64,000 nucleotides of DNA. Origin: Bradyrhizobium paxllaeri. GTDB taxonomy: Bacteria > Pseudomonadota > Alphaproteobacteria > Rhizobiales > Xanthobacteraceae. The stretch spans positions 2,542,001-2,606,000 of the forward strand of contig NZ_CP042968.1 in assembly GCF_001693515.2 (NCBI RefSeq). The letters are read 5' to 3'. Position 1 is the first letter of the stretch. Every line of letters begins with the position of its first letter. A model generated the notes under the pieces. The model was given only the letters and a program-made list of their open reading frames with translations. It was not told where the DNA came from and made no database searches. Position numbers and translations under genes: made by a program. Shown in pieces: positions 1 to 64,000 of the stretch.

Positions 1-500
1 TCCTTCATGACCAGCGCGCCGTTCCGCTCGGGATCGTATCGATCGCGAAAGCGCATGCCGAGATCGACATTGTCGACCGGCCCGCGCAGCGGACCGGAAA
101 TAAGCTGGAAGCGGAGATCGACGGTCGGAAACTGGCGCTGCAGCTTGTCGATGCGGGGCATCAGCCAGTGGGTGGTGAACGCCGAGGAGACCGAGAGCGT
201 GACGGTTTCGGTGCCCTTGCGGCGGCGGTCGATCTCGATCAGGCCACCTTCGATGCTGCGGAACCCATCCGACACGTGACGATAGAGAATCTCACCTTCT
301 TCCGTCAGGGCCGCGCGGCCATTGCTACGGTCGAACAGTCGAACGCCGAGATAATCCTCGAACTGTCCGAGCATTCGGCTTACCGCGGGCTGGGTGACGT
401 TCAGTTCGGCCGCCGCTGCCGTGAAGCTGCCGTTGCGCGCTGCCGCGTCGAAGACGAACAGCGCGTGGCTCGAGGGTAGCTTCCGCCGGAGGTCGGGCAT
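1..500 (-). CDS. LysR-family transcriptional regulator (3' end outside window)
   Basis: Partial gene: the first 166 codons are present and the gene runs off the left edge. The N-terminus carries a LysR winged helix-turn-helix at about residues 9-66, including FDAAARNGSFTAAAAELNVT and the wing QPAVSRMLGQFEDYLGVRLF; the start of the substrate-binding domain follows. The short LPSSHALFVFDAA lead-in is typical of the GcvA-like branch. The ATG at 498-500 is chosen because the HTH begins right after it. It diverges from the ABC operon that starts near 753, so it probably regulates that operon. A perfect palindrome covers its own start codon, which suggests autoregulation (inference). The effector cannot be told because the ligand-binding domain is cut off. 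Confidence 0.9.
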   Translation of the reverse strand, partial: MPDLRRKLPSSHALFVFDAAARNGSFTAAAAELNVTQPAVSRMLGQFEDYLGVRLFDRSNGRAALTEEGEILYRHVSDGFRSIEGGLIEIDRRRKGTETVTLSVSSAFTTHWLMPRIDKLQRQFPTVDLRFQLISGPLRGPVDNVDLGMRFRDRYDPERNGALVMK

Positions 501-515
501 AACCTGATGTTATGC
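497..515. promoter_or_regulatory. Palindromic LysR-type operator candidate
   Basis: GCATAAC-ctgat-GTTATGC is a perfect 7-bp inverted repeat with a 5-bp spacer. It contains the T-N11-A geometry of LysR boxes (ATAAC-N5-GTTAT). It overlaps the start codon of the LysR gene and lies in the divergent gap facing the ABC operon, where an autoregulatory site would be expected. Function is inferred from symmetry and position only. Confidence 0.55.
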
Positions 516-752
516 CGACGGTGAGAATTTGGCAATTGCCCCTCACGGCCAACTCTGGTTGGCTTGCGTGATAGCCCGCCAGCTCGGGCAAGATTGAAAA
601 TCCGGCGCGGCGGGGACGGTCTCGGGAGCCACCCTGAAGTGCCCGGTCTATAAGACGAGATCATGCCGGTTTCAACCGTCGCTTGCGTCACCGCAGGTGA
701 CGTCGATGGCGCGCATCGGTGCACGCCCTCGGCAACGCAACGGGGTCGATCA

Positions 753-1847
753 TTGGGCCAGGGCGGAGAGAGCGTCGATATCAAGGCTGCGAGCAAGAGC
801 TATGGCGCGGTCCTGGCGCTGGATGACGTCACCCTGAACGTCGCGCCGCGCGAGTTCGTCTCCCTGCTCGGGCCGTCCGGATCCGGCAAGACCACGCTGC
901 TCGGTATTCTCGGTGGCTTCGTTCAGCCTTCGTCCGGCTCGATCCATTTCGGCGGTCGCGACGTGACGTTCCTGCCGCCGCACAAGCGCGACGTCGGCGT
1001 GGTGTTCCAGAACTACGCGCTGTTTCCGCACATGAGCGTTGGCGAGAATGTCGCCTTTCCGCTGCGCGCCCGACGGATTCCAAAGGCGGATTGGGCCGCG
1101 CGGGTGCGCGCCGCGCTGGCCATGGTCGGGCTGTCGGGCTACGAGGCGCGCGGCATCGCCCAACTCTCCGGCGGCCAGCGACAGCGCGTGGCGCTCGCAC
1201 GCGCCATGATCTTCGAGCCGCGCCTGATCCTGATGGACGAGCCGCTGTCGGCGCTCGACAAGCAGTTGCGGGAAGCGATGCAGATCGAATTGCGCGAGCT
1301 GCACAGGCGGATCGGCGCCACCATCATCTATGTCACCCACGACCAGCGCGAGGCGCTGACAATGAGTGACCGCGTTGCGATCCTCAAGGACGGGCGGCTG
1401 GTCCAGATCGATCGCCCCGAGCGGCTGCACGATTATCCGGCGGACTCTTTCGTGGCGAGTTTCATCGGCGAGGCGAGCCTGCTGCCGGTCCGGCGCATCG
1501 ACGCCTCTAGCGTGGCGCTCGGATCGGCCGTGCTGAAAAGCGCGCGCGCAATTCCGGACGGCGAGGAGCTGATGCTCGCGGTGCACAGCGAGAAGCTCTT
1601 GATCGCGGATGGCGTGGCGGATTCCGCCCTCAACCGCCTTGCCGGCAAGGTCACCGACATCGTCTATCAGGGCGAAAGCCTTCGCGTATTCCTGCAACTG
1701 CCCGACGGCACCTGTCTGAGCCTGCGCCAGCCCAGCCATTACCAGGCCTCGCGCCTGTTACCTCCGATAGGCGGCGAACTCACCGTCACTCTCCATCCCG
1801 AAGACACCATCGTCGTGCCCAAGGCGCAGGAGAAAGCGCGACAATGA
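753..1847 (+). CDS. ABC transporter ATP-binding protein, polyamine/opine type (PotA-like)
   Basis: Cytoplasmic ATPase driving uptake through the two permeases downstream. Counting from the TTG start at 753, the Walker A motif GPSGSGKT is at about 40-47, the signature LSGGQRQR at about 138, Walker B LILMDEP at about 158, and the switch His lies in YVTHDQ. The last 100 residues resemble the TOBE domain of the PotA/FbpC group. The frame stays open back to an ATG at 663, but residues encoded there look unlike any ABC N-terminus; TTG 753, behind a GGGG-rich stretch, gives about 364 residues, the usual family length. It is the first gene of a run of six same-strand genes (ATPase, HAD hydrolase, FAD oxidase, binding protein, two permeases). 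Substrate unknown; polyamine, opine or an amino acid derivative are the best guesses from context. Confidence 0.9.
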
Positions 1848-1896
1848 GTGCCGATCGTCAAACGCAAGTGCAACCACAGACCAACCAGAACAAGAG

Positions 1897-2601
1897 ATGA
1901 AAATGTCCTACGATAGCTTCAAGGTTCTCACTTTCGATGTCGTCGGCACCTTGATCGATTTCGAGGCCGGTGTGCTCGATGCCGTGCGCCGGATCTCCGG
2001 CCGAAAAGCGGCCGAGCTCAGCGACGATCAGATCTTCGCGTCCTACAAGCGCGGCCGTGATGCTCATCCGGAGCGGTCGAGCGAAGTGATGTTCCATGTC
2101 TACCGGCACCTCGCCAAGGAGCTGGGACTACCGGCCGACGATGCCGCCTGCGACGCCTTCCAACTGGCGGTGCTGCGCTGGCAGCCGTTTTCGGATTCGG
2201 TCGAAGCGCTGAAGCGCCTGCGCACCAGGTTCCGGTTGGTCGCGATGACCAATGCGGATCGCGTCGCGCTGTCGTGCTATTCCCACGCGCTCGATAATCC
2301 CTTCCACGACACCGTCTGCGCGGACGACACCGGGGTTGCCAAACCCGATCCGGAGTTCTTCGCCTACAACAAGGGGCGGCAGTCCGCGTTCGGCTACAAG
2401 CAGTCCGAAATCCTGCATGTGGCGCAGAGCCAGCATCACGACATCGGTATCGCCCGCAAGCTTGGCTACAAGGTCTGCTGGATCGAGCGGCGCCAGGGCA
2501 TGAAAGGTTTTGGCGGTACGCCCGAGGTGCCGGAGCTCACAAAGCCCGATTTCCATTTTGCCACGATGAAGGCGTTCGCCGACGCGGCACTTGGAAACTG
2601 A
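1897..2601 (+). CDS. HAD-superfamily hydrolase (haloacid dehalogenase type II-like)
   Basis: 234-residue cytoplasmic hydrolase. Motif I is FDVVGTL near residue 11, whose first Asp is the nucleophile. Motif II is MTNAD near 118, motif III is the Lys of KPDPEFF near 149, and the acidic motif IV lies in HHDIGIARKLGY near 178. The pattern, with GTL after the nucleophile and a cap of about 100 residues after motif I, matches the 2-haloacid dehalogenase / phosphoglycolate phosphatase-like branch. The usual second Asp of DxD motifs is Val here, as in dehalogenases, so phosphatase activity is not assured. It sits 49 bp after the ABC ATPase and 18 bp before the FAD oxidase, so it is probably co-transcribed and acts on the imported compound or its product (inference). 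Confidence 0.85.
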   Translation: MKMSYDSFKVLTFDVVGTLIDFEAGVLDAVRRISGRKAAELSDDQIFASYKRGRDAHPERSSEVMFHVYRHLAKELGLPADDAACDAFQLAVLRWQPFSDSVEALKRLRTRFRLVAMTNADRVALSCYSHALDNPFHDTVCADDTGVAKPDPEFFAYNKGRQSAFGYKQSEILHVAQSQHHDIGIARKLGYKVCWIERRQGMKGFGGTPEVPELTKPDFHFATMKAFADAALGN

Positions 2602-2619
2602 AAGGGCAGGGCGGCAGAG

Positions 2620-3927
2620 ATGGCAGAGGTCTGGACCCCAATGGCACCGGCCGCTTCGCTCTGGGCGAGTACGGCGGAGCCATTGCCTGCCTTTCCGAAG
2701 CTTGCCGGCGAGGTGAAGGCCGATGTCGTCGTCATCGGCGCGGGCTATACGGGTTTGTCTGCGGCGCATCACATCGCAAAGAGCGGCCTTGCTCCGATTG
2801 TGCTCGAAGCCAATCATCCGGGCTGGGGTGCGAGCGGCCGCAATGGCGGCGTCATCACCGCCAAATTTCGCCTCTCGTTCCGCGATATCGATGCTGGCCA
2901 TGGCCGTGCCACGGCCAGGCGCATGTACGAGATCGCGCACGAGTCCGTCGAGATGGTCGATGAGCTGGTGTCCGAATTCGGCATCGAGAGTGCGCGGCTG
3001 ACGCGTAACGGGCAAGTCAAGGCCGCGCACAATCAGGCAACGCTCAAGGCGGCGATCGACGAAGCCGAATGGATGAAGCGACAGATGGGCGATACCGAGG
3101 TTCGTATCCTCGATGCCCATCAGGTGCGCGAAGAGACGGGATCGCGAGGCTTTGTCGGCGGCGTGCTCAATCCGGGGTCCGGCGGCATCCATCCGCTGAA
3201 TTACCTGCGCGGCCTTGCGAAGGGCGTCGCACAGCGCGGCGTGCCGATATTCCAGGAGAGCCCTGTGTTGGCGCTCCGTCGCGATGGCGATGGTGTCATC
3301 GCTGAGACGCCCGGCGGCAGCGTGCGCGCGCGTCAGGCGATCATCGCCACCAACTCCTATTCCGATCTGACATCGGCAACGGTGCGGCTGCAGCGTACAT
3401 TGGTGCCGTTCCGCAGTGCTCTCATCGCTACCGAAAAGCTGTCACCGAACCTGGCCGGCAGCCTGATGCCGACGGGGCGAACTTACACAGAGACCAAGCG
3501 GATGATGCGTTGGTTCCGCAAGGTCGACGACCGTGTCATCTTCGGTGGTCGCGGCGCCTTCGGCAAGCAGGATTTGGAAAGCGCGTTTGAGGCGCTACGC
3601 CGCGCCATGACCGGTATCTTCCCGGAGCTTGCGGGTGTTCCGTTGGAGTTTCGTTGGTCCGGACTTGTCGGCATGACGCTCGATTCCGTACCGCATGTCG
3701 GCCGCATCGATGACCGTACCCTCTATTCAGTCGGCTACAATGGCGCCGGCGTCGCCATGTCGAGCCTGATGGGCCGCTATCTGGCGTCGCTTGTGCGCGG
3801 AGAGGCAGTCGACCTTGGCCTGCTCGATGCGCGCCGCATCAGGACCATTCCATTCTATTCGCTGCGTGAACCGGCCGTCCGCGTGGTGGCCGGCTGGTAC
3901 CAGTTTTTGGATGCGGTCGGGCGTTAG
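2620..3927 (+). CDS. FAD-dependent amine/amino-acid oxidase (DAO superfamily, PuuB/OrdL-like)
   Basis: 435-residue flavoenzyme. The dinucleotide-binding motif GAGYTG is at residues 40-45, followed by the FAD-ribose acidic residue in VLEAN near 63 and the GWGASGRNGG segment (69-78) typical of gamma-glutamylputrescine oxidase, sarcosine oxidase and related DAO-fold proteins. The C-terminal FAD contact YSVGYNGAGVAMSS is near 370. Such enzymes oxidise amines or N-substituted amino acids to aldehydes or oxoacids with release of ammonia or amine. Being inside an uptake operon with a polyamine-type binding protein, it probably degrades the imported compound. No signal peptide, so cytoplasmic. The substrate is not determined by sequence. 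Confidence 0.9.
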   Translation: MAEVWTPMAPAASLWASTAEPLPAFPKLAGEVKADVVVIGAGYTGLSAAHHIAKSGLAPIVLEANHPGWGASGRNGGVITAKFRLSFRDIDAGHGRATARRMYEIAHESVEMVDELVSEFGIESARLTRNGQVKAAHNQATLKAAIDEAEWMKRQMGDTEVRILDAHQVREETGSRGFVGGVLNPGSGGIHPLNYLRGLAKGVAQRGVPIFQESPVLALRRDGDGVIAETPGGSVRARQAIIATNSYSDLTSATVRLQRTLVPFRSALIATEKLSPNLAGSLMPTGRTYTETKRMMRWFRKVDDRVIFGGRGAFGKQDLESAFEALRRAMTGIFPELAGVPLEFRWSGLVGMTLDSVPHVGRIDDRTLYSVGYNGAGVAMSSLMGRYLASLVRGEAVDLGLLDARRIRTIPFYSLREPAVRVVAGWYQFLDAVGR

Positions 3928-3958
3928 CTGCGCCCGATCATAACAAGAGAGGTTGAAC

Positions 3959-5014
3959 ATGATGATTGCATCTCTGTGTCGACGTGCACTGCTTGGAGTC
4001 TCTCTTAGCGCCCTAGCTACTTTATCGAGTCTGCCGGCCAGCGCGGACCAGATCACCTTCGTCTCACAGGGCGGCGCCTACCAGAAGGCGCAGACCGTCG
4101 CCATCCTCGATCCCTCGGCCAAGAAGCTTGGCATCACTATCAACCAGGACAGCATCCCCGACGCCTGGCCGGCAGTGAAATCGCAAGTGGCGAGCGGCAA
4201 GCCGACCTGGGACGTCGTCGACATGCCGACCGGCAACTGTCTGCGCGGCGGCGAGCAGGGTGTCGTCGAGAAGCTGGATTTCGCCAAACTGCCGAACGCG
4301 GCGGCGATGCCGGAGGCCTATCGTTCTGCCTATTCGGTGACCTACGAATTCTATTCGAGCGTGCTCGCCTTTAGCCGGAAGAAATTCCCCGATGCCGCGC
4401 CGTCGAGCTGGGCCGATTTCTGGGACGTGAAGAAATTCCCGGGTCGCCGCGCCCTGCGCAACCATCCGTTCGCGACGCTGGAGGCAGCGCTGATGGCCGA
4501 TGGTGTAGCACCCGACAAGCTATATCCGCTCGACGTCGATCGCGCGTTCAGGAAGCTCGAGGAGATCAAGCCCAACATCACGGTGTGGTGGACCTCAGGT
4601 GCGCAGTCGGCGCAGCTCCTTAACGACGGCGAGGTCGACATGGTGATGGCCTGGAACGGCCGCGTCAGCGCGCTGATGGGCGAGGGCGCCAAGGTCGGGT
4701 TCACCTTCAACCAGGGTATCCTGCAGAGCACGTCGCTCTGCATCCTGAAGGGGGCGCCCAATCTTGCCACCGCGGAGCGCTTCGTGAACGAAGCTGTCGA
4801 TCCCGTCCACCAGGCCAACCTGCCGCTGCATATCGACTACGGCCCGGCCAATCCCAAGGCGTTCGACACCGGCGTGATCAAGCCGGAACGCGTCGCGCAA
4901 CTGCCGAGCGCGCCCGACAATGCATCGAAGCAGGCTCTGATGTCGTATGCCTGGTGGTCGTCGCCCGCCGGCGAGGCGGCAGAAAAGCGCTGGGTCTCGT
5001 TCATGCAGAAATAG
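3959..5014 (+). CDS. Periplasmic solute-binding protein, spermidine/putrescine-like
   Basis: Extracellular solute-binding protein of the PotD/PotF class, about 351 residues. The signal peptide has a basic start, a hydrophobic core and a cleavage site after PASA near residue 26. The mature start ADQITFVSQGGAYQKAQ is characteristic of polyamine and opine-type binding proteins. The ATG at 3959 is preferred over the upstream TTG at 3953 because AGAGAGG lies directly upstream at the right spacing. It lies 31 bp after the oxidase and just before the two permeases, completing an importer. Substrate unknown; the family binds polyamines, mannopine-like opines and some amino acids. Confidence 0.9.
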   Translation: MMIASLCRRALLGVSLSALATLSSLPASADQITFVSQGGAYQKAQTVAILDPSAKKLGITINQDSIPDAWPAVKSQVASGKPTWDVVDMPTGNCLRGGEQGVVEKLDFAKLPNAAAMPEAYRSAYSVTYEFYSSVLAFSRKKFPDAAPSSWADFWDVKKFPGRRALRNHPFATLEAALMADGVAPDKLYPLDVDRAFRKLEEIKPNITVWWTSGAQSAQLLNDGEVDMVMAWNGRVSALMGEGAKVGFTFNQGILQSTSLCILKGAPNLATAERFVNEAVDPVHQANLPLHIDYGPANPKAFDTGVIKPERVAQLPSAPDNASKQALMSYAWWSSPAGEAAEKRWVSFMQK

Positions 5015-5030
5015 CGTCACAGCGGGGACC

Positions 5031-5906
5031 ATGGCCGTGCACAGCCCAGCGCCAGACATCTCGCTCCGGCACCAGCGTCGCGAGCAGCGCCTGATGCTGG
5101 CGCTGGCGCTGCCCGCACTGCTCGTGATCCTGCTGCTGATCGTGCTGCCGGTCGGCTGGCTCGCCTGGCAGTCGGTCTATCACGACGGCTTTACGCTCGA
5201 GAATTACCGGCGGATCTGGAGCGAGGACATCTACTGGCGCAGCTTCGCTTTGACGTTCCAGATCAGCCTGCTGGTGACGCTGCTGGCGCTGCTGCTCGGC
5301 TATCCCATTGCCTATGCAGCGAGTGTCGCGCCAAAACGCTGGGGCATCGTCATCCTGGCGCTGGTGGTGCTGCCGTTCTGGACCAGCGTGCTGGTCCGCG
5401 CCTATGCCTGGCTCGCGCTGTTGCAACGGACCGGCGTCATCAACCAGGTGCTGCGCCAGCTCGGCGTGATCGACGAGCCGCTGGCGCTTGTCCACAACAC
5501 CTTTGGCACCGTCGTGGCGACCCTGCACATTCTGCTGCCATTCATGGTGCTGCCACTCTACGCCACCATGCAGCAGATCCCGCGCGATCTGATGCAGGCC
5601 GGCGCCAGTCTCGGCGCCGGTCCCATGCTGGCCTTCTGGCGGATATTTCTGCCGCTCTCGCTGCCCGGGGTGCTGGCGGGCAGCACACTCGTCTTCGTGC
5701 TCACCCTCGGTTTCTACATCACGCCCGAATTGCTCGGAGGCGGCCGCACCATCATGATATCGATGCTGGTGAGCCGCAATGTCGAGCTGTACGATCAGTG
5801 GGGCGCCGCCAGCGCCGTCGGCGTGGTGCTGTTGGTCGCGGTCGGGCTGATCTTCTTCGCCGTCAGCCGCTTCATTCCGCTCGATCGCGTGTTGGGGCAA
5901 AAATGA
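5031..5906 (+). CDS. ABC transporter permease (PotB-like)
   Basis: Inner-membrane permease of about 291 residues with six predicted helices; the first spans LALALPALLVILLLIVLPVG near residues 22-42. The EAA-type cytoplasmic loop, contacting the ATPase, is QAGASLGAGPMLAFWRIFLPLS near residue 190. The open frame extends upstream into the binding-protein gene, but ATG 5031 gives a normal permease N-terminus and clears the preceding stop by 16 bp. Its stop overlaps the next start (ATGA), indicating translational coupling with the second permease. Confidence 0.92.
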   Translation: MAVHSPAPDISLRHQRREQRLMLALALPALLVILLLIVLPVGWLAWQSVYHDGFTLENYRRIWSEDIYWRSFALTFQISLLVTLLALLLGYPIAYAASVAPKRWGIVILALVVLPFWTSVLVRAYAWLALLQRTGVINQVLRQLGVIDEPLALVHNTFGTVVATLHILLPFMVLPLYATMQQIPRDLMQAGASLGAGPMLAFWRIFLPLSLPGVLAGSTLVFVLTLGFYITPELLGGGRTIMISMLVSRNVELYDQWGAASAVGVVLLVAVGLIFFAVSRFIPLDRVLGQK

Positions 5907-6688
5907 CGATGTCCCGCCCATACCGCATCGCCCTGATCGTCATCTGCGCGCTGGTGCTGCTTTATCTCATCCTGCCGATCCTGATCATCGCGCCAATGTC
6001 GTTCTCGGCCGCGCGTTTCCTGACCTTCCCGCCGCCGTCGCTGTCGCTGCGCTGGTATCAGGAGTATGTCGGCAATCCGGCCTGGATGCAGGCGACCCGC
6101 GTGACGCTGACGGTGGCGGTGCTCACCGTGATCATCGCAACCCCGCTCGGCGTGGCCGCGGCGTATGCGATCAGCCAGTCGAAATGGCGGATCATGCGGC
6201 TGATCCACATGACCCTGCTGCTGCCGCTGGTGGTGCCGATCATCATCACCGCGGTCGGCATCTTCTTTGTCTTCGCCAAGGTCGGACTGGTCGCGACCAT
6301 GACCGGCCTCGTGCTCGCCAACGTCATGCTCGGCTTGCCCTATGTCGTCATCTCGGTCGCGGCGGGATTGCAGAGCTTCGATGCGACGCAGGAGATGGTG
6401 GCGCGCAGCCTCGGCATGAACAGGCTGCGCAGCTTCTTCGTGGTGACGCTGCCGCAGATCAAGGCCAGCGTCATCGCAGGCGGCATTTTCGCCTTCATCT
6501 CCGCGATGGACGAGACCATCGTCGCCCTGTTCATTTCCGGCGGTCAGTATCAGCCGCTGACCAAGCGGATGTTCACCGCGCTCCGTGACGAGATCGACCC
6601 GACGATTGCGGCCATCAGCACGCTGATGACCGCGGTGTCGTTCATCCTGGTGCTGATTGCAACCAGCCGATCGAAGAAGGGCGCGTGA
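5903..6688 (+). CDS. ABC transporter permease (PotC-like)
   Basis: Second permease, about 261 residues. The first helix IALIVICALVLLYLILPILI is followed by the YQEYVGNPAWMQA periplasmic segment common in PotC-type proteins. The EAA loop VARSLGMNRLRSFFVVTLPQIK is near residue 165. The start overlaps the preceding stop as ATGA, so the two subunits are coupled and probably form a heterodimer. It is the last gene of the operon; the histidine kinase gene that follows is on the other strand, with only 4 bp between the stop codons. Confidence 0.92.
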   Translation: MTMSRPYRIALIVICALVLLYLILPILIIAPMSFSAARFLTFPPPSLSLRWYQEYVGNPAWMQATRVTLTVAVLTVIIATPLGVAAAYAISQSKWRIMRLIHMTLLLPLVVPIIITAVGIFFVFAKVGLVATMTGLVLANVMLGLPYVVISVAAGLQSFDATQEMVARSLGMNRLRSFFVVTLPQIKASVIAGGIFAFISAMDETIVALFISGGQYQPLTKRMFTALRDEIDPTIAAISTLMTAVSFILVLIATSRSKKGA

Positions 6689-6692
6689 GCCG

Positions 6693-9002
<2,310 letters not shown>

Positions 9003-9194
9003 GCCGTAGACCCCCGCCGAAAGCCCATTTGCACACTGACCGGAAGCGCCCCGCACACCTTCCGAATCAAAGCGATTTGAATCCACTTTTTTGGGGCTGT
9101 CGAGAGTCAACGATTCGTTAATTCGAAATAAATCTTGTCCAACGCAAATTAAGGCATCGCCGAGGCGAGTCCGAAACGGGAACGCGCCGCAAAA

Positions 9195-10571
9195 CTACGC
9201 GCGCGGCGGTTCGGCATGGCTGATCACGCGCTTGATCGAAGGGAACGCGAGGCGCAGCGCGCGTTCGATCTCGTCGACTTTCTCATGTACCTTGATGACG
9301 CTCAGCGACGGCGCGGCGCGGCAATGGAAGTTAACGATTTCGCCTGCGTCGGTGTCGCGCACGCGCACATTATGAATGTCGTGGATCGCGCCATTGCCGG
9401 CAAAGCGCATCAGCGCCGCCCTGATCACTTCGACGCGCTCGGGCGCAGCATCGGTGCCGTGCGGAAGTTCCGGCTCGAGCGGTTCGATGTGGGTGTCGAC
9501 CTCGACGTCCTCGCCGAAATCTTCGCGGATGCTGTGCTCGAGATCGTGGGCGATCTCGTGCGCGGCCAAAAGTTCCATGTCGCCGTCGACTTCGAGGTCG
9601 AGGCTGACGATCAGCTTTTCGCCGAGGTCGTGCACGGTGACGTGGTGGACGGCGAGGCCGGAATTGCGGGCGATCACCATGACGCGCTCGCGTACGCTCT
9701 CATTGTCGCGCGCGACCGGTACCGCTGTGAAGGTGAGGTCGGCGTCGCCGAGCGCCTTGCTGACGGCCGCTTGCGCGGATTTCTTGATCGCCTCGACGCG
9801 GTCGATCGGATAGGTGCGCGGCACCTTGGCGATGGCGTCGATGAAATGCGTGGGCCCGACCATGCGCACGCGCACGCGCTCGACGCCGACCACGCCCGGT
9901 ACTGCGCGGATCGCGGCGGTCGCCTTTTCGGACGCGCCCTCCGGCGCGCGGTCGAGCAGGGTTTCGATGGTCGAACGTCCCAGCCGCAGGCCGATGATCG
10001 AGATCATCACGGCGACCGCGATCGCGGCGACCGAGTCGCCCCAGGCAAAGCCTATGCCAGTCAGCACGAGGCCGACGATGACGGCGGCGGAGCCGAGCAC
10101 GTCGGAGGCAAAATGCAGCGCATCGGCCGCCAGCGCTTGGCTCCGCGTCTCCCGCGCCGCGCGATGCAGCGCCCGCGCGCGCCAGAAATTGACGGCGATA
10201 TCGATCACCAGCACCACGAATGGGATCGCCGAGAGTGTCGGCGGCGGCGCCCCCTCGCTCAGCCGGCTCCAGGACTCGACCAGGATGCCGCCGGCCAGCA
10301 CATAGAGCAGCGCGATGACAAAGAGTGCCGACAGGCTCTCGAACTTGCCGTGGCCGTAATGATGTTCAGCGTCGGCCGGCTGGTCGGACACCCGCACCAC
10401 CAGCCAGGTGATGACGGTCGCGATCACGTCGACGGAAGAGTGCAGCGCCTCCGAGATCAGCGCCAGCGAACCGATCGCAATGCCGACCGCAAATTTCGCC
10501 GCCGCCATGCCGGCGCTGGCGAAGATCGAGATCGCCGCGACATTGGTCTTGAGGGTAGGGGAACTGGTCAT
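9195..10571 (-). CDS. Cation diffusion facilitator family metal transporter
   Basis: 458-residue CDF protein, longer than the usual 300 because of an extended C-terminal cytoplasmic region. Six helices are in the first 220 residues. Metal-site motifs of HxxxD type are in helix 2 (HSSVD, residues about 44-48) and helix 5 (HFASD), a pattern associated with Zn-type exporters. The loop EHHYGHGKFESL after helix 2 is highly typical. The C-terminal part has two copies of the CDF dimerisation fold: one near 215-290 (VRVRMVGPTHFIDAIAKVP), a second near 300-370, then a third related stretch up to the end. Likely exports Zn, Cd, Co or Fe by proton exchange. It stands alone between the kinase and a repeat-rich gap. 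Confidence 0.88.
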   Translation of the reverse strand: MTSSPTLKTNVAAISIFASAGMAAAKFAVGIAIGSLALISEALHSSVDVIATVITWLVVRVSDQPADAEHHYGHGKFESLSALFVIALLYVLAGGILVESWSRLSEGAPPPTLSAIPFVVLVIDIAVNFWRARALHRAARETRSQALAADALHFASDVLGSAAVIVGLVLTGIGFAWGDSVAAIAVAVMISIIGLRLGRSTIETLLDRAPEGASEKATAAIRAVPGVVGVERVRVRMVGPTHFIDAIAKVPRTYPIDRVEAIKKSAQAAVSKALGDADLTFTAVPVARDNESVRERVMVIARNSGLAVHHVTVHDLGEKLIVSLDLEVDGDMELLAAHEIAHDLEHSIREDFGEDVEVDTHIEPLEPELPHGTDAAPERVEVIRAALMRFAGNGAIHDIHNVRVRDTDAGEIVNFHCRAAPSLSVIKVHEKVDEIERALRLAFPSIKRVISHAEPPRA

Positions 10572-10684
10572 GATCGGCGGTTTAGCAGGGGGGCAGTTAA
10601 CATGAAAGGCGGGGGTTTGAGGCGCTGTCGCAACTCGTTTGCAGGAGCATTTGTTGCAAGTTGTTCTGAGTTAAGAGAGCAGCC

Positions 10685-10850
10685 GTCATTGCAAGCGAAG
10701 CAATCCATCCCTACACAACGGATCGTCATCCCCCGCGCATGCGGGGGATCCAGTACGCCGTGGCTTATCGGTTCAATCACTGCTGCCTCTTGGATACTGG
10801 GTCGCCTGATCCCAGTGCGCAATTGCGCACAAGGCCGGGCGATGACAAGT
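10685..10850. repeat. Dispersed palindromic intergenic repeat (Bradyrhizobiaceae type)
   Basis: Begins with a GTCATTGCAAGCGAAGCAAT-like end and contains the hairpin CCCCGCGCATGCGGGG (about 10731-10746) and the palindrome TGCGCAATTGCGCA (about 10817-10830). It closes with GGGCGATGACA, mirroring the inner CGTCATCCCC. This combination is familiar from intergenic repeats found in many copies in Bradyrhizobium-like genomes. Copy number cannot be seen from this window. Confidence 0.6.
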
Positions 10851-10917
10851 GAATGTGCGTCGGCGTTCTCGCGGCACGACGCCCGAGTTTCTGCAAATTC
10901 ATTCGCCCCTGAATAAG

Positions 10918-11420
10918 AGGGCGCAGGGAATGCCGGGTGCTTGCTGCACCCGCGGTCTCGTGTGCAAATAGCGCAAGGGAATACGCACACGAGCATACAG
11001 GTACAGCCGGAGCACTCCGGCATTCCCTGCGCGATGGTTTGACGGCTTATGCCGAGCTCTCCCTGGAGACGAATTCCTCTTGCCTCCATCGCTGCCGGCT
11101 TGATGGCCAGGTCGATCCGGTCGGATCAACCTCGCCACCGGCAGCTTGGCACCAGCCACGGGTGTCAGAACCACACGGTTTTGCCGTACGCTTCAGCGCC
11201 GTACGTCCTGCGCGGCCAGTGTCCGCTCACGGCCAAAGCCGCCCTGCGAACAAGCTTCGCGCCGACGCTGCTGCGTCCACCGCATCCCGCCCCACGTTCG
11301 TGACGATGGCCAACGCCCCTCTTGTCGGGACGGGATGGCGGGATTTGTAAGGGTGATTTGGGTCTGCGGCGAAGCGGAATATTTTTGATGCGACGACTGG
11401 ACGGGGCAAATCACGTTGAA
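10918..11420 (-). repeat. Structured dispersed element with nested inverted repeats
   Basis: A perfect 16-bp inverted repeat (GCGCAGGGAATGCCGG at 10921-10936 and its complement at 11017-11032) encloses a second perfect 9-bp pair (CTCGTGTGC at 10957-10965 and GCACACGAG at 10985-10993). The flank up to about 11420, read on the minus strand, resembles a sequence that recurs between genes in Bradyrhizobium and is often mis-called as small proteins. The right boundary is approximate. Confidence 0.5.
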
Positions 11421-11505
11421 GTTGCTGGGGAAAATAGATTATTGCAGAAAAATCGATTTTTGCACCGCCGCGCGCATCGGGTTGACGCTATCGCACCTGG
11501 CGCAC

Positions 11506-11745
11506 TCAAGCCGTTTCGTCTTCCTCGTACAGGCCGGCGACAAATTCACCGAACGAGGGAGCCAACGGCAACACGTAGCCCCAGCTGTCCGATATCGCCT
11601 CAGCAAGAGTCCACTCCCCAATCACCCTGCGGCCAATTGAACTCGGCCGAACCGCGACAATCGCCTCCGGCGCAGGCCAGCAAGAATTGACGATAGTCAT
11701 CCGGTAGTTGGAACCCGATATGGGGCTGCGACGACATGGAGCCAC
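11506..11745 (-). pseudogene. Possible C-terminal remnant of a small cytoplasmic protein
   Basis: The frame encodes a tail with SWGYVLPLAPSFGEFVAGLYEEDETA. Such SFxEFxxGLY endings are seen in SMI1/KNR4-like immunity or regulatory proteins. No matching N-terminus is present in any frame upstream, and the region adjoins a repeat, so it looks like a leftover fragment. Weak evidence; it may be a chance ORF. Confidence 0.25.
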
Positions 11746-11902
11746 GGTGATGCAATAGTGTGCCCATCTTCACACGCCGTGCGCGCGAATAAACTCAGAC
11801 ATATCTTGAACTCTGGCAAATGCCAGATTTTGCCCTGGGGGCGGCCGGGCACCCGGATGATCTCAGGCGTTACATGCTTTACTAGATTCTCCTGGAGCAC
11901 TC

Positions 11903-12256
11903 ATGGCAAAGCATCGGATCTATACAACGAGCTTCGCAAGCGTTTACCCGCTTTACGTCGCGAAAGCAGAGAAAAAAGGACGCACAAAAACAGAGGTCGA
12001 TCAGATCATCTCTTGGTTGACGGGCTATGGTCAGAAGGAGCTGGAAGCTCAACTGGAAAAACAGACTGACTTTGAATCGTTCTTTGCCGGAGCCCCTGAA
12101 ATCAATCCTTCGCGAACCTTGATTAAAGGCGTGGTTTGCGGTGTCCGGGTGGAAGATATCAAGGAACCAACCATGCGGGAAATTCGCTACCTGGATAAAC
12201 TGATCGATGAGCTGGCGCGCGGAAAAGCAATGGACAAAATTCTGCGAAGAAAATGA
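11903..12256 (+). CDS. DUF2200 domain-containing protein
   Basis: 117-residue cytoplasmic protein recognised as a full-length DUF2200 member. The start [20 protein letters not shown], the middle [14 protein letters not shown] and the segment [18 protein letters not shown] followed by [15 protein letters not shown] are family hallmarks. Function unknown; members occur as single small genes across bacteria, often in accessory regions. Its codon use is visibly less GC-biased than its neighbours, which fits acquisition by transfer. The stop lies 38 bp from the convergent acyl-CoA dehydrogenase stop. Confidence 0.92.
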
Positions 12257-12294
12257 TCCTGAGCTTTGGATGTTCGCTGCCCACATCGGCAGCG

Positions 12295-13509
12295 TTAGTC
12301 CCGATCTACTTTGGTTCTCGACATCACGTAGCCGTCGCGCGTCTGCGGCAACTTCCAGCCGAGAACCTTGCTCGCGACGAGCGTGCGCAGCACCTGTGCC
12401 GTGCCGCCGCCGATCGTGAACATGCGAACATCGCGCGCCATGCGCTCAAGCGGGAAGTCACGCGAGTAACCGCGCGCCCCGAACACCTGCAGGGCATCGT
12501 TGACGATCTTCATCGCAGCTTCCGACGCGAAGATCTTCGCCTGCGCAGCGAGGGCCGGATCTGGAAATGAGCTGCCGCCGGGACCGCGCGAGGATGCTGC
12601 CGCATACAGCATCAGGCGGGATGCGGTGAGCTGTGTCTGCATATCGGCGAGCATCCATTGCAGACCCTGGAACTCGCCGATCGGCCGCCCGAACTGCTCG
12701 CGCGTCTTGGCCCACTCAACGGCATGCTCCAGCGCGCCCGCCGCGATCCCCATAGCGACCGTGCCCGCGCCGACGCGCTGGCTGTTGTAGGCATTGATAA
12801 GGTCGGCGAAGCCGCGCCTGAAGCCCGAAGGGGGTAGCAGCACCATGTCTGGCGTAATCTCGAGATCTTCGAACACCAGCTCGCCCTCGGGCATGCCGCA
12901 GAGTCCCATCGTCGTTTCGCGCTTGCTCATGCGCAGCCCCTCGACCTCCCCGCGCACGGCCAGGAAACCGCCGGTGCCCAGTTCCTCACCGCGCTCATCG
13001 AACACGCGTGCGAAAATCAGGTGCAGACGCGACACGCCAGCGCCGGTGATCCAATGCTTCTTGCCATTGAGCACGTAGCGGTTACCGCGCTTGTCAGCCC
13101 GCGTCTTCATGCCGCTCGCGTCACTGCCCGCGTCAGGCTCTGTGATGCAGATCGCCGGTTTGTCGCCTGCCAGCACGAGATCGGCAGCGCGCTTGCGCTG
13201 TGCATCGGTGCCGTACGCCATAACGGTCGAGATCGCTCCCATGTTGGCCTCGACGACGATACGTGCCGAGACCGTACACGAGCGTGCCATTTCCTCGATG
13301 ACCAACACCGTATCGAGGAAACTCCGACCCTGGCCGCCGTATTCCTTTGGAATGGTCATTCCCATGAAGCGCTCGGCTTTCAGCGCGTCTACGACATCCC
13401 AGGGATACTCACGCGATTGATCAATCTCGACGCCGCGTTTGCGCAGCAAACCGTTTGAAAGAGCGGCGGCTTTTTCCTTCAAGGCCAACTGCTGGGATGA
13501 GAGCTCCAT
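12295..13509 (-). CDS. Acyl-CoA dehydrogenase family protein
   Basis: About 404 residues, normal for the family. The N-terminal helical domain includes PWDVVDALKAERFMGMTIPKEYGGQG. The FAD/acyl-binding beta domain has CITEPDAGSDASGMKTRA and GKKHWITGAG. The C-terminal helical domain has NAYNSQRVGAGTVAMGIAAGALEHA and AREQFG-type TREQFGRPIGEFQGLQW, ending with QVFGARGYSRDFPLERMARDVR. It oxidises an acyl-CoA alpha-beta bond and passes electrons to ETF; chain preference is unclear. The frame is open to 13794, but the extra N-terminal 95 codons lie in repeat-like DNA, so ATG 13509 is used. Confidence 0.92.
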   Translation of the reverse strand: MELSSQQLALKEKAAALSNGLLRKRGVEIDQSREYPWDVVDALKAERFMGMTIPKEYGGQGRSFLDTVLVIEEMARSCTVSARIVVEANMGAISTVMAYGTDAQRKRAADLVLAGDKPAICITEPDAGSDASGMKTRADKRGNRYVLNGKKHWITGAGVSRLHLIFARVFDERGEELGTGGFLAVRGEVEGLRMSKRETTMGLCGMPEGELVFEDLEITPDMVLLPPSGFRRGFADLINAYNSQRVGAGTVAMGIAAGALEHAVEWAKTREQFGRPIGEFQGLQWMLADMQTQLTASRLMLYAAASSRGPGGSSFPDPALAAQAKIFASEAAMKIVNDALQVFGARGYSRDFPLERMARDVRMFTIGGGTAQVLRTLVASKVLGWKLPQTRDGYVMSRTKVDRD

Positions 13510-13831
13510 GACATCCTTCCATTCTGCGCGGATTGGCGTCTCTTCCGGTCGAGCGATAGCCGCAGGCGTAATTCGCCGCTGCCTCTGAATGGGGAAGGTG
13601 TTGCTGATCCGTCCTGCGAATTGTGTTCTCGCCAGGGTGCAATTGCAATACAGAATAGCGCGTAGGGCAGTTAGCCCAACGGGTCCGCGTAAGGCGCGGC
13701 CCGCGACGAGCGCAATTGCGTTCGCGCAGTGATGACAGGCTCCGGCGTAACCCGCCGCTGAGCCCGGATGTCGGCCTTTGACCAAAGCCGACACCCAGGC
13801 TTGAAATCAGTCAGCCGCGCATGCTCCGACC
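13510..13831. other. Intergenic stretch with degraded palindromic repeat
   Basis: Upstream region of the acyl-CoA dehydrogenase. From about 13650 to 13765 it contains a TAGGGCAGTTAGCCC-type start and a GCTCCGGCGTAACCCGCCGC-type end, resembling the intergenic repeat built around GGGTTACGC / GCGTAACCC that is common in this group. The promoter was not resolved. Confidence 0.4.
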
Positions 13832-13963
13832 ATGACGCGGCAGTTCACCAATCGAATTACCCTTGCTTCAGTCCTCTTCGTCGGGCTGCGCGCGGCGCCG
13901 CTCTACGGCCTCGCTCATATCGTGGAGCACAAAGAGCGCAAGCGCCGCCATGTGCCGGCGTGA
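13832..13963 (+). CDS. Small hypothetical protein (43 aa)
   Basis: ATG at 13832 to TGA at 13961 encodes 43 residues: a short basic start, one hydrophobic stretch (ITLASVLFVGLRAAPLYGLA) and a very basic tail (HKERKRRH). The layout is that of a small membrane-anchored or membrane-associated peptide with a positive cytoplasmic end. No strong ribosome binding site is visible. Third-position GC and the sensible composition support coding, but no family is recognised. Confidence 0.4.
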   Translation: MTRQFTNRITLASVLFVGLRAAPLYGLAHIVEHKERKRRHVPA

Positions 13964-14054
13964 CGGAAATCAACACACGTGCATGGGACGGATTAGCCCT
14001 TCGCCAATCCGTCCCACAGGTTACGGCATCTGCGCACCTTTTCAGATGCGCAGA

Positions 14055-14423
14055 TCAAAGACCTCCTCGCGGCAGGAAGAAGCAAAGCTCGACGCCCGTG
14101 TGCCGGTTGATAAACAGCACGGGAAGCCGATCAGGCGTGTCTTCTTCCTTGATGATGTCGGGCGGGATGGTTCTCCACTCGCCGTCTTTCAGGTATTGCC
14201 ACTGGTCCGAGCGATCTTCGCCGACCCTGAAGCGGGTCTTGAACACATCGCCATTGTCGCAACAGGATTTCCAGGGAACACCGAGACGCTTCCGGGCGGC
14301 GGCGTTCATTTCCTGCTTGTTGAACCATTCGTGGTTTGGCATCGACGGATCGTGCGCGTCAGCCTGAAAGGAAAACAAGACAAGAAGACCGAATGCCGTC
14401 AGTACGCGACCGAACGCTTTCAT
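14055..14423 (-). CDS. Secreted hypothetical protein
   Basis: About 122 residues starting at ATG 14423, which has GGAGG 7 bases upstream (an earlier in-frame ATG at 14435 lacks one). A signal peptide with core VLTAFGLLVLFSF ends near QADA, giving a mature periplasmic protein. The mature part has a vicinal Cys pair (SCCDNGDVF), a Trp-rich middle (SDQWQYLKDGEWRTIPP) and one C-terminal Cys (GVELCFF). Similar small secreted proteins of unknown role are common in Bradyrhizobium. No neighbour suggests a job. Confidence 0.75.
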   Translation of the reverse strand: MKAFGRVLTAFGLLVLFSFQADAHDPSMPNHEWFNKQEMNAAARKRLGVPWKSCCDNGDVFKTRFRVGEDRSDQWQYLKDGEWRTIPPDIIKEEDTPDRLPVLFINRHTGVELCFFLPRGGL

Positions 14424-14769
14424 GGCAGCCTCCATTGTGGACTGTCACCAAACGCGAATCACACGAGCTCTCCGGCAACCCATCAGGCCACATTCAGAGG
14501 AAAATGGAATCGCATTTCCGAGCGACTTTTCTCATTTAAGCACGACTGTTGTTTTCCTGTTGGTGTTCTACCGCACACGCGGCCCCGTATTTTTACCGGC
14601 AGCTCCTGAACTTCTCCGCCCTGCCATGATACTGCGCGATGGACCCAGGCGGAAAGGCGTTCGAATGTTCCGCCGCGGCATCAAGTGCGCGTGAAACGTG
14701 AGGCAGTTCACATCTGGAAATCGCGCGATGATTTAAGGCCGTCGCATGCCCGGTTTCGGGAGGTGCGCG
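14424..14769. other. Intergenic stretch, nothing recognised
   Basis: About 346 bases between divergent small genes. It should contain both promoters; I see no clear repeat, RNA or extra gene. Confidence 0.5.
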
Positions 14770-15045
14770 ATGCCGTTGTTCAATGGCCAAATCCAGTGGC
14801 GGGGAATAAGCACTACCGTGGTAGTCGAGCTTATCATCCTGCTCGCACTTGCGTTGGCGGCAGTTAGTTACGTGGAATGGTCATCGAAAATTGCCGTTGC
14901 CGAGTTCATGAGCGCGACCGAGTCATCGGCATCTGATCCGAACCATTCCAGCGAGTCTCCAGCCCGGATGCAGGCCCGCAAGGGACCAACGGGCTGCCCC
15001 CTGGGCAAGAAATCGCCGCCAACTCAACTAGCGCCGTTGCCGTAA
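14770..15045 (+). CDS. Small single-pass membrane protein
   Basis: About 91 residues from ATG 14770, which is preceded by GGGAGG; an upstream ATG at 14746 lacks a site. One transmembrane helix (TVVVELIILLALALAAVSYV) lies near residues 16-36, followed by a Ser-rich soluble tail (ATESSASDPNHSSESPA) and a proline-rich end with one Cys. Topology is probably N-in, with a periplasmic tail. No recognised domain; function unknown. Confidence 0.6.
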   Translation: MPLFNGQIQWRGISTTVVVELIILLALALAAVSYVEWSSKIAVAEFMSATESSASDPNHSSESPARMQARKGPTGCPLGKKSPPTQLAPLP

Positions 15046-15113
15046 TCTACAGAGCCGTAAATCTACGGACCAACTCGTCTCGTGCGCTTACGGCTCACGC
15101 GACGGAGCAGATT

Positions 15114-15338
15114 TCATCTGCGCCCGCGAAGCTCGACCGGAGTACGGTAGAGCTCGTTACTTTCATCGTCGGTGACGCGTACGGCGCATCCGGAGGAACA
15201 CAGCTCGGGGCGAACGATGCGAAGCTCGCTCGCGAGACTATCGGCCTTATCGATCGCGTTTTCCATATTTTCGAGGATCATGCCGCCCTGGCATTTGAAC
15301 TCCGCGCCGATGACGAGATCAAAATTGAAGTATGGCAT
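15114..15338 (-). CDS. Small DUF6894-like protein
   Basis: 74 residues from ATG 15338. It opens with MPYFNFDLVIGAEF, the PxFxFDLxxG-type start typical of the small DUF6894 family abundant in Rhizobiales, then ENMENAIDKADSLASEL as an amphipathic helix and a C-terminal strand VRVTDDESNELYRTPVE. The family is cytoplasmic and of unknown function. The frame is open further upstream, to 15491, but that part lies in repeat-like DNA. Confidence 0.65.
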   Translation of the reverse strand: MPYFNFDLVIGAEFKCQGGMILENMENAIDKADSLASELRIVRPELCSSGCAVRVTDDESNELYRTPVELRGRR

Positions 15339-15825
15339 TGCAGCCCCCAGCCAAGTTTCAATCGCAGTGAATCTAACCTGAGTCTGGTTGGTTCCTTCAT
15401 TACAACTCTGATCTTGAGATCTGATTGTAGTCGCCTGTTGCGTTTCGGTACCGCGACCGCGCCACCGTGTGCACAGAATGCGATAAGACACTTACGGATC
15501 GTTCGGTTGCGGTTCGCAGGATGGGTAGAGCCAACGGGTCGCGCGAACGCGCGCCCGATGACATACTCCGCGAAACCCATCGCCGGTGTGAACGGACGCA
15601 TTGATGGGTATCGCTTCGCTCCACCCATCCTACGAAAAACGCGCTGCGATCTCGTGGTACCACCCACGATTCAGAGGCGTGACCGACATGATCAACCCCA
15701 AACGTCAGCGCTTTAGAATCACTATGGAACCCTGGGGCGGGCGCCTGGAGTTGTGACGGAGATCATATTGCTCCCTCGACTTCCGGGGCATTGTGCCGCC
15801 GCTATTGATATCCCTTGAGGTCCGG
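15339..15825. other. Intergenic stretch with one palindromic repeat
   Basis: Gene-free region of about 490 bases upstream of the cyclase gene. Besides the repeat at 15518-15632, nothing was recognised. Confidence 0.5.
15518..15632. repeat. Intergenic palindromic repeat with AGGATGGGT ends
   Basis: Left end AGGATGGGTAGAGC, right end GCTCCACCCATCCT, forming an imperfect terminal inverted repeat around CGCGCGAACGCGCG and GATGGGTATCGCTTCGCT. The same AGGATGGGT...ACCCATCCT arrangement is known from many intergenic repeats in Bradyrhizobium. It is not a coding region, despite several open frames. Confidence 0.65.
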
Positions 15826-18800
15826 ATGCACTGCACGAATTGCGCAGCCCAAGTCCCGGAGCAAAGAAAATTCTGTAGCCAGTGCGGAGCAGCGGTCGTG
15901 CGACGCTGTCCGGCCTGCGGCGTGGCGAATCCGGCACTGAACAAGTTTTGCGGCGACTGCGGGACCAGATTGCACGTGGAGTCGCACGCGGTGACAACGA
16001 CGGCGCGGGACTCGCGGCCGATCGAGCGCCGGCAGCTCACCGTCCTGTTTTGCGACCTTGTCGGATCGACTGAACTCTCCGCGGGGCTCGATCCCGAAGA
16101 CTTCAGCGCAATCATTGCCGGCTACCGGCGCTGCATTGTTGAAACAATTGCCCGCTTCGACGGCTTTGTCGCGCGACATCATGGGGACGGCGCCGTCGTA
16201 TGTTTTGGCTATCCTCACGCGCACGAGGACGACGCGGAGCGCGCGGTTCAGGCCAGCCTCGCATTGGTGCAGGCGATCGCCGCCTTGCCGGCTAAAGAGA
16301 AGTTGAGCGCGCGCGTTGGCGTTGCAACGGGCGTTGCGATTGTGGGCGACATGTCTGATAGCGCGATCTCCGAGGAGCATGGCATCCTCGGTGACGCCCC
16401 GAATCTTGCCGCCCGATTGCAGTCGCTCGCAGAGCCCGGCAGCGTTGTCATATCGGGCCGCACAAAGACGATCGCGGGACCGCAGTTCGCGTATCTTGAT
16501 CTCGGCAAGGTCGAGATCAAGGGGTTAGCAAAACCAGTTGCGGCCTGGCAGGTCGCCGGCAGGACAATGGTGAGCAGCCGGTCGCACGCTCTCCAAAGCT
16601 GCGATGTGCTGCCGTTGATCGGTCGTGATGAAGAAATGGAGCTAATTCTGAGCCGATGGAAGCGGGCCAGGAGCGGCGAAGGTCAGGTGGTGCTGCTCTC
16701 CGGCGAAGCGGGCATCGGCAAATCACGGCTCACCGTCGCGCTTCTGGAACAGCTTGCGCGCGAACCGCAGATTCGTCTGCAGTACTTCTGCTCGCCGCAG
16801 CATACCGACAGCACGCTCTATCCGGTGATCGGCGAGATGTGGCGCGCCGCCGGCTTCGCTCACGATGACAGCCAGCAAGCGAAAGCGGACAAGCTCGACG
16901 CGCTGCTGGTGCAAAGCGCGACGTCTTCGGAGGATGCGGCGCTGTTTGCCGAAATGCTGTCGCTACCCGGCGATGGACGCTACCCTCCAGTTGAAGTTGA
17001 GCCGCAGCTCCGCCGTCAGAAAACGCTGAAAGCTCTTGTTTCGCACATCGAGGCGCTGGCGCGGATCCATCCCGTGCTGATGATTTTCGAAGATGCGCAC
17101 TGGACCGATCCAACCAGCCTCGAATTCTTCACCCGGGCCGTGGACCTGGCCGTGAGCCACCGGCTCTTGATGCTTGTGACTTTCAGGCCGGAATTCGGCC
17201 CGCCCTGGATCGGACGGCCGCACGTGACTGAGCTGACTCTCAACCGGCTGGCGCCGCGCGACATCGATTCCCTCATCGAGGGGGTCGTCGGCGACCGGTC
17301 GCTGCCAGCGGGCATCCGCCAGGACATCATCGAGCGCACCGACGGCATTCCGCTGTTCGCCGAGGAAATGACCAAGGCGGTGCTGGATGCTGAGGGCGAG
17401 AGTGAGGTGCAGCGGACCGTCGCAGGGGCGCCTACGCCTGTCGTTGCGGTTCCGGCAAGCCTGCAGGCTTCGCTGATGTCGCGGCTCGACCGGCTCGGCC
17501 CGGCGAAAGACACCGCGCAGGTCGGCGCTGCGATCGGCCGGGAATTTCCTCATATGCTGCTTGCCGCGGTCGCGCGAAAGCCGGAAGCGGAACTGGATGC
17601 CGACCTCAACCGGCTCATTGCGGCGGGTTTGTTGTTTCGACAGGGCACGCCGCCGCACGCGAGCTATCTGTTCAAGCACGCGCTGGTACAGGACGCGGCC
17701 TACGGTACGCTGCTGCGCGAGCCGAGGCGCGCGCTGCATGCGCGCATCGCCGAAATCCTTGAATGCCAGTTCCCGGAAATGGCCGATGGTCAGCCCGAAC
17801 TGCTCGCGCGTCACTACACAAAGGCCGACCTGATCGAGAAGTCAGCGCGCCTGTGGGGCAAGGCGGGACTAAGGTCACAGGAGCGCTCGGCGCTGATCGA
17901 AGCAGCCGAACAGCTCGATCAGGCCCTGGCGCAAATCGCAACCTTGCCCAGCACGCCCGACCTGCGGCGCGAGCAGATCGTCCTGCAAGTCGCGCTCTCG
18001 AACACGCTGATGCATGTCAAGGGATATGGCGCTCCCGAAACCAAGACTGCGGTGGCGCAGGCGAGGGCGTTTATCGAGCGGGCGGCACAGCTCGGAGAGT
18101 CTCCCGATGATCCTTCGCTGCTGCTCTCAACCCTCTTTGGCCAGTGGATCGTCAATTTCATAAACTTCAATGGTGACGTTGCGCGCGAGCTTGCAAGCCG
18201 CTTTCTGGCGCTCGGCGAGAACGAGGGGGCGGCGGTGCCGCGCATGATCGGACACCGCACCATGGCGAGTACGCTCGCGCTGCGGGGGGATCTCGTTGAG
18301 GCCAGGGCGCACTACAACGAAGCGCTCGCACTCTATCGTCCCGCCGAGCACCGCCGATTGATGACGCGATTTGGCCAGGACCTCCGGGTAACGTGCCTGG
18401 CGTTCCGTTCGATGGCCTCATGGCTGCTCGGTTATCCCGAGGCTGCGCTGAACGATGCAGACTGCGCGCTGACGGAAGCGCGCCAGATTGAGCATGCCGC
18501 CACGTTGATGTTTACGCTGAATTTCCCGATCCTCGTTAATACCTATTGCGGGAACTACCACGCGGCGAATACGCATCTGAAAGAGCTTGTCGCGCTGGCC
18601 GAGGAGAAAAGCGCCCCGTTCCGGAAAGCGGAAGGCGTGTTGCGGCGGGGCTATATCCTGACGCTTACGGGAGCGGTGAAAGCGGTCGAGACCGTCACGG
18701 CGGGTATCGATCTATGGCGGTCGGCCGGATCGACGATCTTTACACCGGAGCAGGAGTTCATGCTGGCAATTGCGCATGCGGATTCGGGTCAGTTCGATGA

Positions 18801-19146
18801 TGCCTGGCGCTGCATCGGCAAGGCCATGACGGCGATGCGGGAAACCAGGGAAAGATGGTGCGAGGCGGAGGCTCATCGCGTTGCCGGTGAAATCGCGCTG
18901 AGGTGGCCGCAGCGGGACGAGGCGAAGGCGCAGGCGTATTTCGAGCATGCCTTGACCACTGCGCGCGCGCAGCATGCAAAGTCGTGGGAATTGCGCGCGG
19001 CTACCAGTTCGGCGCGGCTCTTGAACTGTCAGGGCAAACGGAAAATGGCGCGTGACCTTCTCGCGCCCGTCTACGACTGGTTCACCGAAGGCTTTGACAC
19101 GAGCGATCTGCGAAAGGCCAGGGCCCTGCTCGCCGAGATCAGTTGA
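15826..19146 (+). CDS. Zinc-ribbon / class III adenylate cyclase / AAA ATPase / TPR-like multidomain protein
   Basis: About 1106 residues from ATG 15826. Two zinc ribbons open the protein (Cys 3, 6, 17, 20 and 28, 31, 42, 45). A class III cyclase domain covers about 68-245, with metal-binding Asp in LFCDLVGSTE (near 77) and HHGDGAVVCFG (near 121), and the NLAARLQ helix bearing the transition-state Asn/Arg. An orphan AAA/STAND ATPase follows, with Walker A GEAGIGKS near 293-300 and Walker B LMIFEDAHW. The C-terminal 450 residues are helical repeats of TPR type. The architecture matches a large alphaproteobacterial group of signalling proteins; cyclase activity is predicted, the signal is unknown. 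Upstream ATG 15793 is possible, but ATG 15826 puts the ribbon at the start. Confidence 0.9.
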   Translation: MHCTNCAAQVPEQRKFCSQCGAAVVRRCPACGVANPALNKFCGDCGTRLHVESHAVTTTARDSRPIERRQLTVLFCDLVGSTELSAGLDPEDFSAIIAGYRRCIVETIARFDGFVARHHGDGAVVCFGYPHAHEDDAERAVQASLALVQAIAALPAKEKLSARVGVATGVAIVGDMSDSAISEEHGILGDAPNLAARLQSLAEPGSVVISGRTKTIAGPQFAYLDLGKVEIKGLAKPVAAWQVAGRTMVSSRSHALQSCDVLPLIGRDEEMELILSRWKRARSGEGQVVLLSGEAGIGKSRLTVALLEQLAREPQIRLQYFCSPQHTDSTLYPVIGEMWRAAGFAHDDSQQAKADKLDALLVQSATSSEDAALFAEMLSLPGDGRYPPVEVEPQLRRQKTLKALVSHIEALARIHPVLMIFEDAHWTDPTSLEFFTRAVDLAVSHRLLMLVTFRPEFGPPWIGRPHVTELTLNRLAPRDIDSLIEGVVGDRSLPAGIRQDIIERTDGIPLFAEEMTKAVLDAEGESEVQRTVAGAPTPVVAVPASLQASLMSRLDRLGPAKDTAQVGAAIGREFPHMLLAAVARKPEAELDADLNRLIAAGLLFRQGTPPHASYLFKHALVQDAAYGTLLREPRRALHARIAEILECQFPEMADGQPELLARHYTKADLIEKSARLWGKAGLRSQERSALIEAAEQLDQALAQIATLPSTPDLRREQIVLQVALSNTLMHVKGYGAPETKTAVAQARAFIERAAQLGESPDDPSLLLSTLFGQWIVNFINFNGDVARELASRFLALGENEGAAVPRMIGHRTMASTLALRGDLVEARAHYNEALALYRPAEHRRLMTRFGQDLRVTCLAFRSMASWLLGYPEAALNDADCALTEARQIEHAATLMFTLNFPILVNTYCGNYHAANTHLKELVALAEEKSAPFRKAEGVLRRGYILTLTGAVKAVETVTAGIDLWRSAGSTIFTPEQEFMLAIAHADSGQFDDAWRCIGKAMTAMRETRERWCEAEAHRVAGEIALRWPQRDEAKAQAYFEHALTTARAQHAKSWELRAATSSARLLNCQGKRKMARDLLAPVYDWFTEGFDTSDLRKARALLAEIS

Positions 19147-19246
19147 AGGTGCCTTCGATCATCAGCGAGCCGGTCGCCGGCGCGGATGATTTAGGTTTCA
19201 TTCATAGTAATTATTAGAGTTCAATTCAAATTTTCCGTTCATGATC

Positions 19247-19275
19247 GCCGCGTTTCTCGCGGCATTTCATTTTTG
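19247..19275 (+). terminator. Weak intrinsic terminator after the cyclase gene
   Basis: GCCGCG-TTTCT-CGCGGC forms a 6-bp GC stem with a 5-base loop, followed by ATTTCATTTTT. It is 100 bp after the stop of the cyclase gene and before the lipoprotein gene. Confidence 0.45.
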
Positions 19276-19319
19276 ATCGGCAGCTCCAACACGGCTCGCG
19301 TTGCTACGGAAGCATTGTC

Positions 19320-19814
19320 ATGGCGATCGCTGGTGCAGCGTTTCGTGCTCAGGATTTTTGCGGGCTTGTAACCGGGCGGCTGCATGCCGCCAGCTTGAAA
19401 TCGCACGCCCCAAAATTGTTGGCCGCCTGCGCGGTCCTGTTCTCGATCTCGGTTGCCGGTTGCGCACGTAATCCCGCGCAGCGTGAATTCAATTCAGCCC
19501 CGCGCGAAGCCAAAGCGCCTCCCACCCGTGCGGTTGTACGCGCCCGCCGATCCCCCGAACCGCGCCGATATTCGGAGCCAAGAATTCGGCGGCCGGACCC
19601 GGCGCTGCTTTCCCCGCAACCTGCGCCCGATTGCGAGTTCAAGAGATCCGACCTGAAGACCGTGGATCCGGATCAGTGGGCCCGCTTGAAGGTCGAGTAC
19701 GAGCGGCAGTGCTATCAGGATGCAGAGAAGGCTGCGCGCGACCGCCTGATCTTGCTGCAGGCGTCCGCTACGTGCGAAATCGAGCCGGCTCGACAGCGAA
19801 CGCCAGTCCGGTAG
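19320..19814 (+). CDS. Putative lipoprotein, hypothetical
   Basis: 164 residues. A hydrophobic stretch (LLAACAVLFSISVAGC) ends in the lipobox VAGC with Cys near residue 48; the lead before it is unusually long (about 30 residues), so a later non-ATG start is possible. The mature part is Pro/Arg-rich and probably disordered (about 50-100), then has two Cys in PDCEFKRSDLK and YERQCYQDAEKAARDRL, which may pair, and a last Cys near the end. No domain recognised; likely anchored to a membrane on the periplasmic side. Confidence 0.6.
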   Translation: MAIAGAAFRAQDFCGLVTGRLHAASLKSHAPKLLAACAVLFSISVAGCARNPAQREFNSAPREAKAPPTRAVVRARRSPEPRRYSEPRIRRPDPALLSPQPAPDCEFKRSDLKTVDPDQWARLKVEYERQCYQDAEKAARDRLILLQASATCEIEPARQRTPVR

Positions 19815-20079
19815 CAGATTCGAGACAGCCAGCGGCTCGCTTGTTTCTGCGTTCGCATCATCCGTGCACAAGCGCAGCGCGCACCTCTAAATTGTGTTCA
19901 GCATCCACCGTCGGCGCGGTAAGCCCTGTGTCCTCCAGATGACAATGGCAGGGCATCCGCCCTTAATTTCGTCGTTCTTTTGCCATGCCGCCGTTTCACG
20001 TTTTCGCTGGTGGGATTCGATTTTTACTGTGCTTTGGCTGGGGAGGAGTTGAGGAGTATTAATTTTTTAGAGAGTAACG

Positions 20080-20886
20080 ATGAAAACTCTTTACGATATT
20101 GTTGGCGCACTTCCGGATGACGACGCGGAAGATTTGCGAGTTGCATTTCGCAAGGCCGTTAAGGCGAACCATCCTGACCTCAATCCCGGTAGTCCGGAAG
20201 CTGCACACACGTTCAGGCGGATCGTTCGCGCCAATGCCATTCTGAGCGATCAACGGCAACGAGAGGCCTATGATCGGCTGCTCGAGGCCGCGCGCCGGCA
20301 GCAGCAGAAGCCAAACCGCAGTGCGTTCTCCGCCGCCATCCGCCGGCTCGGCGTTGACGCGATGGCGAGTGCGGTTGCGGCGGCGGTGTTTATCGGAGGC
20401 TACCTGCTGCTCAACCCAGTGGGCAGGCTGCCGCTCGCTTCCGCAGAGGTGACTGAGATATCCAGGCGCGAACCAGTGCAGACGGTTGCCGGCAGATCGA
20501 CCGAACTGTCTTCACAGGAGCGAACCCTGAAACCGCAGGACCTCAAAGAGACGACCAGGTTGGCCAGCGTTTCACCTTCGGTGACGACAGGCATTGCTCC
20601 TGCTGCAAGAGATGTTGTCCCGACCACCGAGCCGAGGCGCAAAGACGTCAAATATTATCGAGAACGGGGCAGCTCGGCATATCGCAGCGGGGATCTGTAC
20701 ATCGCCCTCGCCAATTTCGATCTGGCGATCCAGCAGGATCCTGCTTGTTCGGACTGCTATGTTGATCGCGGGATTGTCCTGCACCGTATGGGCGATCAAA
20801 AGGGTGCATTCTCCGACGTGGCCGAAGCCAAGCGCATTGATGCCTTGAGCAGAAGCAAGCCTGTTTCCGACGCAAGCGCGCGCTAA
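20080..20886 (+). CDS. Membrane-anchored J-domain protein with C-terminal TPR
   Basis: 268 residues. An N-terminal J domain (about 1-68) has the DnaK-activating HPD at 31-33 in KANHPDLNPGS. A single transmembrane helix near 92-113 (AMASAVAAAVFIGGYLLLNP) is followed by a Ser/Thr/Glu-rich linker, and two TPR-like units lie near 190-255 (YYRERGSSAYRSGDLYIALANFDLAI and CYVDRGIVLHRMGDQKGAF). The J domain is probably cytoplasmic and the TPR part periplasmic, an arrangement for linking DnaK to the membrane (inference). It stands alone. Confidence 0.85.
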   Translation: MKTLYDIVGALPDDDAEDLRVAFRKAVKANHPDLNPGSPEAAHTFRRIVRANAILSDQRQREAYDRLLEAARRQQQKPNRSAFSAAIRRLGVDAMASAVAAAVFIGGYLLLNPVGRLPLASAEVTEISRREPVQTVAGRSTELSSQERTLKPQDLKETTRLASVSPSVTTGIAPAARDVVPTTEPRRKDVKYYRERGSSAYRSGDLYIALANFDLAIQQDPACSDCYVDRGIVLHRMGDQKGAFSDVAEAKRIDALSRSKPVSDASAR

Positions 20887-20950
20887 CGGGTCAGCACAGT
20901 GCGCGGCCCGATGACCGGCGCTCTCGTAGCCTGCCAGCGCGCGTCAAACA

Positions 20951-20977
20951 GGAAGGCGGACGGCGTTTCCGCCTTCC
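20951..20977. terminator. Strong hairpin after the J-domain gene
   Basis: GGAAGGCGGA and its exact complement TCCGCCTTCC form a perfect 10-bp stem with a 7-base loop. No T-run follows, so it may act as an RNA end-stabiliser or a weak terminator. Confidence 0.5.
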
Positions 20978-21090
20978 ATCGCTGGTCCACGCCTGCGCGC
21001 CGCCCGGCGCATTGCTGTGCCGCGTCCCTGGCATCTGGACATGGGCGGGCCGCATTGTCCAAGATCGCCGGCTAAACAGCGGAGGCGCCG

Positions 21091-21929
21091 ATGCCGATTA
21101 TCGATTCCCAGGTTCATGCCTATGAGGCGAACACTTCGAAGCGGCCCTGGCACACCGTGCCGAACTGGCCCGAGCACGTCACGGGGGACGAGATGGTGGC
21201 GGCGATGGACAAGGTGGGCGTCGACGGCGCGATCTTCATCTCGGCGTTTTCGCTGTACCGCTACGACGCGAGCTATGCCGTGGAAGTGCAGCGGGCCCAT
21301 CCCGGCCGTCTCGCGATCGTCAAGCCGGTCGATCCTGATGATGCCGGCGTGGCCGACGTCGTCGCCGAATGGAAGAAGACGCCGGGCGCGGTCGGAATCC
21401 GCATCATGCTGCGGAAGGAGGCGGCGCGCGCGCCTGACGACCCAGGCCTCGACCGTATCGCGCGCGCAGCGGTTCGTTACGATTTTCCGGTCAACGTCCT
21501 GTGCTGGGACAATCTGGACGCGGGCAGGGCGCTGATCGATCGCCATCCCGACACGCGCTTCATCATCGACCATCTCGGCATTTTGCAGCCGCGCGTGCCG
21601 CCGGCGCCGCCTGAACCCTGGGCCGATCTTCCGAAGGTGCTGGAGCTCGCCAGGCGGCCGAACGCCGTGATCAAGGTCAGCGGCGCCTGCACGCTGTCGC
21701 GCGAGCCGTATCCTTATCCCGATATCTGGGACCCGCTTGCGCGCGTGTTTGATGCCTGGGGATTCGATCGCTGCCTGTGGGGCACGGACTGGACGCGCGC
21801 GTTCGCCGTGGTCAATTACGAGCAGGCCGTCGAGCCTTTCCTCAAGACCAGTCGGTTGAATGACTCCGAGCGGGCCATGCTGATGGGCGGAGCCTGCGCC
21901 AAGACTTATGGCTGGTCGCCGACGAAAGG

Positions 21930-21933
<4 letters not shown>
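21091..21933 (+). CDS. Amidohydrolase-family protein (PDC hydrolase-like TIM barrel)
   Basis: 280 residues, the length of the amidohydrolase-2 group that contains 2-pyrone-4,6-dicarboxylate lactonase and L-fuconolactonase-like enzymes. Strand 1 carries IDSQVHAYE in place of the usual D-x-H-x-H: the first His is Gln here, so metal binding may be reduced or absent, as in lactonases of the family. Other signatures are FIIDHLGILQP near 158 and RCLWGTDWTRA near 228 with the catalytic-type Asp. Predicted to hydrolyse a lactone or similar small ring. The stop overlaps the convergent oligopeptide ATPase gene by 4 bp. Confidence 0.85.
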
Positions 21934-22944
<1,011 letters not shown>

Positions 22945-22952
<8 letters not shown>

Positions 22953-23925
22953 GGTGATGGCACCTGACTAGCCCGCCTGCACCGAGCGGCGTCGTTTCCG
23001 GCACGGTGGCCCGGCAAATGTCGGTCGCCCGCGCGCAACGCGGATTGAATCGGCAACCATCAGGGAAATCCGAGATCGCCGGCACGACGCCCGCGATTTC
23101 CCTGAGCCGCGTTCGGCCGAGTGCTGCGCGACTGCCCAGCCGGGGCAGCGAGTCGACAAGGCCTTGCGTATAGGGATGCGCGCATGCGCGGAAGATATCG
23201 GCCGAGCCGCGCTCCTCGACAATGCGGCCGGCATACATGACGGCGACGCGGCGGCAGACGTTGGCGACCAGGCCCAGATCGTGGCTGATCATCAAGATAG
23301 CCGTACCTCTTTCGGCGCATAAATTCCGCATCAGCTCGATGATCTCTGCCTGCACGGTCACGTCGAGCGCGGTTGTCGGCTCGTCGGCGATCAGAAGATC
23401 CGGCCCGCATGCGAGCGCGATGGCGATCATCACGCGTTGACGCATGCCGCCCGAAAGCTGGTGCGGGTAATCGTTCACCCGTCGCTCGGGTGCGGGGACG
23501 CGGACGCTCGCGAGCGCCTCGACGGCCAGCCGGTTTGCTTCCCGCCAGTTCTTGCCCTTGTGCAGCACGAACATCTCGGCGATCTGCCGGCCGACGGGCG
23601 AGACCGGATTAAGCGCCGTCATCGGCTCCTGGAAGATCATGGCGATGCGATTGCCGCGCAGCGCGCGTTGCTCGGCCGCCGGCAGCCCCTGGATCTCCCG
23701 GCCCTCAAATCGTATGGCGCCGGCGCCGATCGAAAGCGGCCGGCGCAACAGGCCGATCAGCGCGAGCGCCGTAATGCTCTTGCCGCTGCCGGATTCACCG
23801 ACAAGGCCGAGTGTCTCGCCACGATCGATGCGGAACGAAACATCCTCGACCGCCGCAACGCGGCTCGGTCCGACAGTGAGATCGATGCGCAGATCTTCGA
23901 CTTCGATCAGGGGAGGGCCCGTCAT
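22945..23925 (-). CDS. Oligopeptide/dipeptide ABC transporter ATP-binding protein (DppD/OppD-like)
   Basis: About 326 residues. Walker A GESGSGKS near 41-48, MIFQEPMTALNPV as the Q-loop, signature LSGGMRQRVMIAIAL, Walker B LLIADEPTTALD, and the C-terminal CRFNPRCARATDIC motif typical of the peptide/nickel group. ATG 23925 overlaps the permease stop (ATGA); the frame stays open upstream to 24858 across the permease gene, but that part is out-of-frame permease DNA. It forms the ATPase pair with the downstream gene. Confidence 0.93.
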
Positions 23926-24743
23926 GTGCGCCGGCTCCGGGACTGTGGATCGAGAATGTCGCGCAAGCCATCGCCGAGCAGATTGAGGCCGAGCACCGTC
24001 AGGAATATGGCGAGGCCCGGGAAAATCGAGAGCCACGGCGCCGTTGTGATCTGGTCGCGGGCCTCCGACAGCATGCTGCCCCAGCTTGGATAGGGCGGGC
24101 GGATTCCGAGGCCAAGGAACGACAACGCGGCTTCGGCCAATACCGCCCCACCCATGCCCAGCGTGCCGATCACAATGATGGGCCCAAGCATGTTCGGCAG
24201 CAGCTGCGTGATCATGATGCGCAAATCGCCGTAGCCGAGCACGCGTGCCGCCTGCACATAGCCCTGGCTCTTGAGCGAGAGCGTCGAGGCCCGTGCGATC
24301 CGGCAAGTAAAGGACCAGTTGGTCAGCCCGAGCGCGATCAGCAGGCTGGTCAGGCCGGGTCCAAGCACCGCCATGATGGCAAGCGCGAAGATCAGCGAGG
24401 GGATCGCCAGCATGAGGTTGGTCAGCCCATTGACGAAGTCGTCCCACCAGCCGCCCCAATAGCCCGCGGTCAGGCCCAGCGTCACGCCGATGACGCTGTT
24501 GACCAACTGCGAGACGATGCCGACCGTTAGCGAGATGCGCGCGCCGTGCACGACGCGGGAGTAAATGTCGCGGCCCTGCGCGTCGGTGCCGAACCACCAG
24601 GTCCAGCTCGGCGGCTCTTCCGCATTCATGAGATTGGCATCCATGACAGGATCCGTATGCGCCAGCCAGGGCGCGAACAGGCCGACGAAGATCGCAAGGG
24701 CGAACAACGCTCCGCCGATGATGAGACTGGCGCCGAGCTTCAT
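23922..24743 (-). CDS. Peptide-type ABC transporter permease (DppC/OppC-like)
   Basis: 273 residues. An N-terminal helix (LIIGGALFALAIFVGLFAPWLA), the OppC-N segment WFGTDAQGRDIYSRVVHGARISL near 50-75, and the EAA loop YVQAARVLGYGDLRIMITQLLPN near 165 are all typical of the second permease of peptide/nickel importers. It is separated from the first permease gene by a 256-bp gap that holds a nested palindromic element, unusual inside such an operon. Confidence 0.93.
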   Translation of the reverse strand: MKLGASLIIGGALFALAIFVGLFAPWLAHTDPVMDANLMNAEEPPSWTWWFGTDAQGRDIYSRVVHGARISLTVGIVSQLVNSVIGVTLGLTAGYWGGWWDDFVNGLTNLMLAIPSLIFALAIMAVLGPGLTSLLIALGLTNWSFTCRIARASTLSLKSQGYVQAARVLGYGDLRIMITQLLPNMLGPIIVIGTLGMGGAVLAEAALSFLGLGIRPPYPSWGSMLSEARDQITTAPWLSIFPGLAIFLTVLGLNLLGDGLRDILDPQSRSRRT

Positions 24744-24761
24744 CGCGGCCGCCCCGCCGCG

Positions 24762-24986
24762 GGCAGGGCAATCGCATATGAGATGGAAGGTGCAATGGCA
24801 TAGGCACTACGCTCCCTCTCCCGCTTGCGGGGGAGGGCTGGGGTGGGGGTCTCTCCACGAGTCATATTGCGGAAATAGCCCCCACCCGGATCGCATCTGC
24901 GATGCGATCCGGCCTCCCCCGCAAGCGGGAGAGGCGAAGCGAGCCCGTGGACAGACCGCCCGAACAACATATGCGATTGCCCTGCC
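24762..24986. repeat. Nested palindromic element between the two permease genes
   Basis: Two perfect inverted repeats are nested. The outer pair is 19 bp (24762-24780 and 24968-24986, containing GCAGGGCAATCGCATATG and its complement). The inner pair is 21 bp (24816-24836 and 24913-24933), itself near-palindromic around CCCGCTTGCGGG. A third hairpin, GGATCGCAT/ATGCGATCC, sits near 24892-24910. The inner unit resembles the CTCCCTCTCCCGCTTGCGGGGGAGG-type intergenic repeat common in Bradyrhizobiaceae. Looks like a composite REP/MITE-like insertion. Confidence 0.75.
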
Positions 24987-24999
24987 GGCCGACCACCGC

Positions 25000-25935
25000 T
25001 CATGCGTATCTGATCCTGGGATCGATCACGCCATACAGCACGTCAATCAACATATTGGTCGCGAGAAAGAACAGTACCACGACGAAAATGGAGCCCTGGA
25101 CGGCAGGAATATCGCGCTGCAGCACACTGTCGACGAGCAGCGAACAGATGCCCGGCCAGGAGAACAATTTCTCGACCACGACCGCCTGACCCATCAACGC
25201 GCCGAATTGCAGGCCAATCGTCGTGAGAATGATGACGAGGGCGTTGCGCATCACATGCCACTTCACGACCCGGGTCTCGCTCATGCCCTTCGAGCGCGCC
25301 GTCCGAACGAAATCCGCGGTCATGATCTCGAGAACCGCGGCGCGCGTCGTTCGTGCCAGCAGCGCCATCGGCGAGACACCGAGTGTCACGGCAGGCAGGA
25401 TCAAATATCTGAGCCCGCCATCGCCATAGCCAAAACTCGGCAGCCAGCCGAGTTTCAACGCAAACAGGTACATCAGCAGCAGCCCCAGCCAGAACTTGGC
25501 CATCGAAAGGCCAGACACCGCCAGGACCATCGAGATCGTGTCGACGATGCTGCCAGGTTTCAGCGCCGCGATGAAGCCGAGCGGTACACCGATCACAATC
25601 GCAAACGTCATGGCGGCGAATATCAATTGCAGCGTCGGCCCCATCCGTTTGGCGAGCATGGTCGTGACCGGCTCGCGCGTCCTGAATGACGTCCCCAGAT
25701 CGCCGGTCGCGAGCTTGGCAATGTAGGCGCCGAAGCGGACGTAGACGGGATCGTCGAGCCCGAGCTGCTTTTTCATGCGCTCCACGACCTGCGGATCTGC
25801 CGGGCCCCGGCCGTCATCGCTCATGCTCGATACGATGCTGCCCGGAACGACGCTGAACAGCACAAAGATCACCAGCACGACGGCCAGTACGGTCGGAATG
25901 GTTTGCAGGGTTCGACGGATCAGGAAGACGAGCAT
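25000..25935 (-). CDS. Peptide-type ABC transporter permease (DppB/OppB-like)
   Basis: 311 residues. It starts with the standard MLVFLIRRTLQTIPTVLAVV first helix, followed by a periplasmic segment with MKKQLGLDDPVYVRFGAYIAK and GDLGTSFRTREPV, as in DppB/GsiC. The EAA loop FVRTARSKGMSETRVVKWHVMRNA is near 205. It is first of the two permeases, 60 bp after the binding-protein gene. Confidence 0.93.
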   Translation of the reverse strand: MLVFLIRRTLQTIPTVLAVVLVIFVLFSVVPGSIVSSMSDDGRGPADPQVVERMKKQLGLDDPVYVRFGAYIAKLATGDLGTSFRTREPVTTMLAKRMGPTLQLIFAAMTFAIVIGVPLGFIAALKPGSIVDTISMVLAVSGLSMAKFWLGLLLMYLFALKLGWLPSFGYGDGGLRYLILPAVTLGVSPMALLARTTRAAVLEIMTADFVRTARSKGMSETRVVKWHVMRNALVIILTTIGLQFGALMGQAVVVEKLFSWPGICSLLVDSVLQRDIPAVQGSIFVVVLFFLATNMLIDVLYGVIDPRIRYA

Positions 25936-25995
25936 GGGAACTGTTCCTCCCTCCCGCCATCGTTTCTTGCGACGGAGGGAGGGTGAGCGCGCGCG

Positions 25996-27585
25996 TCACT
26001 TCGCGGGCGAGGTTTCATCGACCCAGAGCTCTTCGACGTTTTGATGGGTCAGTTCCGTCGCGTTCAACTGAATACCCTTGAGCCACGGCTGCACCGCCAT
26101 GACCGCCTTGTTGTAGTTGAAGAACCAGACCGGCGCTTCGTCATAGAGCAGGGCATTGGCTTTTTGCAGCAGCTGGTTACGTTTGGCTGTGTCGTCGGTC
26201 TGCCCGGCCTCATCGATCATCTTGTCGAAGTCCGCGTTCTTGAAGGTCGTGTAGTTGCAGGCCGATTGCGGTGTCGATGAGTGGAAGCATTTCAGCGCCG
26301 CCTGGGGATCCGGGCCCGTCGCTACGGAATAGACATAGGCCTGAAATTCACCCTTGCGAAGCACCTCCGCCAGCACCGCGGTCTCGACCTGCTTGACCTT
26401 CACCTTGATGCCCACCCGGTCCAGCATCGGGATAATGGCCTCGACGATCGGCAGGCCCCAGCTTTCATTCTGGCTGGTCGTCCATTCGAATTCAAAGCCC
26501 GTGGGATAACCGGCGTCCGCAAGCAACTGCTTTGCTTTCGCGGGATCGAAGGCGTAGGGCTTCATCGTCTTGTCGTAGATCGGCAAGGTCAGAGGCAGCC
26601 AGCTCGTGGCGCGATAGGCCTTGCCCTTGACCAGCTTGCTGATGATCAGGTCAGTATCGATCGCGTGGTTGATCGCCTGCCGGACCCGCTTGTCGGCGAA
26701 CGGCTTGAATGCCGGGTTCATCCCCATGTGACGCGTAAAGACCTCGGCGACTTCAGCGATGGTGCCCTTGAGGTTGGGGTCGGCCTGATAGGCGACATAT
26801 TGCGCAGGTCCCAGCACCGAGGTGTCGATTTCCTTGTTGCGGAAGGCGACATCGCGCGCCGCGGCTTCGCCCATGATCGAGAAGATGAGCTTGTCGGCAT
26901 AGGGCTTGCCGGGCTTGTAGAACCGGTCCCACCGTTCCAGGACGACGCGCGATCCCGGCACGTGCTCGACAAACTTGAATGGCCCAAGGCCGATCGGCTT
27001 CTGGATGAAGCCCTCCTTGGCGGCCTCGTCGGCGGGATAGATCGAAGTCAGCGCGGTGAAGAAGTAGAAAGCCGGATCGACTTTCTCGCTCAGCTTCATT
27101 TCGAGCGTGAAGTCGTCGATCTTCTTCAGGCCGGAGATTTCCTTGGCCTGGCCCTTCTCGACCTCGGCCGCGCCCGCGATCATGCGGACAAACCGCGCGC
27201 CGGGATAGGCCTTGGTGCCGTCCATGATTCGATTGAAGCTCCAGATGACGTCGTCAGCCGTCATCTTGCGACCATGGTGGAAATAAGCGTCGTCGCGCAG
27301 CTTGAAGGTATGAACAAGACCTCCGCCCGAGACCGTGACCTCCCTGGCGAGCTCCGGAACCGGCTTGCCCTCGGCAGAGTCCCAAATGTAGAGCGACCGA
27401 TGCAAGCCTTTGGCTACAATCTCGTCCTGGGCGCGCGGTGTCGTATGAATGTCCATGCTTGTGAAACTCGAGCCATAGGGCGCCGTCATGCGAATGGTGC
27501 CGCCCTTGCGCGGCGTCTGGGCTTCCGCCGCGACGGAGAGTGCCAGTCCCAAACCAGCCACGATCGCAATCTTCCTGAACATCAT
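25996..27585 (-). CDS. Peptide-type ABC transporter substrate-binding protein (family 5, DppA-like)
   Basis: 529 residues. A signal peptide (IAIVAGLGLALSVAAEAQ) is cleaved near residue 22. The family-5 signature lies in the early mature region (LAREVTVSGGGLVHTFKLRDDAYFHHG, then MTADDVIWSFNRIM), as in oligopeptide, nickel and glutathione binding proteins. GGGGAG lies just upstream of the paired ATGs at 27582-27585. First gene of the five-gene importer; transport of di/oligopeptides or a similar amide is predicted, the exact ligand is not known. Confidence 0.93.
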   Translation of the reverse strand: MMFRKIAIVAGLGLALSVAAEAQTPRKGGTIRMTAPYGSSFTSMDIHTTPRAQDEIVAKGLHRSLYIWDSAEGKPVPELAREVTVSGGGLVHTFKLRDDAYFHHGRKMTADDVIWSFNRIMDGTKAYPGARFVRMIAGAAEVEKGQAKEISGLKKIDDFTLEMKLSEKVDPAFYFFTALTSIYPADEAAKEGFIQKPIGLGPFKFVEHVPGSRVVLERWDRFYKPGKPYADKLIFSIMGEAAARDVAFRNKEIDTSVLGPAQYVAYQADPNLKGTIAEVAEVFTRHMGMNPAFKPFADKRVRQAINHAIDTDLIISKLVKGKAYRATSWLPLTLPIYDKTMKPYAFDPAKAKQLLADAGYPTGFEFEWTTSQNESWGLPIVEAIIPMLDRVGIKVKVKQVETAVLAEVLRKGEFQAYVYSVATGPDPQAALKCFHSSTPQSACNYTTFKNADFDKMIDEAGQTDDTAKRNQLLQKANALLYDEAPVWFFNYNKAVMAVQPWLKGIQLNATELTHQNVEELWVDETSPAK

Positions 27586-27720
27586 GTTCTCCCCAACAGT
27601 ACACGCGTATTCCGATCAGCGAGTTGACCACCCGCAGCATGTCGAGCGCAAGATCCTCGTTGGCGGCGATCGGACCAAACCTTGTGCAGCGTCAACGCGA
27701 GAGCTGGGACGGCCATGCAA

Positions 27721-28767
27721 TCAAGCTGCCTCGCGGCCTGCCTGCCACAGCGCGAGCACCTCTTCGCGCGTGATGCCGCGGGTAATGAACACGATGCGCG
27801 AGCGGCGGTCGGCGTCGGGCCATTCGGGGAGGGCCACCGGTGGATGGAAGACATGGTGGACGCCGTGGATCACGACCGGCGTCTGTTCCCCGCGGAGATT
27901 GAGAATGCCTTTGACTCGCAGCAGGTCCTCGCCGCGTACGCTGCGAAGATATGCGAGCCAGTGCGAAACGGCCATCCAGTCGAGCGGTTCGTCGAACGCG
28001 AGCATGAAGCTGGTGATCGATGTATCGTGGCTGTGATGGGCGTGATCGTGGTGCTCGTGCGCCGGTTCGCTGGATCCTGCGAACGCCTCCTCGTTGAGCC
28101 AGCGCCCAACGTCGACCGCTTTCTTCTCGGGATCGACCAGGGCAGCACCGAATAGCCCGGCCGGATCGATCTCGCCATGCATCACGCGTTCGATCCTGGC
28201 GCCGGGATTGAGCCGACGGAGACGCTGATACAATGCGGCAGTGTTGCTGACCAAATCACACTTGGTGATTAGCAGCCGGTCGGCAAGCGCCACCTGCTTC
28301 ACCGCTTCATACTGATGATCGAGCTGATGAACCGCATTGGCGGCATCCACCGTCGTCAAAACGGTATCGAGCCGCAGGAAGTGCGAGACCAATGGATTGT
28401 TCAGCAGGAGCTGCACGATCGGGGCAGGATCTGCCAGACCCGTTGTCTCTACGAGAATACGGCGAAATGGCGGCACCTCGCCGCGATCGCGTTTCACCAG
28501 AAGCGTGCGCAGTGTCTCCTCGAGGTCGCTGCGGATTGTGCAGCAAATACAACCGCTCGCGAGCACGGCCACCTCGCCATCGACGCGCTCGACGAGGAGA
28601 TGGTCGAGACTGACTTCCCCGTATTCGTTGATGACGACGGCGCTGTCCCTCATGGCATCGTGGCGCAGCAAGCGATTGAGCAGTGTGGTCTTGCCGCTGC
28701 CGAGAAAGCCGGTGATCAGCGATACCGGCATGCGCTCGGCTGACTTGTCGTTCTCGAACAGGCTCAT
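27721..28767 (-). CDS. COG0523 CobW-like metallochaperone GTPase
   Basis: About 348 residues from ATG 28767. Walker A GFLGSGKTT at 20-28, the metal-binding CICC at 73-76 characteristic of COG0523 proteins, ETTG at 107-110 and the base-specificity motif TKCD at 168-171. A His-rich loop (AHEHHDHAHHSHD, about 236-248) separates the GTPase from the CobW C-terminal domain. Members insert or deliver Zn, Co or Fe to target proteins using GTP. It is divergent from the cyclase-family gene; no zinc-uptake operator was identified. An upstream extension to 28881 is possible but would overlap the divergent gene's leader. Confidence 0.9.
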   Translation of the reverse strand: MSLFENDKSAERMPVSLITGFLGSGKTTLLNRLLRHDAMRDSAVVINEYGEVSLDHLLVERVDGEVAVLASGCICCTIRSDLEETLRTLLVKRDRGEVPPFRRILVETTGLADPAPIVQLLLNNPLVSHFLRLDTVLTTVDAANAVHQLDHQYEAVKQVALADRLLITKCDLVSNTAALYQRLRRLNPGARIERVMHGEIDPAGLFGAALVDPEKKAVDVGRWLNEEAFAGSSEPAHEHHDHAHHSHDTSITSFMLAFDEPLDWMAVSHWLAYLRSVRGEDLLRVKGILNLRGEQTPVVIHGVHHVFHPPVALPEWPDADRRSRIVFITRGITREEVLALWQAGREAA

Positions 28768-28883
28768 CGGCGCCCTCACTTCAACCGTCTTATTTTTGTC
28801 GCTGGACAGCAGCCTAGCGGAGGAGGAGCATGCCGAAAATGAATTTTTAAGCCCAGCTTCTGGGCACAACCTGGGAGGCAACG

Positions 28884-29993
28884 ATGGACGATGACGTCAG
28901 GGGCCAAGAGGAGCAACAGGAGCAGAAAGGCGGAATGGCGGAAACCGATCGCCGCACCTTGCTCCGCACCGCCGGCCTGGCCGGCGCTGCGGGGGCGGCG
29001 CTCGCGGGCGCGATGCATGGCAAGTTCTCGCTCGCACCGATCACCGCAGCGCAGGCGCAGACGGCCACCTCCATGCCCAAGGGAGTCGACAAGCCATGGT
29101 GGCCCTCGAAATGGGGCAAGGACGACGAGGCCGGCGCATCCAACCACATCACGCCAGCGAAGGTCCTCGATGCAGCGAAATGGATCAAGGACGGCAAAAT
29201 CTACAAGATCGGTCGTGTCTACGAGCAGGGCATGCCGCTGTTCGGCGCGCGTGTGTTCGCGCTGCGCATTCCGGGAGGGCCGACCGGCGGCCCGTTCGGC
29301 GACAACAAGCTGATGTATCATGACGATTTTCTCGCCACCGAGATCAGCCAGACCGGCACGCAGTTCGATGGCCTCGGCCACATCGGCATCCAGATGGGCA
29401 AGGCCGGCGACAGGAGCGAGATGCGGTTCTACAACGGCTTCACCGCCGAAGAGATCAGCGACTCGTACGGTCTCAAGAAGCTCGGCGCCGAGAAGCTCAA
29501 GCCGCTTTTCACCCGCGCTCATCTGATCGACATGGTCGCGCTCAAGGGCGGCATGATGGACGCCGGCCAGGAGATCACCTCGGCCGATATCAAGGCGGCG
29601 CTGCAGAAGCAGAACATTCCCGAGAGCGACATCAAGCCGGGCGACGCCATCATGTTCCATACCGGCTGGGGCTCGCTGTGGATGAAGAACAATGACCGCT
29701 TCAACAGCGGAGAGCCGGGCATCGGCCTCGACGCCGCCAAATGGGTGATCGAAAAGGACCTCGCGCTGACCGCGGCGGACAACTGGGCGGTTGAAGTGGT
29801 GCCCAATCCCGACAAGTCGCTCGCCTTTGCAGTCCATGCCGAGCTGCAGACCAAGCACGGCATACACAACCACGAGAACCTGATCTTCGACGAGCTGATC
29901 GCCGACAGGAAGTACCAGTTCGTCTATTGCTTCACGCCGGCTCCCATCAAGGGCGCCACGGGAAGCAACGGCTGCCCGATCGCGATCACTTGA
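28884..29993 (+). CDS. Exported cyclase-family protein with Tat-like leader
   Basis: 369 residues. The leader has TDRRTLLRTAGLAGAAGAAL, a twin-arginine start followed by a weak hydrophobic core and an alanine-rich cleavage region near TAAQAQ. The rest is a cyclase-family (Pfam cyclase / kynurenine formamidase-like) fold. The metal motif HxGTHxDxPxH of that family reads QTGTQFDGLGH here: two His are Gln, while Asp and the last His remain. Other family blocks are PGDAIMFHTGWG and NWAVEVVPNP. Predicted as a periplasmic hydrolase or dehydratase on a ring or amide, with altered metal ligation. Third-position bias is strong and the start has AACCTGGGAGG upstream. Confidence 0.85.
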   Translation: MDDDVRGQEEQQEQKGGMAETDRRTLLRTAGLAGAAGAALAGAMHGKFSLAPITAAQAQTATSMPKGVDKPWWPSKWGKDDEAGASNHITPAKVLDAAKWIKDGKIYKIGRVYEQGMPLFGARVFALRIPGGPTGGPFGDNKLMYHDDFLATEISQTGTQFDGLGHIGIQMGKAGDRSEMRFYNGFTAEEISDSYGLKKLGAEKLKPLFTRAHLIDMVALKGGMMDAGQEITSADIKAALQKQNIPESDIKPGDAIMFHTGWGSLWMKNNDRFNSGEPGIGLDAAKWVIEKDLALTAADNWAVEVVPNPDKSLAFAVHAELQTKHGIHNHENLIFDELIADRKYQFVYCFTPAPIKGATGSNGCPIAIT

Positions 29994-30009
29994 CGTAGTC
30001 GCATTGGCG

Positions 30010-30032
30010 CGTGGGCGGGTGGGCCGCCCACG
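30010..30032. terminator. Bidirectional hairpin between convergent genes
   Basis: CGTGGGCGG-GTGGG-CCGCCCACG is a perfect 9-bp stem with a 5-base loop. It lies between the cyclase-family stop (29993) and the binding-protein stop (30078), on opposite strands. No T-run on either side. Confidence 0.5.
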
Positions 30033-30077
30033 CCGGTACGCTTCGCTAGTCCGACCCTCCGCCGCGCGCCGGCGCAG

Positions 30078-30860
30078 CTATTTCGGCGATTGCAGGATGA
30101 CACCGTAGCGCCGGTAGATCCGCTCGACCGTGCCGTCGCCGCGTAGCCGCTCAAGAGCCGCATCAATCGCATCGCGCAGGCTGTCATCCGGGCGGACTAT
30201 GCCAACAGCGACATTCCAATTAAGGTTCGCCTCGCTCTCGTCGCGATCCAATATGCGGAGCGCCTTGTCCGGATGCGTCAGATTGAAATAGCCCGCCACC
30301 GTCGGCGTTACCGCCGCCGCGTCGATCTCATGGTTTGCCAGGGCCTCGAGGCTGTCGATCTCAAACCCGAAGGTCGACGTCGGCACACGCCGCTGGCCGA
30401 TGACCATCGCCGCCATGGATCCGACCTGAACCCCAACCTTCGTGTGTTCGTTCAGGCTCTTGAACGACGTCAACGTGCTGGCCGACGGCACAGCCAGAGC
30501 AACGCCCGTGCGATAATAGGGTTTTGAGATCCTCAAATTAGTTTCGCTTTGCGCCTCGCGATCGGCAATGACATCCAGAAGAATGTCGCAGCCGGCGCTG
30601 CGCATCTGGTACCGGGTGATAATCCAGTCGAGCTTCAGTGAGACGCCGAGCTCGCGTGCCAGCGCCTGTCCCAATTCAACCTGAAAGCCGGGAGGATCGC
30701 CGGCTTTGCTTGCGAATGGAAGCGAGTTGGGGTGAGCGCAAAGTCCGATCACGCCGGTGGAGCGGATCATGTCGAGCGATCGTGCCTGCGCCGGACCGAT
30801 CAATGCCGGACTGATCAACGCGATGGCTGCAACGACCGAGAGCGGGAGAATGGTTTTCAT
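30078..30860 (-). CDS. Periplasmic binding protein of a methanol-oxidation-type cluster (XoxJ-like)
   Basis: 260 residues. A signal peptide ends near PAQARS. The fold is that of family-3 solute-binding proteins: LDMIRSTGVIGLCAHPNSLPFASK at the start, GFQVELGQALARELGV, and DCDILLDVIADREAQ-like SAGCDILLDVIADREAQSET. It directly follows a PQQ dehydrogenase gene and a cytochrome c gene, the order seen for xoxF-xoxG-xoxJ, where the J protein is thought to help activate the dehydrogenase. By sequence alone it could be an ordinary amino-acid binding protein, but no transporter genes accompany it. Confidence 0.8.
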   Translation of the reverse strand: MKTILPLSVVAAIALISPALIGPAQARSLDMIRSTGVIGLCAHPNSLPFASKAGDPPGFQVELGQALARELGVSLKLDWIITRYQMRSAGCDILLDVIADREAQSETNLRISKPYYRTGVALAVPSASTLTSFKSLNEHTKVGVQVGSMAAMVIGQRRVPTSTFGFEIDSLEALANHEIDAAAVTPTVAGYFNLTHPDKALRILDRDESEANLNWNVAVGIVRPDDSLRDAIDAALERLRGDGTVERIYRRYGVILQSPK

Positions 30861-30896
30861 TCCGTGTCCCCGTGTGGTTGGTCGGGTCTCGGCGGC

Positions 30897-31262
30897 TCAG
30901 CCCTCGCGCGGTTTCAAGGCCCGGATGAATTTGACCATCTGGTCGATCTGCGCGTCGGTGAAGGCGCCATCGAATGCCGGCATCGCGCCTTGCTTGCCAT
31001 GCTTGATGCGGTTGCGAATATAGTCGTCGTCGCGCGGCGAATTCATCAACTGCGGCCCCTTGCCGGCAGCCCGACCGCCGTCGGAGTGGCAAAAGCCGCA
31101 AGTCCCCGCGAACACCTGCTCGACGTCGAGCGTCCCGTTGTCGGGCGCAGGGGTAGCAGGCTGCGCGTGAACCGCCATGGCGCACAGTAGCCATGTGCCC
31201 ACCACCGTAGACACTCGTCCGGCGATCTTGTTGGACTGCAATTTCAAGACGTGCCGCTCCAT
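30897..31262 (-). CDS. Class I c-type cytochrome (XoxG-like electron acceptor)
   Basis: About 121 residues from ATG 31262. A signal peptide ends near VHAQ. One haem site CGFCH is at 55-59, and the sixth ligand is probably Met 94 in GAMPAFDGAF. Likely a soluble periplasmic electron acceptor for the PQQ dehydrogenase encoded immediately upstream. The gene sits 70 bp after the dehydrogenase and 36 bp before the binding protein. The frame is open upstream into the dehydrogenase gene, but the chosen start gives a normal leader. Confidence 0.87.
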   Translation of the reverse strand: MERHVLKLQSNKIAGRVSTVVGTWLLCAMAVHAQPATPAPDNGTLDVEQVFAGTCGFCHSDGGRAAGKGPQLMNSPRDDDYIRNRIKHGKQGAMPAFDGAFTDAQIDQMVKFIRALKPREG

Positions 31263-31332
31263 TTTCCACAAGAACACTCGCTGCACGGGGAGCAGGCTTG
31301 CGCCCGCTCCCCGGCAGATCGTTTGCGATAGC

Positions 31333-33057
31333 CTATTTGAGGCTGAAGACGATGAGCGCGCCGTCGTCGCGCGGCATGCTCTTGTAGACGCCGCCGAAGT
31401 TTGGTGCATATTCGTCCGCCAACATGCCACCGAAGCCCGCGGTCACGGCAATGTATTGCTTGCCGCCGACGGAGTAGCTGACGATGCCACCCTGATGGCC
31501 GGTGCCGTTGTTGTGATTCCACAGTTCGGTTCCTGTTTCAGCATCGTAGGCGTGAATGATGCCGCGCGAATCGGGCACGAACACAAGATTGCCCGCGGTC
31601 GATAGCACACTCCCAAGCGGCGGCTCGGGGTAGCGAATCTCCCATTTCTTCGCCCCGGTCACGGGATCGCGCGCGTCGAGATGACCATAGATCTCGCCAC
31701 CCGGAGGAGGCGCCATCTTGAAATCGGCGCCGATGTTAAGCTGGGCCTGTGGAGTCGTCACCGGTGTCGTCTTCTGGATGTCGAGCGTCATGCACCATTC
31801 CTGGCCGATCTTGTAGTAGAGGCCCGTTTTCGGACTGTACGACCCGGCGTTCCAGCTGATGCCGCCACCAATGAATGGGCACAGCGGCGGGTCGGTGACC
31901 TTCCCCGCAGCGAAGTCGCGACGTCCGATCAGCGCACCCGTCTTGGGATCGATGTCCTTGACGAAGTTGATGTTCTGAACGAGCCGCCAGACGTTCTTCA
32001 CACCGAGATTGCGGTCGTAAACAAAGATGAAGCCGCCCTTGTTCGGATGGACCACGAGCTTCTGGCCGTCGCGTTCGAGCATCACGAACTCGCCGACGGA
32101 ACTGTCAAAGTCCCAGGCGTCGTGCGGCAGCTCCTGATGGTAGAACTTCAGCTTGCCGGTATCGATATCGAGACCGATCACTGAGCTCGTGTAGAGATTG
32201 TCGCCGGGACGCGCGCCTTGCGTCTTGAAATCCGGGCCCGACCAATCGTAGAGCGGCGCCGGATTGGCAGTGCCCCACAGAATCGTGTTGGTCTCGGAAT
32301 CGTAGGTGCCGGGCATCCATCCGCCGCCTCCGCCGGTGCGCCAGGAGTCACCGCCCCAGGTCTTCATTGCTTCGTCGGTGCCGGCCACCGTCAGGAATTC
32401 CCATTTCTTCTTGCCCGTGGCGGCATCGACGCCGAAGATCGGGCCGCGGCCGGGCCACTCACCGCCCTGCGCGCCGATGATCACCAGGCCCTTGGCATAG
32501 AGGGGCGCACCGGTGAAGCCGACCGTCAGCTTTTGGGAATCGATAAGCTTGGTGTCCCAGGCGACCTTGCCGGTCTTCGCGTCCAGCGCGATGAGCCGAC
32601 CGTCCACTGTGCCGACGTAGACTTTGCCTTCTCCAAGGGCGACACCGCGATTGTAAGGCGAGTGCGTCTGCCGCGCGACCAACACTTCGTCCAGTTCCGG
32701 GAAATAGTGCCAGATCACCTCGCCGGTGGCGCCGTTCAGCGCGAAGGTTCGGCTGTAGGAGCCGGTGTAGTAAAGCACGCCATCGGCCACGAGCGGCATC
32801 GACTGCACGCCGCGGGTGGATTTTCCCGGAATATGCATCCAGGCGACACCCAAGTTTCCGACATTGCTGGTGTTGATTTGAGCGAGCGGGCTGTAGTGAT
32901 GCGACTTGTACGACCCGTGATAGGTCAGCCAGTCATTCTGGCCGGCTGCCTCGATCCGCGCGGTATCAACCGTTTGAGCATGGACTGAAGATGCGCCGAG
33001 TGTCGCACCGATGGCAAGCGCAACAAATTCAACAAGATAACTTGACCGTTTCTTCAT
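31333..33057 (-). CDS. PQQ-dependent alcohol dehydrogenase, DxD type without vicinal cysteines
   Basis: 574-residue periplasmic quinoprotein; the signal peptide ends near VHAQ. Eight-bladed propeller with docking-type repeats such as GWKKW-like TGKKKWEF. Metal/PQQ ligands by alignment from memory: Glu 200 (GGEWPGRG), Asn 265 (GTANPAP), Asp 316 with a second Asp 318 in PHDAWDFD. Asp at +2 from the catalytic Asp is the mark of lanthanide-dependent XoxF/PedH enzymes. The Cys-Cys pair that stacks on PQQ in methanol and ethanol dehydrogenases is absent; the matching segment near 128-138 reads ARQTHSPYNRG. First gene of the three-gene cluster with a cytochrome c and a binding protein. GGGAGG lies before the start. 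Substrate is probably an alcohol, not proven. Confidence 0.88.
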   Translation of the reverse strand: MKKRSSYLVEFVALAIGATLGASSVHAQTVDTARIEAAGQNDWLTYHGSYKSHHYSPLAQINTSNVGNLGVAWMHIPGKSTRGVQSMPLVADGVLYYTGSYSRTFALNGATGEVIWHYFPELDEVLVARQTHSPYNRGVALGEGKVYVGTVDGRLIALDAKTGKVAWDTKLIDSQKLTVGFTGAPLYAKGLVIIGAQGGEWPGRGPIFGVDAATGKKKWEFLTVAGTDEAMKTWGGDSWRTGGGGGWMPGTYDSETNTILWGTANPAPLYDWSGPDFKTQGARPGDNLYTSSVIGLDIDTGKLKFYHQELPHDAWDFDSSVGEFVMLERDGQKLVVHPNKGGFIFVYDRNLGVKNVWRLVQNINFVKDIDPKTGALIGRRDFAAGKVTDPPLCPFIGGGISWNAGSYSPKTGLYYKIGQEWCMTLDIQKTTPVTTPQAQLNIGADFKMAPPPGGEIYGHLDARDPVTGAKKWEIRYPEPPLGSVLSTAGNLVFVPDSRGIIHAYDAETGTELWNHNNGTGHQGGIVSYSVGGKQYIAVTAGFGGMLADEYAPNFGGVYKSMPRDDGALIVFSLK

Positions 33058-33562
33058 GGGTACTTCCTCCCGTTCGTCTTGCTACATTACCTTCACCTTC
33101 TATAGTCGGGCGCCGTGCCCGATCACTTGCCGCTGCGATCGTTGTCCTGCCGCGCGCGGGATCATTCCGATTTCGTTTTTGTGAGACGCTCCATCGCCGC
33201 TCGGGCTCCGTCCCGCGCGCAAGCTAACCATTTCCCGGCCGCGGTGGGCTCGCATCTCAGCAGCCGCATCCTGAACAACTATGCGACACGATCATGTTCC
33301 CTTTGTGGGCGACGTTGATGCTGACAGCGGCATTGCCGACACCGCAATTGATGCATCGCACCATCGGCTGTCGGCCTGCCCAGCGCGCGTGTGGAGCATT
33401 CCCGGCCTACACGGGCTTTGCAGCAGTCTAGCATAGTCGCACACGCATCGGCGGACGCCCGCTTGCTGGAAACCGTGATGGAGCGCGGCACGTTGACGCT
33501 CTGCGCCAGCCTTGCCCGCCTGTGTCTGGCCGGCATGACGCCGGCCAGACATGGCAAGACTT
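33058..33562. other. Intergenic stretch with one tiny ORF
   Basis: About 500 bases between the PQQ dehydrogenase start and the serine hydrolase stop. It should hold the dehydrogenase promoter. Apart from the 35-codon ORF at 33257-33364, nothing was recognised. Confidence 0.5.
33257..33364 (-). CDS. Candidate 35-residue Cys-rich peptide
   Basis: ATG 33362-33364 to TGA 33257 encodes 35 residues with CINCG near the start and CSGCGC at the very end, so five Cys in a CxxC ... CxxCxC arrangement around a neutral middle (VSINVAHKGNMIVSH). This is what a minimal zinc-ribbon or metal-binding peptide would look like. No clear ribosome binding site. It lies 200 bp upstream of the PQQ dehydrogenase on the same strand. 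Could be chance, but five Cys in these spacings is unusual. Confidence 0.4.
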   Translation of the reverse strand: MVRCINCGVGNAAVSINVAHKGNMIVSHSCSGCGC

Positions 33563-34804
33563 CTACCGCTCAGCGTTGACGAGTTGATAGGCGCCGCGCT
33601 CGAACGCGTCGTAGGTGGCCAACGCCTTGGCGTCGGCGAACGGCAGATACTGCATCATGATCACGCCGGCGATGCCGCGTGCGGGATCGATCCAGAAGAA
33701 GGTATTGTTGATGCCGCCCCAGCTCAGGCTGCCGGGGGAACGCTTGCCCTGCACCTGATCTGATGTGATGAGGAATCCGAGCCCCCATTTGTCGCGGCCG
33801 TCGGCGATGAAGGTGAAGTCGGCGCTGCGCGGCAGTGCGGATTTCAGCGCGGGGACGGAGACCGCGCCGATGTGGTTCTGACCCATCAGCGCGACCGTCT
33901 CGGCCTTGAGCACGCGCGCCCCGTCAAGCTCGCCGCCATTGAGCAGCATGCGCACGAAGCGTCCGTAATCGTCGGCGGTCGAGGCGAGGCCGCCGCCGCC
34001 GATCGGGGAAGCAATGGTGAGCCCGAGCTGCGGGTTCTGCAGTTCGATGGCACCGTCCATGCGTGCGCCGGCGCGCTGCTGTTGCGCGACGAGGCGCAGT
34101 CTCTTGGCCTCCGGCACGTTGTAGGAGGTGTCCTCCATCTTCAGCGGGGCGAAGATGTGCTGACGGAAATAGTTTTCGAGTTTCTGGCCGGATACCACCT
34201 CGACCAGCTTGCCGACGACATCGGTAGAGGTGCTGTAGTGCCAGCGCTCGCCTGGATCGAACAGCAGCGGTCCGCCGAACGGATAGGTTTCGCCGGCGCG
34301 CGGCTTGAAATCGCGCCAGATCGTGCTGGTGAAGGGATAGGCGAGGCCAGACGTGTGCGTCAGGAACTGCCGCACGGTCGGCGGTTTCGACGCCGGGCGC
34401 AGCTGATAGGCGCCGGTCGCGGCGTCGAAGGATGTAAAGACTTTCAGTCCCGCAAGCTCCGGCAGGTACTTTTCGGCCGGGTCATCGAGGCCGAGGCGGC
34501 CCTGCTCGACGAGCTGCATCAGGGCGACCGACGTCACCGGCTTGGTCATCGAGGCGATACGAAACAGCGCGTCTGCCGCGAGCGGGCGCCCGGTCGCGAC
34601 GTCGGCGACGCCGAAGGCGCTACGATAAAGCACGCGCTCGCGATCGGTGATCAGCGCCACCACGCCCGGCACGTCCTTGCGCTCCACCGCGGCGCGCAGG
34701 CCGGCGTCGAGGGCCGCGCTCCCGGCCGAATTCTGCGCGCTCGCCGCGCCGTTCAACGCCGCAGCGCCAATGCTCAAGATCATTCCAACGGCCTTTCGAT
34801 TCAT
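33563..34804 (-). CDS. Secreted serine hydrolase, class C beta-lactamase/esterase fold
   Basis: About 413 residues from ATG 34804, preceded by GGAGG. The signal peptide ends near GAASAQ. The nucleophile motif SMTK is at 85-88, and the second catalytic motif Tyr is at 190 (HYSTSTD) where true class C enzymes have YxN; the third motif is in GGINNTFFW near the end, not KTG. This pattern fits EstB-like esterases or peptidases rather than beta-lactamases. Probably periplasmic. Stand-alone gene. Confidence 0.88.
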   Translation of the reverse strand: MNRKAVGMILSIGAAALNGAASAQNSAGSAALDAGLRAAVERKDVPGVVALITDRERVLYRSAFGVADVATGRPLAADALFRIASMTKPVTSVALMQLVEQGRLGLDDPAEKYLPELAGLKVFTSFDAATGAYQLRPASKPPTVRQFLTHTSGLAYPFTSTIWRDFKPRAGETYPFGGPLLFDPGERWHYSTSTDVVGKLVEVVSGQKLENYFRQHIFAPLKMEDTSYNVPEAKRLRLVAQQQRAGARMDGAIELQNPQLGLTIASPIGGGGLASTADDYGRFVRMLLNGGELDGARVLKAETVALMGQNHIGAVSVPALKSALPRSADFTFIADGRDKWGLGFLITSDQVQGKRSPGSLSWGGINNTFFWIDPARGIAGVIMMQYLPFADAKALATYDAFERGAYQLVNAER

Positions 34805-35165
34805 AAAAGCCTCCTTGTTGCGCTTAAGCCCGGGTCTCACCCGTGCAGCTCTCCCGAGGCTGATTTTTCTTGTTCGACGCCGGCGCAACGCAATGACGGC
34901 GACAGGGATGGGGCGCCGCATCCCTGTCGGTGCGGGACGCTAGCATTTGTGGTTGATCGAGTCTCGCATTCTCTGGACCGTGCGTTGCTCGCGTGATGAT
35001 CATGGCATGTGCCCATCGCGTTGTCCGCTTTCGATGGGAGAGTGGGCACGGGCCCAGCACCTGAAGCGTGGGGCGGATTCGCTTTCGTTAATCGGCGTCA
35101 CATCCGGGGTTGAGCAATGGCCGCTCGTCCCTGCATAATCTCCCATTCAGCCGGAGGAAACAGCA
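34805..35165. other. Intergenic stretch with a hairpin
   Basis: Divergent gap of about 360 bases. It holds an 11-bp hairpin (CGACAGGGATG at 34900-34910 with complement at 34919-34929). No other recognisable element. Confidence 0.5.
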
Positions 35166-36164
35166 ATGCAGTTACGGACCTTTGGGCGGACGGGGATGCA
35201 GCTCTCGGTGCTGGGTTTCGGCTGCGGCGCGGTGGGCGGATTGATGGTGCGCGGCGACGCAGCCGATCAGGAGCGGACCGTTGCGCGGGCGATTGCCGCC
35301 GGCGTCAATTACTTCGACACTGCGGTGCTATATGGCGATGGCGAATCCGAAAAGAATCTCGGCCGCATTTTGCAGAAGCTGAAGCCGGCCAACGTTGCCG
35401 TCGGCACCAAGGTCCGCTTGCCGCCCAGCGATCATGGCCGCATCGATGAGGCGGTGCGGACATCGCTCGAAGGTAGCCTTTCGCGGCTGCGGCTCGAGCG
35501 GGTCGACATCCTTCATCTGCACAATCCGATTACCGGGCAGGGCGGCGGACCGGCGCTGAGCGTGCGGCAGGTGCTCGACGACGTCGTGCCCGCGTTCGAG
35601 CGGCTGCGTCAGCAGGGCAAGATCCGTTTCCTCGGCATGACGGCGCTCGGCGATACCGCAGCGCTGTATCAGGTAATCGACGCACGCGCGTTCGACAGCG
35701 CACAGGTCGTCTACAACATGCTCAATCCATCGGCGGCGGACGAACTGCCGCAAAACTATCCAGCGCAGGATTATGGACGGCTGTTCGACCACACAGAGGC
35801 GGCCGGCGTCGGCGTCGTGGGCATCCGCGTGCTGGCCGGCGGCGCGCTGTCAGGTTCGGCCGAGCGTCACCCGATCGCGGGCGCCGCGCCGGAACCGATC
35901 GGTTCGGCGCTGAGCTACGATGTCGATATCGATCGCGCACGCCGCCTGATGCCGCTGGTTGAGGATGGATTTGTTTCCAGCCTGACCGAGGCCGCGACGC
36001 GCTTTGCGCTGTCGCACCCCGCGATGGGCACGATCCTCGTCGGCATGGCGACGCCACAACAATTCGAGGACGCGCTCGCGGCAGCCGAAAAAGGCCCGCT
36101 GCCGCAAGCGGCGCTCGATCGGCTGGCCGAGCTGAGGCAGGCGTTCGCTGGCGAGGCACGATGA
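35166..36164 (+). CDS. Aldo/keto reductase
   Basis: 332 residues, TIM-barrel NADPH oxidoreductase. Catalytic tetrad: Asp 51 and Tyr 56 (YFDTAVLYGDGE), Lys 82 (VGTKVRL), His 119 (ILHLHN). C-terminal cofactor-binding block near 285 (TILVGMATPQQFEDAL). GGAGGAAACAGC precedes the ATG. Reduces aldehydes or ketones, or oxidises sugars as in galactose dehydrogenase-like members; substrate unknown. Confidence 0.92.
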   Translation: MQLRTFGRTGMQLSVLGFGCGAVGGLMVRGDAADQERTVARAIAAGVNYFDTAVLYGDGESEKNLGRILQKLKPANVAVGTKVRLPPSDHGRIDEAVRTSLEGSLSRLRLERVDILHLHNPITGQGGGPALSVRQVLDDVVPAFERLRQQGKIRFLGMTALGDTAALYQVIDARAFDSAQVVYNMLNPSAADELPQNYPAQDYGRLFDHTEAAGVGVVGIRVLAGGALSGSAERHPIAGAAPEPIGSALSYDVDIDRARRLMPLVEDGFVSSLTEAATRFALSHPAMGTILVGMATPQQFEDALAAAEKGPLPQAALDRLAELRQAFAGEAR

Positions 36165-36217
36165 TGGGGCGGACGCGGGCCCTTCCATTTTAGGCGGTTC
36201 GACCGTATCTTTCACTC

Positions 36218-36444
36218 ATGACAAAGCTACTCGAAAAGCCTTGGAAGCCGTGCGGCGCCTGCCTCCCGAAGACCAGGATGAAATCGCACTCGCCATGCTG
36301 ACCCTGAGCGGCCACGAGGGGGAGCCGGAGGAAATCGATCCGGCGCACCTTCCCGCCGTGCTGGAGGGGCTCGCGCAAGCCAAGCGCCGCCAGTTCGCAA
36401 CCGATGCCGAGGTCGAAGCCGCGTTCCGTCGCTTCGAACAATGA
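36218..36444 (+). pseudogene. Frameshifted antitoxin of a type II toxin-antitoxin pair
   Basis: ATG 36218 starts MTKLLEK, then the frame breaks at about 36239; the next frame continues LEAVRRLPPEDQDEIALAMLTL and runs to 36444. Restoring one G in GAAAAG-CC would give an uninterrupted protein of about 75 residues with the acidic middle GEPEEIDPAHLPAVLEGLAQAKRR typical of short antitoxins. A TTG or GTG after the break could start a truncated form. The stop overlaps the toxin ATG, as in intact modules. Confidence 0.75.
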
Positions 36445-36732
36445 AGCCCCGCTTCACGCCGCGTGCAACTCAAGATCTAGCCGAAATCGCCGATTACGTC
36501 CGCGAACACAGCCCGCAGGCAGCGCTTCGCGTGCGGGCCGCCATTCTTGAATCGCTGCAGAGTTTGGTTCTTTTCCGCTTGTCGGGCGGCAACAGAAGGT
36601 CGAGGGTGTGCGCAAGCTGGTGACGCGGCGTATTCCTATCTGGTCTATTACACTGCTGACGACAGGGCCGAAGAAATCGTCATCCTTGCCATTCAGCATC
36701 CAGCCCGCGAGCGCGAACATTCGGATGCCTAG
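36441..36732 (+). pseudogene. Frameshifted RelE/ParE-type toxin
   Basis: Starts MKPRFTPRATQDLAEIADYVREHSP, the usual ParE/RelE opening. Frame breaks occur at about 36573 (T-run) and 36636 (C-run); inserting one T and one C restores LVLFPLVGRQQKVEGVRKLV, then YLVYYTADDRAEEIVILAIQHPARE, ending at 36732. The conserved C-terminal beta strands are present but out of frame, so no functional toxin is made unless the breaks are sequencing errors in short homopolymers. Confidence 0.8.
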
Positions 36733-36785
36733 CGTTGGACGCAGCATGCGATCCGTCGCCCTATGAAGGCCGGATGAAGCGGCCG

Positions 36786-37628
36786 TCAGGGATAACCGGC
36801 GCCGGCAATCTCCACATCGACCACGTCGATCCGTGCGGACGATTTGCGTTGCCGGAGTTCTTCGTACGACGTTGCAGCACTCAGGCAGAACAGCGTCTTC
36901 CGCTCAGGGCCGCCGAGCGCGCAGGCAAGTGCCCGGCGGCCGGGGACTTCGATGCGCTGCAATTCGCGTCCCGTAGGGTCGAGGCGGATGAAGGCGTCTT
37001 CTTCGAAGGCTGCGACCCAGACGGCGCCGTCGCCATCGAGGCAGATTCCGTCGGGGGATTTCATGCTGCCGAAGCGGGCGCGCAGCTTCAGGTCGCCGTC
37101 GGCTGCGATGTCGTAATCGGCGAGGCAGCCGCCATCCATCTCGGCCACGACGAGCCGGCTGTGATCGGCCGAGACCGCGATGCCGTTGGGGAACCGCAAG
37201 CCTTCGGCGACGACGCGCGTCGTGCCGTCGGGCATCACCAGAAGGATGCGGCCGGGAGCGCCGCGATCGGGCGGCGGCGGCAGATCGAAGCCGAGATCGC
37301 CGACATAAGCGCGCCCCAGGCCATCGACGATCATGTCGTCGATGGTGCCGGTCGCAATTTTGGAGAGGTCCGCGTAAAGCGACAGCGCGCCGTCGCGGTA
37401 GGCCAGCAGCCGCTTGCGGAACATCGTCAGCACGATCACCGTGCCATCCGGCAGTACGCCGAGGCCGCACGGTGTGTCGTCGTCGAATTTCGCATGCTGC
37501 TCGCATTCGCCTGACTGCGAGAGGCTGAGCAGCGTCCGCTCCATGCAGTCGACGAACCAGAGCCGGCCTTGATGCCAGCGCGGCCCTTCGTAGTAACGGC
37601 CGCCGTCGAGCAGGCAGCGCAGCGTCAT
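36786..37628 (-). CDS. SMP-30/gluconolactonase-like sugar lactonase
   Basis: 280 residues, six-bladed propeller. Metal ligands of the family: Glu 17-type in YYEGPRWHQGRLWFVD at the start, Asn in the FPNGIAVSADHSRLVVAE block, and Asp in SPDGICLDGDGAVWVA. Acts on lactones such as gluconolactone with Ca or Zn. The start codon lies 1 bp from the quinone oxidoreductase stop, so it is translated from the same message as the last gene of a three-gene set. Confidence 0.9.
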   Translation of the reverse strand: MTLRCLLDGGRYYEGPRWHQGRLWFVDCMERTLLSLSQSGECEQHAKFDDDTPCGLGVLPDGTVIVLTMFRKRLLAYRDGALSLYADLSKIATGTIDDMIVDGLGRAYVGDLGFDLPPPPDRGAPGRILLVMPDGTTRVVAEGLRFPNGIAVSADHSRLVVAEMDGGCLADYDIAADGDLKLRARFGSMKSPDGICLDGDGAVWVAAFEEDAFIRLDPTGRELQRIEVPGRRALACALGGPERKTLFCLSAATSYEELRQRKSSARIDVVDVEIAGAGYP

Positions 37629-37629
37629 G

Positions 37630-38598
37630 CTACAACGTCACCACGATCTTGCCGAGGTGCTTGTTGGCTTCCATGTGCTCGAACGCTTTTCCGATCTCGG
37701 CGAACGGATAGACCTTGTCGATCGGCAGTTGCAGCTTTCGCGATTCCACCGCGGCCCAGATGTCCTTGCGGACCTCGTCGAAGATTTCGCGGACTTCCTC
37801 GATGGTGCGGGTGCGGAAGGTGACGCCGATATAGTTGATGCGGCGGGCGGCGTGGAGATCGAAATTGAAATCGGCATGGGTGCCGCCGAGCCGGCCGACA
37901 TTGACGATGCGGCCCTTGACCTTGGTGGCCGCGAGGTTCTGGTTGGCGACCTTGCCGGAAACCTGGTCGACGATCAGGTCGACGCCCTCGCCATTGGTCG
38001 CTTTCAGCACCTGATCAACCCAGCCGGGATCGCTGGAATCGATTGCAAGATCGGCGCCGAACTCCTTCAGGCGACCGCGGCGCATCGCATCTGTCGACGA
38101 GCCGATCACGAGTTTGGCGCCCTTGAACTTTGCGATCTGCATCGCCATCAGGCCGACGCCGGAGCTGGCGCCCTGGATCAGCACGCTCTGACCCGGCTGC
38201 AGCGCGCCGTTGGTGACGACCGCGTTGTGCATGGTGGCGAGCGCGACGGGGAGGGTGGCAGCCTCCTCGAAATTCATGTTCGAGGGCGCGCGGAACAGCC
38301 GGCCGTGGTCGGCTAGCGTGTATTCGGCGAACGCAGCACCGCCGGAGCCCATGATCTTGTCGCCGACCTTGACGCCTTTTGCATCGGGCCCGAGGTCGGC
38401 GACTTCGCCCGCCCATTCCATGCCGAGCACGGTGCCGATGCCGCCGGCCGCGCCATGCACATGACCCTTGGTCATGCCGAGGTCGGCGCGGTTGAGGGCG
38501 CAGGCATGGACCTTGACCAGCACCTGCGTGCCCTTCGGCGTGGGTTTTGCAACCTCGGTGATTTCGGCGCCGTTGGCGCCATAGACATAGGCTTTCAT
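37630..38598 (-). CDS. Quinone oxidoreductase / MDR zeta-crystallin-like protein
   Basis: 322 residues of the medium-chain dehydrogenase/reductase superfamily. The NADPH motif lies in IQGASSGVGLMAMQIAKFKGAK near 145. No catalytic or structural zinc Cys set is present, which places it with NADPH:quinone oxidoreductases rather than alcohol dehydrogenases. N-terminal GroES-like part has PKGTQVLVKVHACALNRADLG. Lies between nitronate monooxygenase and the lactonase on the same strand. Confidence 0.9.
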   Translation of the reverse strand: MKAYVYGANGAEITEVAKPTPKGTQVLVKVHACALNRADLGMTKGHVHGAAGGIGTVLGMEWAGEVADLGPDAKGVKVGDKIMGSGGAAFAEYTLADHGRLFRAPSNMNFEEAATLPVALATMHNAVVTNGALQPGQSVLIQGASSGVGLMAMQIAKFKGAKLVIGSSTDAMRRGRLKEFGADLAIDSSDPGWVDQVLKATNGEGVDLIVDQVSGKVANQNLAATKVKGRIVNVGRLGGTHADFNFDLHAARRINYIGVTFRTRTIEEVREIFDEVRKDIWAAVESRKLQLPIDKVYPFAEIGKAFEHMEANKHLGKIVVTL

Positions 38599-38664
38599 GG
38601 GCTCTTCTCTGTTGTTGAGCGAACAGACTGCCTGTTCGGCGGTCTCTCTTCTCGCAAACGCCGC

Positions 38665-40007
<1,343 letters not shown>

Positions 40008-40937
40008 ATGGCAAGAAACGGTAAGTCGCACAAGAACCGACTTGAAGTGTGCCGCGTCGTAGACGTGCCCCTTCGGGAGACTTCCGGTATTTGTGTCCTT
40101 CGCAGCCGGAACGGTCGAAGATCTCTGGTTGCGGTTGGCGACAGCGTCTCGAAGGTCGCGTGGTTTGCCTTGTCGCGTGACGATAGCCGCCCAATCCGTT
40201 GGCGCAAGCGGAGCATCGCAAACCTTCGAGATTCGATGCTTCCCAAACATGATGCCCAGATCGAAGCTGTCTGCGCTGACGGCCTCGGGCGCATTCTGCT
40301 GCTTCAAGAAACGCCTCCGCGTGCGGAACTCGTCGACCCCAAGGCATCGAAGGTCGTTGCGTCATTTGATCTCGTCGTGGAAGGGCGTAGCAAGATTGCA
40401 CGAACGTGGTCCGACCCGAAGGGATCGCGCAGTGAAGGAGTAGTGTTCTTGCCCGGCGGGAATTTGCTTGTCGTCAAGGAAAAGAAGCCGGCGGCTTTCA
40501 TTGAGTTTGGCCCGCCACATTCGCGGTCGAGGGGCTTGGTTCGCGGCGGAGCATTGGCCGAAGGTCGGTCGTGGCCGGTCAGAAAGGGGCATCACCGGTT
40601 CGTCGCTCTCGCAGTATGGCTTCCAGACAGGAAGTTGGAAAAAACTTGCGCCGACTTCAGTGACCTCGAAATAGGTCCGGACGGCGGCGTTTACCTGCTC
40701 AGTGACAAATCCTCTACAGTTGCGCGGCTCGATGATCTTCCGGCGGGCGGCGGCACCGCTGCGTTGCTTGATTGTTGGCGACTGGGCGATCTGGAAGGAA
40801 AGCCGGAAGGCCTGGCGTTCACTGCTCAAGGCCGCGCTATTGTCGCGCTTGATACGCGAAAGGCGCGCCGAAATCTCGTTCTGCTGGAGCCAGCGATTGC
40901 ACATCGGAGACCGCCAGCAATGCCGATGGATTCATGA
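40008..40937 (+). CDS. Hypothetical protein, probably beta-propeller (SdiA-regulated/esterase-like phytase group)
   Basis: 309 residues without a signal peptide. The pattern of strands, SGICVLRSRNGRRSLVAVGD, then DAQIEAVCADGLGRILLLQE, SEGVVFLPGGNLLVVKEKKP, FSDLEIGPDGGVYLLSDKSS and PEGLAFTAQGRAIVALDT, is that of a propeller with repeated DxxGxx-type blades like SdiA-regulated or esterase-like phytase proteins. No catalytic residues were identified. GC content is lower than neighbours. Stand-alone gene; function unknown. Confidence 0.7.
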   Translation: MARNGKSHKNRLEVCRVVDVPLRETSGICVLRSRNGRRSLVAVGDSVSKVAWFALSRDDSRPIRWRKRSIANLRDSMLPKHDAQIEAVCADGLGRILLLQETPPRAELVDPKASKVVASFDLVVEGRSKIARTWSDPKGSRSEGVVFLPGGNLLVVKEKKPAAFIEFGPPHSRSRGLVRGGALAEGRSWPVRKGHHRFVALAVWLPDRKLEKTCADFSDLEIGPDGGVYLLSDKSSTVARLDDLPAGGGTAALLDCWRLGDLEGKPEGLAFTAQGRAIVALDTRKARRNLVLLEPAIAHRRPPAMPMDS

Positions 40938-41118
40938 TGGTGGCGATCGAATTGCCAACAGGGCAACATCGTCATGGCTGCTGCCGAAGGTCCGCCGGTA
41001 ACGCTTCTCGGACGTCTGCCCAGCGCGGCCTCTGGTCATCCCCGGCGGACCCTCCGGTGGTTCGTGCGCCCTGTAATGACTTTCGGATTGGCGCGTCCGC
41101 AGTCCTCGGAGCTAAACT

Positions 41119-41136
41119 TTGTGATTTAGATCACAA
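41119..41136. promoter_or_regulatory. CRP-like palindromic operator upstream of the caspase gene
   Basis: TTGTGAT-TTAG-ATCACAA: perfect 7-bp arms with a 4-base spacer. It fits the CRP consensus TGTGA-N6-TCACA exactly. It lies 78 bp upstream of the ATG at 41214, a position usual for a CRP/FNR-family activator. Confidence 0.6.
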
Positions 41137-41213
41137 GGCCTGGCAAATTGCCTCGATAGTTTGCATTGCTTTAATGCTGGTTCCGACCAGGGCACGGTAA
41201 TAGGGATTTTCGC

Positions 41214-42812
41214 ATGCTTCGCAAACTACTGTTTTGCCTTGCAATCCTTGCCATCGCCGCCCCCGCAGCCGCAGATGACGCGACGCGCTGCTCCCGCGAA
41301 ACCGGCGAAGTCGCCATCGCTGCGTGCACGCGTGCGATCAACTCCAGCGCGGGGCGACCATCGGTAAATTACACCCATCGCGGCATTGCCTACCGCGACA
41401 AGGGCGACACCAACCGCGCCGTTGCCGACTACACCGAGGCGATACGGCGCGATCCCAAATATGCGCAAGCGTACTACAACCGGGGGAATGCTTACAGCGA
41501 CAAGGGCGACACGGACCGTGCCATTGCCGACTACACCGCGGCGATACGGCTGGATCCCACGTATGCGGACGCGCACTACAACCGGGGGAACGCCTACAGC
41601 AACAAAGGCGATACAGGCCGTGCCATTGCCGACTATACCGCGGCGATACGGTTGGCGCCCACGTATGCGAACGCGTACTACAACCGCGGGAACGCCTACA
41701 GCAACAAAGGCGATACGGATCGCGCCATAGCCGACTATACCGAGGCGATACGACTGGATCCCAAATATCTGAACGCGTACTTCAACCGGGGGAACGCCTA
41801 CGGCAACAAGGGTGACACGGACCGTGCCATTGCCGACTACACTGAGGTGATACGCCTGGATCCCACGTATGCTAACGCGTACCTCAATCGTGGATTGGCC
41901 TATGAGAAGCTCGCAGACTTCGCCAATGCGCGGTTTGACTTCAATACGACGCTCGGATTGGCACAGGCCTCAAAATGGGCGCAGGACAGGGCGCGAGGGC
42001 GGCTTGCCATCCTGCCTTCACCGCGACCTGCAGCGGCGTCGCCCGAGAAAAGCAACGTCGCGACAGCCATTGTTACGGCCACTGCACCGGTGTCGACCAA
42101 TGATCGTCGCATCGCCCTTGTCATTGGTAATTCTGCTTATGAGAACGCGGCCGCATTGCCGAATCCGGTGCGCGACGCAAACCTTGTCGCCGACGTCTTG
42201 AAACGCACCGGCTTTGAAACGGTTATTCTGCTGACCGATCTCCGAAAAGACGCACTGGTCAGCGCCCTGCGCGATTTCGCAGCCCGTGCAGAAACGGCGG
42301 ACTGGGCAGTCGTATATTATGCCGGACATGGCATGGAAGTTGGCGGAATCAATTATCTCGTTCCGACCGACGCCAGAATTGCCGCGGATCGCGATATCGG
42401 ATTTGAAGCCGTACCGCTCGAACAGGTTCTGAATGCAGCGGAGCGCGCCAGGAAACTGCGCCTCGTCATTCTCGATGCCTGCCGCGACAACCCCTTCGCC
42501 AACCAGATGAAGCGTACGCTAACCGTTGCGTCCCGTTCGGTATCGCGAGGTCTGGCCGCTGTCGAGCCGGAGGCGGGAACGTTGGTGGTCTATGCCGCCA
42601 AGGATGGCGAGACCGCGCTCGACGGCGACGGAACCAACAGTCCGTTCGCGTCTGCCTTCGTCAAAAATCTCCCCACGCCCGGCCTCGAAGTCCGCAGGCT
42701 CTTCGATTTCGTTCGCGACGACGTCATGGAAGCGACCGGTCGCAGGCAAAAGCCTTTCAGCTACGGCTCGATTTCCGGAAGGCAGGACTTTTATTTCGTG
42801 GCCGGCAAATAA
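41214..42812 (+). CDS. Exported TPR-caspase (peptidase C14) protein
   Basis: 532 residues. A signal peptide (LLFCLAILAIAAPAAA) is cleaved near residue 20. Five near-identical 34-residue TPR units, plus a diverged sixth, run from 52 to about 245, each reading NRGNAYxxKGDTDRAIADYTxAIRLDPTYA. A linker to about 295 leads to the caspase domain (RRIALVIGNSAYENAAALPNP) with catalytic His 372 in YYAGHGMEV and Cys 423 in ILDACRDNPF. Both catalytic residues are present, so it is predicted to be an active cysteine protease in the periplasm, with substrate choice by the TPRs. A CRP-like site precedes it. Confidence 0.92.
   Translation: MLRKLLFCLAILAIAAPAAADDATRCSRETGEVAIAACTRAINSSAGRPSVNYTHRGIAYRDKGDTNRAVADYTEAIRRDPKYAQAYYNRGNAYSDKGDTDRAIADYTAAIRLDPTYADAHYNRGNAYSNKGDTGRAIADYTAAIRLAPTYANAYYNRGNAYSNKGDTDRAIADYTEAIRLDPKYLNAYFNRGNAYGNKGDTDRAIADYTEVIRLDPTYANAYLNRGLAYEKLADFANARFDFNTTLGLAQASKWAQDRARGRLAILPSPRPAAASPEKSNVATAIVTATAPVSTNDRRIALVIGNSAYENAAALPNPVRDANLVADVLKRTGFETVILLTDLRKDALVSALRDFAARAETADWAVVYYAGHGMEVGGINYLVPTDARIAADRDIGFEAVPLEQVLNAAERARKLRLVILDACRDNPFANQMKRTLTVASRSVSRGLAAVEPEAGTLVVYAAKDGETALDGDGTNSPFASAFVKNLPTPGLEVRRLFDFVRDDVMEATGRRQKPFSYGSISGRQDFYFVAGK
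41367..41876 (+). repeat. Tandem 102-bp coding repeat (five units)
   Basis: Five in-frame 102-bp units (starts 41367, 41469, 41571, 41673, 41775) encode the near-identical TPR repeats of the caspase protein. Units share most codons, for example ACCGGGGGAACGCCTAC, which indicates recent duplication or gene conversion, and the array can change in number by slippage. Confidence 0.85.
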
Positions 42813-42973
42813 CTTCGATACGAAATGCAACGCTATGCACGTCCGCACATGACGCCTTATATGGGCTGTTCCTTGCTTATCCGTGCTGAGGACTTCACGG
42901 TAAACTGAGAATCGCTACCCGGCGGTTGTGCTAGGCTCCCAAGACAAGTTCTGCGTATGTGGGGTCCAGGCGC

Positions 42974-44563
42974 ATGCCAAAGGATCCAAAAAAGCTGGGC
43001 ATCTTTACCGGGCGCGGTCGGATGGTTGCGCTGGCCGTTGCGGCGGGATTGGTGCTGGGTATGGCCGGACCTACCTCGGCACAATTTTTTAATTTCGGCG
43101 GATATCAGCAGCGGCCGCAACCGCAACGCGGGGGCTGGTTTGGCAACGAACAACGCGGTGGCGGCTGGTTCGGTAACGGTCAACGTGGTGGCGGGTGGTT
43201 TGGCAACGACACGTATACGCCATACCAGCAGCAATACGCGCCGCCACCTCGTTCGCGGCAAGCGCCCCAGGCGGCGCGCGAGGATTTTTCAAGGGCGCCG
43301 GCGCCCGAGAAGCGCAACACCGTTCCCGAGCGCCACATTCTTGTGCTCGGCGACTCCATGGCGGACTGGCTCGCCTATGGGCTCGAGGACGTCTATGCCG
43401 ATCAGCCCGAGATGGGTGTGATCCGCAAACACAAGGCAGCCTCCGGCCTGATCAAGTATCAGCCGAAAGGCAGTCCGGCCGATTGGGCCGCCGCCGCCAA
43501 AGGCATTCTCGCCACCGAAAAAGCGGACGCCATTGTCGTCATGCTCGGACTTGACGACCGCGTCGCAATCCGTGAGTCGGCCGCCGATAGATCCGACCCC
43601 AAGCCAGGGGACAAGAAGGAAGCCAAGGCCAGGCCCGACGGCAAGCCTTCGGGCGAAAAACCTGCGGCGAAGCCGGATGGCACATCCAAGGCGGCGGATC
43701 CCGAATTGCCGCCAGACGATGCTGCCGACAGCAATGATGCGCGGCCGGTCACAGGAGAGAAGGGCGCGGGCTCGCCGAGCGGCCTCCATGAGTTTCGCGA
43801 GAAGCGCTGGGTCGAACTCTACAGAGAAAAGATCGACGAGATGATCGGCGTACTCAAGGCCAAGGGGGTGCCGGTGTTGTGGGTGGGTCTGCCTGCGGTA
43901 CGTGGCACCAAGGCGACCGCCGACACGGCCTTTCTCGATACGCTCTATCGCGATGCGGCCGGCAAGGCGGGCATCACCTATGTCGATGTCTGGGACGGCT
44001 TTGTCGATGAAGCCGGGCGCTTTTCACAGCAAGGCCCCGATTTCGAAGGCCAGATCCGCCGGCTGCGTTCCTCCGATGGCGTGTATTTCACCAAGGCCGG
44101 CGCGCTCAAGCTCGCGCATTATGCCGAGCGCGAAATCAACCGGCTGTTGGCCGCGCGTTCCGGCCCGATCGTGCTGCCCACCGAACCGGCAACTCCCGAC
44201 GCCAGCGCGCGGCCGGATCAGCCGGCGCCGCGTCCGCTGGCCGGGCCGATCATTCCCCTGAGGGCCTCTTCTGTCGGGACGGATCAATTGCTCGGTGCTC
44301 CCGGGTCGCGGTCGGTGGCAATCGATGCGCAGGCGGCGCGGTTCTTGATCAAAGGCGAGCCGTTGCCGGCACCCGCCGGTCGTGCCGACGATTTTGCCTG
44401 GCCGCGACGCGAAATAGGAGAAGGGACCAAGGGTGAGACGCCGGTGGCATCAACGTCGCTCGATGCCAACGCACAGGCGCCGGCGGCCTCGCCAAAGCCG
44501 AAGAAGCCGTCGCCCTATGACGCGCGGTTGAGAAAGATCGGCAGCCCTCGCTTGTTGCCGTAG
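42974..44563 (+). CDS. DUF459 SGNH-hydrolase-like exported protein
   Basis: About 529 residues from ATG 42974 (GTG 42959 is also possible). An N-terminal hydrophobic segment (MVALAVAAGLVLGMAGPTSAQ) serves as signal peptide or anchor. Then three QRGGGWFGN repeats form a glycine/aromatic-rich region. The DUF459 domain has the SGNH block I GDS at 126-128 (LVLGDSMADWLAYG), a charged insertion near 205-270, VLWVGLPAVRG as a later block, and SSDGVYFTKAGALKLAHYAE with the Asp/His pair. DUF459 proteins occur in Rhizobiales beside cell-wall or polysaccharide genes; acyl-esterase activity is predicted. The 3' end overlaps the convergent phosphofructokinase gene by 49 bp. Confidence 0.88.
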   Translation: MPKDPKKLGIFTGRGRMVALAVAAGLVLGMAGPTSAQFFNFGGYQQRPQPQRGGWFGNEQRGGGWFGNGQRGGGWFGNDTYTPYQQQYAPPPRSRQAPQAAREDFSRAPAPEKRNTVPERHILVLGDSMADWLAYGLEDVYADQPEMGVIRKHKAASGLIKYQPKGSPADWAAAAKGILATEKADAIVVMLGLDDRVAIRESAADRSDPKPGDKKEAKARPDGKPSGEKPAAKPDGTSKAADPELPPDDAADSNDARPVTGEKGAGSPSGLHEFREKRWVELYREKIDEMIGVLKAKGVPVLWVGLPAVRGTKATADTAFLDTLYRDAAGKAGITYVDVWDGFVDEAGRFSQQGPDFEGQIRRLRSSDGVYFTKAGALKLAHYAEREINRLLAARSGPIVLPTEPATPDASARPDQPAPRPLAGPIIPLRASSVGTDQLLGAPGSRSVAIDAQAARFLIKGEPLPAPAGRADDFAWPRREIGEGTKGETPVASTSLDANAQAPAASPKPKKPSPYDARLRKIGSPRLLP

Positions 44564-45702
44564 ATGGGGCGGTAGCGTTCCGTGTTGTACGTGCTGGCGA
44601 CGTCCAGCTTGCGCGGCCCGAGCTTGGCCTCAGGGATAGGCACGAGGTCGTAGCGCCCCTCCACCAGCGCCGACATGAGGCCGGTCTTGCCTTCCAGGAT
44701 GGCATCATAGGCCATGTTGCCGAACGTCAGGGCCACGAGCTTGTCCATGAAGTCCGGATTGCCGGATCGCAGGTCGTAGGTGAGGTCGGACGTGATCGTC
44801 TCCTCGCCGACGCGCCGCTTGATCTCGTCGGCGAACGATTCCGCCACGCTCGCCTTTTTGCGATGGCCGTAGGCATCGGGCTCGCCGTATTCCTGCACCT
44901 CGTAGCCCTCCCACGCGGCGCCCTCGCTGAGCACGACCAGCGCGTAGTTGCTTGGGTTGGCGCGCTTCTCCTCAAGGAGCAACCGGATCAGCTTGTCGAG
45001 ATCGACCTTGTACTCCGGTATGACGCACCGTATCGAGGTGGCGTAGGCGGTGTAGAGCGCCGTAAATCCGGCATCGCGGCCAAAGACGCGGAAGATGCCT
45101 ATACGCTCGTGCGAACCGACAGTGGTGCGCTGCCGCTGGATCGCGTCGCTGGCGCGGGTGATCGCGGTCGAGAAGCCGATGCAGTACTCGGTGTTGCGGA
45201 CGTCATTGTCCATGGTCTTCGGAATGGCGATGATCTTGACGCCGAGTTCGTTCAGTCTGGCTGCGTAACTGAGCGTGTCGTCGCCGCCGATGGCGATCAG
45301 GTGCTCGATGCCGAGCCCCGAGAGGTTAGCCAGCACCTGGCCCGAAACGTCCCACGTCCTGGTTGCGATGCCGCCCTTGGTGCTGAGCGAGGCTGGAAAG
45401 TTCTGGCCTGCGAGATGATCCGGCAGCTTCTTCATCTTGGACGGGTTGGTACGACTCGAGTGCAGCACGGTGCCGCCGCTCCGGTCTATGGTGCGCGTGT
45501 TGTCACGGGTCAGCGGGATGATGTAGTGGGACCTAGAGGCCGGGTCCTCGAGGTTCACATGCGTGAGGGCCTCCCAACCACGGCGGAGGCCGACGACCTC
45601 GATGTCGTTCTCGCTGCCGCGATAGGTCACGCTCTTGATAACGGCGTTGAGACCGGGAACATCGCCGCCGCCCGTGAGAATGCCGATACGCCTTTTTGCC
45701 AT
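44515..45702 (-). CDS. 6-phosphofructokinase, probably PPi-dependent
   Basis: About 395 residues from ATG 45702; GTG 45708 is the alternative. The N-terminal loop is TGGGDVPGLNAV. Key residues are GGDD at 139-142, where ATP enzymes have GGDG, and PKTMDND at 161-167, where ATP enzymes have PGT. These Asp and Lys residues mark PPi-dependent phosphofructokinases. It phosphorylates fructose 6-phosphate, reversibly if PPi-linked. The aldolase/phosphatase gene lies 21 bp upstream, with the same direction, so the two form an operon controlling flux through fructose 1,6-bisphosphate. Confidence 0.88.
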   Translation of the reverse strand: MAKRRIGILTGGGDVPGLNAVIKSVTYRGSENDIEVVGLRRGWEALTHVNLEDPASRSHYIIPLTRDNTRTIDRSGGTVLHSSRTNPSKMKKLPDHLAGQNFPASLSTKGGIATRTWDVSGQVLANLSGLGIEHLIAIGGDDTLSYAARLNELGVKIIAIPKTMDNDVRNTEYCIGFSTAITRASDAIQRQRTTVGSHERIGIFRVFGRDAGFTALYTAYATSIRCVIPEYKVDLDKLIRLLLEEKRANPSNYALVVLSEGAAWEGYEVQEYGEPDAYGHRKKASVAESFADEIKRRVGEETITSDLTYDLRSGNPDFMDKLVALTFGNMAYDAILEGKTGLMSALVEGRYDLVPIPEAKLGPRKLDVASTYNTERYRPIYGNKRGLPIFLNRAS

Positions 45703-45723
45703 ACCCACCTCGCAGGCGATCCC

Positions 45724-46869
45724 TTATTCGGCGGCTTCCGGCTTGCGCTCCTCGCGCACCTGAAAGCGCTTCAGCAGTGAGGACACGGTGTCGCGGAAGC
45801 CACCATACTCTAGTTCGGAGTAGGGCAGCATCGCGGCACCAGACCAGCCCTGGCTGCGCATCTCGATCGCCTTGCGCTGGGCGAGCCGGCGGACCTCGTC
45901 CCACGCCGGGTTGTCGAAGAAATCGGTATAGGACTCCGCGAAGCGGCCGTCCTTGTCGATCGAGAAGCCGGCGCAGGAAACGATCGGCAGGCAGTACATT
46001 CCCGTCACCGCTGTGTTGAGCGGCACGGGCATCAGCGGCATCACGTGCGAGCCGCGCGCATCGCCGCCCACGAAGTGCGCCTTGGCAAATGGCGAGGTGA
46101 TCTCTTCCGGCGCCGGGAAAATCCCCTGATTCCTGACGATCGCGACCGGATCATCCTTGCCGGTGTACTTGCCTGCGATCGCGTGAAGGCGCTGCGCCGA
46201 AACGGCGGCGGCGACCTCGCCATGGGTCCGGGAAACGATGCGATCGATGCCAAAGCGCTCGTTGTCGCGGAGCAGCGCGGCAATCTGGTAGCCATCCGCG
46301 GGCGCGTCGAGTTCGATCACGCTGTCGCCGGCCGTATGGTCCATGTCGATGACATGGAAACGGAAACCCTTGATCATCGGGGGGAGCATCAGCCCGGCGC
46401 AATACATGGGATCGGCGAAGGCAAGGTAGAGCGGCAGGTTGTAGGCGCCGGGGCCGCATTTGTCGGCGGCGAACACCATGAAGGACTCCGCGGCCCTCGT
46501 GCCCGAGAGGCTGTGGTCGAAGCTGAGCTCGGCGACGCCCGGGCCGGCGCCGCGAACGTTTCCGGATGGTGCGTCGACGAGAAGATCCTGGCCGGCGCCA
46601 TATAGCCCGGAGGTTTTCGCGACCGAGGTGGCGGCGAGGAACGCCTTCCAGGCAAGTTGATGCACCTCGGAGCTTCCTTCGCCCCGTGTGTGCGTCATGA
46701 TGATCGCGATGTCGTCGCCGGTGTGGCAGACGAAACTGTCGATCAGCAGACCATCGCAGATCGCCTTCGCAACCTCGCCTTCGACGGCCGCCATCATGCG
46801 TGTGGACGGCTTTGTGTGCCCGCCGACGGAGCCTATGTCAGCCTTGATGACCGAAAGGGTGAGTCTCAT
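45724..46869 (-). CDS. Archaeal-type (class V) fructose-1,6-bisphosphate aldolase/phosphatase
   Basis: 381 residues. The start LTLSVIKADIGSVGGHTKPS carries the Asp/His Mg ligands (D11, H18), HTGDD (49-53) and AGQDLL (92-97) supply more ligands. The catalytic pair of the aldolase step, Tyr 235 and Lys 238 in AGKYTGKDDPV, is retained, matching Tyr229/Lys232 of the archaeal enzyme. So both activities (aldol condensation and dephosphorylation to fructose 6-phosphate) are predicted. GGAGGAAAC precedes the ATG. This enzyme is known mainly from archaea and deep-branching bacteria. First gene of the operon with phosphofructokinase. Confidence 0.9.
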   Translation of the reverse strand: MRLTLSVIKADIGSVGGHTKPSTRMMAAVEGEVAKAICDGLLIDSFVCHTGDDIAIIMTHTRGEGSSEVHQLAWKAFLAATSVAKTSGLYGAGQDLLVDAPSGNVRGAGPGVAELSFDHSLSGTRAAESFMVFAADKCGPGAYNLPLYLAFADPMYCAGLMLPPMIKGFRFHVIDMDHTAGDSVIELDAPADGYQIAALLRDNERFGIDRIVSRTHGEVAAAVSAQRLHAIAGKYTGKDDPVAIVRNQGIFPAPEEITSPFAKAHFVGGDARGSHVMPLMPVPLNTAVTGMYCLPIVSCAGFSIDKDGRFAESYTDFFDNPAWDEVRRLAQRKAIEMRSQGWSGAAMLPYSELEYGGFRDTVSSLLKRFQVREERKPEAAE

Positions 46870-47223
46870 GAGCGTTTCCTCCGACCAGCGCAGCGCGGCG
46901 CCTCGGCGTCTGCGCTTGCTGCGCCGGGGCTACGGCGCTGCTCATTCGCGAAACAGAACGTCCGAAGTTCCTTTAGGTTCCGCGAATGACCTCCTAGAAA
47001 AGCTCGGGCTCATTCCGGTAGCCGGATCATGATCACCGTAATGGTCATGGCTTCACGCAAGGACCGCCCACACCCGAACGGGTGTAGCTGATCGTGTCTA
47101 TCGCCCGAACGTTTGCTGTCCGAATTGACGACTCGGCTTTTGGCTTGCCGAGGTGACATTCTCTCGTGAGTGCGGGATGCGTCCGTCCGGTCGGCGCGAA
47201 GCAATTTCGGTAGGGCAACAGTC
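46870..47223. other. Divergent intergenic stretch with a palindrome
   Basis: About 350 bases between the aldolase/phosphatase gene and the repeat-protein gene. It contains GATCATGATC near 47027 and the perfect palindrome at 47070-47085. Nothing else recognised. Confidence 0.5.
47070..47085. promoter_or_regulatory. Palindromic operator candidate upstream of the export cassette
   Basis: ACACCCG-AA-CGGGTGT, perfect 7-bp arms with a 2-base spacer, 139 bp before ATG 47224 and 201 bp before the divergent aldolase/phosphatase start. It may bind the regulator of the secretion locus; no direct evidence. Confidence 0.4.
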
Positions 47224-48474
47224 ATGTATCATCGGAGTGTACCGGACCCTGTTCACGGGGTTCCCGTCGGTCGCAAGGGTATGCTCGGGCACGATCTGCC
47301 GGACTCGTGGTGGCTTTCCGCGGATTCATCGCCGCGCCTCCTGGCCCACACGGGAGATAACAGCGCCGGGAACGGCGGCAAAGGTTACTTTGCCGGGAGC
47401 CTGATCAATAGCAGCTACGCCGGTTTCGAGCCGCTCAACGTGGCGTGGCCGGGTGTCCATGCGACGGCCTCCGCCCTTCAGACGAACATCGCCTATTTTG
47501 ATCAGTCTGCGACCCAGATCGCGGGAGTTGGCGGTGATGGCGGCAATTGGAATGCCGCATCGGGCGGAAGCGTCGGCGTGTTCGGGCCTGTCGGCCATGG
47601 CGTGATTGCAACGGGTGACAACGGCGCCGGCAATGGTGGCGATGGCTACTTCTCCGGAGCAATGGTTCATGCACCCGTCGCGGTCTATAGTCCGATCAAC
47701 ATCGCGGTGGCGGGAAACAATTCCAGCGCTCACGCTGATCAGACGAACCATGTGGTATTCGACCAATCCGCGCTTCAGATGGCCGGCGTCGGGGGCGATG
47801 GCGGGAACGGTAATGCCGCGATTGGCGGAGACGTGTCGGCCTCCGGAAATGACCACGGGCCCCACCAATCCATCGGCGGATCAGGCCTCGCCTCGAACCA
47901 CGGCGGGATGATGGGCTCCAATGTGATCGCGAGCGGGGATAATCACGCGGGCAACGGCGGAGACGGATACTTTTACGGGGGGCTCGTCCACGCGACCTTT
48001 GCGTTCTACTATCCGATCAACATCGCAGTGGCGGGATACAACTCCACCGCCAACGCCGATCAGACAAACAATGTGGTGTTCGATCAATCCGCGGTTCAAA
48101 TGGCCGGCGTCGGGGGTGATGGCGGGAGCGGCAACACCGCGATTGGCGGAAGTTCGGACATTTTCTCTTCTATCTTCGAATTGATTGGCTCCGATGTCAT
48201 CGCGACCGGCAACAACAGCGCCGGCAACGGCGGCAACGGCCATTTTTCGGGAAGCGTGGTCGACGTCAACGTGGCGATCTACGCCCCGATCAACATTGCT
48301 GTCGCCGGCTACAATTCAACGGCCGAAGCTTATCAGAGCAACAACGTAGAGTTCGATCAGAGCACGATCCAGATTGCCGGAATCGGTGGTGACGGCGGCC
48401 ACGGCAACACTGCGCTTGGCGGCGATTTCGCCTTGGACCTGTTATCGGACCTCCACTTGCTGGATCACGCCTAG
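47224..48474 (+). CDS. Gly/Asn-rich repeat protein, candidate type I secretion substrate
   Basis: About 416 residues from ATG 47224 (GTG 47170 would add 18). No signal peptide, no Cys. Four units of about 75 residues at roughly 41-115, 128-202, 236-309 and 326-400. Each opens with GDNxAGNGGxGYFxG, has a hydrophobic strand-rich middle (PINIAVAGYNSTANADQ, then NNVVFDQSAVQ) and closes with AGVGGDGGxGNxAxGG. The regular Gly/Asn/Asp turns and alternating V/I/F suggest a beta-solenoid or amyloid-like fibre. The C-terminus ALDLLSDLHLLDHA is hydrophobic/acidic, as in type I secretion signals. A second protein with the same motif pair and an ABC/HlyD exporter follow. I recognise no named family. Confidence 0.75.
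   Translation: MYHRSVPDPVHGVPVGRKGMLGHDLPDSWWLSADSSPRLLAHTGDNSAGNGGKGYFAGSLINSSYAGFEPLNVAWPGVHATASALQTNIAYFDQSATQIAGVGGDGGNWNAASGGSVGVFGPVGHGVIATGDNGAGNGGDGYFSGAMVHAPVAVYSPINIAVAGNNSSAHADQTNHVVFDQSALQMAGVGGDGGNGNAAIGGDVSASGNDHGPHQSIGGSGLASNHGGMMGSNVIASGDNHAGNGGDGYFYGGLVHATFAFYYPINIAVAGYNSTANADQTNNVVFDQSAVQMAGVGGDGGSGNTAIGGSSDIFSSIFELIGSDVIATGNNSAGNGGNGHFSGSVVDVNVAIYAPINIAVAGYNSTAEAYQSNNVEFDQSTIQIAGIGGDGGHGNTALGGDFALDLLSDLHLLDHA
47344..48423 (+). repeat. Four coding repeat units of about 225 bp
   Basis: Units at 47344-47568, 47605-47829, 47929-48150 and 48199-48423, separated by variable spacers of 37-100 bp. Units 2-4 share long stretches such as CCGATCAACATCGC and GATCAATCC, and each ends in a GGCGATGGCGG-type glycine run. 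Unit 1 is the most diverged. Confidence 0.75.
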
Positions 48475-48483
48475 AGTTGATTC

Positions 48484-48504
48484 CGTTTCGATAGAATCGA
48501 AACG
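48484..48504 (+). other. Short hairpin just after the repeat-protein stop
   Basis: CGTTTCGAT-AGA-ATCGAAACG: perfect 9-bp stem with a 3-base loop, 10 bp after the stop. May stabilise the 3' end of the upstream message. Confidence 0.5.
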
Positions 48505-48538
48505 TGGCTCTGGAGTTTTGACGTGTTTTCTTGACGCG

Positions 48539-48577
48539 AGCCCACCCCCGGAGCAAGCCCGGGGTGGGCTTTCGTTT
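48539..48577 (+). terminator. Intrinsic terminator between the two repeat-protein genes
   Basis: AGCCCACCCCCGG pairs with CCGGGGTGGGCT (one bulged C), loop AGCAAGC-like, followed by TTCGTTT. Strong GC stem plus a T-rich tail, so gene 1 may be transcribed separately or partly read through into gene 2. Confidence 0.65.
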
Positions 48578-48760
48578 GAAGACGCTCTGGCGGCATTGGA
48601 GCTGTCCGGATTTCGGCGGCGAGAGGTTAGCATTTCGGGCGTACACCGTCGCTTCGGGTGGCATCAGCTTTGGCAGCTAGATCGATCCGGCATCCAAATC
48701 CAAGATCGTTGCTGTCCACATTGGGACGCACAGTGTGCAAACCAGCTCAGGGAGACTGAC

Positions 48761-49258
48761 ATGGCAAAGGCATCGTTTCCTTCCGACACGATCGTGATCA
48801 AGGCTTCGACCGGCGGCAACAACGCAGGCAACGGCGGAGACGGCATCAACAAGGGTGACATCACCAGCAAGCCCAGTATCGAATTCAATCCGTACAACAA
48901 GGCCGATGGCGCCGACGTCGACGTCAAGACCGGCGACCACGTTTATCAGAAGGCCTATTGGGACGCCGGGGGCGCGAATGCGAAGGCGGAGAAGCATTCG
49001 AAGGCAGAGGGCGGAAAAGCCGTATCGAATGGCGACCAGAAGTCGGACAGCGGCCACAACAAGTCCGACGTGGACGCCGATACGTCGGCCTATCAGAAGA
49101 ATTACCTCAAGGTGGACATGAGTCAGAACGTGTGGGCCGGCCTCGGCGGCAATGGCGGAGACCACAACACCGCGAAAGGTGGTGACGTCGACGTCAATAT
49201 CCTGAACGACTCGCTCAACAGTCACGAGACCTACTATATCGACGAGGGGCACGGCTGA
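48761..49258 (+). CDS. Short Gly/Asn-rich protein, single-unit relative of the repeat protein
   Basis: 165 residues from ATG 48761 with GGGAG upstream. No signal peptide and no Cys. It carries one copy of the motif pair of the upstream protein: GGNNAGNGGDG at 18-28 and AGLGGNGGDHNTAKGGDV at 126-143. Between them lies a strand-rich part (VDVKTGDHVYQKAYW) and a Lys/Asp-rich, probably disordered insert (about 72-105). The C-terminus is acidic and aromatic (HETYYIDEGHG). The ABC exporter gene starts 118 bp later. Likely a co-secreted partner, cap or nucleator of the longer protein (inference); no named family recognised. Confidence 0.7.
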   Translation: MAKASFPSDTIVIKASTGGNNAGNGGDGINKGDITSKPSIEFNPYNKADGADVDVKTGDHVYQKAYWDAGGANAKAEKHSKAEGGKAVSNGDQKSDSGHNKSDVDADTSAYQKNYLKVDMSQNVWAGLGGNGGDHNTAKGGDVDVNILNDSLNSHETYYIDEGHG

Positions 49259-49376
49259 TCGACGTTTCCGAGGGGCAGAGAACCGGCAGCGGGGGGCTGC
49301 CGGTTCTCACTTCACCAGCGAAGTGGCGAAAGACGGGGCGGGAAGGCCCGGACTTCAGATATCTGGCGGGAACGCA

Positions 49377-51173
49377 ATGCTGATGTCACCGCACCGGCTG
49401 CAAACGATGTCACCAGCGCGAACCCCGTTGAAGGCAGCCTTGCGGGCTTGCGCGGGATCGCTCGGGCTCGTTTTCGCATATAGCTGCAGCTATAATCTTC
49501 TTCTCCTCGCACCTTCGATTTATCTGCTTCAGATCTATGACCGCGTCCTGTCGAGCCGCAGCGGCGCTACGCTCCTGATGCTGACGCTAATCGTTGCGTT
49601 TACCGTCGTAATTGGCGGCGTGCTTGATGCACTGCGCCGCGCTGCATTGGGCCGGATGGGCGAGTGGCTTGAAGAGGAACTCCATCCGGCGACGCTCGCC
49701 ATGTGCTTCAAATACGCCTATGAAGCCGATCGGTCGCGGGCATCGGAAGCTTATCGCGATCTTGCAACCCTGCGTCAGTTCGCGCAGTCCGGAGCTTGCT
49801 CGACCCTGTTTGACGTGCTCTGGACGCCGCTCTTCCTCGGCGTTCTCTTCCTCGTGCATCCGTTGCTGGGCGTGATCGGCACACTGAGCGCGCTTCTCCT
49901 GCTTGGTCTCGGGCTTCTCGGCGATCGGCTCACCGAGGGCCCGCTGGCGCGGTCGGCCGCCGCACAGACGAGGAGTCAGGGGTGGTTCGGTATGGCGGTC
50001 GGAAACCTCCACGTGATCAGGGCCATGGGAATGCTCGATGGTGCCGCGCGCCTGATCCGCCAGGCTGCGCAGGATGCGAGGTGCGAGCAAGAGGTGGTCC
50101 AGCGCCGCAACGAGACCATCATGCTGATCTCCAAACCCGTGCGGGCGCTGACGCAGGTGCTGATCATGGGCGCTGCCGCTTGGCTCGTCCTGGAACAGGG
50201 CAGGAGCCCGGCCATAATCTTTGCTGCGAGCATGCTGTTCGGACGCGCGCTCCCGCCGATCGAAGGGGCGATTGCGGGCTGGAAGGCGTTCGCGACGGCC
50301 CAGGCCGCCTACCGCCGGCTCAACGGCATGATGTCCGCTGTCACGCCGGTGGCGAGCGTCAAGGCCATCCCGGACGGGCCGAAGGGAGATCTCATCGTGA
50401 ACAATGTCGCCGCCGTCCTGCCAGGAACGAGCCACTTGTTCCTGAACGGCGTTTCGTTCTGTCTGGCGCCTGGTGAATGCCTTGGCATCATTGGTCCGTC
50501 CGGCTCCGGCAAATCCACGCTTGGCAAGATCGTCACGGGAATCTCCGCTCCGACGGCAGGCTCGGTCCTGCTCGATGGCATCGACATTTCGGTCGTGCGC
50601 GATCTGGGCGGCGGCCGGCGCCTCGGATATCTGCCGCAGGATATCGATCTCTTCGGAGAAACGGTAAAGGACATCATTGCCCGGCTGGACGACGCCGATT
50701 TGCAGAAGGTCATTGACGCGGCAAAGCTGGCCGGCCTTCACGAGACCATCATTCGGCTGCCGCAGGCATACGATACGGTCCTCGTTGGCGGAGGCGCCAA
50801 TCTTCCACGCGGGTTTCGCCAGCGCCTCGGCCTTGCACGGGCGTTCTTCGGCGACCCGCACCTCGTGGTTCTCGACGAGCCGAATTCCAGCCTCGACTCG
50901 CTTGGCGAGCGCATGCTGTTCGACGCCATTGAATGGATGAAGGCGGCCAATACCACGGTCATCATCATCACCCACCGGATCGGAATTCTGGGTGTAACGG
51001 ACAAGATTGCCATCATGCAGGACGGCGCGGTTACCGCCTTCGGCGAGAGCAGGGAAGTTTTCGAGAGGTGTTTGACGCGCCCGCAAGTTGCTTCGCGTGA
51101 GCCAATGCGAGGTGGTTCGAACCAGAACGGCGAAAGCAGCATTGGCGCCTCACCGCAACCGATTTTGCCATGA
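49377..51173 (+). CDS. Type I secretion ABC permease/ATPase (PrtD/LapB-like) with degenerate signature
   Basis: About 598 residues from ATG 49377. No N-terminal peptidase or CLD domain, as in the PrtD/AprD group. Six membrane helices lie in the first 300 residues (LLLLAPSIYLLQIYDRVLSS is typical). In the ATPase, Walker A GPSGSGKS starts near 373, the Q-loop is GYLPQDIDLFG, Walker B is LVVLDEPNSSLD and the switch His is in IITHRIG. The signature motif, normally LSGGQ, reads LPRGF at about 476-480. Because the rest is intact, it is probably still active. It exports proteins in one step with the HlyD-type protein (next gene, 47 bp on) and an unlinked TolC. Confidence 0.9.
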   Translation: MLMSPHRLQTMSPARTPLKAALRACAGSLGLVFAYSCSYNLLLLAPSIYLLQIYDRVLSSRSGATLLMLTLIVAFTVVIGGVLDALRRAALGRMGEWLEEELHPATLAMCFKYAYEADRSRASEAYRDLATLRQFAQSGACSTLFDVLWTPLFLGVLFLVHPLLGVIGTLSALLLLGLGLLGDRLTEGPLARSAAAQTRSQGWFGMAVGNLHVIRAMGMLDGAARLIRQAAQDARCEQEVVQRRNETIMLISKPVRALTQVLIMGAAAWLVLEQGRSPAIIFAASMLFGRALPPIEGAIAGWKAFATAQAAYRRLNGMMSAVTPVASVKAIPDGPKGDLIVNNVAAVLPGTSHLFLNGVSFCLAPGECLGIIGPSGSGKSTLGKIVTGISAPTAGSVLLDGIDISVVRDLGGGRRLGYLPQDIDLFGETVKDIIARLDDADLQKVIDAAKLAGLHETIIRLPQAYDTVLVGGGANLPRGFRQRLGLARAFFGDPHLVVLDEPNSSLDSLGERMLFDAIEWMKAANTTVIIITHRIGILGVTDKIAIMQDGAVTAFGESREVFERCLTRPQVASREPMRGGSNQNGESSIGASPQPILP

Positions 51174-51220
51174 CACGCGGCACACCTTCTTAACGCTTTG
51201 CCCGAAGGAAACCGGATCTC

Positions 51221-52726
51221 ATGAAAACTTCTTTCGCTCATATCGGGATTCGAGAGGTCTCACGGCGGTTGAGATCGGTGACGCCAGCATTCTGCGATCG
51301 GCTGCTCCGTATCACCTGGATCCACATCAAGCATTTTGACCTCTTTGCCCGAAGGGGATGGGATCGTCTGAAAATTGCATTTGCTCACGCTGAGAGTTGG
51401 GAAGCCCCACGGTGGCTGAGATCGGCGCCGCCGGCACTTCGCGAACGGCTTCGCGGGGTCACCTGGACAGGAAACCTGCTTGTGTTCGGCTTTGTCGTCG
51501 GTCTCGGTATCTGGTCGACCTATGCCCCGCTCGAGAGCGCCGCGATTGCGATTGGCACCGTCGAATCCGAGTCGAGCCGCAAGACGATTCAGCACCTCGA
51601 GGGTGGCATCATCAGGGAAATTCTGATCGCGGACGGTGACGTTGTCCGCGCTGGACAAACGCTGATCTCGCTGGAGGACACCAAGGCCCGTGCCGAGGCC
51701 CAGAGCCTGCAAGGCCAGCTGTGGGAGGCGACGGCACGTGAAGCACGGCTGCAGGCGGAACAGCGCGGAGAGGAGCGGGTGTCGTTTCCGGCCAGGCTGG
51801 AGATGGCGCAGATGGCGAGTCCCTCAGTCGCGGATGTCCTTGCGGGTCAGCAAGCCATCTTCGAAACGCGCCGGCAGGTCTTTCAATCGCAAGCGGCCGT
51901 AAACCGGGAGAAGAGATCGCAGGTGGAAAAGGAGATCGAGGGCCTCAGGGCGCAGGAAAGCGCGGCCGCAAGGCGCATCGACATCGTCCGCGAGGAAGCG
52001 GCAACCGTCGCCACGCTCGTCAGCAAGGGGCTGGAGCGGCGTCCGCGCCTTCTGAACCTCGAGCGGGAGATCGCTGACATCGAGGGACGGCGGGGGGAGA
52101 TTGTCGCGCAGATATCGCGCGCCGGGCAGGTCATCAGCGAATCCGAGGCAATTCTCCTCAAACTGGAGCATGACCGTCAAAACGAGATCGCTCAGTCGCT
52201 GCGCGAGGTACAGAACCAGATCTTTCAGGTATGGGAACGACTGCAGGCGGCCGGTGACCAACTCTCGCGAACGGCGGTCAAGGCACCCGAGGACGGCGTT
52301 GTAACCGACCTGAGGGTCCACACCCCGGGTGGCGTCATTGGCGCCGGAGCAGCTCTCATGGACCTGGTTCCCCGGCAAGATCGGCTCATCGTGATTGCGC
52401 GCGTCAGGCCCGAGGATATCGATGTGGTCCGTCCCGGATTGAGCGCCGACGTGAATCTGTTGCCCTACAATCAGCGCCGTGTGCCGCGCCTCCATGGGAC
52501 TGTGACGCACGTTTCTGCCGACCGTCTGGTCGACAAGCGCACCGATCAGCCCTACTACGCAACGAAGATTCGCGTGCAGGATCCGGCAAGCACCGGGATC
52601 GATGGTGTCCAGATTGTTCCGGGAATGCCGGCCCAGGTGTTCATCAAGACGGGCCGCGGCACAGTGGCGCTGTATGCCCTCAGCCCTCTGCTCGATAGCT
52701 TCCACAGCGCGTTCCGCGAGGATTAA
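51221..52726 (+). CDS. HlyD-family type I secretion membrane-fusion protein
   Basis: 501 residues. One inner-membrane helix at about 85-105 (NLLVFGFVVGLGIWSTYAPLE), lipoyl half motifs (GTVESESSRKTIQHLEGGIIREILI near 112), a long coiled-coil hairpin (about 150-330) and the HlyD C-terminal part (APEDGVVTDLRVHTPGGVIGAGAALMDLVP; then LPYNQRRVPRLHGTVTHVSAD). The cytoplasmic N-terminus before the helix is about 80 residues, longer than normal, and consists of two related segments (LRSVTPAFCDRLLRITW and LRSAPPALRERLRGVTW), a tandem duplication. Partner of the preceding ABC protein. Confidence 0.93.
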   Translation: MKTSFAHIGIREVSRRLRSVTPAFCDRLLRITWIHIKHFDLFARRGWDRLKIAFAHAESWEAPRWLRSAPPALRERLRGVTWTGNLLVFGFVVGLGIWSTYAPLESAAIAIGTVESESSRKTIQHLEGGIIREILIADGDVVRAGQTLISLEDTKARAEAQSLQGQLWEATAREARLQAEQRGEERVSFPARLEMAQMASPSVADVLAGQQAIFETRRQVFQSQAAVNREKRSQVEKEIEGLRAQESAAARRIDIVREEAATVATLVSKGLERRPRLLNLEREIADIEGRRGEIVAQISRAGQVISESEAILLKLEHDRQNEIAQSLREVQNQIFQVWERLQAAGDQLSRTAVKAPEDGVVTDLRVHTPGGVIGAGAALMDLVPRQDRLIVIARVRPEDIDVVRPGLSADVNLLPYNQRRVPRLHGTVTHVSADRLVDKRTDQPYYATKIRVQDPASTGIDGVQIVPGMPAQVFIKTGRGTVALYALSPLLDSFHSAFRED

Positions 52727-52786
52727 GCTGCGACCCGAACGGCGAACTCGGGCAGCTCTCAAGATGATCGCACGCGTGCGAGCCAG

Positions 52787-52885
52787 GCATGATCCGGAAA
52801 AGTGTGTAGCGGTTTTCCGAAGAGATCATGCTCAAACAAAAAGCTAAAGCGGGATGACGATTCGAAGAAAAGTCATCACGCTTTA
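52787..52885. repeat. Dispersed palindromic repeat with GCATGATCCGGAAAA arms
   Basis: GCATGATC-CGGAAAA pairs with TTTTCCG...GATCATGC, followed by a second stem TAAAGCGGGATGAC/GTCATCACGCTTTA. This two-stem unit is a well-known intergenic repeat of Bradyrhizobium and Mesorhizobium genomes. Here it lies between convergent genes and overlaps the stop of the LuxR regulator; it may serve as terminator for both. Confidence 0.8.
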
Positions 52886-53638
52886 GGCATGACCGTTGGC
52901 TCGCCGGCTCCAGCGAACGACCGCCTCGGTGCGGTTATGTGCGGAGCATTTTCGCATGATACGTTGAATATGCATCTTTACGGTGTTTTCCGAAAGGTTC
53001 AGCCTGACGGCAATCAACTTGTTAGGAAGGCCAAGCTGCAGCGCCTCGAGCACATGTTGCTCGCGCGGCGTAAGATCGACCATCGCCTTCTCCGGCACAA
53101 TCCTGGTGGCGCCGTTAGCCTCGTCAGTTCCGAATAGCTCGGGCGCTTCGGGGCATCCCGATATCGTCTTGTGGTTCGATGCTCCACTTTGCCCAACGAT
53201 CGGTAGCGGCCGGTAGACCCCACCGGCAAGGACCAGGCGTAATCCGGCAATAGCGACTTCGACCGGGATCGATGTCGGAAAGAAGCCGCGCACGCCGCGT
53301 TGCATCGCAGCCGAAGCCGTCGCATCGTCGTCGCGATTTGACAGCACGGCAACGGACGCATTCGGGCAGGTTTCTGCAAGGAAGGCGAGGCTCTCCTCGA
53401 CCGAAGGATCAGTGATTTGCTGGTGCCCGATATTCAGCGCAATCAAGCGGATGTCTCTGCCGGATAGCCAGTTCAGGCTACCAGTCGTTGCCATCTCGAC
53501 GATCTCGAATCCAGTGAGCTCTCTTTTGAGAATATTGAGCATGCATGTACGCGCCAGCACATGTTGCTCGATGATCACGAGCACCGGCGAGTTTTGCGAT
53601 ATCAAGGCTAGTTCCGCGGGATTAGAAAAATCGTCCAT
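52883..53638 (-). CDS. LuxR/NarL-type regulator with phospho-acceptor-less receiver
   Basis: 251 residues. The N-terminal part follows the receiver fold (VLVIIEQHVLARTCMLNIL; RLIALNIGHQQI; VAVLSNRDDD; GVRGFFPTSIP), but the acceptor position is Asn 69 instead of Asp, the acidic pocket is E24-Q25 only, and the conserved Lys is missing. A C-terminal LuxR HTH spans about 188-245 (LTPREQHVLEALQLGLPNKLIAVRLNLSENTVKMHIQRIM). So it probably works without phosphorylation. It converges on the secretion genes and is the best candidate for their regulator. Confidence 0.88.
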   Translation of the reverse strand: MDDFSNPAELALISQNSPVLVIIEQHVLARTCMLNILKRELTGFEIVEMATTGSLNWLSGRDIRLIALNIGHQQITDPSVEESLAFLAETCPNASVAVLSNRDDDATASAAMQRGVRGFFPTSIPVEVAIAGLRLVLAGGVYRPLPIVGQSGASNHKTISGCPEAPELFGTDEANGATRIVPEKAMVDLTPREQHVLEALQLGLPNKLIAVRLNLSENTVKMHIQRIMRKCSAHNRTEAVVRWSRRANGHA

Positions 53639-53840
53639 GATGTCCCCGAATTCAGAAATTAGCTGTCACCCCACAAGTTTTGATTTCCATTTTCCATGGA
53701 GCAAACCTGCTCCACACACTGTGCAGCGAAAATTGCTGCTGATCGCGACGTTGCTTCCCAGCCTCGCGTTCGCTCGCAACGTCGTCACGGACCTTCTGGT
53801 CCGTCGCAATAGACCTTGGCAGCGGCCCTATTTTTCCAGG

Positions 53841-54446
53841 CTAGCTGCAAATATTACGGTACGCGCTCGCCGCAGCCGACTTGGCGGGGCCATCGACGAC
53901 GTATGCTTCATCTTCCGTCACAAGATATAGAAACGGCCTATCTCCGGTGTCTTCGCCCGACGTCGTTTTTCCTTTGACTCGGCCGCAAATGGTGTCGACG
54001 GACTGCCCGAGCGTATTTTTGCGGATGGCCCGTTTCATCTCACCGAACTCGGCGGACGCCGGGTCCTCCAACTTCGCTGCAATCGTGGTCTTCGCCTTGA
54101 TCATGACCGGATCGGACGTCTCAGCGGGCCGACCAGATGCCGGAGCGTCGACCTTCGCTTCGATCATGGCGGGCTTCGCCTTTTTCTCGGCGAGTTGAGG
54201 CCCGTTGCGAATGTGGACAATCGACGGCTCTTGCGTCTTCGTTGCGATTGTGGATTTGACTTTTGTTGCCGCGGAATGGGTCTTGGATGACGCTGGCCCC
54301 GGTTCAACCGGCCGACCGGCCGCCATCCCGTTGAGACAGCCGGACCCACTCGCGTCCGTGCATGCTTCCATACTTGCTTGCGGCGGTAAAAGGCAGCTAC
54401 AGCCAACCAGGGTCGCAGCCAGAGCACCAATGAGAAGCGTTCTCAT
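53841..54446 (-). CDS. Putative lipoprotein of unknown function
   Basis: 201 residues. Lipobox LVGC with Cys 16; three more Cys in the next 25 residues. A Lys/Thr/Ala-rich linker (about 55-120) with two repeated segments, MIEAKVDAPASGRPAE and MIKAKTTIAAKLEDPA, precedes a folded C-terminal part (SAEFGEMKRAIRKN, VDTICGRVKGKTTSG, RPFLYLVTEDEAYVVDG). The FGEMKRA...CGRVNxKNxxG pattern resembles small exported proteins common in Rhizobiales. Position next to the secretion locus may be coincidental. Confidence 0.7.
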   Translation of the reverse strand: MRTLLIGALAATLVGCSCLLPPQASMEACTDASGSGCLNGMAAGRPVEPGPASSKTHSAATKVKSTIATKTQEPSIVHIRNGPQLAEKKAKPAMIEAKVDAPASGRPAETSDPVMIKAKTTIAAKLEDPASAEFGEMKRAIRKNTLGQSVDTICGRVKGKTTSGEDTGDRPFLYLVTEDEAYVVDGPAKSAAASAYRNICS

Positions 54447-54840
54447 GCTAATCCCTCGATAAGGGGCCTGAGGTCCGCTCGCAGTTCTTGCGGCGATCTG
54501 AAATGTTGCGCTGGTTGTCTATCATTTGCGCAAAAGTCTTAACTGCTTGTAAACGCCCATCCTTCGCCGCGGAGAGCCCCAACATCGTTACTCCAGAGCA
54601 ACACGATTTCGCGGTGATCGGGCAGTGCGATGACGAGTGCGGCCTGGCAAAAGTCTACCGGGCAGGGGCGATGAGCCCATGCGGCAATGCGGGGGATAGC
54701 CTCGAACTGGCGTGTCCGCTGTCAACAATCGAGCAAAGCGCACGCATATCCCCGGCCGGGGAACCAACCTCCTGAGCGCTCCGGGAGCTGGGGTCAGGGT
54801 CGAAGCGTCCAGATGACGCGGGAAGGACCGCGGCGCACGG
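54447..54840. other. Intergenic stretch, nothing recognised
   Basis: About 390 bases. Contains CCCCGGCCGGGG near 54753-54764, a short palindrome, and the promoter region of the lipoprotein gene; no gene, RNA or repeat could be supported. Confidence 0.45.
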
Positions 54841-55074
54841 TCAGATTTCGCCACTGCGATTGGAGATCACACGGATATGCGTAGCGCGGCCGGCATTGGC
54901 GGCCAGATAGTGTTGTGCAGCCGCGATCAACTGGTGCAAGGCACGATCATTGTAAGCCGGATGCCTTGAGTTCAGGTGCAAGTCGGTTTCGATCACCATG
55001 ACATCCGTGGTGTCCGTCGGCGTGACTTCGATCGCGAATGAAACAAAGGATACGTGTGGGCTCTTGAATGCCAT
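54841..55074 (-). CDS. Small hypothetical protein (77 aa)
   Basis: 77 residues. Starts MAFKSPHVSFVSFAIEVTPTD, has DVMVIETDLHLNSRHPAYN, then a helix ALHQLIAAAQHYLAANAG and a final strand THIRVISNRSG. An alpha/beta composition for a small soluble protein. No domain recognised. Its own frame and third-position bias favour coding; the IS701-type element begins shortly upstream. Confidence 0.55.
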   Translation of the reverse strand: MAFKSPHVSFVSFAIEVTPTDTTDVMVIETDLHLNSRHPAYNDRALHQLIAAAQHYLAANAGRATHIRVISNRSGEI

Positions 55075-55253
55075 TTCTAACCACCATTTGCGCTGCAGGC
55101 GCGCCCACTGACTAACTAATCTTACTACGTCATAGGCGTCCGCGACTTATCGAAGCTGCGTGGCCGCCACAGCACGGACATCTCAGCAAGTTTTTTATAA
55201 GTGCGCGGGTCAATCGCACGCGCATAGTTGCGATCGAGTTCGGGACATGGCGT

Positions 55254-56528
55254 TCAGGCCGCGCGGGCGGAGCCTCTGGGTCGATAATTGTCGGGTAACG
55301 GAGGGACTTCGACTGGCGCGGTGGAACGAGGTCCTGAGGGGGGAATCATCGCCTGCTCGGCGAGAAGGAAGCCGTAGGCTGCGATGCACAGCGTTGCGTG
55401 ATGGTGGAAGCCACGCCAGCCGCGCCCTTCGTAGTGGCCGAGCCCGACCTCCTGCTTGAGTTCCTGGTAGTCGCGCTCGATGCGCCAGCGCAGCTTGGCC
55501 AGATCGACGAGTTGCGTGAAGCTGACGTCCTCCGGCAGCGTGGAGAGCCAGTATTTGGTCGGCTCTGCCTCGCCCTCCGGCCATTCGATCAACAGCCACT
55601 CAGGTGATAGCGTCTCGGGGATCAGCTTGTTGTAGCTGACGCGGACAGGTACACGCGCGAAGCGCGAGGACAATTGCTCGGCCGAGCCTTCGCGCCACGT
55701 CACCGTGCGCCACGCCCGCTTCGGTAGACCGAGCGCCACTTTTTGGGCCGAGATCAGTGCGGGCTCGTCACGACGGCCGGTGTTGTTCATCGGCTTGTCC
55801 ATCCGCCGTGGGGCGCTGCCAGGGGCCCACATCAGGATGGTCGGCACGATGCCGACCACGTAAGGCACGCCAAGTTCCGTCATGCCTGCGCGCAGCCGCG
55901 TGTCCCTGCCGTATGCTGCATCCATCAACGCAACGCCGCGTGGCAGGCCGCTTTCGCAGGCCCAGCCGATTTGCTCCAACGCGATCTGTAGCTTGGTCCT
56001 GAACTTGAGTTGCTTGGGAACGCCTGCCTTCTTCCGCCGTGCACGATCCTTTGACCAGGCTTCCGGCAAGTACAAGCGATAGGCCACCGGCAGGCTGGCG
56101 GCATGATTGGCGATCGACAGCGACACCGCCACCTGGCAGTTGGCCTGCTTGCCGAGCTGACCGCAATATTGGTGGTGCACGCCGACCGAATGCTTGCCCT
56201 GCTTAGGGAACGAGGTGTCGTCGATGATCCACGCCTCGATCGGTCCACTCTTCTCGATCGCCGGCAGCACCATCTCGCGTACCTTGGCCAGCACGGTCTC
56301 GTCCGACCAATCGGCGTTGGCGACAAAGTGCAGCAGCGACTGGTGCTGTGCCGCTGTCCTCGCCGGAGCCGTCCGCGCTGCCATCGGCTCAACGCTCTTG
56401 CGGTCACCGGGCAACATCAGTCCCGTACAATAGTCGCGCAGCGGCCGCGTCCGCTCCGCGTGACCGATCACGCTTCCAAGTCCCGCAATGTAAGACGCGA
56501 ACCGTGCTTCGCTTTGATCAAGATCCAT
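55254..56528 (-). mobile_element. IS701-family transposase gene (insertion sequence core)
   Basis: About 424 residues from ATG 56528; the frame is open to 56579 but MDLDQSEARFASYIAGLGSVIG is the usual start of this family. DDE-type catalytic residues: first Asp in WIIDDTSFPKQGKHSVGV, second Asp in GVALMDAAYGRDTRLR, Glu in RWRIERDYQELKQEVGLGHYEGRGW. The reading frame is intact, so the element could be active. Terminal inverted repeats were not located with confidence; the ends probably lie near 55150-55250 and 56600-56640. No passenger gene. It separates the small protein at 54841 from the stress module. Confidence 0.9.
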
Positions 56529-56765
56529 CCGGGCCCTCCCGCGTGCCAAAGATCGAATCCCATCAAATACTTGATTCACGGCCTCAAGGACTGCGACCGC
56601 TTGACTCAGTAGTGCTAAGCTGCACTACGTAGAGATCTGCACAGCAGTATCGACATAACACTACTCCAGTACATAAGTCGGTGTGCTACCGGGGTAGCAC
56701 CAGCGGCGGCGAGCGGAAAGCGATCGACAATGGTGAGGCGAGTTCGACTCGAAGCCGTCCTGACT

Positions 56766-57296
56766 TTACTTCACCACCACGATAGAGGCAGGCGCGAGCG
56801 CGATCAGGCGCAAGGCCAGGTCCGAGCGTAGCCAAACGCGCATCGTGTTGGGCAGCCAGCTATCGAAACCCTTCGAAGGCTGCGCGCCAACCAAGATTAC
56901 ATTACAAGCATTCTCAGCCGCGCAGCGCAGTATCGTCGTAACCGGATCGCCTATTTCAGCCTTAGACGAACAAAGAATGCCGGCTTTCTCAAGTCTACCA
57001 GTGACACTGTTCAAGATCGGAAAGGCAAATTCGTTGATTAGCCGCTCATCGATCTCATCCTTCTTGAAATTCTGGTAACCACGCAATCGTGCATCGAGCC
57101 GCTTACTTTGCACATTGAGGACTACAGCCTCCGTTGCGGCCCGGCCTTCGCTGAATGCGGTAATGAAATCCACGATACGGTTCGTTGACTCAGTGCTGTC
57201 AACGACCGCGAGAAGACGCAAGCACTTCGCTCCGCGTATGCGGGCAACAGGCGAAGAATTGCTGAATGTCGGTGTTTCTTGGCTAAGCTCTGTCAT
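56766..57296 (-). CDS. Universal stress protein (UspA family)
   Basis: 176 residues, one Usp domain. The opening CLRLLAVVDSTESTNRIVDFI gives strand 1, and the later NVILVGAQPSKGFDSWLPNTMRVWLRSDLALRLIALAPASIVVVK is the nucleotide-binding end; the G-x2-G-x9-G-S/T of ATP-binding members is imperfect (GAQPSKG...), so ATP binding is uncertain. It follows the antiporter-like gene by 18 bp on the same strand and probably forms an operon with it. Lower GC than the window average. Confidence 0.88.
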   Translation of the reverse strand: MTELSQETPTFSNSSPVARIRGAKCLRLLAVVDSTESTNRIVDFITAFSEGRAATEAVVLNVQSKRLDARLRGYQNFKKDEIDERLINEFAFPILNSVTGRLEKAGILCSSKAEIGDPVTTILRCAAENACNVILVGAQPSKGFDSWLPNTMRVWLRSDLALRLIALAPASIVVVK

Positions 57297-57314
57297 GGTT
57301 CCTATCCTCCAGAC

Positions 57315-58601
57315 TCACGGCAGCAGCTGGAAGGCTGCAGCAGCGACGAGGGTTGGAATGAGCGCGGCCACGGCAAGGCCAGCCGCGCTTATTGTGCCGT
57401 CTTCAAAACTGCCTTTGAGAATCGCGTAGCCCGCCGGGTTCGGCGCGTTGGCGATAACGGTCAAGCCACCTCCCGTCACTGCTCCCGCAACGAGGGAGTA
57501 TTTGAACTCATCAGAAACGCCATCGAGCAGAGAGCCGAGATAAGTCAGGGCAGCGTTGTCGGTGATCGCCGTGAGCAGAGTTGCACCCGTAAACAGGGTT
57601 GTCGGTCCCAAGTCGCTCAGAAGCGGTTCGAGCCACCACTTCTGCTGACCGCCAATTACAACGAGTCCCGCGAGAAAGAACGCGACCAGGAGACCTTCGC
57701 GAAGAATGAGCGGTGACTGAAAGCACTTGTAAGCTTCGGCAAAGCCCAAGAAGAACATGAACAGCGCCAGGAACACGATCGGGTGGTGACTAAAGGCGAC
57801 CACTGCCGCCAAGAATGCTATGTGCACTCCGGCAATCCAGGCAGGAACACCCAGCACTGCGGGCGATGCAGGCTCGTTCGAAACGGTGCGCAGAAAACGG
57901 CGGAACAGCAGGGTGACGCCAGCAGCGTTGATGACGACTGCAAGCGCAGCCTTCCATCCGAACGTCTGCAGCATGAATAGAAGGTCAAAGTTCCAGCGTT
58001 CGGCCACCATCAGGACCGGCGGCGCGGCGTATGGCGTCAATGTTCCGCCTATCGAGACGTTCACGAACAGGACACCGATAGTCGCGTACTGGAAGTTGCT
58101 TGGTGCCTTCCCGCCGAAATAACGTTCCTTAAGAAGCAAGGCAGTCAGCGTCATTGCCGCTGGCTCGGTAATGAATGAACCCAACAATGGCCCAATTGAA
58201 AGGAGTGTAAAGTAATACGCAGACGGCGCGGGCACTGGAATGAGTAACGATACAAATCGCAGCAGCGTGGCTGCCGTCTCGATCACGGGCCGGCTCGCAG
58301 CAATGACCATGATGACAAAAACAAACGCCGGCTCAGTGAAGTTGCGGCTTTCCAAGTAGGTAAGCGCACCACTCGTGCCGATGTTCATTGCCATGAAGCC
58401 GACGAGAACTGCCGCCCAGAAACCGAATACGACTTCGACTTCCGCGAGCAGATGCCAGACCCCGGCGTGACGAGGTTGTACTTGGGCCAGCCGCTCTATG
58501 GAACGTGTCGAGAAGGTATGAACCACCGCAAGCGCAAAGATTGCTGCGGCAGCCACAGCGACCCCATCAGGTGCGATGTTCGACACGGATCGCTTCCCCA
58601 C
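57315..58601 (-). CDS. Putative Na+/H+ antiporter (Na_H_antiport_3 family)
   Basis: 428 residues with about ten membrane helices. Recognised by EVVFGFWAAVLVGFMAMNIG, LTYLESRNFTEPAFVFVIMVIAASRP and PSNFQYATIGVLFVNVSIGGTLTPYAAPPVLMV, which belong to the putative Na+/H+ antiporter family related to arsenite/citrate-type ion transporters. Starts with a GTG at 58601, with a possible later GTG. Divergent from the MASE1 kinase gene; shares an intergenic region with imperfect palindromes. Ion specificity not known. Confidence 0.88.
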   Translation of the reverse strand: MGKRSVSNIAPDGVAVAAAAIFALAVVHTFSTRSIERLAQVQPRHAGVWHLLAEVEVVFGFWAAVLVGFMAMNIGTSGALTYLESRNFTEPAFVFVIMVIAASRPVIETAATLLRFVSLLIPVPAPSAYYFTLLSIGPLLGSFITEPAAMTLTALLLKERYFGGKAPSNFQYATIGVLFVNVSIGGTLTPYAAPPVLMVAERWNFDLLFMLQTFGWKAALAVVINAAGVTLLFRRFLRTVSNEPASPAVLGVPAWIAGVHIAFLAAVVAFSHHPIVFLALFMFFLGFAEAYKCFQSPLILREGLLVAFFLAGLVVIGGQQKWWLEPLLSDLGPTTLFTGATLLTAITDNAALTYLGSLLDGVSDEFKYSLVAGAVTGGGLTVIANAPNPAGYAILKGSFEDGTISAAGLAVAALIPTLVAAAAFQLLP

Positions 58602-58737
58602 GTTACATCTGGGGTAAGATTGTCGGGCGTCACGTCGGCAGGCAATTCAGAGCAAAACCTCTCGGTACTCCCCGAAGGGGTCCTTCCTAGAGTAGAACTA
58701 CGGATGCCGGGACGGTTACCAGAAGGAGTATGAGGAG
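58602..58737. promoter_or_regulatory. Divergent promoter region with imperfect palindromes
   Basis: Between the antiporter and kinase genes. It has CCCC-ACGTTACATCT-GGGG-type symmetry at about 58596-58614 and ACTCCCC-GAA-GGGGT at about 58667-58682. These are plausible targets of the FixJ-type regulator encoded downstream. GAAGGAGTATGAGGAG precedes the kinase ATG. Confidence 0.35.
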
Positions 58738-60381
58738 ATGCAGCTACCGCGGCTGGAGGAGGTTGGCTCCGGGACGCAACTGGTGCATCGAATGTCGCGC
58801 TCACACCTTGCGGTCGGCCTTGCCTATATCGCCAGCTACGTGGTGCTGGACAAGCTGAGCTATATTCATCCGTTTGCGGTATTTGGCATTACACCCTGGA
58901 ACCCGCAGACTGGATTGAGCTTCGCGCTAATTCTGTTGTTTGGCCGTCAATATCTGCCGTGGCTATTCGCTGCGCAACTGCTGGCAGATCTGATGGTGCG
59001 CCGTCTGCCACTTCCTCTCACCGCCGAGCTTCCCGTCGTGCTCATTACCGGGCTCGGTTACGGCTCCGCCGCGCTGTTGCTAACATCGTCCGGTCTGAAG
59101 TTCGATCTCACCCTGTCGTCCCGCAGTGCCATGCTATGGCTCACAGGTGTAGCTGTAGCCAGTATCGCGCTCGTTTCGGGTGGCTATGTCCTGGTACTCC
59201 TGCTTCATGGCATTGTTGCGGGGGCTGATCTGGGCCAAGTCTTCATTCGCGCATTCGTCGGCGACCTGATCGGCGTGATGGTATTCACCCCGTTTCTATT
59301 GATTGGGTTTACTCGCAGGCAGTTTCCAGCGCTGTCCTGGGAAATGGGCGCGCTCATGCTGATCACCCTCGCTGTCCTCTGGGGCATTTTGAGCCTGGAT
59401 CAGCCCTTTCGGTTTCAGCTTTTCTACGTATTGTTCCTGCCAATCGTCTGGATCGCAGTGCGGTTCGGTCTTCCAGGCGCAACCGCAGGGCTGGTCATCA
59501 CGCAGATCGGCCTTATCGCGTCGATTGAGCTGACGGACCAAAGTACTGGCGACGTTGTCGCTTACCAGGCACTGATGGTGATTTTGGCCATGACCGGCCT
59601 CGCAGTCGGAGTCCTCGTCACCGAGCAACAGCGGACACAGAATCAACTTCGCCTGCACCAGGATGCGCTTCACCGCGCATCGCGCGTTGCGACAATGGGG
59701 GAGTTCGCGGCCACCGTTGCTCACGAGATTAACCAGCCGCTGACCGCCATTAGCAACTATGCGCGACTCGCCAAGCTGGCGGCCGAACGTAGCCCGCCTG
59801 ACCTGGAAGCAGCAGCAAAGGCCAGTGGGGAGGCAATTGCCCAGGTCGAACGCGCAGGTGAGGTTGTCAACCGTTTGAGGGACTTCATAAGCATTGGACG
59901 GGTCGAAGCACAATCGGCAGCCGTTGGCACGCTTATCGATGAAGCGTTGTCTATCTTCCGGCCCGAATTGGATCGCCGCGGTATCGCTTATGCGACGCAG
60001 CTTGAGCGGGATCTTCCTCCGGTGCTGGCTGACGCATTACAGGTCGAACAGGTGATCTTGAATCTCGTTCGTAATGCGGCGGAGGCCCTGACGAATGCGG
60101 GCCGCAATGACGGCAGGATTGTCGTTGAAGCTGCGATAAGGTCCCGGCAAATGATCACAATTAGCGTGACCGACAATGGCCCGGGATTAGATCCCGATCT
60201 TGCGATGCAGCCGATCACGGCGTTTGCGACGACGAAGCGCGACGGTTTGGGATTGGGGCTGTCGCTTTCACGTTCGATCATCGAAGCGCACGGCGGATAC
60301 TTGCACATTGAAGATACATCGAGTGGTGTCTGCGCGTCTTTTACGTTACCAATTGATCAAAAGCGGAGCGCCAGGTCATGA
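58738..60381 (+). CDS. Membrane sensor histidine kinase with MASE1 domain
   Basis: 547 residues. The first 300 are a MASE1-type membrane sensor of eight or more helices (YIHPFAVFGITPWNPQTGLSFALIL; FGRQYLPWLFAAQLLADL; FGLPGATAGLVITQIGLI). HisKA follows with the phospho-acceptor in ATVAHEINQPLTAISNYARLA near 330, then ATPase motifs NLVRNAAEAL, VTDNGPGL and GLGLGLSLSRSIIEAHGG. Of the FixL/DctB-type HWE-less group with INQPL. The stop overlaps the regulator start (ATGA), so the pair is coupled. Signal unknown; redox or membrane stress is likely from neighbours. Confidence 0.92.
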   Translation: MQLPRLEEVGSGTQLVHRMSRSHLAVGLAYIASYVVLDKLSYIHPFAVFGITPWNPQTGLSFALILLFGRQYLPWLFAAQLLADLMVRRLPLPLTAELPVVLITGLGYGSAALLLTSSGLKFDLTLSSRSAMLWLTGVAVASIALVSGGYVLVLLLHGIVAGADLGQVFIRAFVGDLIGVMVFTPFLLIGFTRRQFPALSWEMGALMLITLAVLWGILSLDQPFRFQLFYVLFLPIVWIAVRFGLPGATAGLVITQIGLIASIELTDQSTGDVVAYQALMVILAMTGLAVGVLVTEQQRTQNQLRLHQDALHRASRVATMGEFAATVAHEINQPLTAISNYARLAKLAAERSPPDLEAAAKASGEAIAQVERAGEVVNRLRDFISIGRVEAQSAAVGTLIDEALSIFRPELDRRGIAYATQLERDLPPVLADALQVEQVILNLVRNAAEALTNAGRNDGRIVVEAAIRSRQMITISVTDNGPGLDPDLAMQPITAFATTKRDGLGLGLSLSRSIIEAHGGYLHIEDTSSGVCASFTLPIDQKRSARS

Positions 60382-60980
60382 CGATCGCGCTGATCGAGGA
60401 CGATGCGGCCATTTTGCATTCCCTGAGTATGCTGCTGGAAGGTCGCGGCATCCCTGTAAGCCCTTATGCCTCGGCTGAGAGCTTTTTGGCAGCGAGGGTT
60501 GAACCGTCGCCGCAATGCGTCGTTTCCGACATCCGAATGCCGGGAATGTCTGGCATGGAGCTGCAGCAGGAACTAGAGAAATGCGGCTCTGCCGTACCGG
60601 TCATTCTGATCACAGGTCACGGCGATATCGCAATGGCCGTGCAGGCGATCAAGCAGGGTGCCTTTGACTTCATAGAAAAGCCGTTTGACGACGAGCGGCT
60701 GATTGAAAGCATTTCACAGGCAATCAAGAGCGGCCATCGCCGGCGTGTCGAGCAGAGCGAGCGAGCGCTGCTCAGAGCCCGCGCCGCCGAGCTTTCGCCG
60801 CGTCAGATCGAGGTGATGCGACTGGTGGCCGATGGCTTTTCGAACAAGGAAATTGCGCACAAGCTCGATCTTAGTCCCCGCACTGTCGAAAACTATCGGG
60901 CGTGGATGATGGAAAAAATGGCCGCAAAGAACCTCGCCGATCTTGTTCGCAAGGTGATTGCCCTGGGATTTGAGGAATGA
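60378..60980 (+). CDS. FixJ-type response regulator
   Basis: 200 residues. Receiver with acidic pocket in IALIEDDAAI, phospho-acceptor Asp in CVVSDIRMPGMSG near 51, Thr in ILITGHGDIAM and Lys in DFIEKPFDD. LuxR-type HTH from about 140 (LSPRQIEVMRLVADGFSNKEIAHKLDLSPRTVENYRAWMMEKM). Complete and canonical, unlike the regulator at 52883. Expected to be phosphorylated by the kinase just upstream and to control this stress module. Confidence 0.93.
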   Translation: MTIALIEDDAAILHSLSMLLEGRGIPVSPYASAESFLAARVEPSPQCVVSDIRMPGMSGMELQQELEKCGSAVPVILITGHGDIAMAVQAIKQGAFDFIEKPFDDERLIESISQAIKSGHRRRVEQSERALLRARAAELSPRQIEVMRLVADGFSNKEIAHKLDLSPRTVENYRAWMMEKMAAKNLADLVRKVIALGFEE

Positions 60981-61259
60981 CGTTTGACGATCGGGCGAGC
61001 CGCCACACGTGCGGTGCTGATCTTCGATAACATTAACAAACGTCCGTGGCCGTTTTCGGCCGACCAATCTGATCAGTAGGTTCACGCCATGGGCTTCAGG
61101 TGACGCGGCTTACTGCCTGAACTCATTGGTCAGCTCGCCGATGTCAGCGGTGAATGATCGATCGCGTCTTCGAGCGAAACGGACACCGGTTCGCCCAAGA
61201 AAGCGCGATCGAAACAAGAGATCCTAGCCCCTTCTAGTTCAATCAGAACCGGTAAGGCG

Positions 61260-62342
61260 CTACTTCGCTGGGACTGGAGCGTCTCGCGGCGCGTCCTCCG
61301 CCACGTTGCTCTCATTCAGTTTCTGATTGACGATCTGGACGGTACGGTCGATCTCGGCATTGGGTACGCCAAGCTGATGCGAAATCAGCTTCACCAGGAG
61401 GTCGACGCGCTCGATGCAGGGTGCTCCGCCGGCGACCGCCCGAGCCGCCGACGAGGGCTTGAGCAGGCTTTCCGCCGCCTTGGCGTACTTCTCGAAAGGC
61501 ACCTGATCGGTGGGATCAGCGCCCAGACGCTGGGCGATGGCATCGACATGGTCATAGATGGACTGCGAGAGATTGATATCGCCATGCACCGCGTCGCGGA
61601 TCGACTGCGGCTCATGCTGTGTGATGCAGCGGTAATTCCCCGTCAACAGCATCGACCATTTGGCCAAAGGGACGAACATCGAATCAAACACCTTGAGCTT
61701 CACCGGAACGTCCTGGCCGTCCAGCTTCACAGCATCGATGTCGGCTTCCAGCTCCCGAAGCAGCGCGTTGTGTTTCTCATCCGCAAATGATGCTGCCTTG
61801 AAATTTGTCGGCAGGCCGACATGAAGAACATTCGCCGCCTCTTCCGGTGGACGGAAAGCCTGCGGATCAGGCGAGCAGAGCGACACCAGACCCGGCTCGA
61901 ACCGTTCCCATACCGCGGCATTGGTATAGGCCTGGTCCAGCTCCATGTTCGCCAACGCCGGAATCCGTCTGAGATAGGGCAGGGGCGGCATGTTCATGAT
62001 CGAAAGGCAAGGCAGCTTCGCTTCCGCAATCTTGATCATCAGAAGCTGGATCGCATGGTCGACGTATTGTGGCTCCTGCATCGCAAGACCAACCAGATCA
62101 TAGCGGGAGAGATCGACGCCGGCAGGCTCGGCCGCGTCCAAATTCCCGGGCAGGTCGCGCGAGAAGATCGACCGGTGAGTCGCCTCGTCCCGCAGCTTGA
62201 TGCGAACTTCGGTGCCGTCGCGATTGATGAGTTCTGCGGTCTGCTTTCGGCAAACCAGGGTCACGTTGTGACCCGCCATCAAAAGCTTTGTCGCCAGCAA
62301 TGAGCCGTACGAGGCTCCAAGGATCAGAATGTTGCGCGCCAT
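61260..62342 (-). CDS. Rossmann-fold oxidoreductase, 2-dehydropantoate reductase-like
   Basis: About 360 residues from ATG 62342, which has GGGAGGG upstream. The N-terminal NAD(P) motif is ILILGASYGSLLATKL with the second Gly replaced by Ser, followed by VTLVCRKQ, as in ketopantoate reductase/opine dehydrogenase-type proteins. The central and C-terminal parts (PCLSIMNMPPLPYLRRIP; LKVFDSMFVPLAKWSMLLTGNYRC) are of the same group but I do not recognise a specific enzyme. Neighbouring genes (CBS protein and OxlT-like antiporter) hint at oxalate metabolism, unproven. Confidence 0.7.
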   Translation of the reverse strand: MARNILILGASYGSLLATKLLMAGHNVTLVCRKQTAELINRDGTEVRIKLRDEATHRSIFSRDLPGNLDAAEPAGVDLSRYDLVGLAMQEPQYVDHAIQLLMIKIAEAKLPCLSIMNMPPLPYLRRIPALANMELDQAYTNAAVWERFEPGLVSLCSPDPQAFRPPEEAANVLHVGLPTNFKAASFADEKHNALLRELEADIDAVKLDGQDVPVKLKVFDSMFVPLAKWSMLLTGNYRCITQHEPQSIRDAVHGDINLSQSIYDHVDAIAQRLGADPTDQVPFEKYAKAAESLLKPSSAARAVAGGAPCIERVDLLVKLISHQLGVPNAEIDRTVQIVNQKLNESNVAEDAPRDAPVPAK

Positions 62343-62498
62343 GCGCCCTCCCACAGATGATTTCCGGCGCGCCACTACTCCGGCGCAGATTTGCGAGCGC
62401 CTGCTTTGCGACAGGAGTTAAGCTGAACTTGCGGTGCGATGCCGCTTTCCCCGGGAGTGCAGCTTCCGGGGAATGCCGGCGGAGTTCGAAGTGACCGG

Positions 62499-62930
62499 TC
62501 AGGCCGACGCGGCCAGCGTGAAGGGGGTTGCTTCGTCGTCGAACGCGGTCGTGATGTCGCGAATGCTGATGACGCCGATCAGGCTGTAATTGTCGATCAC
62601 CGGCACGTGGCGGATGTGATGCTTGCTCATGAGGTGACGGACATGCTCGAGCGTATCCGTCGAGGTGCAGGAGACGAGCTGCTGCACCGAAATGAATTGC
62701 GAGACGCGCATGTTCACGCCGGCGGTGCCGTGTGCGGCGATGGCGCGAACCACGTCGCGCTCGGTGAACATACCGACAGCCGTGTTGCCTTCGGTGCGGA
62801 CGACATCCTTGACCACCAGCGCGCTGATATTGCTCGCGCGCATCAGTTGCGCGGCAACGGCGACGGTTTCGTTCATGCGAACTGTTGCGACACGGGCGGT
62901 CTTCTTGCGCAGAATATCTCCGACTAGCAT
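62499..62930 (-). CDS. CBS-pair protein
   Basis: 143 residues from ATG 62930, with GGAGGG at the right distance. Two CBS domains make up nearly all of it: CBS1 about 6-66 (VATVRMNETVAVAAQLMRASNISALVV; GMFTERDVVRAIA) and CBS2 about 79-134 (LVSCTSTDTLEHVRHLMSKHHIRHVPVID; LIGVISIRDI). Such stand-alone pairs bind adenine nucleotides and act as energy sensors. The frame is open to 63050, but the later ATG is well supported. Confidence 0.92.
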   Translation of the reverse strand: MLVGDILRKKTARVATVRMNETVAVAAQLMRASNISALVVKDVVRTEGNTAVGMFTERDVVRAIAAHGTAGVNMRVSQFISVQQLVSCTSTDTLEHVRHLMSKHHIRHVPVIDNYSLIGVISIRDITTAFDDEATPFTLAASA

Positions 62931-63141
62931 GGCACCCTCCTTGGCTGAACTATTAGGCGCAAGTCTGGTATACATAATGCCAATTGTCAACACAGCTCGC
63001 GGCGAAAATCTTTCGCCGCGACTGCGATAAATAGGCAGTATTGCTGACATTTTTGGCAGAGCTTATTGCGGCCAGAGGTTGGTGACAGCGCCCGGACAGA
63101 GACAAGAAACCGTTCAGGTATACCAGAACTGCCGGCGCCCA

Positions 63142-63180
63142 AAGAAAAACGCGCCCATCCCGTGGGATGAGCGCGTTTCT
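63142..63180 (-). terminator. Intrinsic terminator after the oxalate/formate antiporter
   Basis: Read on the minus strand: AAACGCGCTCATCCC pairs with GGGATGGGCGCGTTT, then TTCTTT. It is a long stem of about 15 bp with a short loop and T tail, 24 bp downstream of the antiporter stop. Confidence 0.8.
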
Positions 63181-63203
63181 CTTAGCAACCAGTCCGGTTT
63201 GGA

Positions 63204-64000
63204 TCAGGCGGCAATCTGCGACTTGGCGACCACGACCTTGCGCCACGGCTTGAGCACCGCGATCGCCAGCAGCGAGGCCAGGATATTGGCGCCAGCCGCA
63301 ACGATGAACACGGTGTCCCACGTGCCCGACGACTGCTGCATGTAGTTCGCTACCGGCACCAGCAGTGCCGCGGTGCCCTTTGCCGTGTAGAGCAGGCCGG
63401 CATTGGTGGTCGCGAACTTGGCGCCGAAGGTATCGGTGCAGGTCGACGGGAAGAGGGAGTAGATCTCGCCCCAGGCGAAGAACACGAAGCCCGACAGCAG
63501 CACGAACCACACGGGATCGTGGCCCAGCATGTAGAGGCCCCAGATGCCGATGCCTTCCATGCCGAATGCGATGAACATGGTGTTCTCGCGGCCGATCATG
63601 TCCGAGATCCAGCCGAAGAAGGGACGGGTGAGGCCGTTGAGGACGCGATCGATAGTGGCCGCGAACGTCACCGCCGTCATCGTCACCGCCATCAGCGTGA
63701 CCGGCACGCTGTCGACCTTCCAGTCGACGGCGATCGGCTTGAGGTTGGCGGTAACCATCAATCCGCCGGCGCCGACGATCACGAACATGAAATACATCAA
63801 CCAGAAGATCGGCTGACGGATCACCTCGGTCGGCTGATAGTTGCGCCGGCTCTGGATGATGTTGGCGTTCTGCGTCACCGCAGGCACTTGTCCCGCCTTC
63901 GGCGCGAACATCAGGAAGGCGAGGATGACGATGATGATGCCTTGGCCGAGACCGAAATAGAGGAAGGTGGCCTGGAAGCCCGAGTCCTTGATCATCGCCT
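63204..64000 (-). CDS. Oxalate/formate antiporter-like MFS transporter (5' part outside window)
   Basis: Partial: the last 265 codons are present, and the gene continues past the right edge, as the frame stays open. Helices and loops are those of the OxlT-type major facilitator: FGWISDMIGRENTMFIAFGMEG, FFAWGEIYSLFPSTCTDTFG and TTNAGLLYTAKGTAALLVPVA. These segments are very typical of Bradyrhizobium/Methylobacterium oxalate/formate antiporters. Exchanges oxalate for formate across the inner membrane, supporting oxalate use. A strong terminator follows the stop. Confidence 0.88.
   Translation of the reverse strand, partial: AMIKDSGFQATFLYFGLGQGIIIVILAFLMFAPKAGQVPAVTQNANIIQSRRNYQPTEVIRQPIFWLMYFMFVIVGAGGLMVTANLKPIAVDWKVDSVPVTLMAVTMTAVTFAATIDRVLNGLTRPFFGWISDMIGRENTMFIAFGMEGIGIWGLYMLGHDPVWFVLLSGFVFFAWGEIYSLFPSTCTDTFGAKFATTNAGLLYTAKGTAALLVPVANYMQQSSGTWDTVFIVAAGANILASLLAIAVLKPWRKVVVAKSQIAA

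What the first reader, a model, noticed from the sequence alone, without database searches (positions are those of the whole stretch)
47224..52726. Self-contained export cassette for a new Gly/Asn-rich repeat-protein pair
Two adjacent genes encode proteins with the same paired motifs: N-x-A-G-N-G-G-x-G and A-G-[VIL]-G-G-[DN]-G-G-x-x-N-x-A-x-G-G. The first has four units of about 75 residues; the second has a single unit with a Lys/Asp-rich insert. Both lack signal peptides and Cys and are followed by a type I ABC exporter and HlyD adaptor in the same direction, with a LuxR regulator converging. Known type I substrates are mostly RTX or adhesin proteins; these units are not classical RTX nonapeptides. 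Inference: exported fibre or biofilm-matrix protein plus a smaller nucleator or cap.
Basis: partly seen in the sequence, partly recalled or inferred. Interest (0 to 1): 0.85.

Follow-up and report, generated by a model that had tools for sequence, protein, structure and literature searches.

The report
Secreted repeat-protein pair with own exporter
Some soil bacteria, among them partners of legumes, carry a five-gene module that very probably exports two related repeat proteins of an undescribed family, which would give a long-orphaned secretion system of Rhizobium (TobDE) its missing cargo; whether the cargo builds a surface fibre is still a guess.

Summary
Window 47224-52726 (a Bradyrhizobium genome) encodes a 416-aa protein with four 75-aa Gly/Asn-rich units and a 165-aa protein with one unit split by an insert, then a PrtD-type ABC exporter, an HlyD adaptor and a converging LuxR regulator. 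No Pfam, NCBIfam or PDB sequence match. Linkage to the exporter is strict: of 146 Bradyrhizobium genomes the same 52 have repeat protein and exporter; ABC, HlyD and LuxR genes lie beside it in 49 of 49 named loci (24 outside Bradyrhizobium). In Rhizobium johnstonii 3841 the locus is tobDE, published in 2008 as a type I system without known substrate; these proteins are its likely cargo. AlphaFold gives each unit a ~40-aa beta core (pLDDT 80-85 at its centre) and disordered linkers; the best Foldseek ranks are FapC/CsgA amyloids, none significant, and the curli/Fap Q/N-X10-Q/N signature is absent. A published tobD mutant had normal biofilm, nodulation and supernatant. Export cassette: strong. 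Fibre: plausible, unproven.

The parts
47224..48474 (+). ORF1: 416-aa four-unit Gly/Asn-rich repeat protein (proposed major cargo)
   Evidence: this Met is where several relatives start
47344..47568 (+). repeat unit 1 (75 aa)
47605..47829 (+). repeat unit 2
47926..48150 (+). repeat unit 3
48199..48423 (+). repeat unit 4
48430..48465 (+). conserved C-terminal tail (consensus GGDxxxHLLSDLHL in Bradyrhizobium), predicted helix; candidate type I secretion signal
   Evidence: L407 invariant, H411 and L412 near-invariant in 51 rows; helix 279-290 of the model, pLDDT under 50
48761..49258 (+). ORF2: 165-aa single-unit protein with Lys/Asp-rich insert (proposed minor cargo)
48806..48910 (+). first half-unit of ORF2
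   Evidence: profile 2-36, E 1.4e-4
48911..49072 (+). Lys/Asp-rich insert of ORF2
49073..49183 (+). second half-unit of ORF2
   Evidence: profile 39-75, E 1.6e-4
49278..49308 (+). 13-bp perfect stem-loop between second cargo gene and exporter; not followed by a T-run
49377..51173 (+). TobD-type type I ABC exporter (PrtD family)
50802..50816 (+). degenerate ABC signature LPRGF in place of LSGGQ
51221..52726 (+). TobE-type HlyD-family adaptor
52883..53638 (-). NarL/FixJ-type regulator with degenerate receiver domain
   Evidence: linked in the loci
53841..54446 (-). small lipoprotein-like protein (LVGC near the N-terminus, by eye), conserved neighbour in Bradyrhizobium only

Best explanation
A dedicated type I secretion cassette (the Tob system). 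A NarL/FixJ-type regulator with a degenerate receiver probably switches on synthesis of two homologous cargo proteins: a major one with four (in relatives up to eight) beta-forming units joined by disordered Gly/Asn-rich linkers, and a minor one with a single interrupted unit. Both leave the cell in one step, unfolded, through the TobD-type ABC exporter and its HlyD adaptor, probably led by a conserved C-terminal helix, and fold outside, where the units most likely stack into a surface-bound or matrix-bound beta-repeat polymer with the one-unit protein as starter, cap or cross-link. A stem-loop after the second cargo gene probably makes cargo message exceed exporter message. Shown here: gene order, homology of the two cargos, strict linkage and co-inheritance with one exporter clade, identity with tobDE (by position and order in the genome), the stem-loop and its covariation, the degenerate signature. 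Inferred: secretion itself, the signal, regulation, assembly outside.
For: The same 52 of 146 Bradyrhizobium genomes have ORF1 and a TobD-type ABC (E <= 1e-140), 94 have neither. Order ORF1-ORF2-ABC-HlyD-<LuxR-<lipoprotein-like gene in 50 of 51 fetched genomes; the 51st is cut by a contig end, its ABC being on another contig. ABC, HlyD and LuxR beside ORF1 in 49 of 49 named loci (a capped list), 24 of them outside Bradyrhizobium, although gene order is rearranged in Rhizobium; an ORF2 in 48 of 49 (42, six more; L138 is fragmentary). Divergence of ORF1 tracks that of ABC, HlyD and LuxR (r 0.98, 0.96, 0.97 over 62 loci). In R. johnstonii 3841 the three best ABC matches lie at 91.5 kb, 671-672.6 kb (best) and 3.85 Mb, matching RL0072 (ToaD), RL0623 (TobD) and RL3658 (PrsD) in order, and MscL (RL0602 in the paper) is at 651 kb (PMC2275737). 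Each unit is predicted as a beta core (centre pLDDT about 80-85) with disordered linkers. Unit number varies.
Against: No secretion experiment on these proteins was found. tobD::Tn5 in strain 3841 did not change the supernatant profile in Y-mannitol medium, biofilm rings, motility or nodulation (PMC2275737). Overall model confidence is low (mean pLDDT 50, pTM 0.40). Foldseek to amyloids: E 0.07-10, probability 0.04 or less, and unrelated SufB/SufD chains stand in the same lists. The Q/N-X10-Q/N spacing of curli/Fap is depleted. The exporter's signature motif is degenerate, so its ATPase may be weak. Shared ancestry alone also produces correlated divergence.
Confidence: 0.6

Rival explanations
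1. The two proteins are secreted by the cassette but work as soluble or polysaccharide-bound matrix or adhesion proteins (like the Rap proteins of R. leguminosarum), not as a polymer.
For: Rhizobial type I systems are known to export such proteins (PMC2275737, section read; RapD paper PMC9298526 seen in the listing only). Modular repeats and acidic composition (32 acidic, 5 basic residues in ORF1) would suit ligand or metal binding.
Against: No cadherin-like domain among the Pfam matches (E <= 0.1) of 94 relatives; the minor protein is a one-unit homologue, as in subunit/nucleator pairs.
Confidence: 0.22
2. ABC and HlyD export something else (a small molecule or an unlinked protein) and ORF1/ORF2 stay inside the cell, for example as chaperone or storage proteins.
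For: No tobD-dependent supernatant protein was found in 2008 (PMC2275737), whose authors themselves raise non-protein cargo.
Against: Complete co-occurrence (52 of 52) and conserved C-termini of ORF1; no other gene is conserved in the cassette in all 15 representatives.
Confidence: 0.08
3. The cargo acts against other cells (bacteriocin-like or host-directed).
For: Type I systems often carry such cargo (general knowledge); patchy presence in the genus (52 of 146).
Against: No enzymatic or toxin domain by Pfam or NCBIfam in either protein; no gene recognised as immunity-like beside them; strongly conserved repetitive units.
Confidence: 0.05
4. A diverged RTX protein pair.
For: Gly/Asp-rich repeats beside a type I exporter; one loose match (GGNGGDHN) in ORF2.
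Against: 0 of 210 ORF1 relatives and 0 of 121 ORF2 relatives have three or more GGxGxDxU nonapeptides; 15 of 210 have at least one.
Confidence: 0.04

Closest known systems
TobDE of Rhizobium leguminosarum bv. viciae 3841 (RL0623/RL0622; PMC2275737)
   Same: The same system: the best match of the window ABC in that genome is at the tobD place (55% identity), with ORF2 and ORF1 homologues about 0.1 and 1.0 kb away.
   Different: The paper found no substrate and, in the parts read, did not name the neighbouring repeat proteins; gene order differs (ORF1 divergent).
Fap functional amyloid of Pseudomonas (FapC/FapB)
   Same: Works-like resemblance: beta repeats of about 40 aa separated by longer disordered linkers, with a smaller homologous partner; top Foldseek rank for two models (Fap facts from passages of PMC6173800 and PMC11787515).
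   Different: No Sec-like N-terminus, no FapD/FapF-type gene recognised in the cassette, no Q/N-X10-Q/N spacing, no Cys (so no CxxC) in the window proteins; matches not significant.
PrsDE and ToaDE type I systems of rhizobia
   Same: PrtD-type ABC plus HlyD adaptor.
   Different: Their ABCs lie outside the Tob clade and have LSAGQ/LSGGQ signatures; RTX/Rap/glycanase cargo for PrsDE, unknown for ToaDE (PMC2275737).
CsgD/VpsT-type regulators
   Same: LuxR-type output domain and receiver without conserved phosphorylation residues; VpsT (3kln) is among the PDB matches.
   Different: The VpsT match is to the DNA-binding part; no W[FLM][TS]R c-di-GMP motif by eye (motif recalled). NarL matches better.

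Membership tests
Type I secretion system (PrtD type) | ABC protein over the TIGR01842 cut-off | tested here: met
   547.2 bits, cut-off 510.15
Type I secretion system (PrtD type) | HlyD-family type I adaptor over TIGR01843 cut-off | tested here: met
   367.6 bits, cut-off 208.65
Type I secretion system (PrtD type) | Canonical ABC signature LSGGQ/LSAGQ | tested here: not met
   0 of 51 Bradyrhizobium and 0 of 24 other Tob-type ABCs (in one of the 24, L138, only a piece aligned); 4 of 4 other PrtD-type ABCs of the same genome over the cut-off have it. This lowers 'ordinary PrtD exporter', not homology to the family
Type I secretion system (PrtD type) | TolC-like outer membrane channel | not tested
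   none recognised in the cassette; genome not searched
Type I secretion system (PrtD type) | C-terminal uncleaved secretion signal on the cargo | tested here: inconclusive
   conserved tail and low-confidence helix; needs export assay
TobDE of R. leguminosarum | Orthologous ABC at the tobD place | tested here: met
   place by order and spacing; locus tags not seen in the record itself; 19 Tob rows one side of a branch, 100/100 support
RTX proteins | Tandem GGxGxDxUx nonapeptides | tested here: not met
   0 of 210 and 0 of 121 relatives with three or more
Curli/Fap functional amyloid | Q/N-X10-Q/N repeat | tested here: not met
   offset 11: 40 seen, 82 expected in 78 non-redundant units; offsets 12 and 22 most enriched
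Curli/Fap functional amyloid | Sec signal on the subunits | tested here: not met
   no hydrophobic N-terminus in the two window proteins by hydropathy
Curli/Fap functional amyloid | CsgG/FapF-type channel beside the subunits | tested here: inconclusive
   no further gene conserved in all 15 representative loci; no dedicated search for these channels was made
Curli/Fap functional amyloid | Stacked beta-solenoid fibril fold | tested here: inconclusive
Curli/Fap functional amyloid | Amyloid fibres, ThT/Congo red binding | not testable with these tools
   bench
CsgD/VpsT regulators | Receiver without conserved phospho-Asp | tested here: met
   N, S, G, D or K at that place among 18 regulators aligned, by eye
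CsgD/VpsT regulators | W[FLM][TS]R c-di-GMP motif (recalled) | tested here: not met
   not seen by eye in 18 aligned regulators

The most novel reading that the evidence does not exclude
The pair is a new, Sec-independent class of functional amyloid: a multi-unit fibre subunit and a one-unit nucleator exported together through a single-step type I channel whose ABC motor has lost the canonical signature, perhaps so that export is slow or gated and fibre growth is controlled at the exporter. To my knowledge (recalled; none stood in the listings) no amyloid-type fibre with its own ABC exporter is described; this would also be the function of the orphan TobDE system.
Probability: 0.28. Interest if true: 0.85.

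Novelty: new variant of a known kind. Interest (0 to 1): 0.62.

Why it matters
It gives a candidate cargo, testable with an existing mutant strain, to a rhizobial secretion system left 'enigmatic' in 2008, and adds an undescribed family of probably exported repeat proteins found in rhizobia, their relatives and metagenomes, whose named members are called 'hypothetical' or, twice, 'PE-PGRS'. The clade-wide degenerate signature in an exporter encoded by a single ABC gene poses a clean question about how such a motor works: the passages that I saw of a review on degenerate sites (PMC7756269) treat them in heterodimers and full transporters, where the second site stays canonical.

Tried and rejected
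RTX membership: rejected. Known domain: none for the two proteins (one NCBIfam row for ORF1 at E 0.11, far below its cut-off); in 94 relatives scattered Pfam matches at E <= 0.1 (27 to DUF4774, best E 1.2e-4; 8 to DUF4141; 2 and 1 to two more; none in the window protein; not followed up). PDB by sequence: nothing at E <= 1 or E <= 10. First full-length model was poor (mean pLDDT 42); the second (units 2-4, 94 sequences) is better in the unit cores only. Terminator idea: a strong hairpin follows ORF1 in the window, but over 52 loci hairpins after ORF1 are no stronger than inside the ABC gene (median -18.3 against -19.1 kcal/mol), so it was dropped; the one after ORF2 is real (41 of 52 with stems of 10 bp or more, control 39 of 1040) but has no T-run, and the pattern scan lists no terminator on that strand. 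Curli/Fap spacing: negative. Symbiosis link: strong NodA match in 42 of 52 genomes with the cassette and 42 of 94 without (p 2e-5), but without correction for kinship, 10 genomes with only weak NodA matches were counted as without, and nodA lies 2.6 Mb away in this genome: not used as evidence. Reach: class search matched only the own genome of 385, order 6 of 397 in two genera, family 3 of 198; these sample few genomes a genus and score only the top few candidates in each, itself capped, shows more genera. The unit profile gave one marginal half-match elsewhere in the phylum (E 7.7e-4, G1166), not followed up.

Literature searched without finding a cargo for TobDE or this family: (open-access library only; supplementary files not searched). 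Papers: PMC2275737 abstract, five sections and passages; PMC6173800, PMC11787515, PMC10925705, PMC7756269, PMC8277102 passages only; all others listing only.
Full report
What is there. The window lies in an 8.38-Mb single-contig genome of a Bradyrhizobium (nearest named protein hits are Bradyrhizobium). ORF1 (47224-48474) and ORF2 (48761-49258) carry the motifs exactly as reported. The conserved unit is 75 aa with consensus IxTGxNxAGNGGDGxFxGxxVxxxVAxYxPxNIAVAGxGxxAxAxQTNxVxxDQxAxQIAGIGGxGGxGNxAxGG. A profile of 34 units matches only ORF1's four units and two half-units of ORF2 in the genome (19 of 34 first-look candidates scored), so ORF2 is one unit opened by an insert. ORF1 relatives mostly have four units, a few metagenomic ones up to eight, by counts of the P-[IVL]-[NH]-[ILVMF]-[AST] core (149 with four, 28 with five, 4 with six, 2 with eight, 27 with two or three, of 210 counted, which are the listed hits of two capped searches plus the window's). 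Where a source names a listed relative of ORF1 it is 'hypothetical protein' or, twice, 'PE-PGRS family protein'; many have no name (120 listed in each). One ORF2 relative is named 'RodZ'. Cys is absent from 182 of 210 ORF1 and 119 of 121 ORF2 sequences.

Linkage. In 146 Bradyrhizobium genomes drawn from the genus, 52 have ORF1 and 52 have a TobD-type ABC at E <= 1e-140, a cut chosen to shut out paralogues (9 candidates scored in each genome); the two sets are identical. In 51 fetched neighbourhoods the order ORF1-ORF2-ABC-HlyD with converging LuxR and a further small lipoprotein-like gene is kept in 50; in the 51st the contig ends. The flank upstream of ORF1 is not kept: the window's phosphofructokinase and fructose-bisphosphatase genes are seen there in only 5 of the 51, in one of them 4 kb away. 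Among 49 named loci with a relative of ORF1 (a capped list: 25 Bradyrhizobium; 24 Rhizobium, Phyllobacterium, Brucella/Ochrobactrum, Ensifer, Microvirga or unnamed Rhizobiales) ABC, HlyD and LuxR matches are present in 49 (two of the 49, L138 and L140, with partial matches or another order); ORF2 in 42 by tblastn and in six more by motif. In Rhizobium ORF1 is divergent from ORF2-ABC-HlyD, so the linkage has survived rearrangement. Clustering of 15 representatives puts ORF1, ABC, HlyD and LuxR in 15 of 15 and ORF2 in 14 of 15 (the fifteenth, L140, has an ORF2-like gene); the other clusters in ten or more loci are frames lying across these genes, judged by coordinates; the lipoprotein-like gene is in the four Bradyrhizobium only. 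Pairwise divergence of ORF1 and ABC, HlyD, LuxR correlates at 0.98, 0.96, 0.97 over 62 loci (51 Bradyrhizobium, 11 of the 24 others), none of 999 permutations as high; shared vertical descent contributes to this.

Identity with TobDE. Krehenbrink and Downie (PMC2275737; abstract, sections 8, 9, 13, 18, 27 and passages read) named tobDE (RL0623/RL0622) in R. leguminosarum bv. viciae 3841, noted a similar B. japonicum protein with similar neighbours, found no secreted protein that needs tobD, and called the system enigmatic. In that genome the best match to the window's ABC (55%) is at 670.9-672.6 kb, the next two at 91.5 kb and 3.85 Mb, in the order of RL0623, RL0072 (ToaD) and RL3658 (PrsD); the single MscL match, RL0602 in the paper, is at 651 kb. 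I did not see the locus tags in the record itself. ORF2 and ORF1 homologues lie about 0.1 and 1.0 kb from tobD. The paper states that no gene within 10 kb encodes a known type I substrate: the two were of no known family. I infer that they are the cargo.

Exporter. TobD-type ABCs lie on one side of a branch against eight paralogues (19 of 62 Tob rows used, 100/100 support; some paralogues have long branches). Their ABC signature is degenerate: 51 of 51 readable Bradyrhizobium copies (L080 holds no ABC) read [LF][PS]RG[FYL]; of 24 from other genera 22 read LLRAQ, one LRPGQ (Microvirga, L140), and in L138 only a piece aligns, with the motif at its edge. In the 22 the Walker B ends in LDDP instead of LDEP. 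The four other PrtD-type ABCs of the window's genome above the family cut-off, and ToaD and PrsD of 3841, read LSGGQ or LSAGQ. The GKS of Walker A, the Q-loop and the H-loop are kept in the 19 Tob rows shown. Only one ABC gene is in the cassette, so a homodimer would have two non-canonical sites. A review on degenerate sites (PMC7756269, passages) treats them in heterodimers and full transporters. Whether TobD hydrolyses ATP slowly, is gated by cargo, or pairs with another ABC is open.

Stem-loop. Directly after ORF2 (49278-49308) stands a 13-bp perfect stem. Of 52 Bradyrhizobium loci 41 have an uninterrupted stem of 10 bp or more within 110 bases of the ORF2 stop, against 39 of 1040 random places in the same loci; so do 6 of 12 loci of other genera looked at, with different letters. 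In ten selected stems of equal length all 130 cells pair and five of 13 pairs show changes on both sides; 36 of 500 shuffles also reach five such pairs, none reaches the covariation score or the 13 cells changed on both sides. The ten were chosen for equal length, so this is illustration more than test. It lacks a T-run. The most likely role is to protect or end the cargo message, so that cargo exceeds exporter; the E. coli hly operon has a comparable break between cargo and exporter (recalled, not looked up).

Regulator. The output domain is NarL-like; the N-terminal part matches a receiver domain (2qsj, E 5e-8; Pfam Response_reg only at E 0.13) but has no conserved phosphorylation residue. 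That it controls the cassette is inferred from linkage only.

Judgement. That ORF1 and ORF2 are cargo of this exporter: about 0.88. That they assemble into an extracellular beta-repeat polymer: about 0.5-0.6. The published lack of a tobD phenotype (supernatant gels, biofilm rings, motility, nodulation) speaks against a constitutive biofilm role, but a cell-bound polymer would be missed in supernatants, and a cassette with its own regulator may have been silent.

Noticed in passing
window 53841-54446 (-): Small lipoprotein-like protein without Pfam match, next to the regulator in 50 of 51 Bradyrhizobium cassettes but not in the 11 loci of other genera clustered.
   Followed up: partly
window 50802-50816; L113 and other Tob loci: Degenerate ABC signature (LPRGF, FSRGY, LLRAQ) across the exporter clade, plus LDDP Walker B in 22 of 24 loci outside Bradyrhizobium.
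   Followed up: yes
L113:3259-3597 (-) and 17 further loci: A lone HTH_Tnp_1 (transposase OrfA-like) gene stands directly behind the HlyD gene in 18 of the 24 named loci outside Bradyrhizobium, 71-96% identical to the first, and in none of the Bradyrhizobium loci; perhaps domesticated.
   Followed up: partly
window 44515-46869 (-): Phosphofructokinase and FBPase_3 genes side by side directly upstream of the cassette; seen there in 5 of 51 relatives.
   Followed up: no
window 55254-56579 (-): Transposase gene (DDE_5) about 0.8 kb beyond the lipoprotein-like gene.
   Followed up: no
G000:C1 5.17-5.49 Mb: The genome has two full-length nodA matches and a third, broken one with a stop; described only.
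   Followed up: no
P0246, P0250 (metagenome proteins): ORF1 relatives with eight units, showing expansion of the repeat number.
   Followed up: partly
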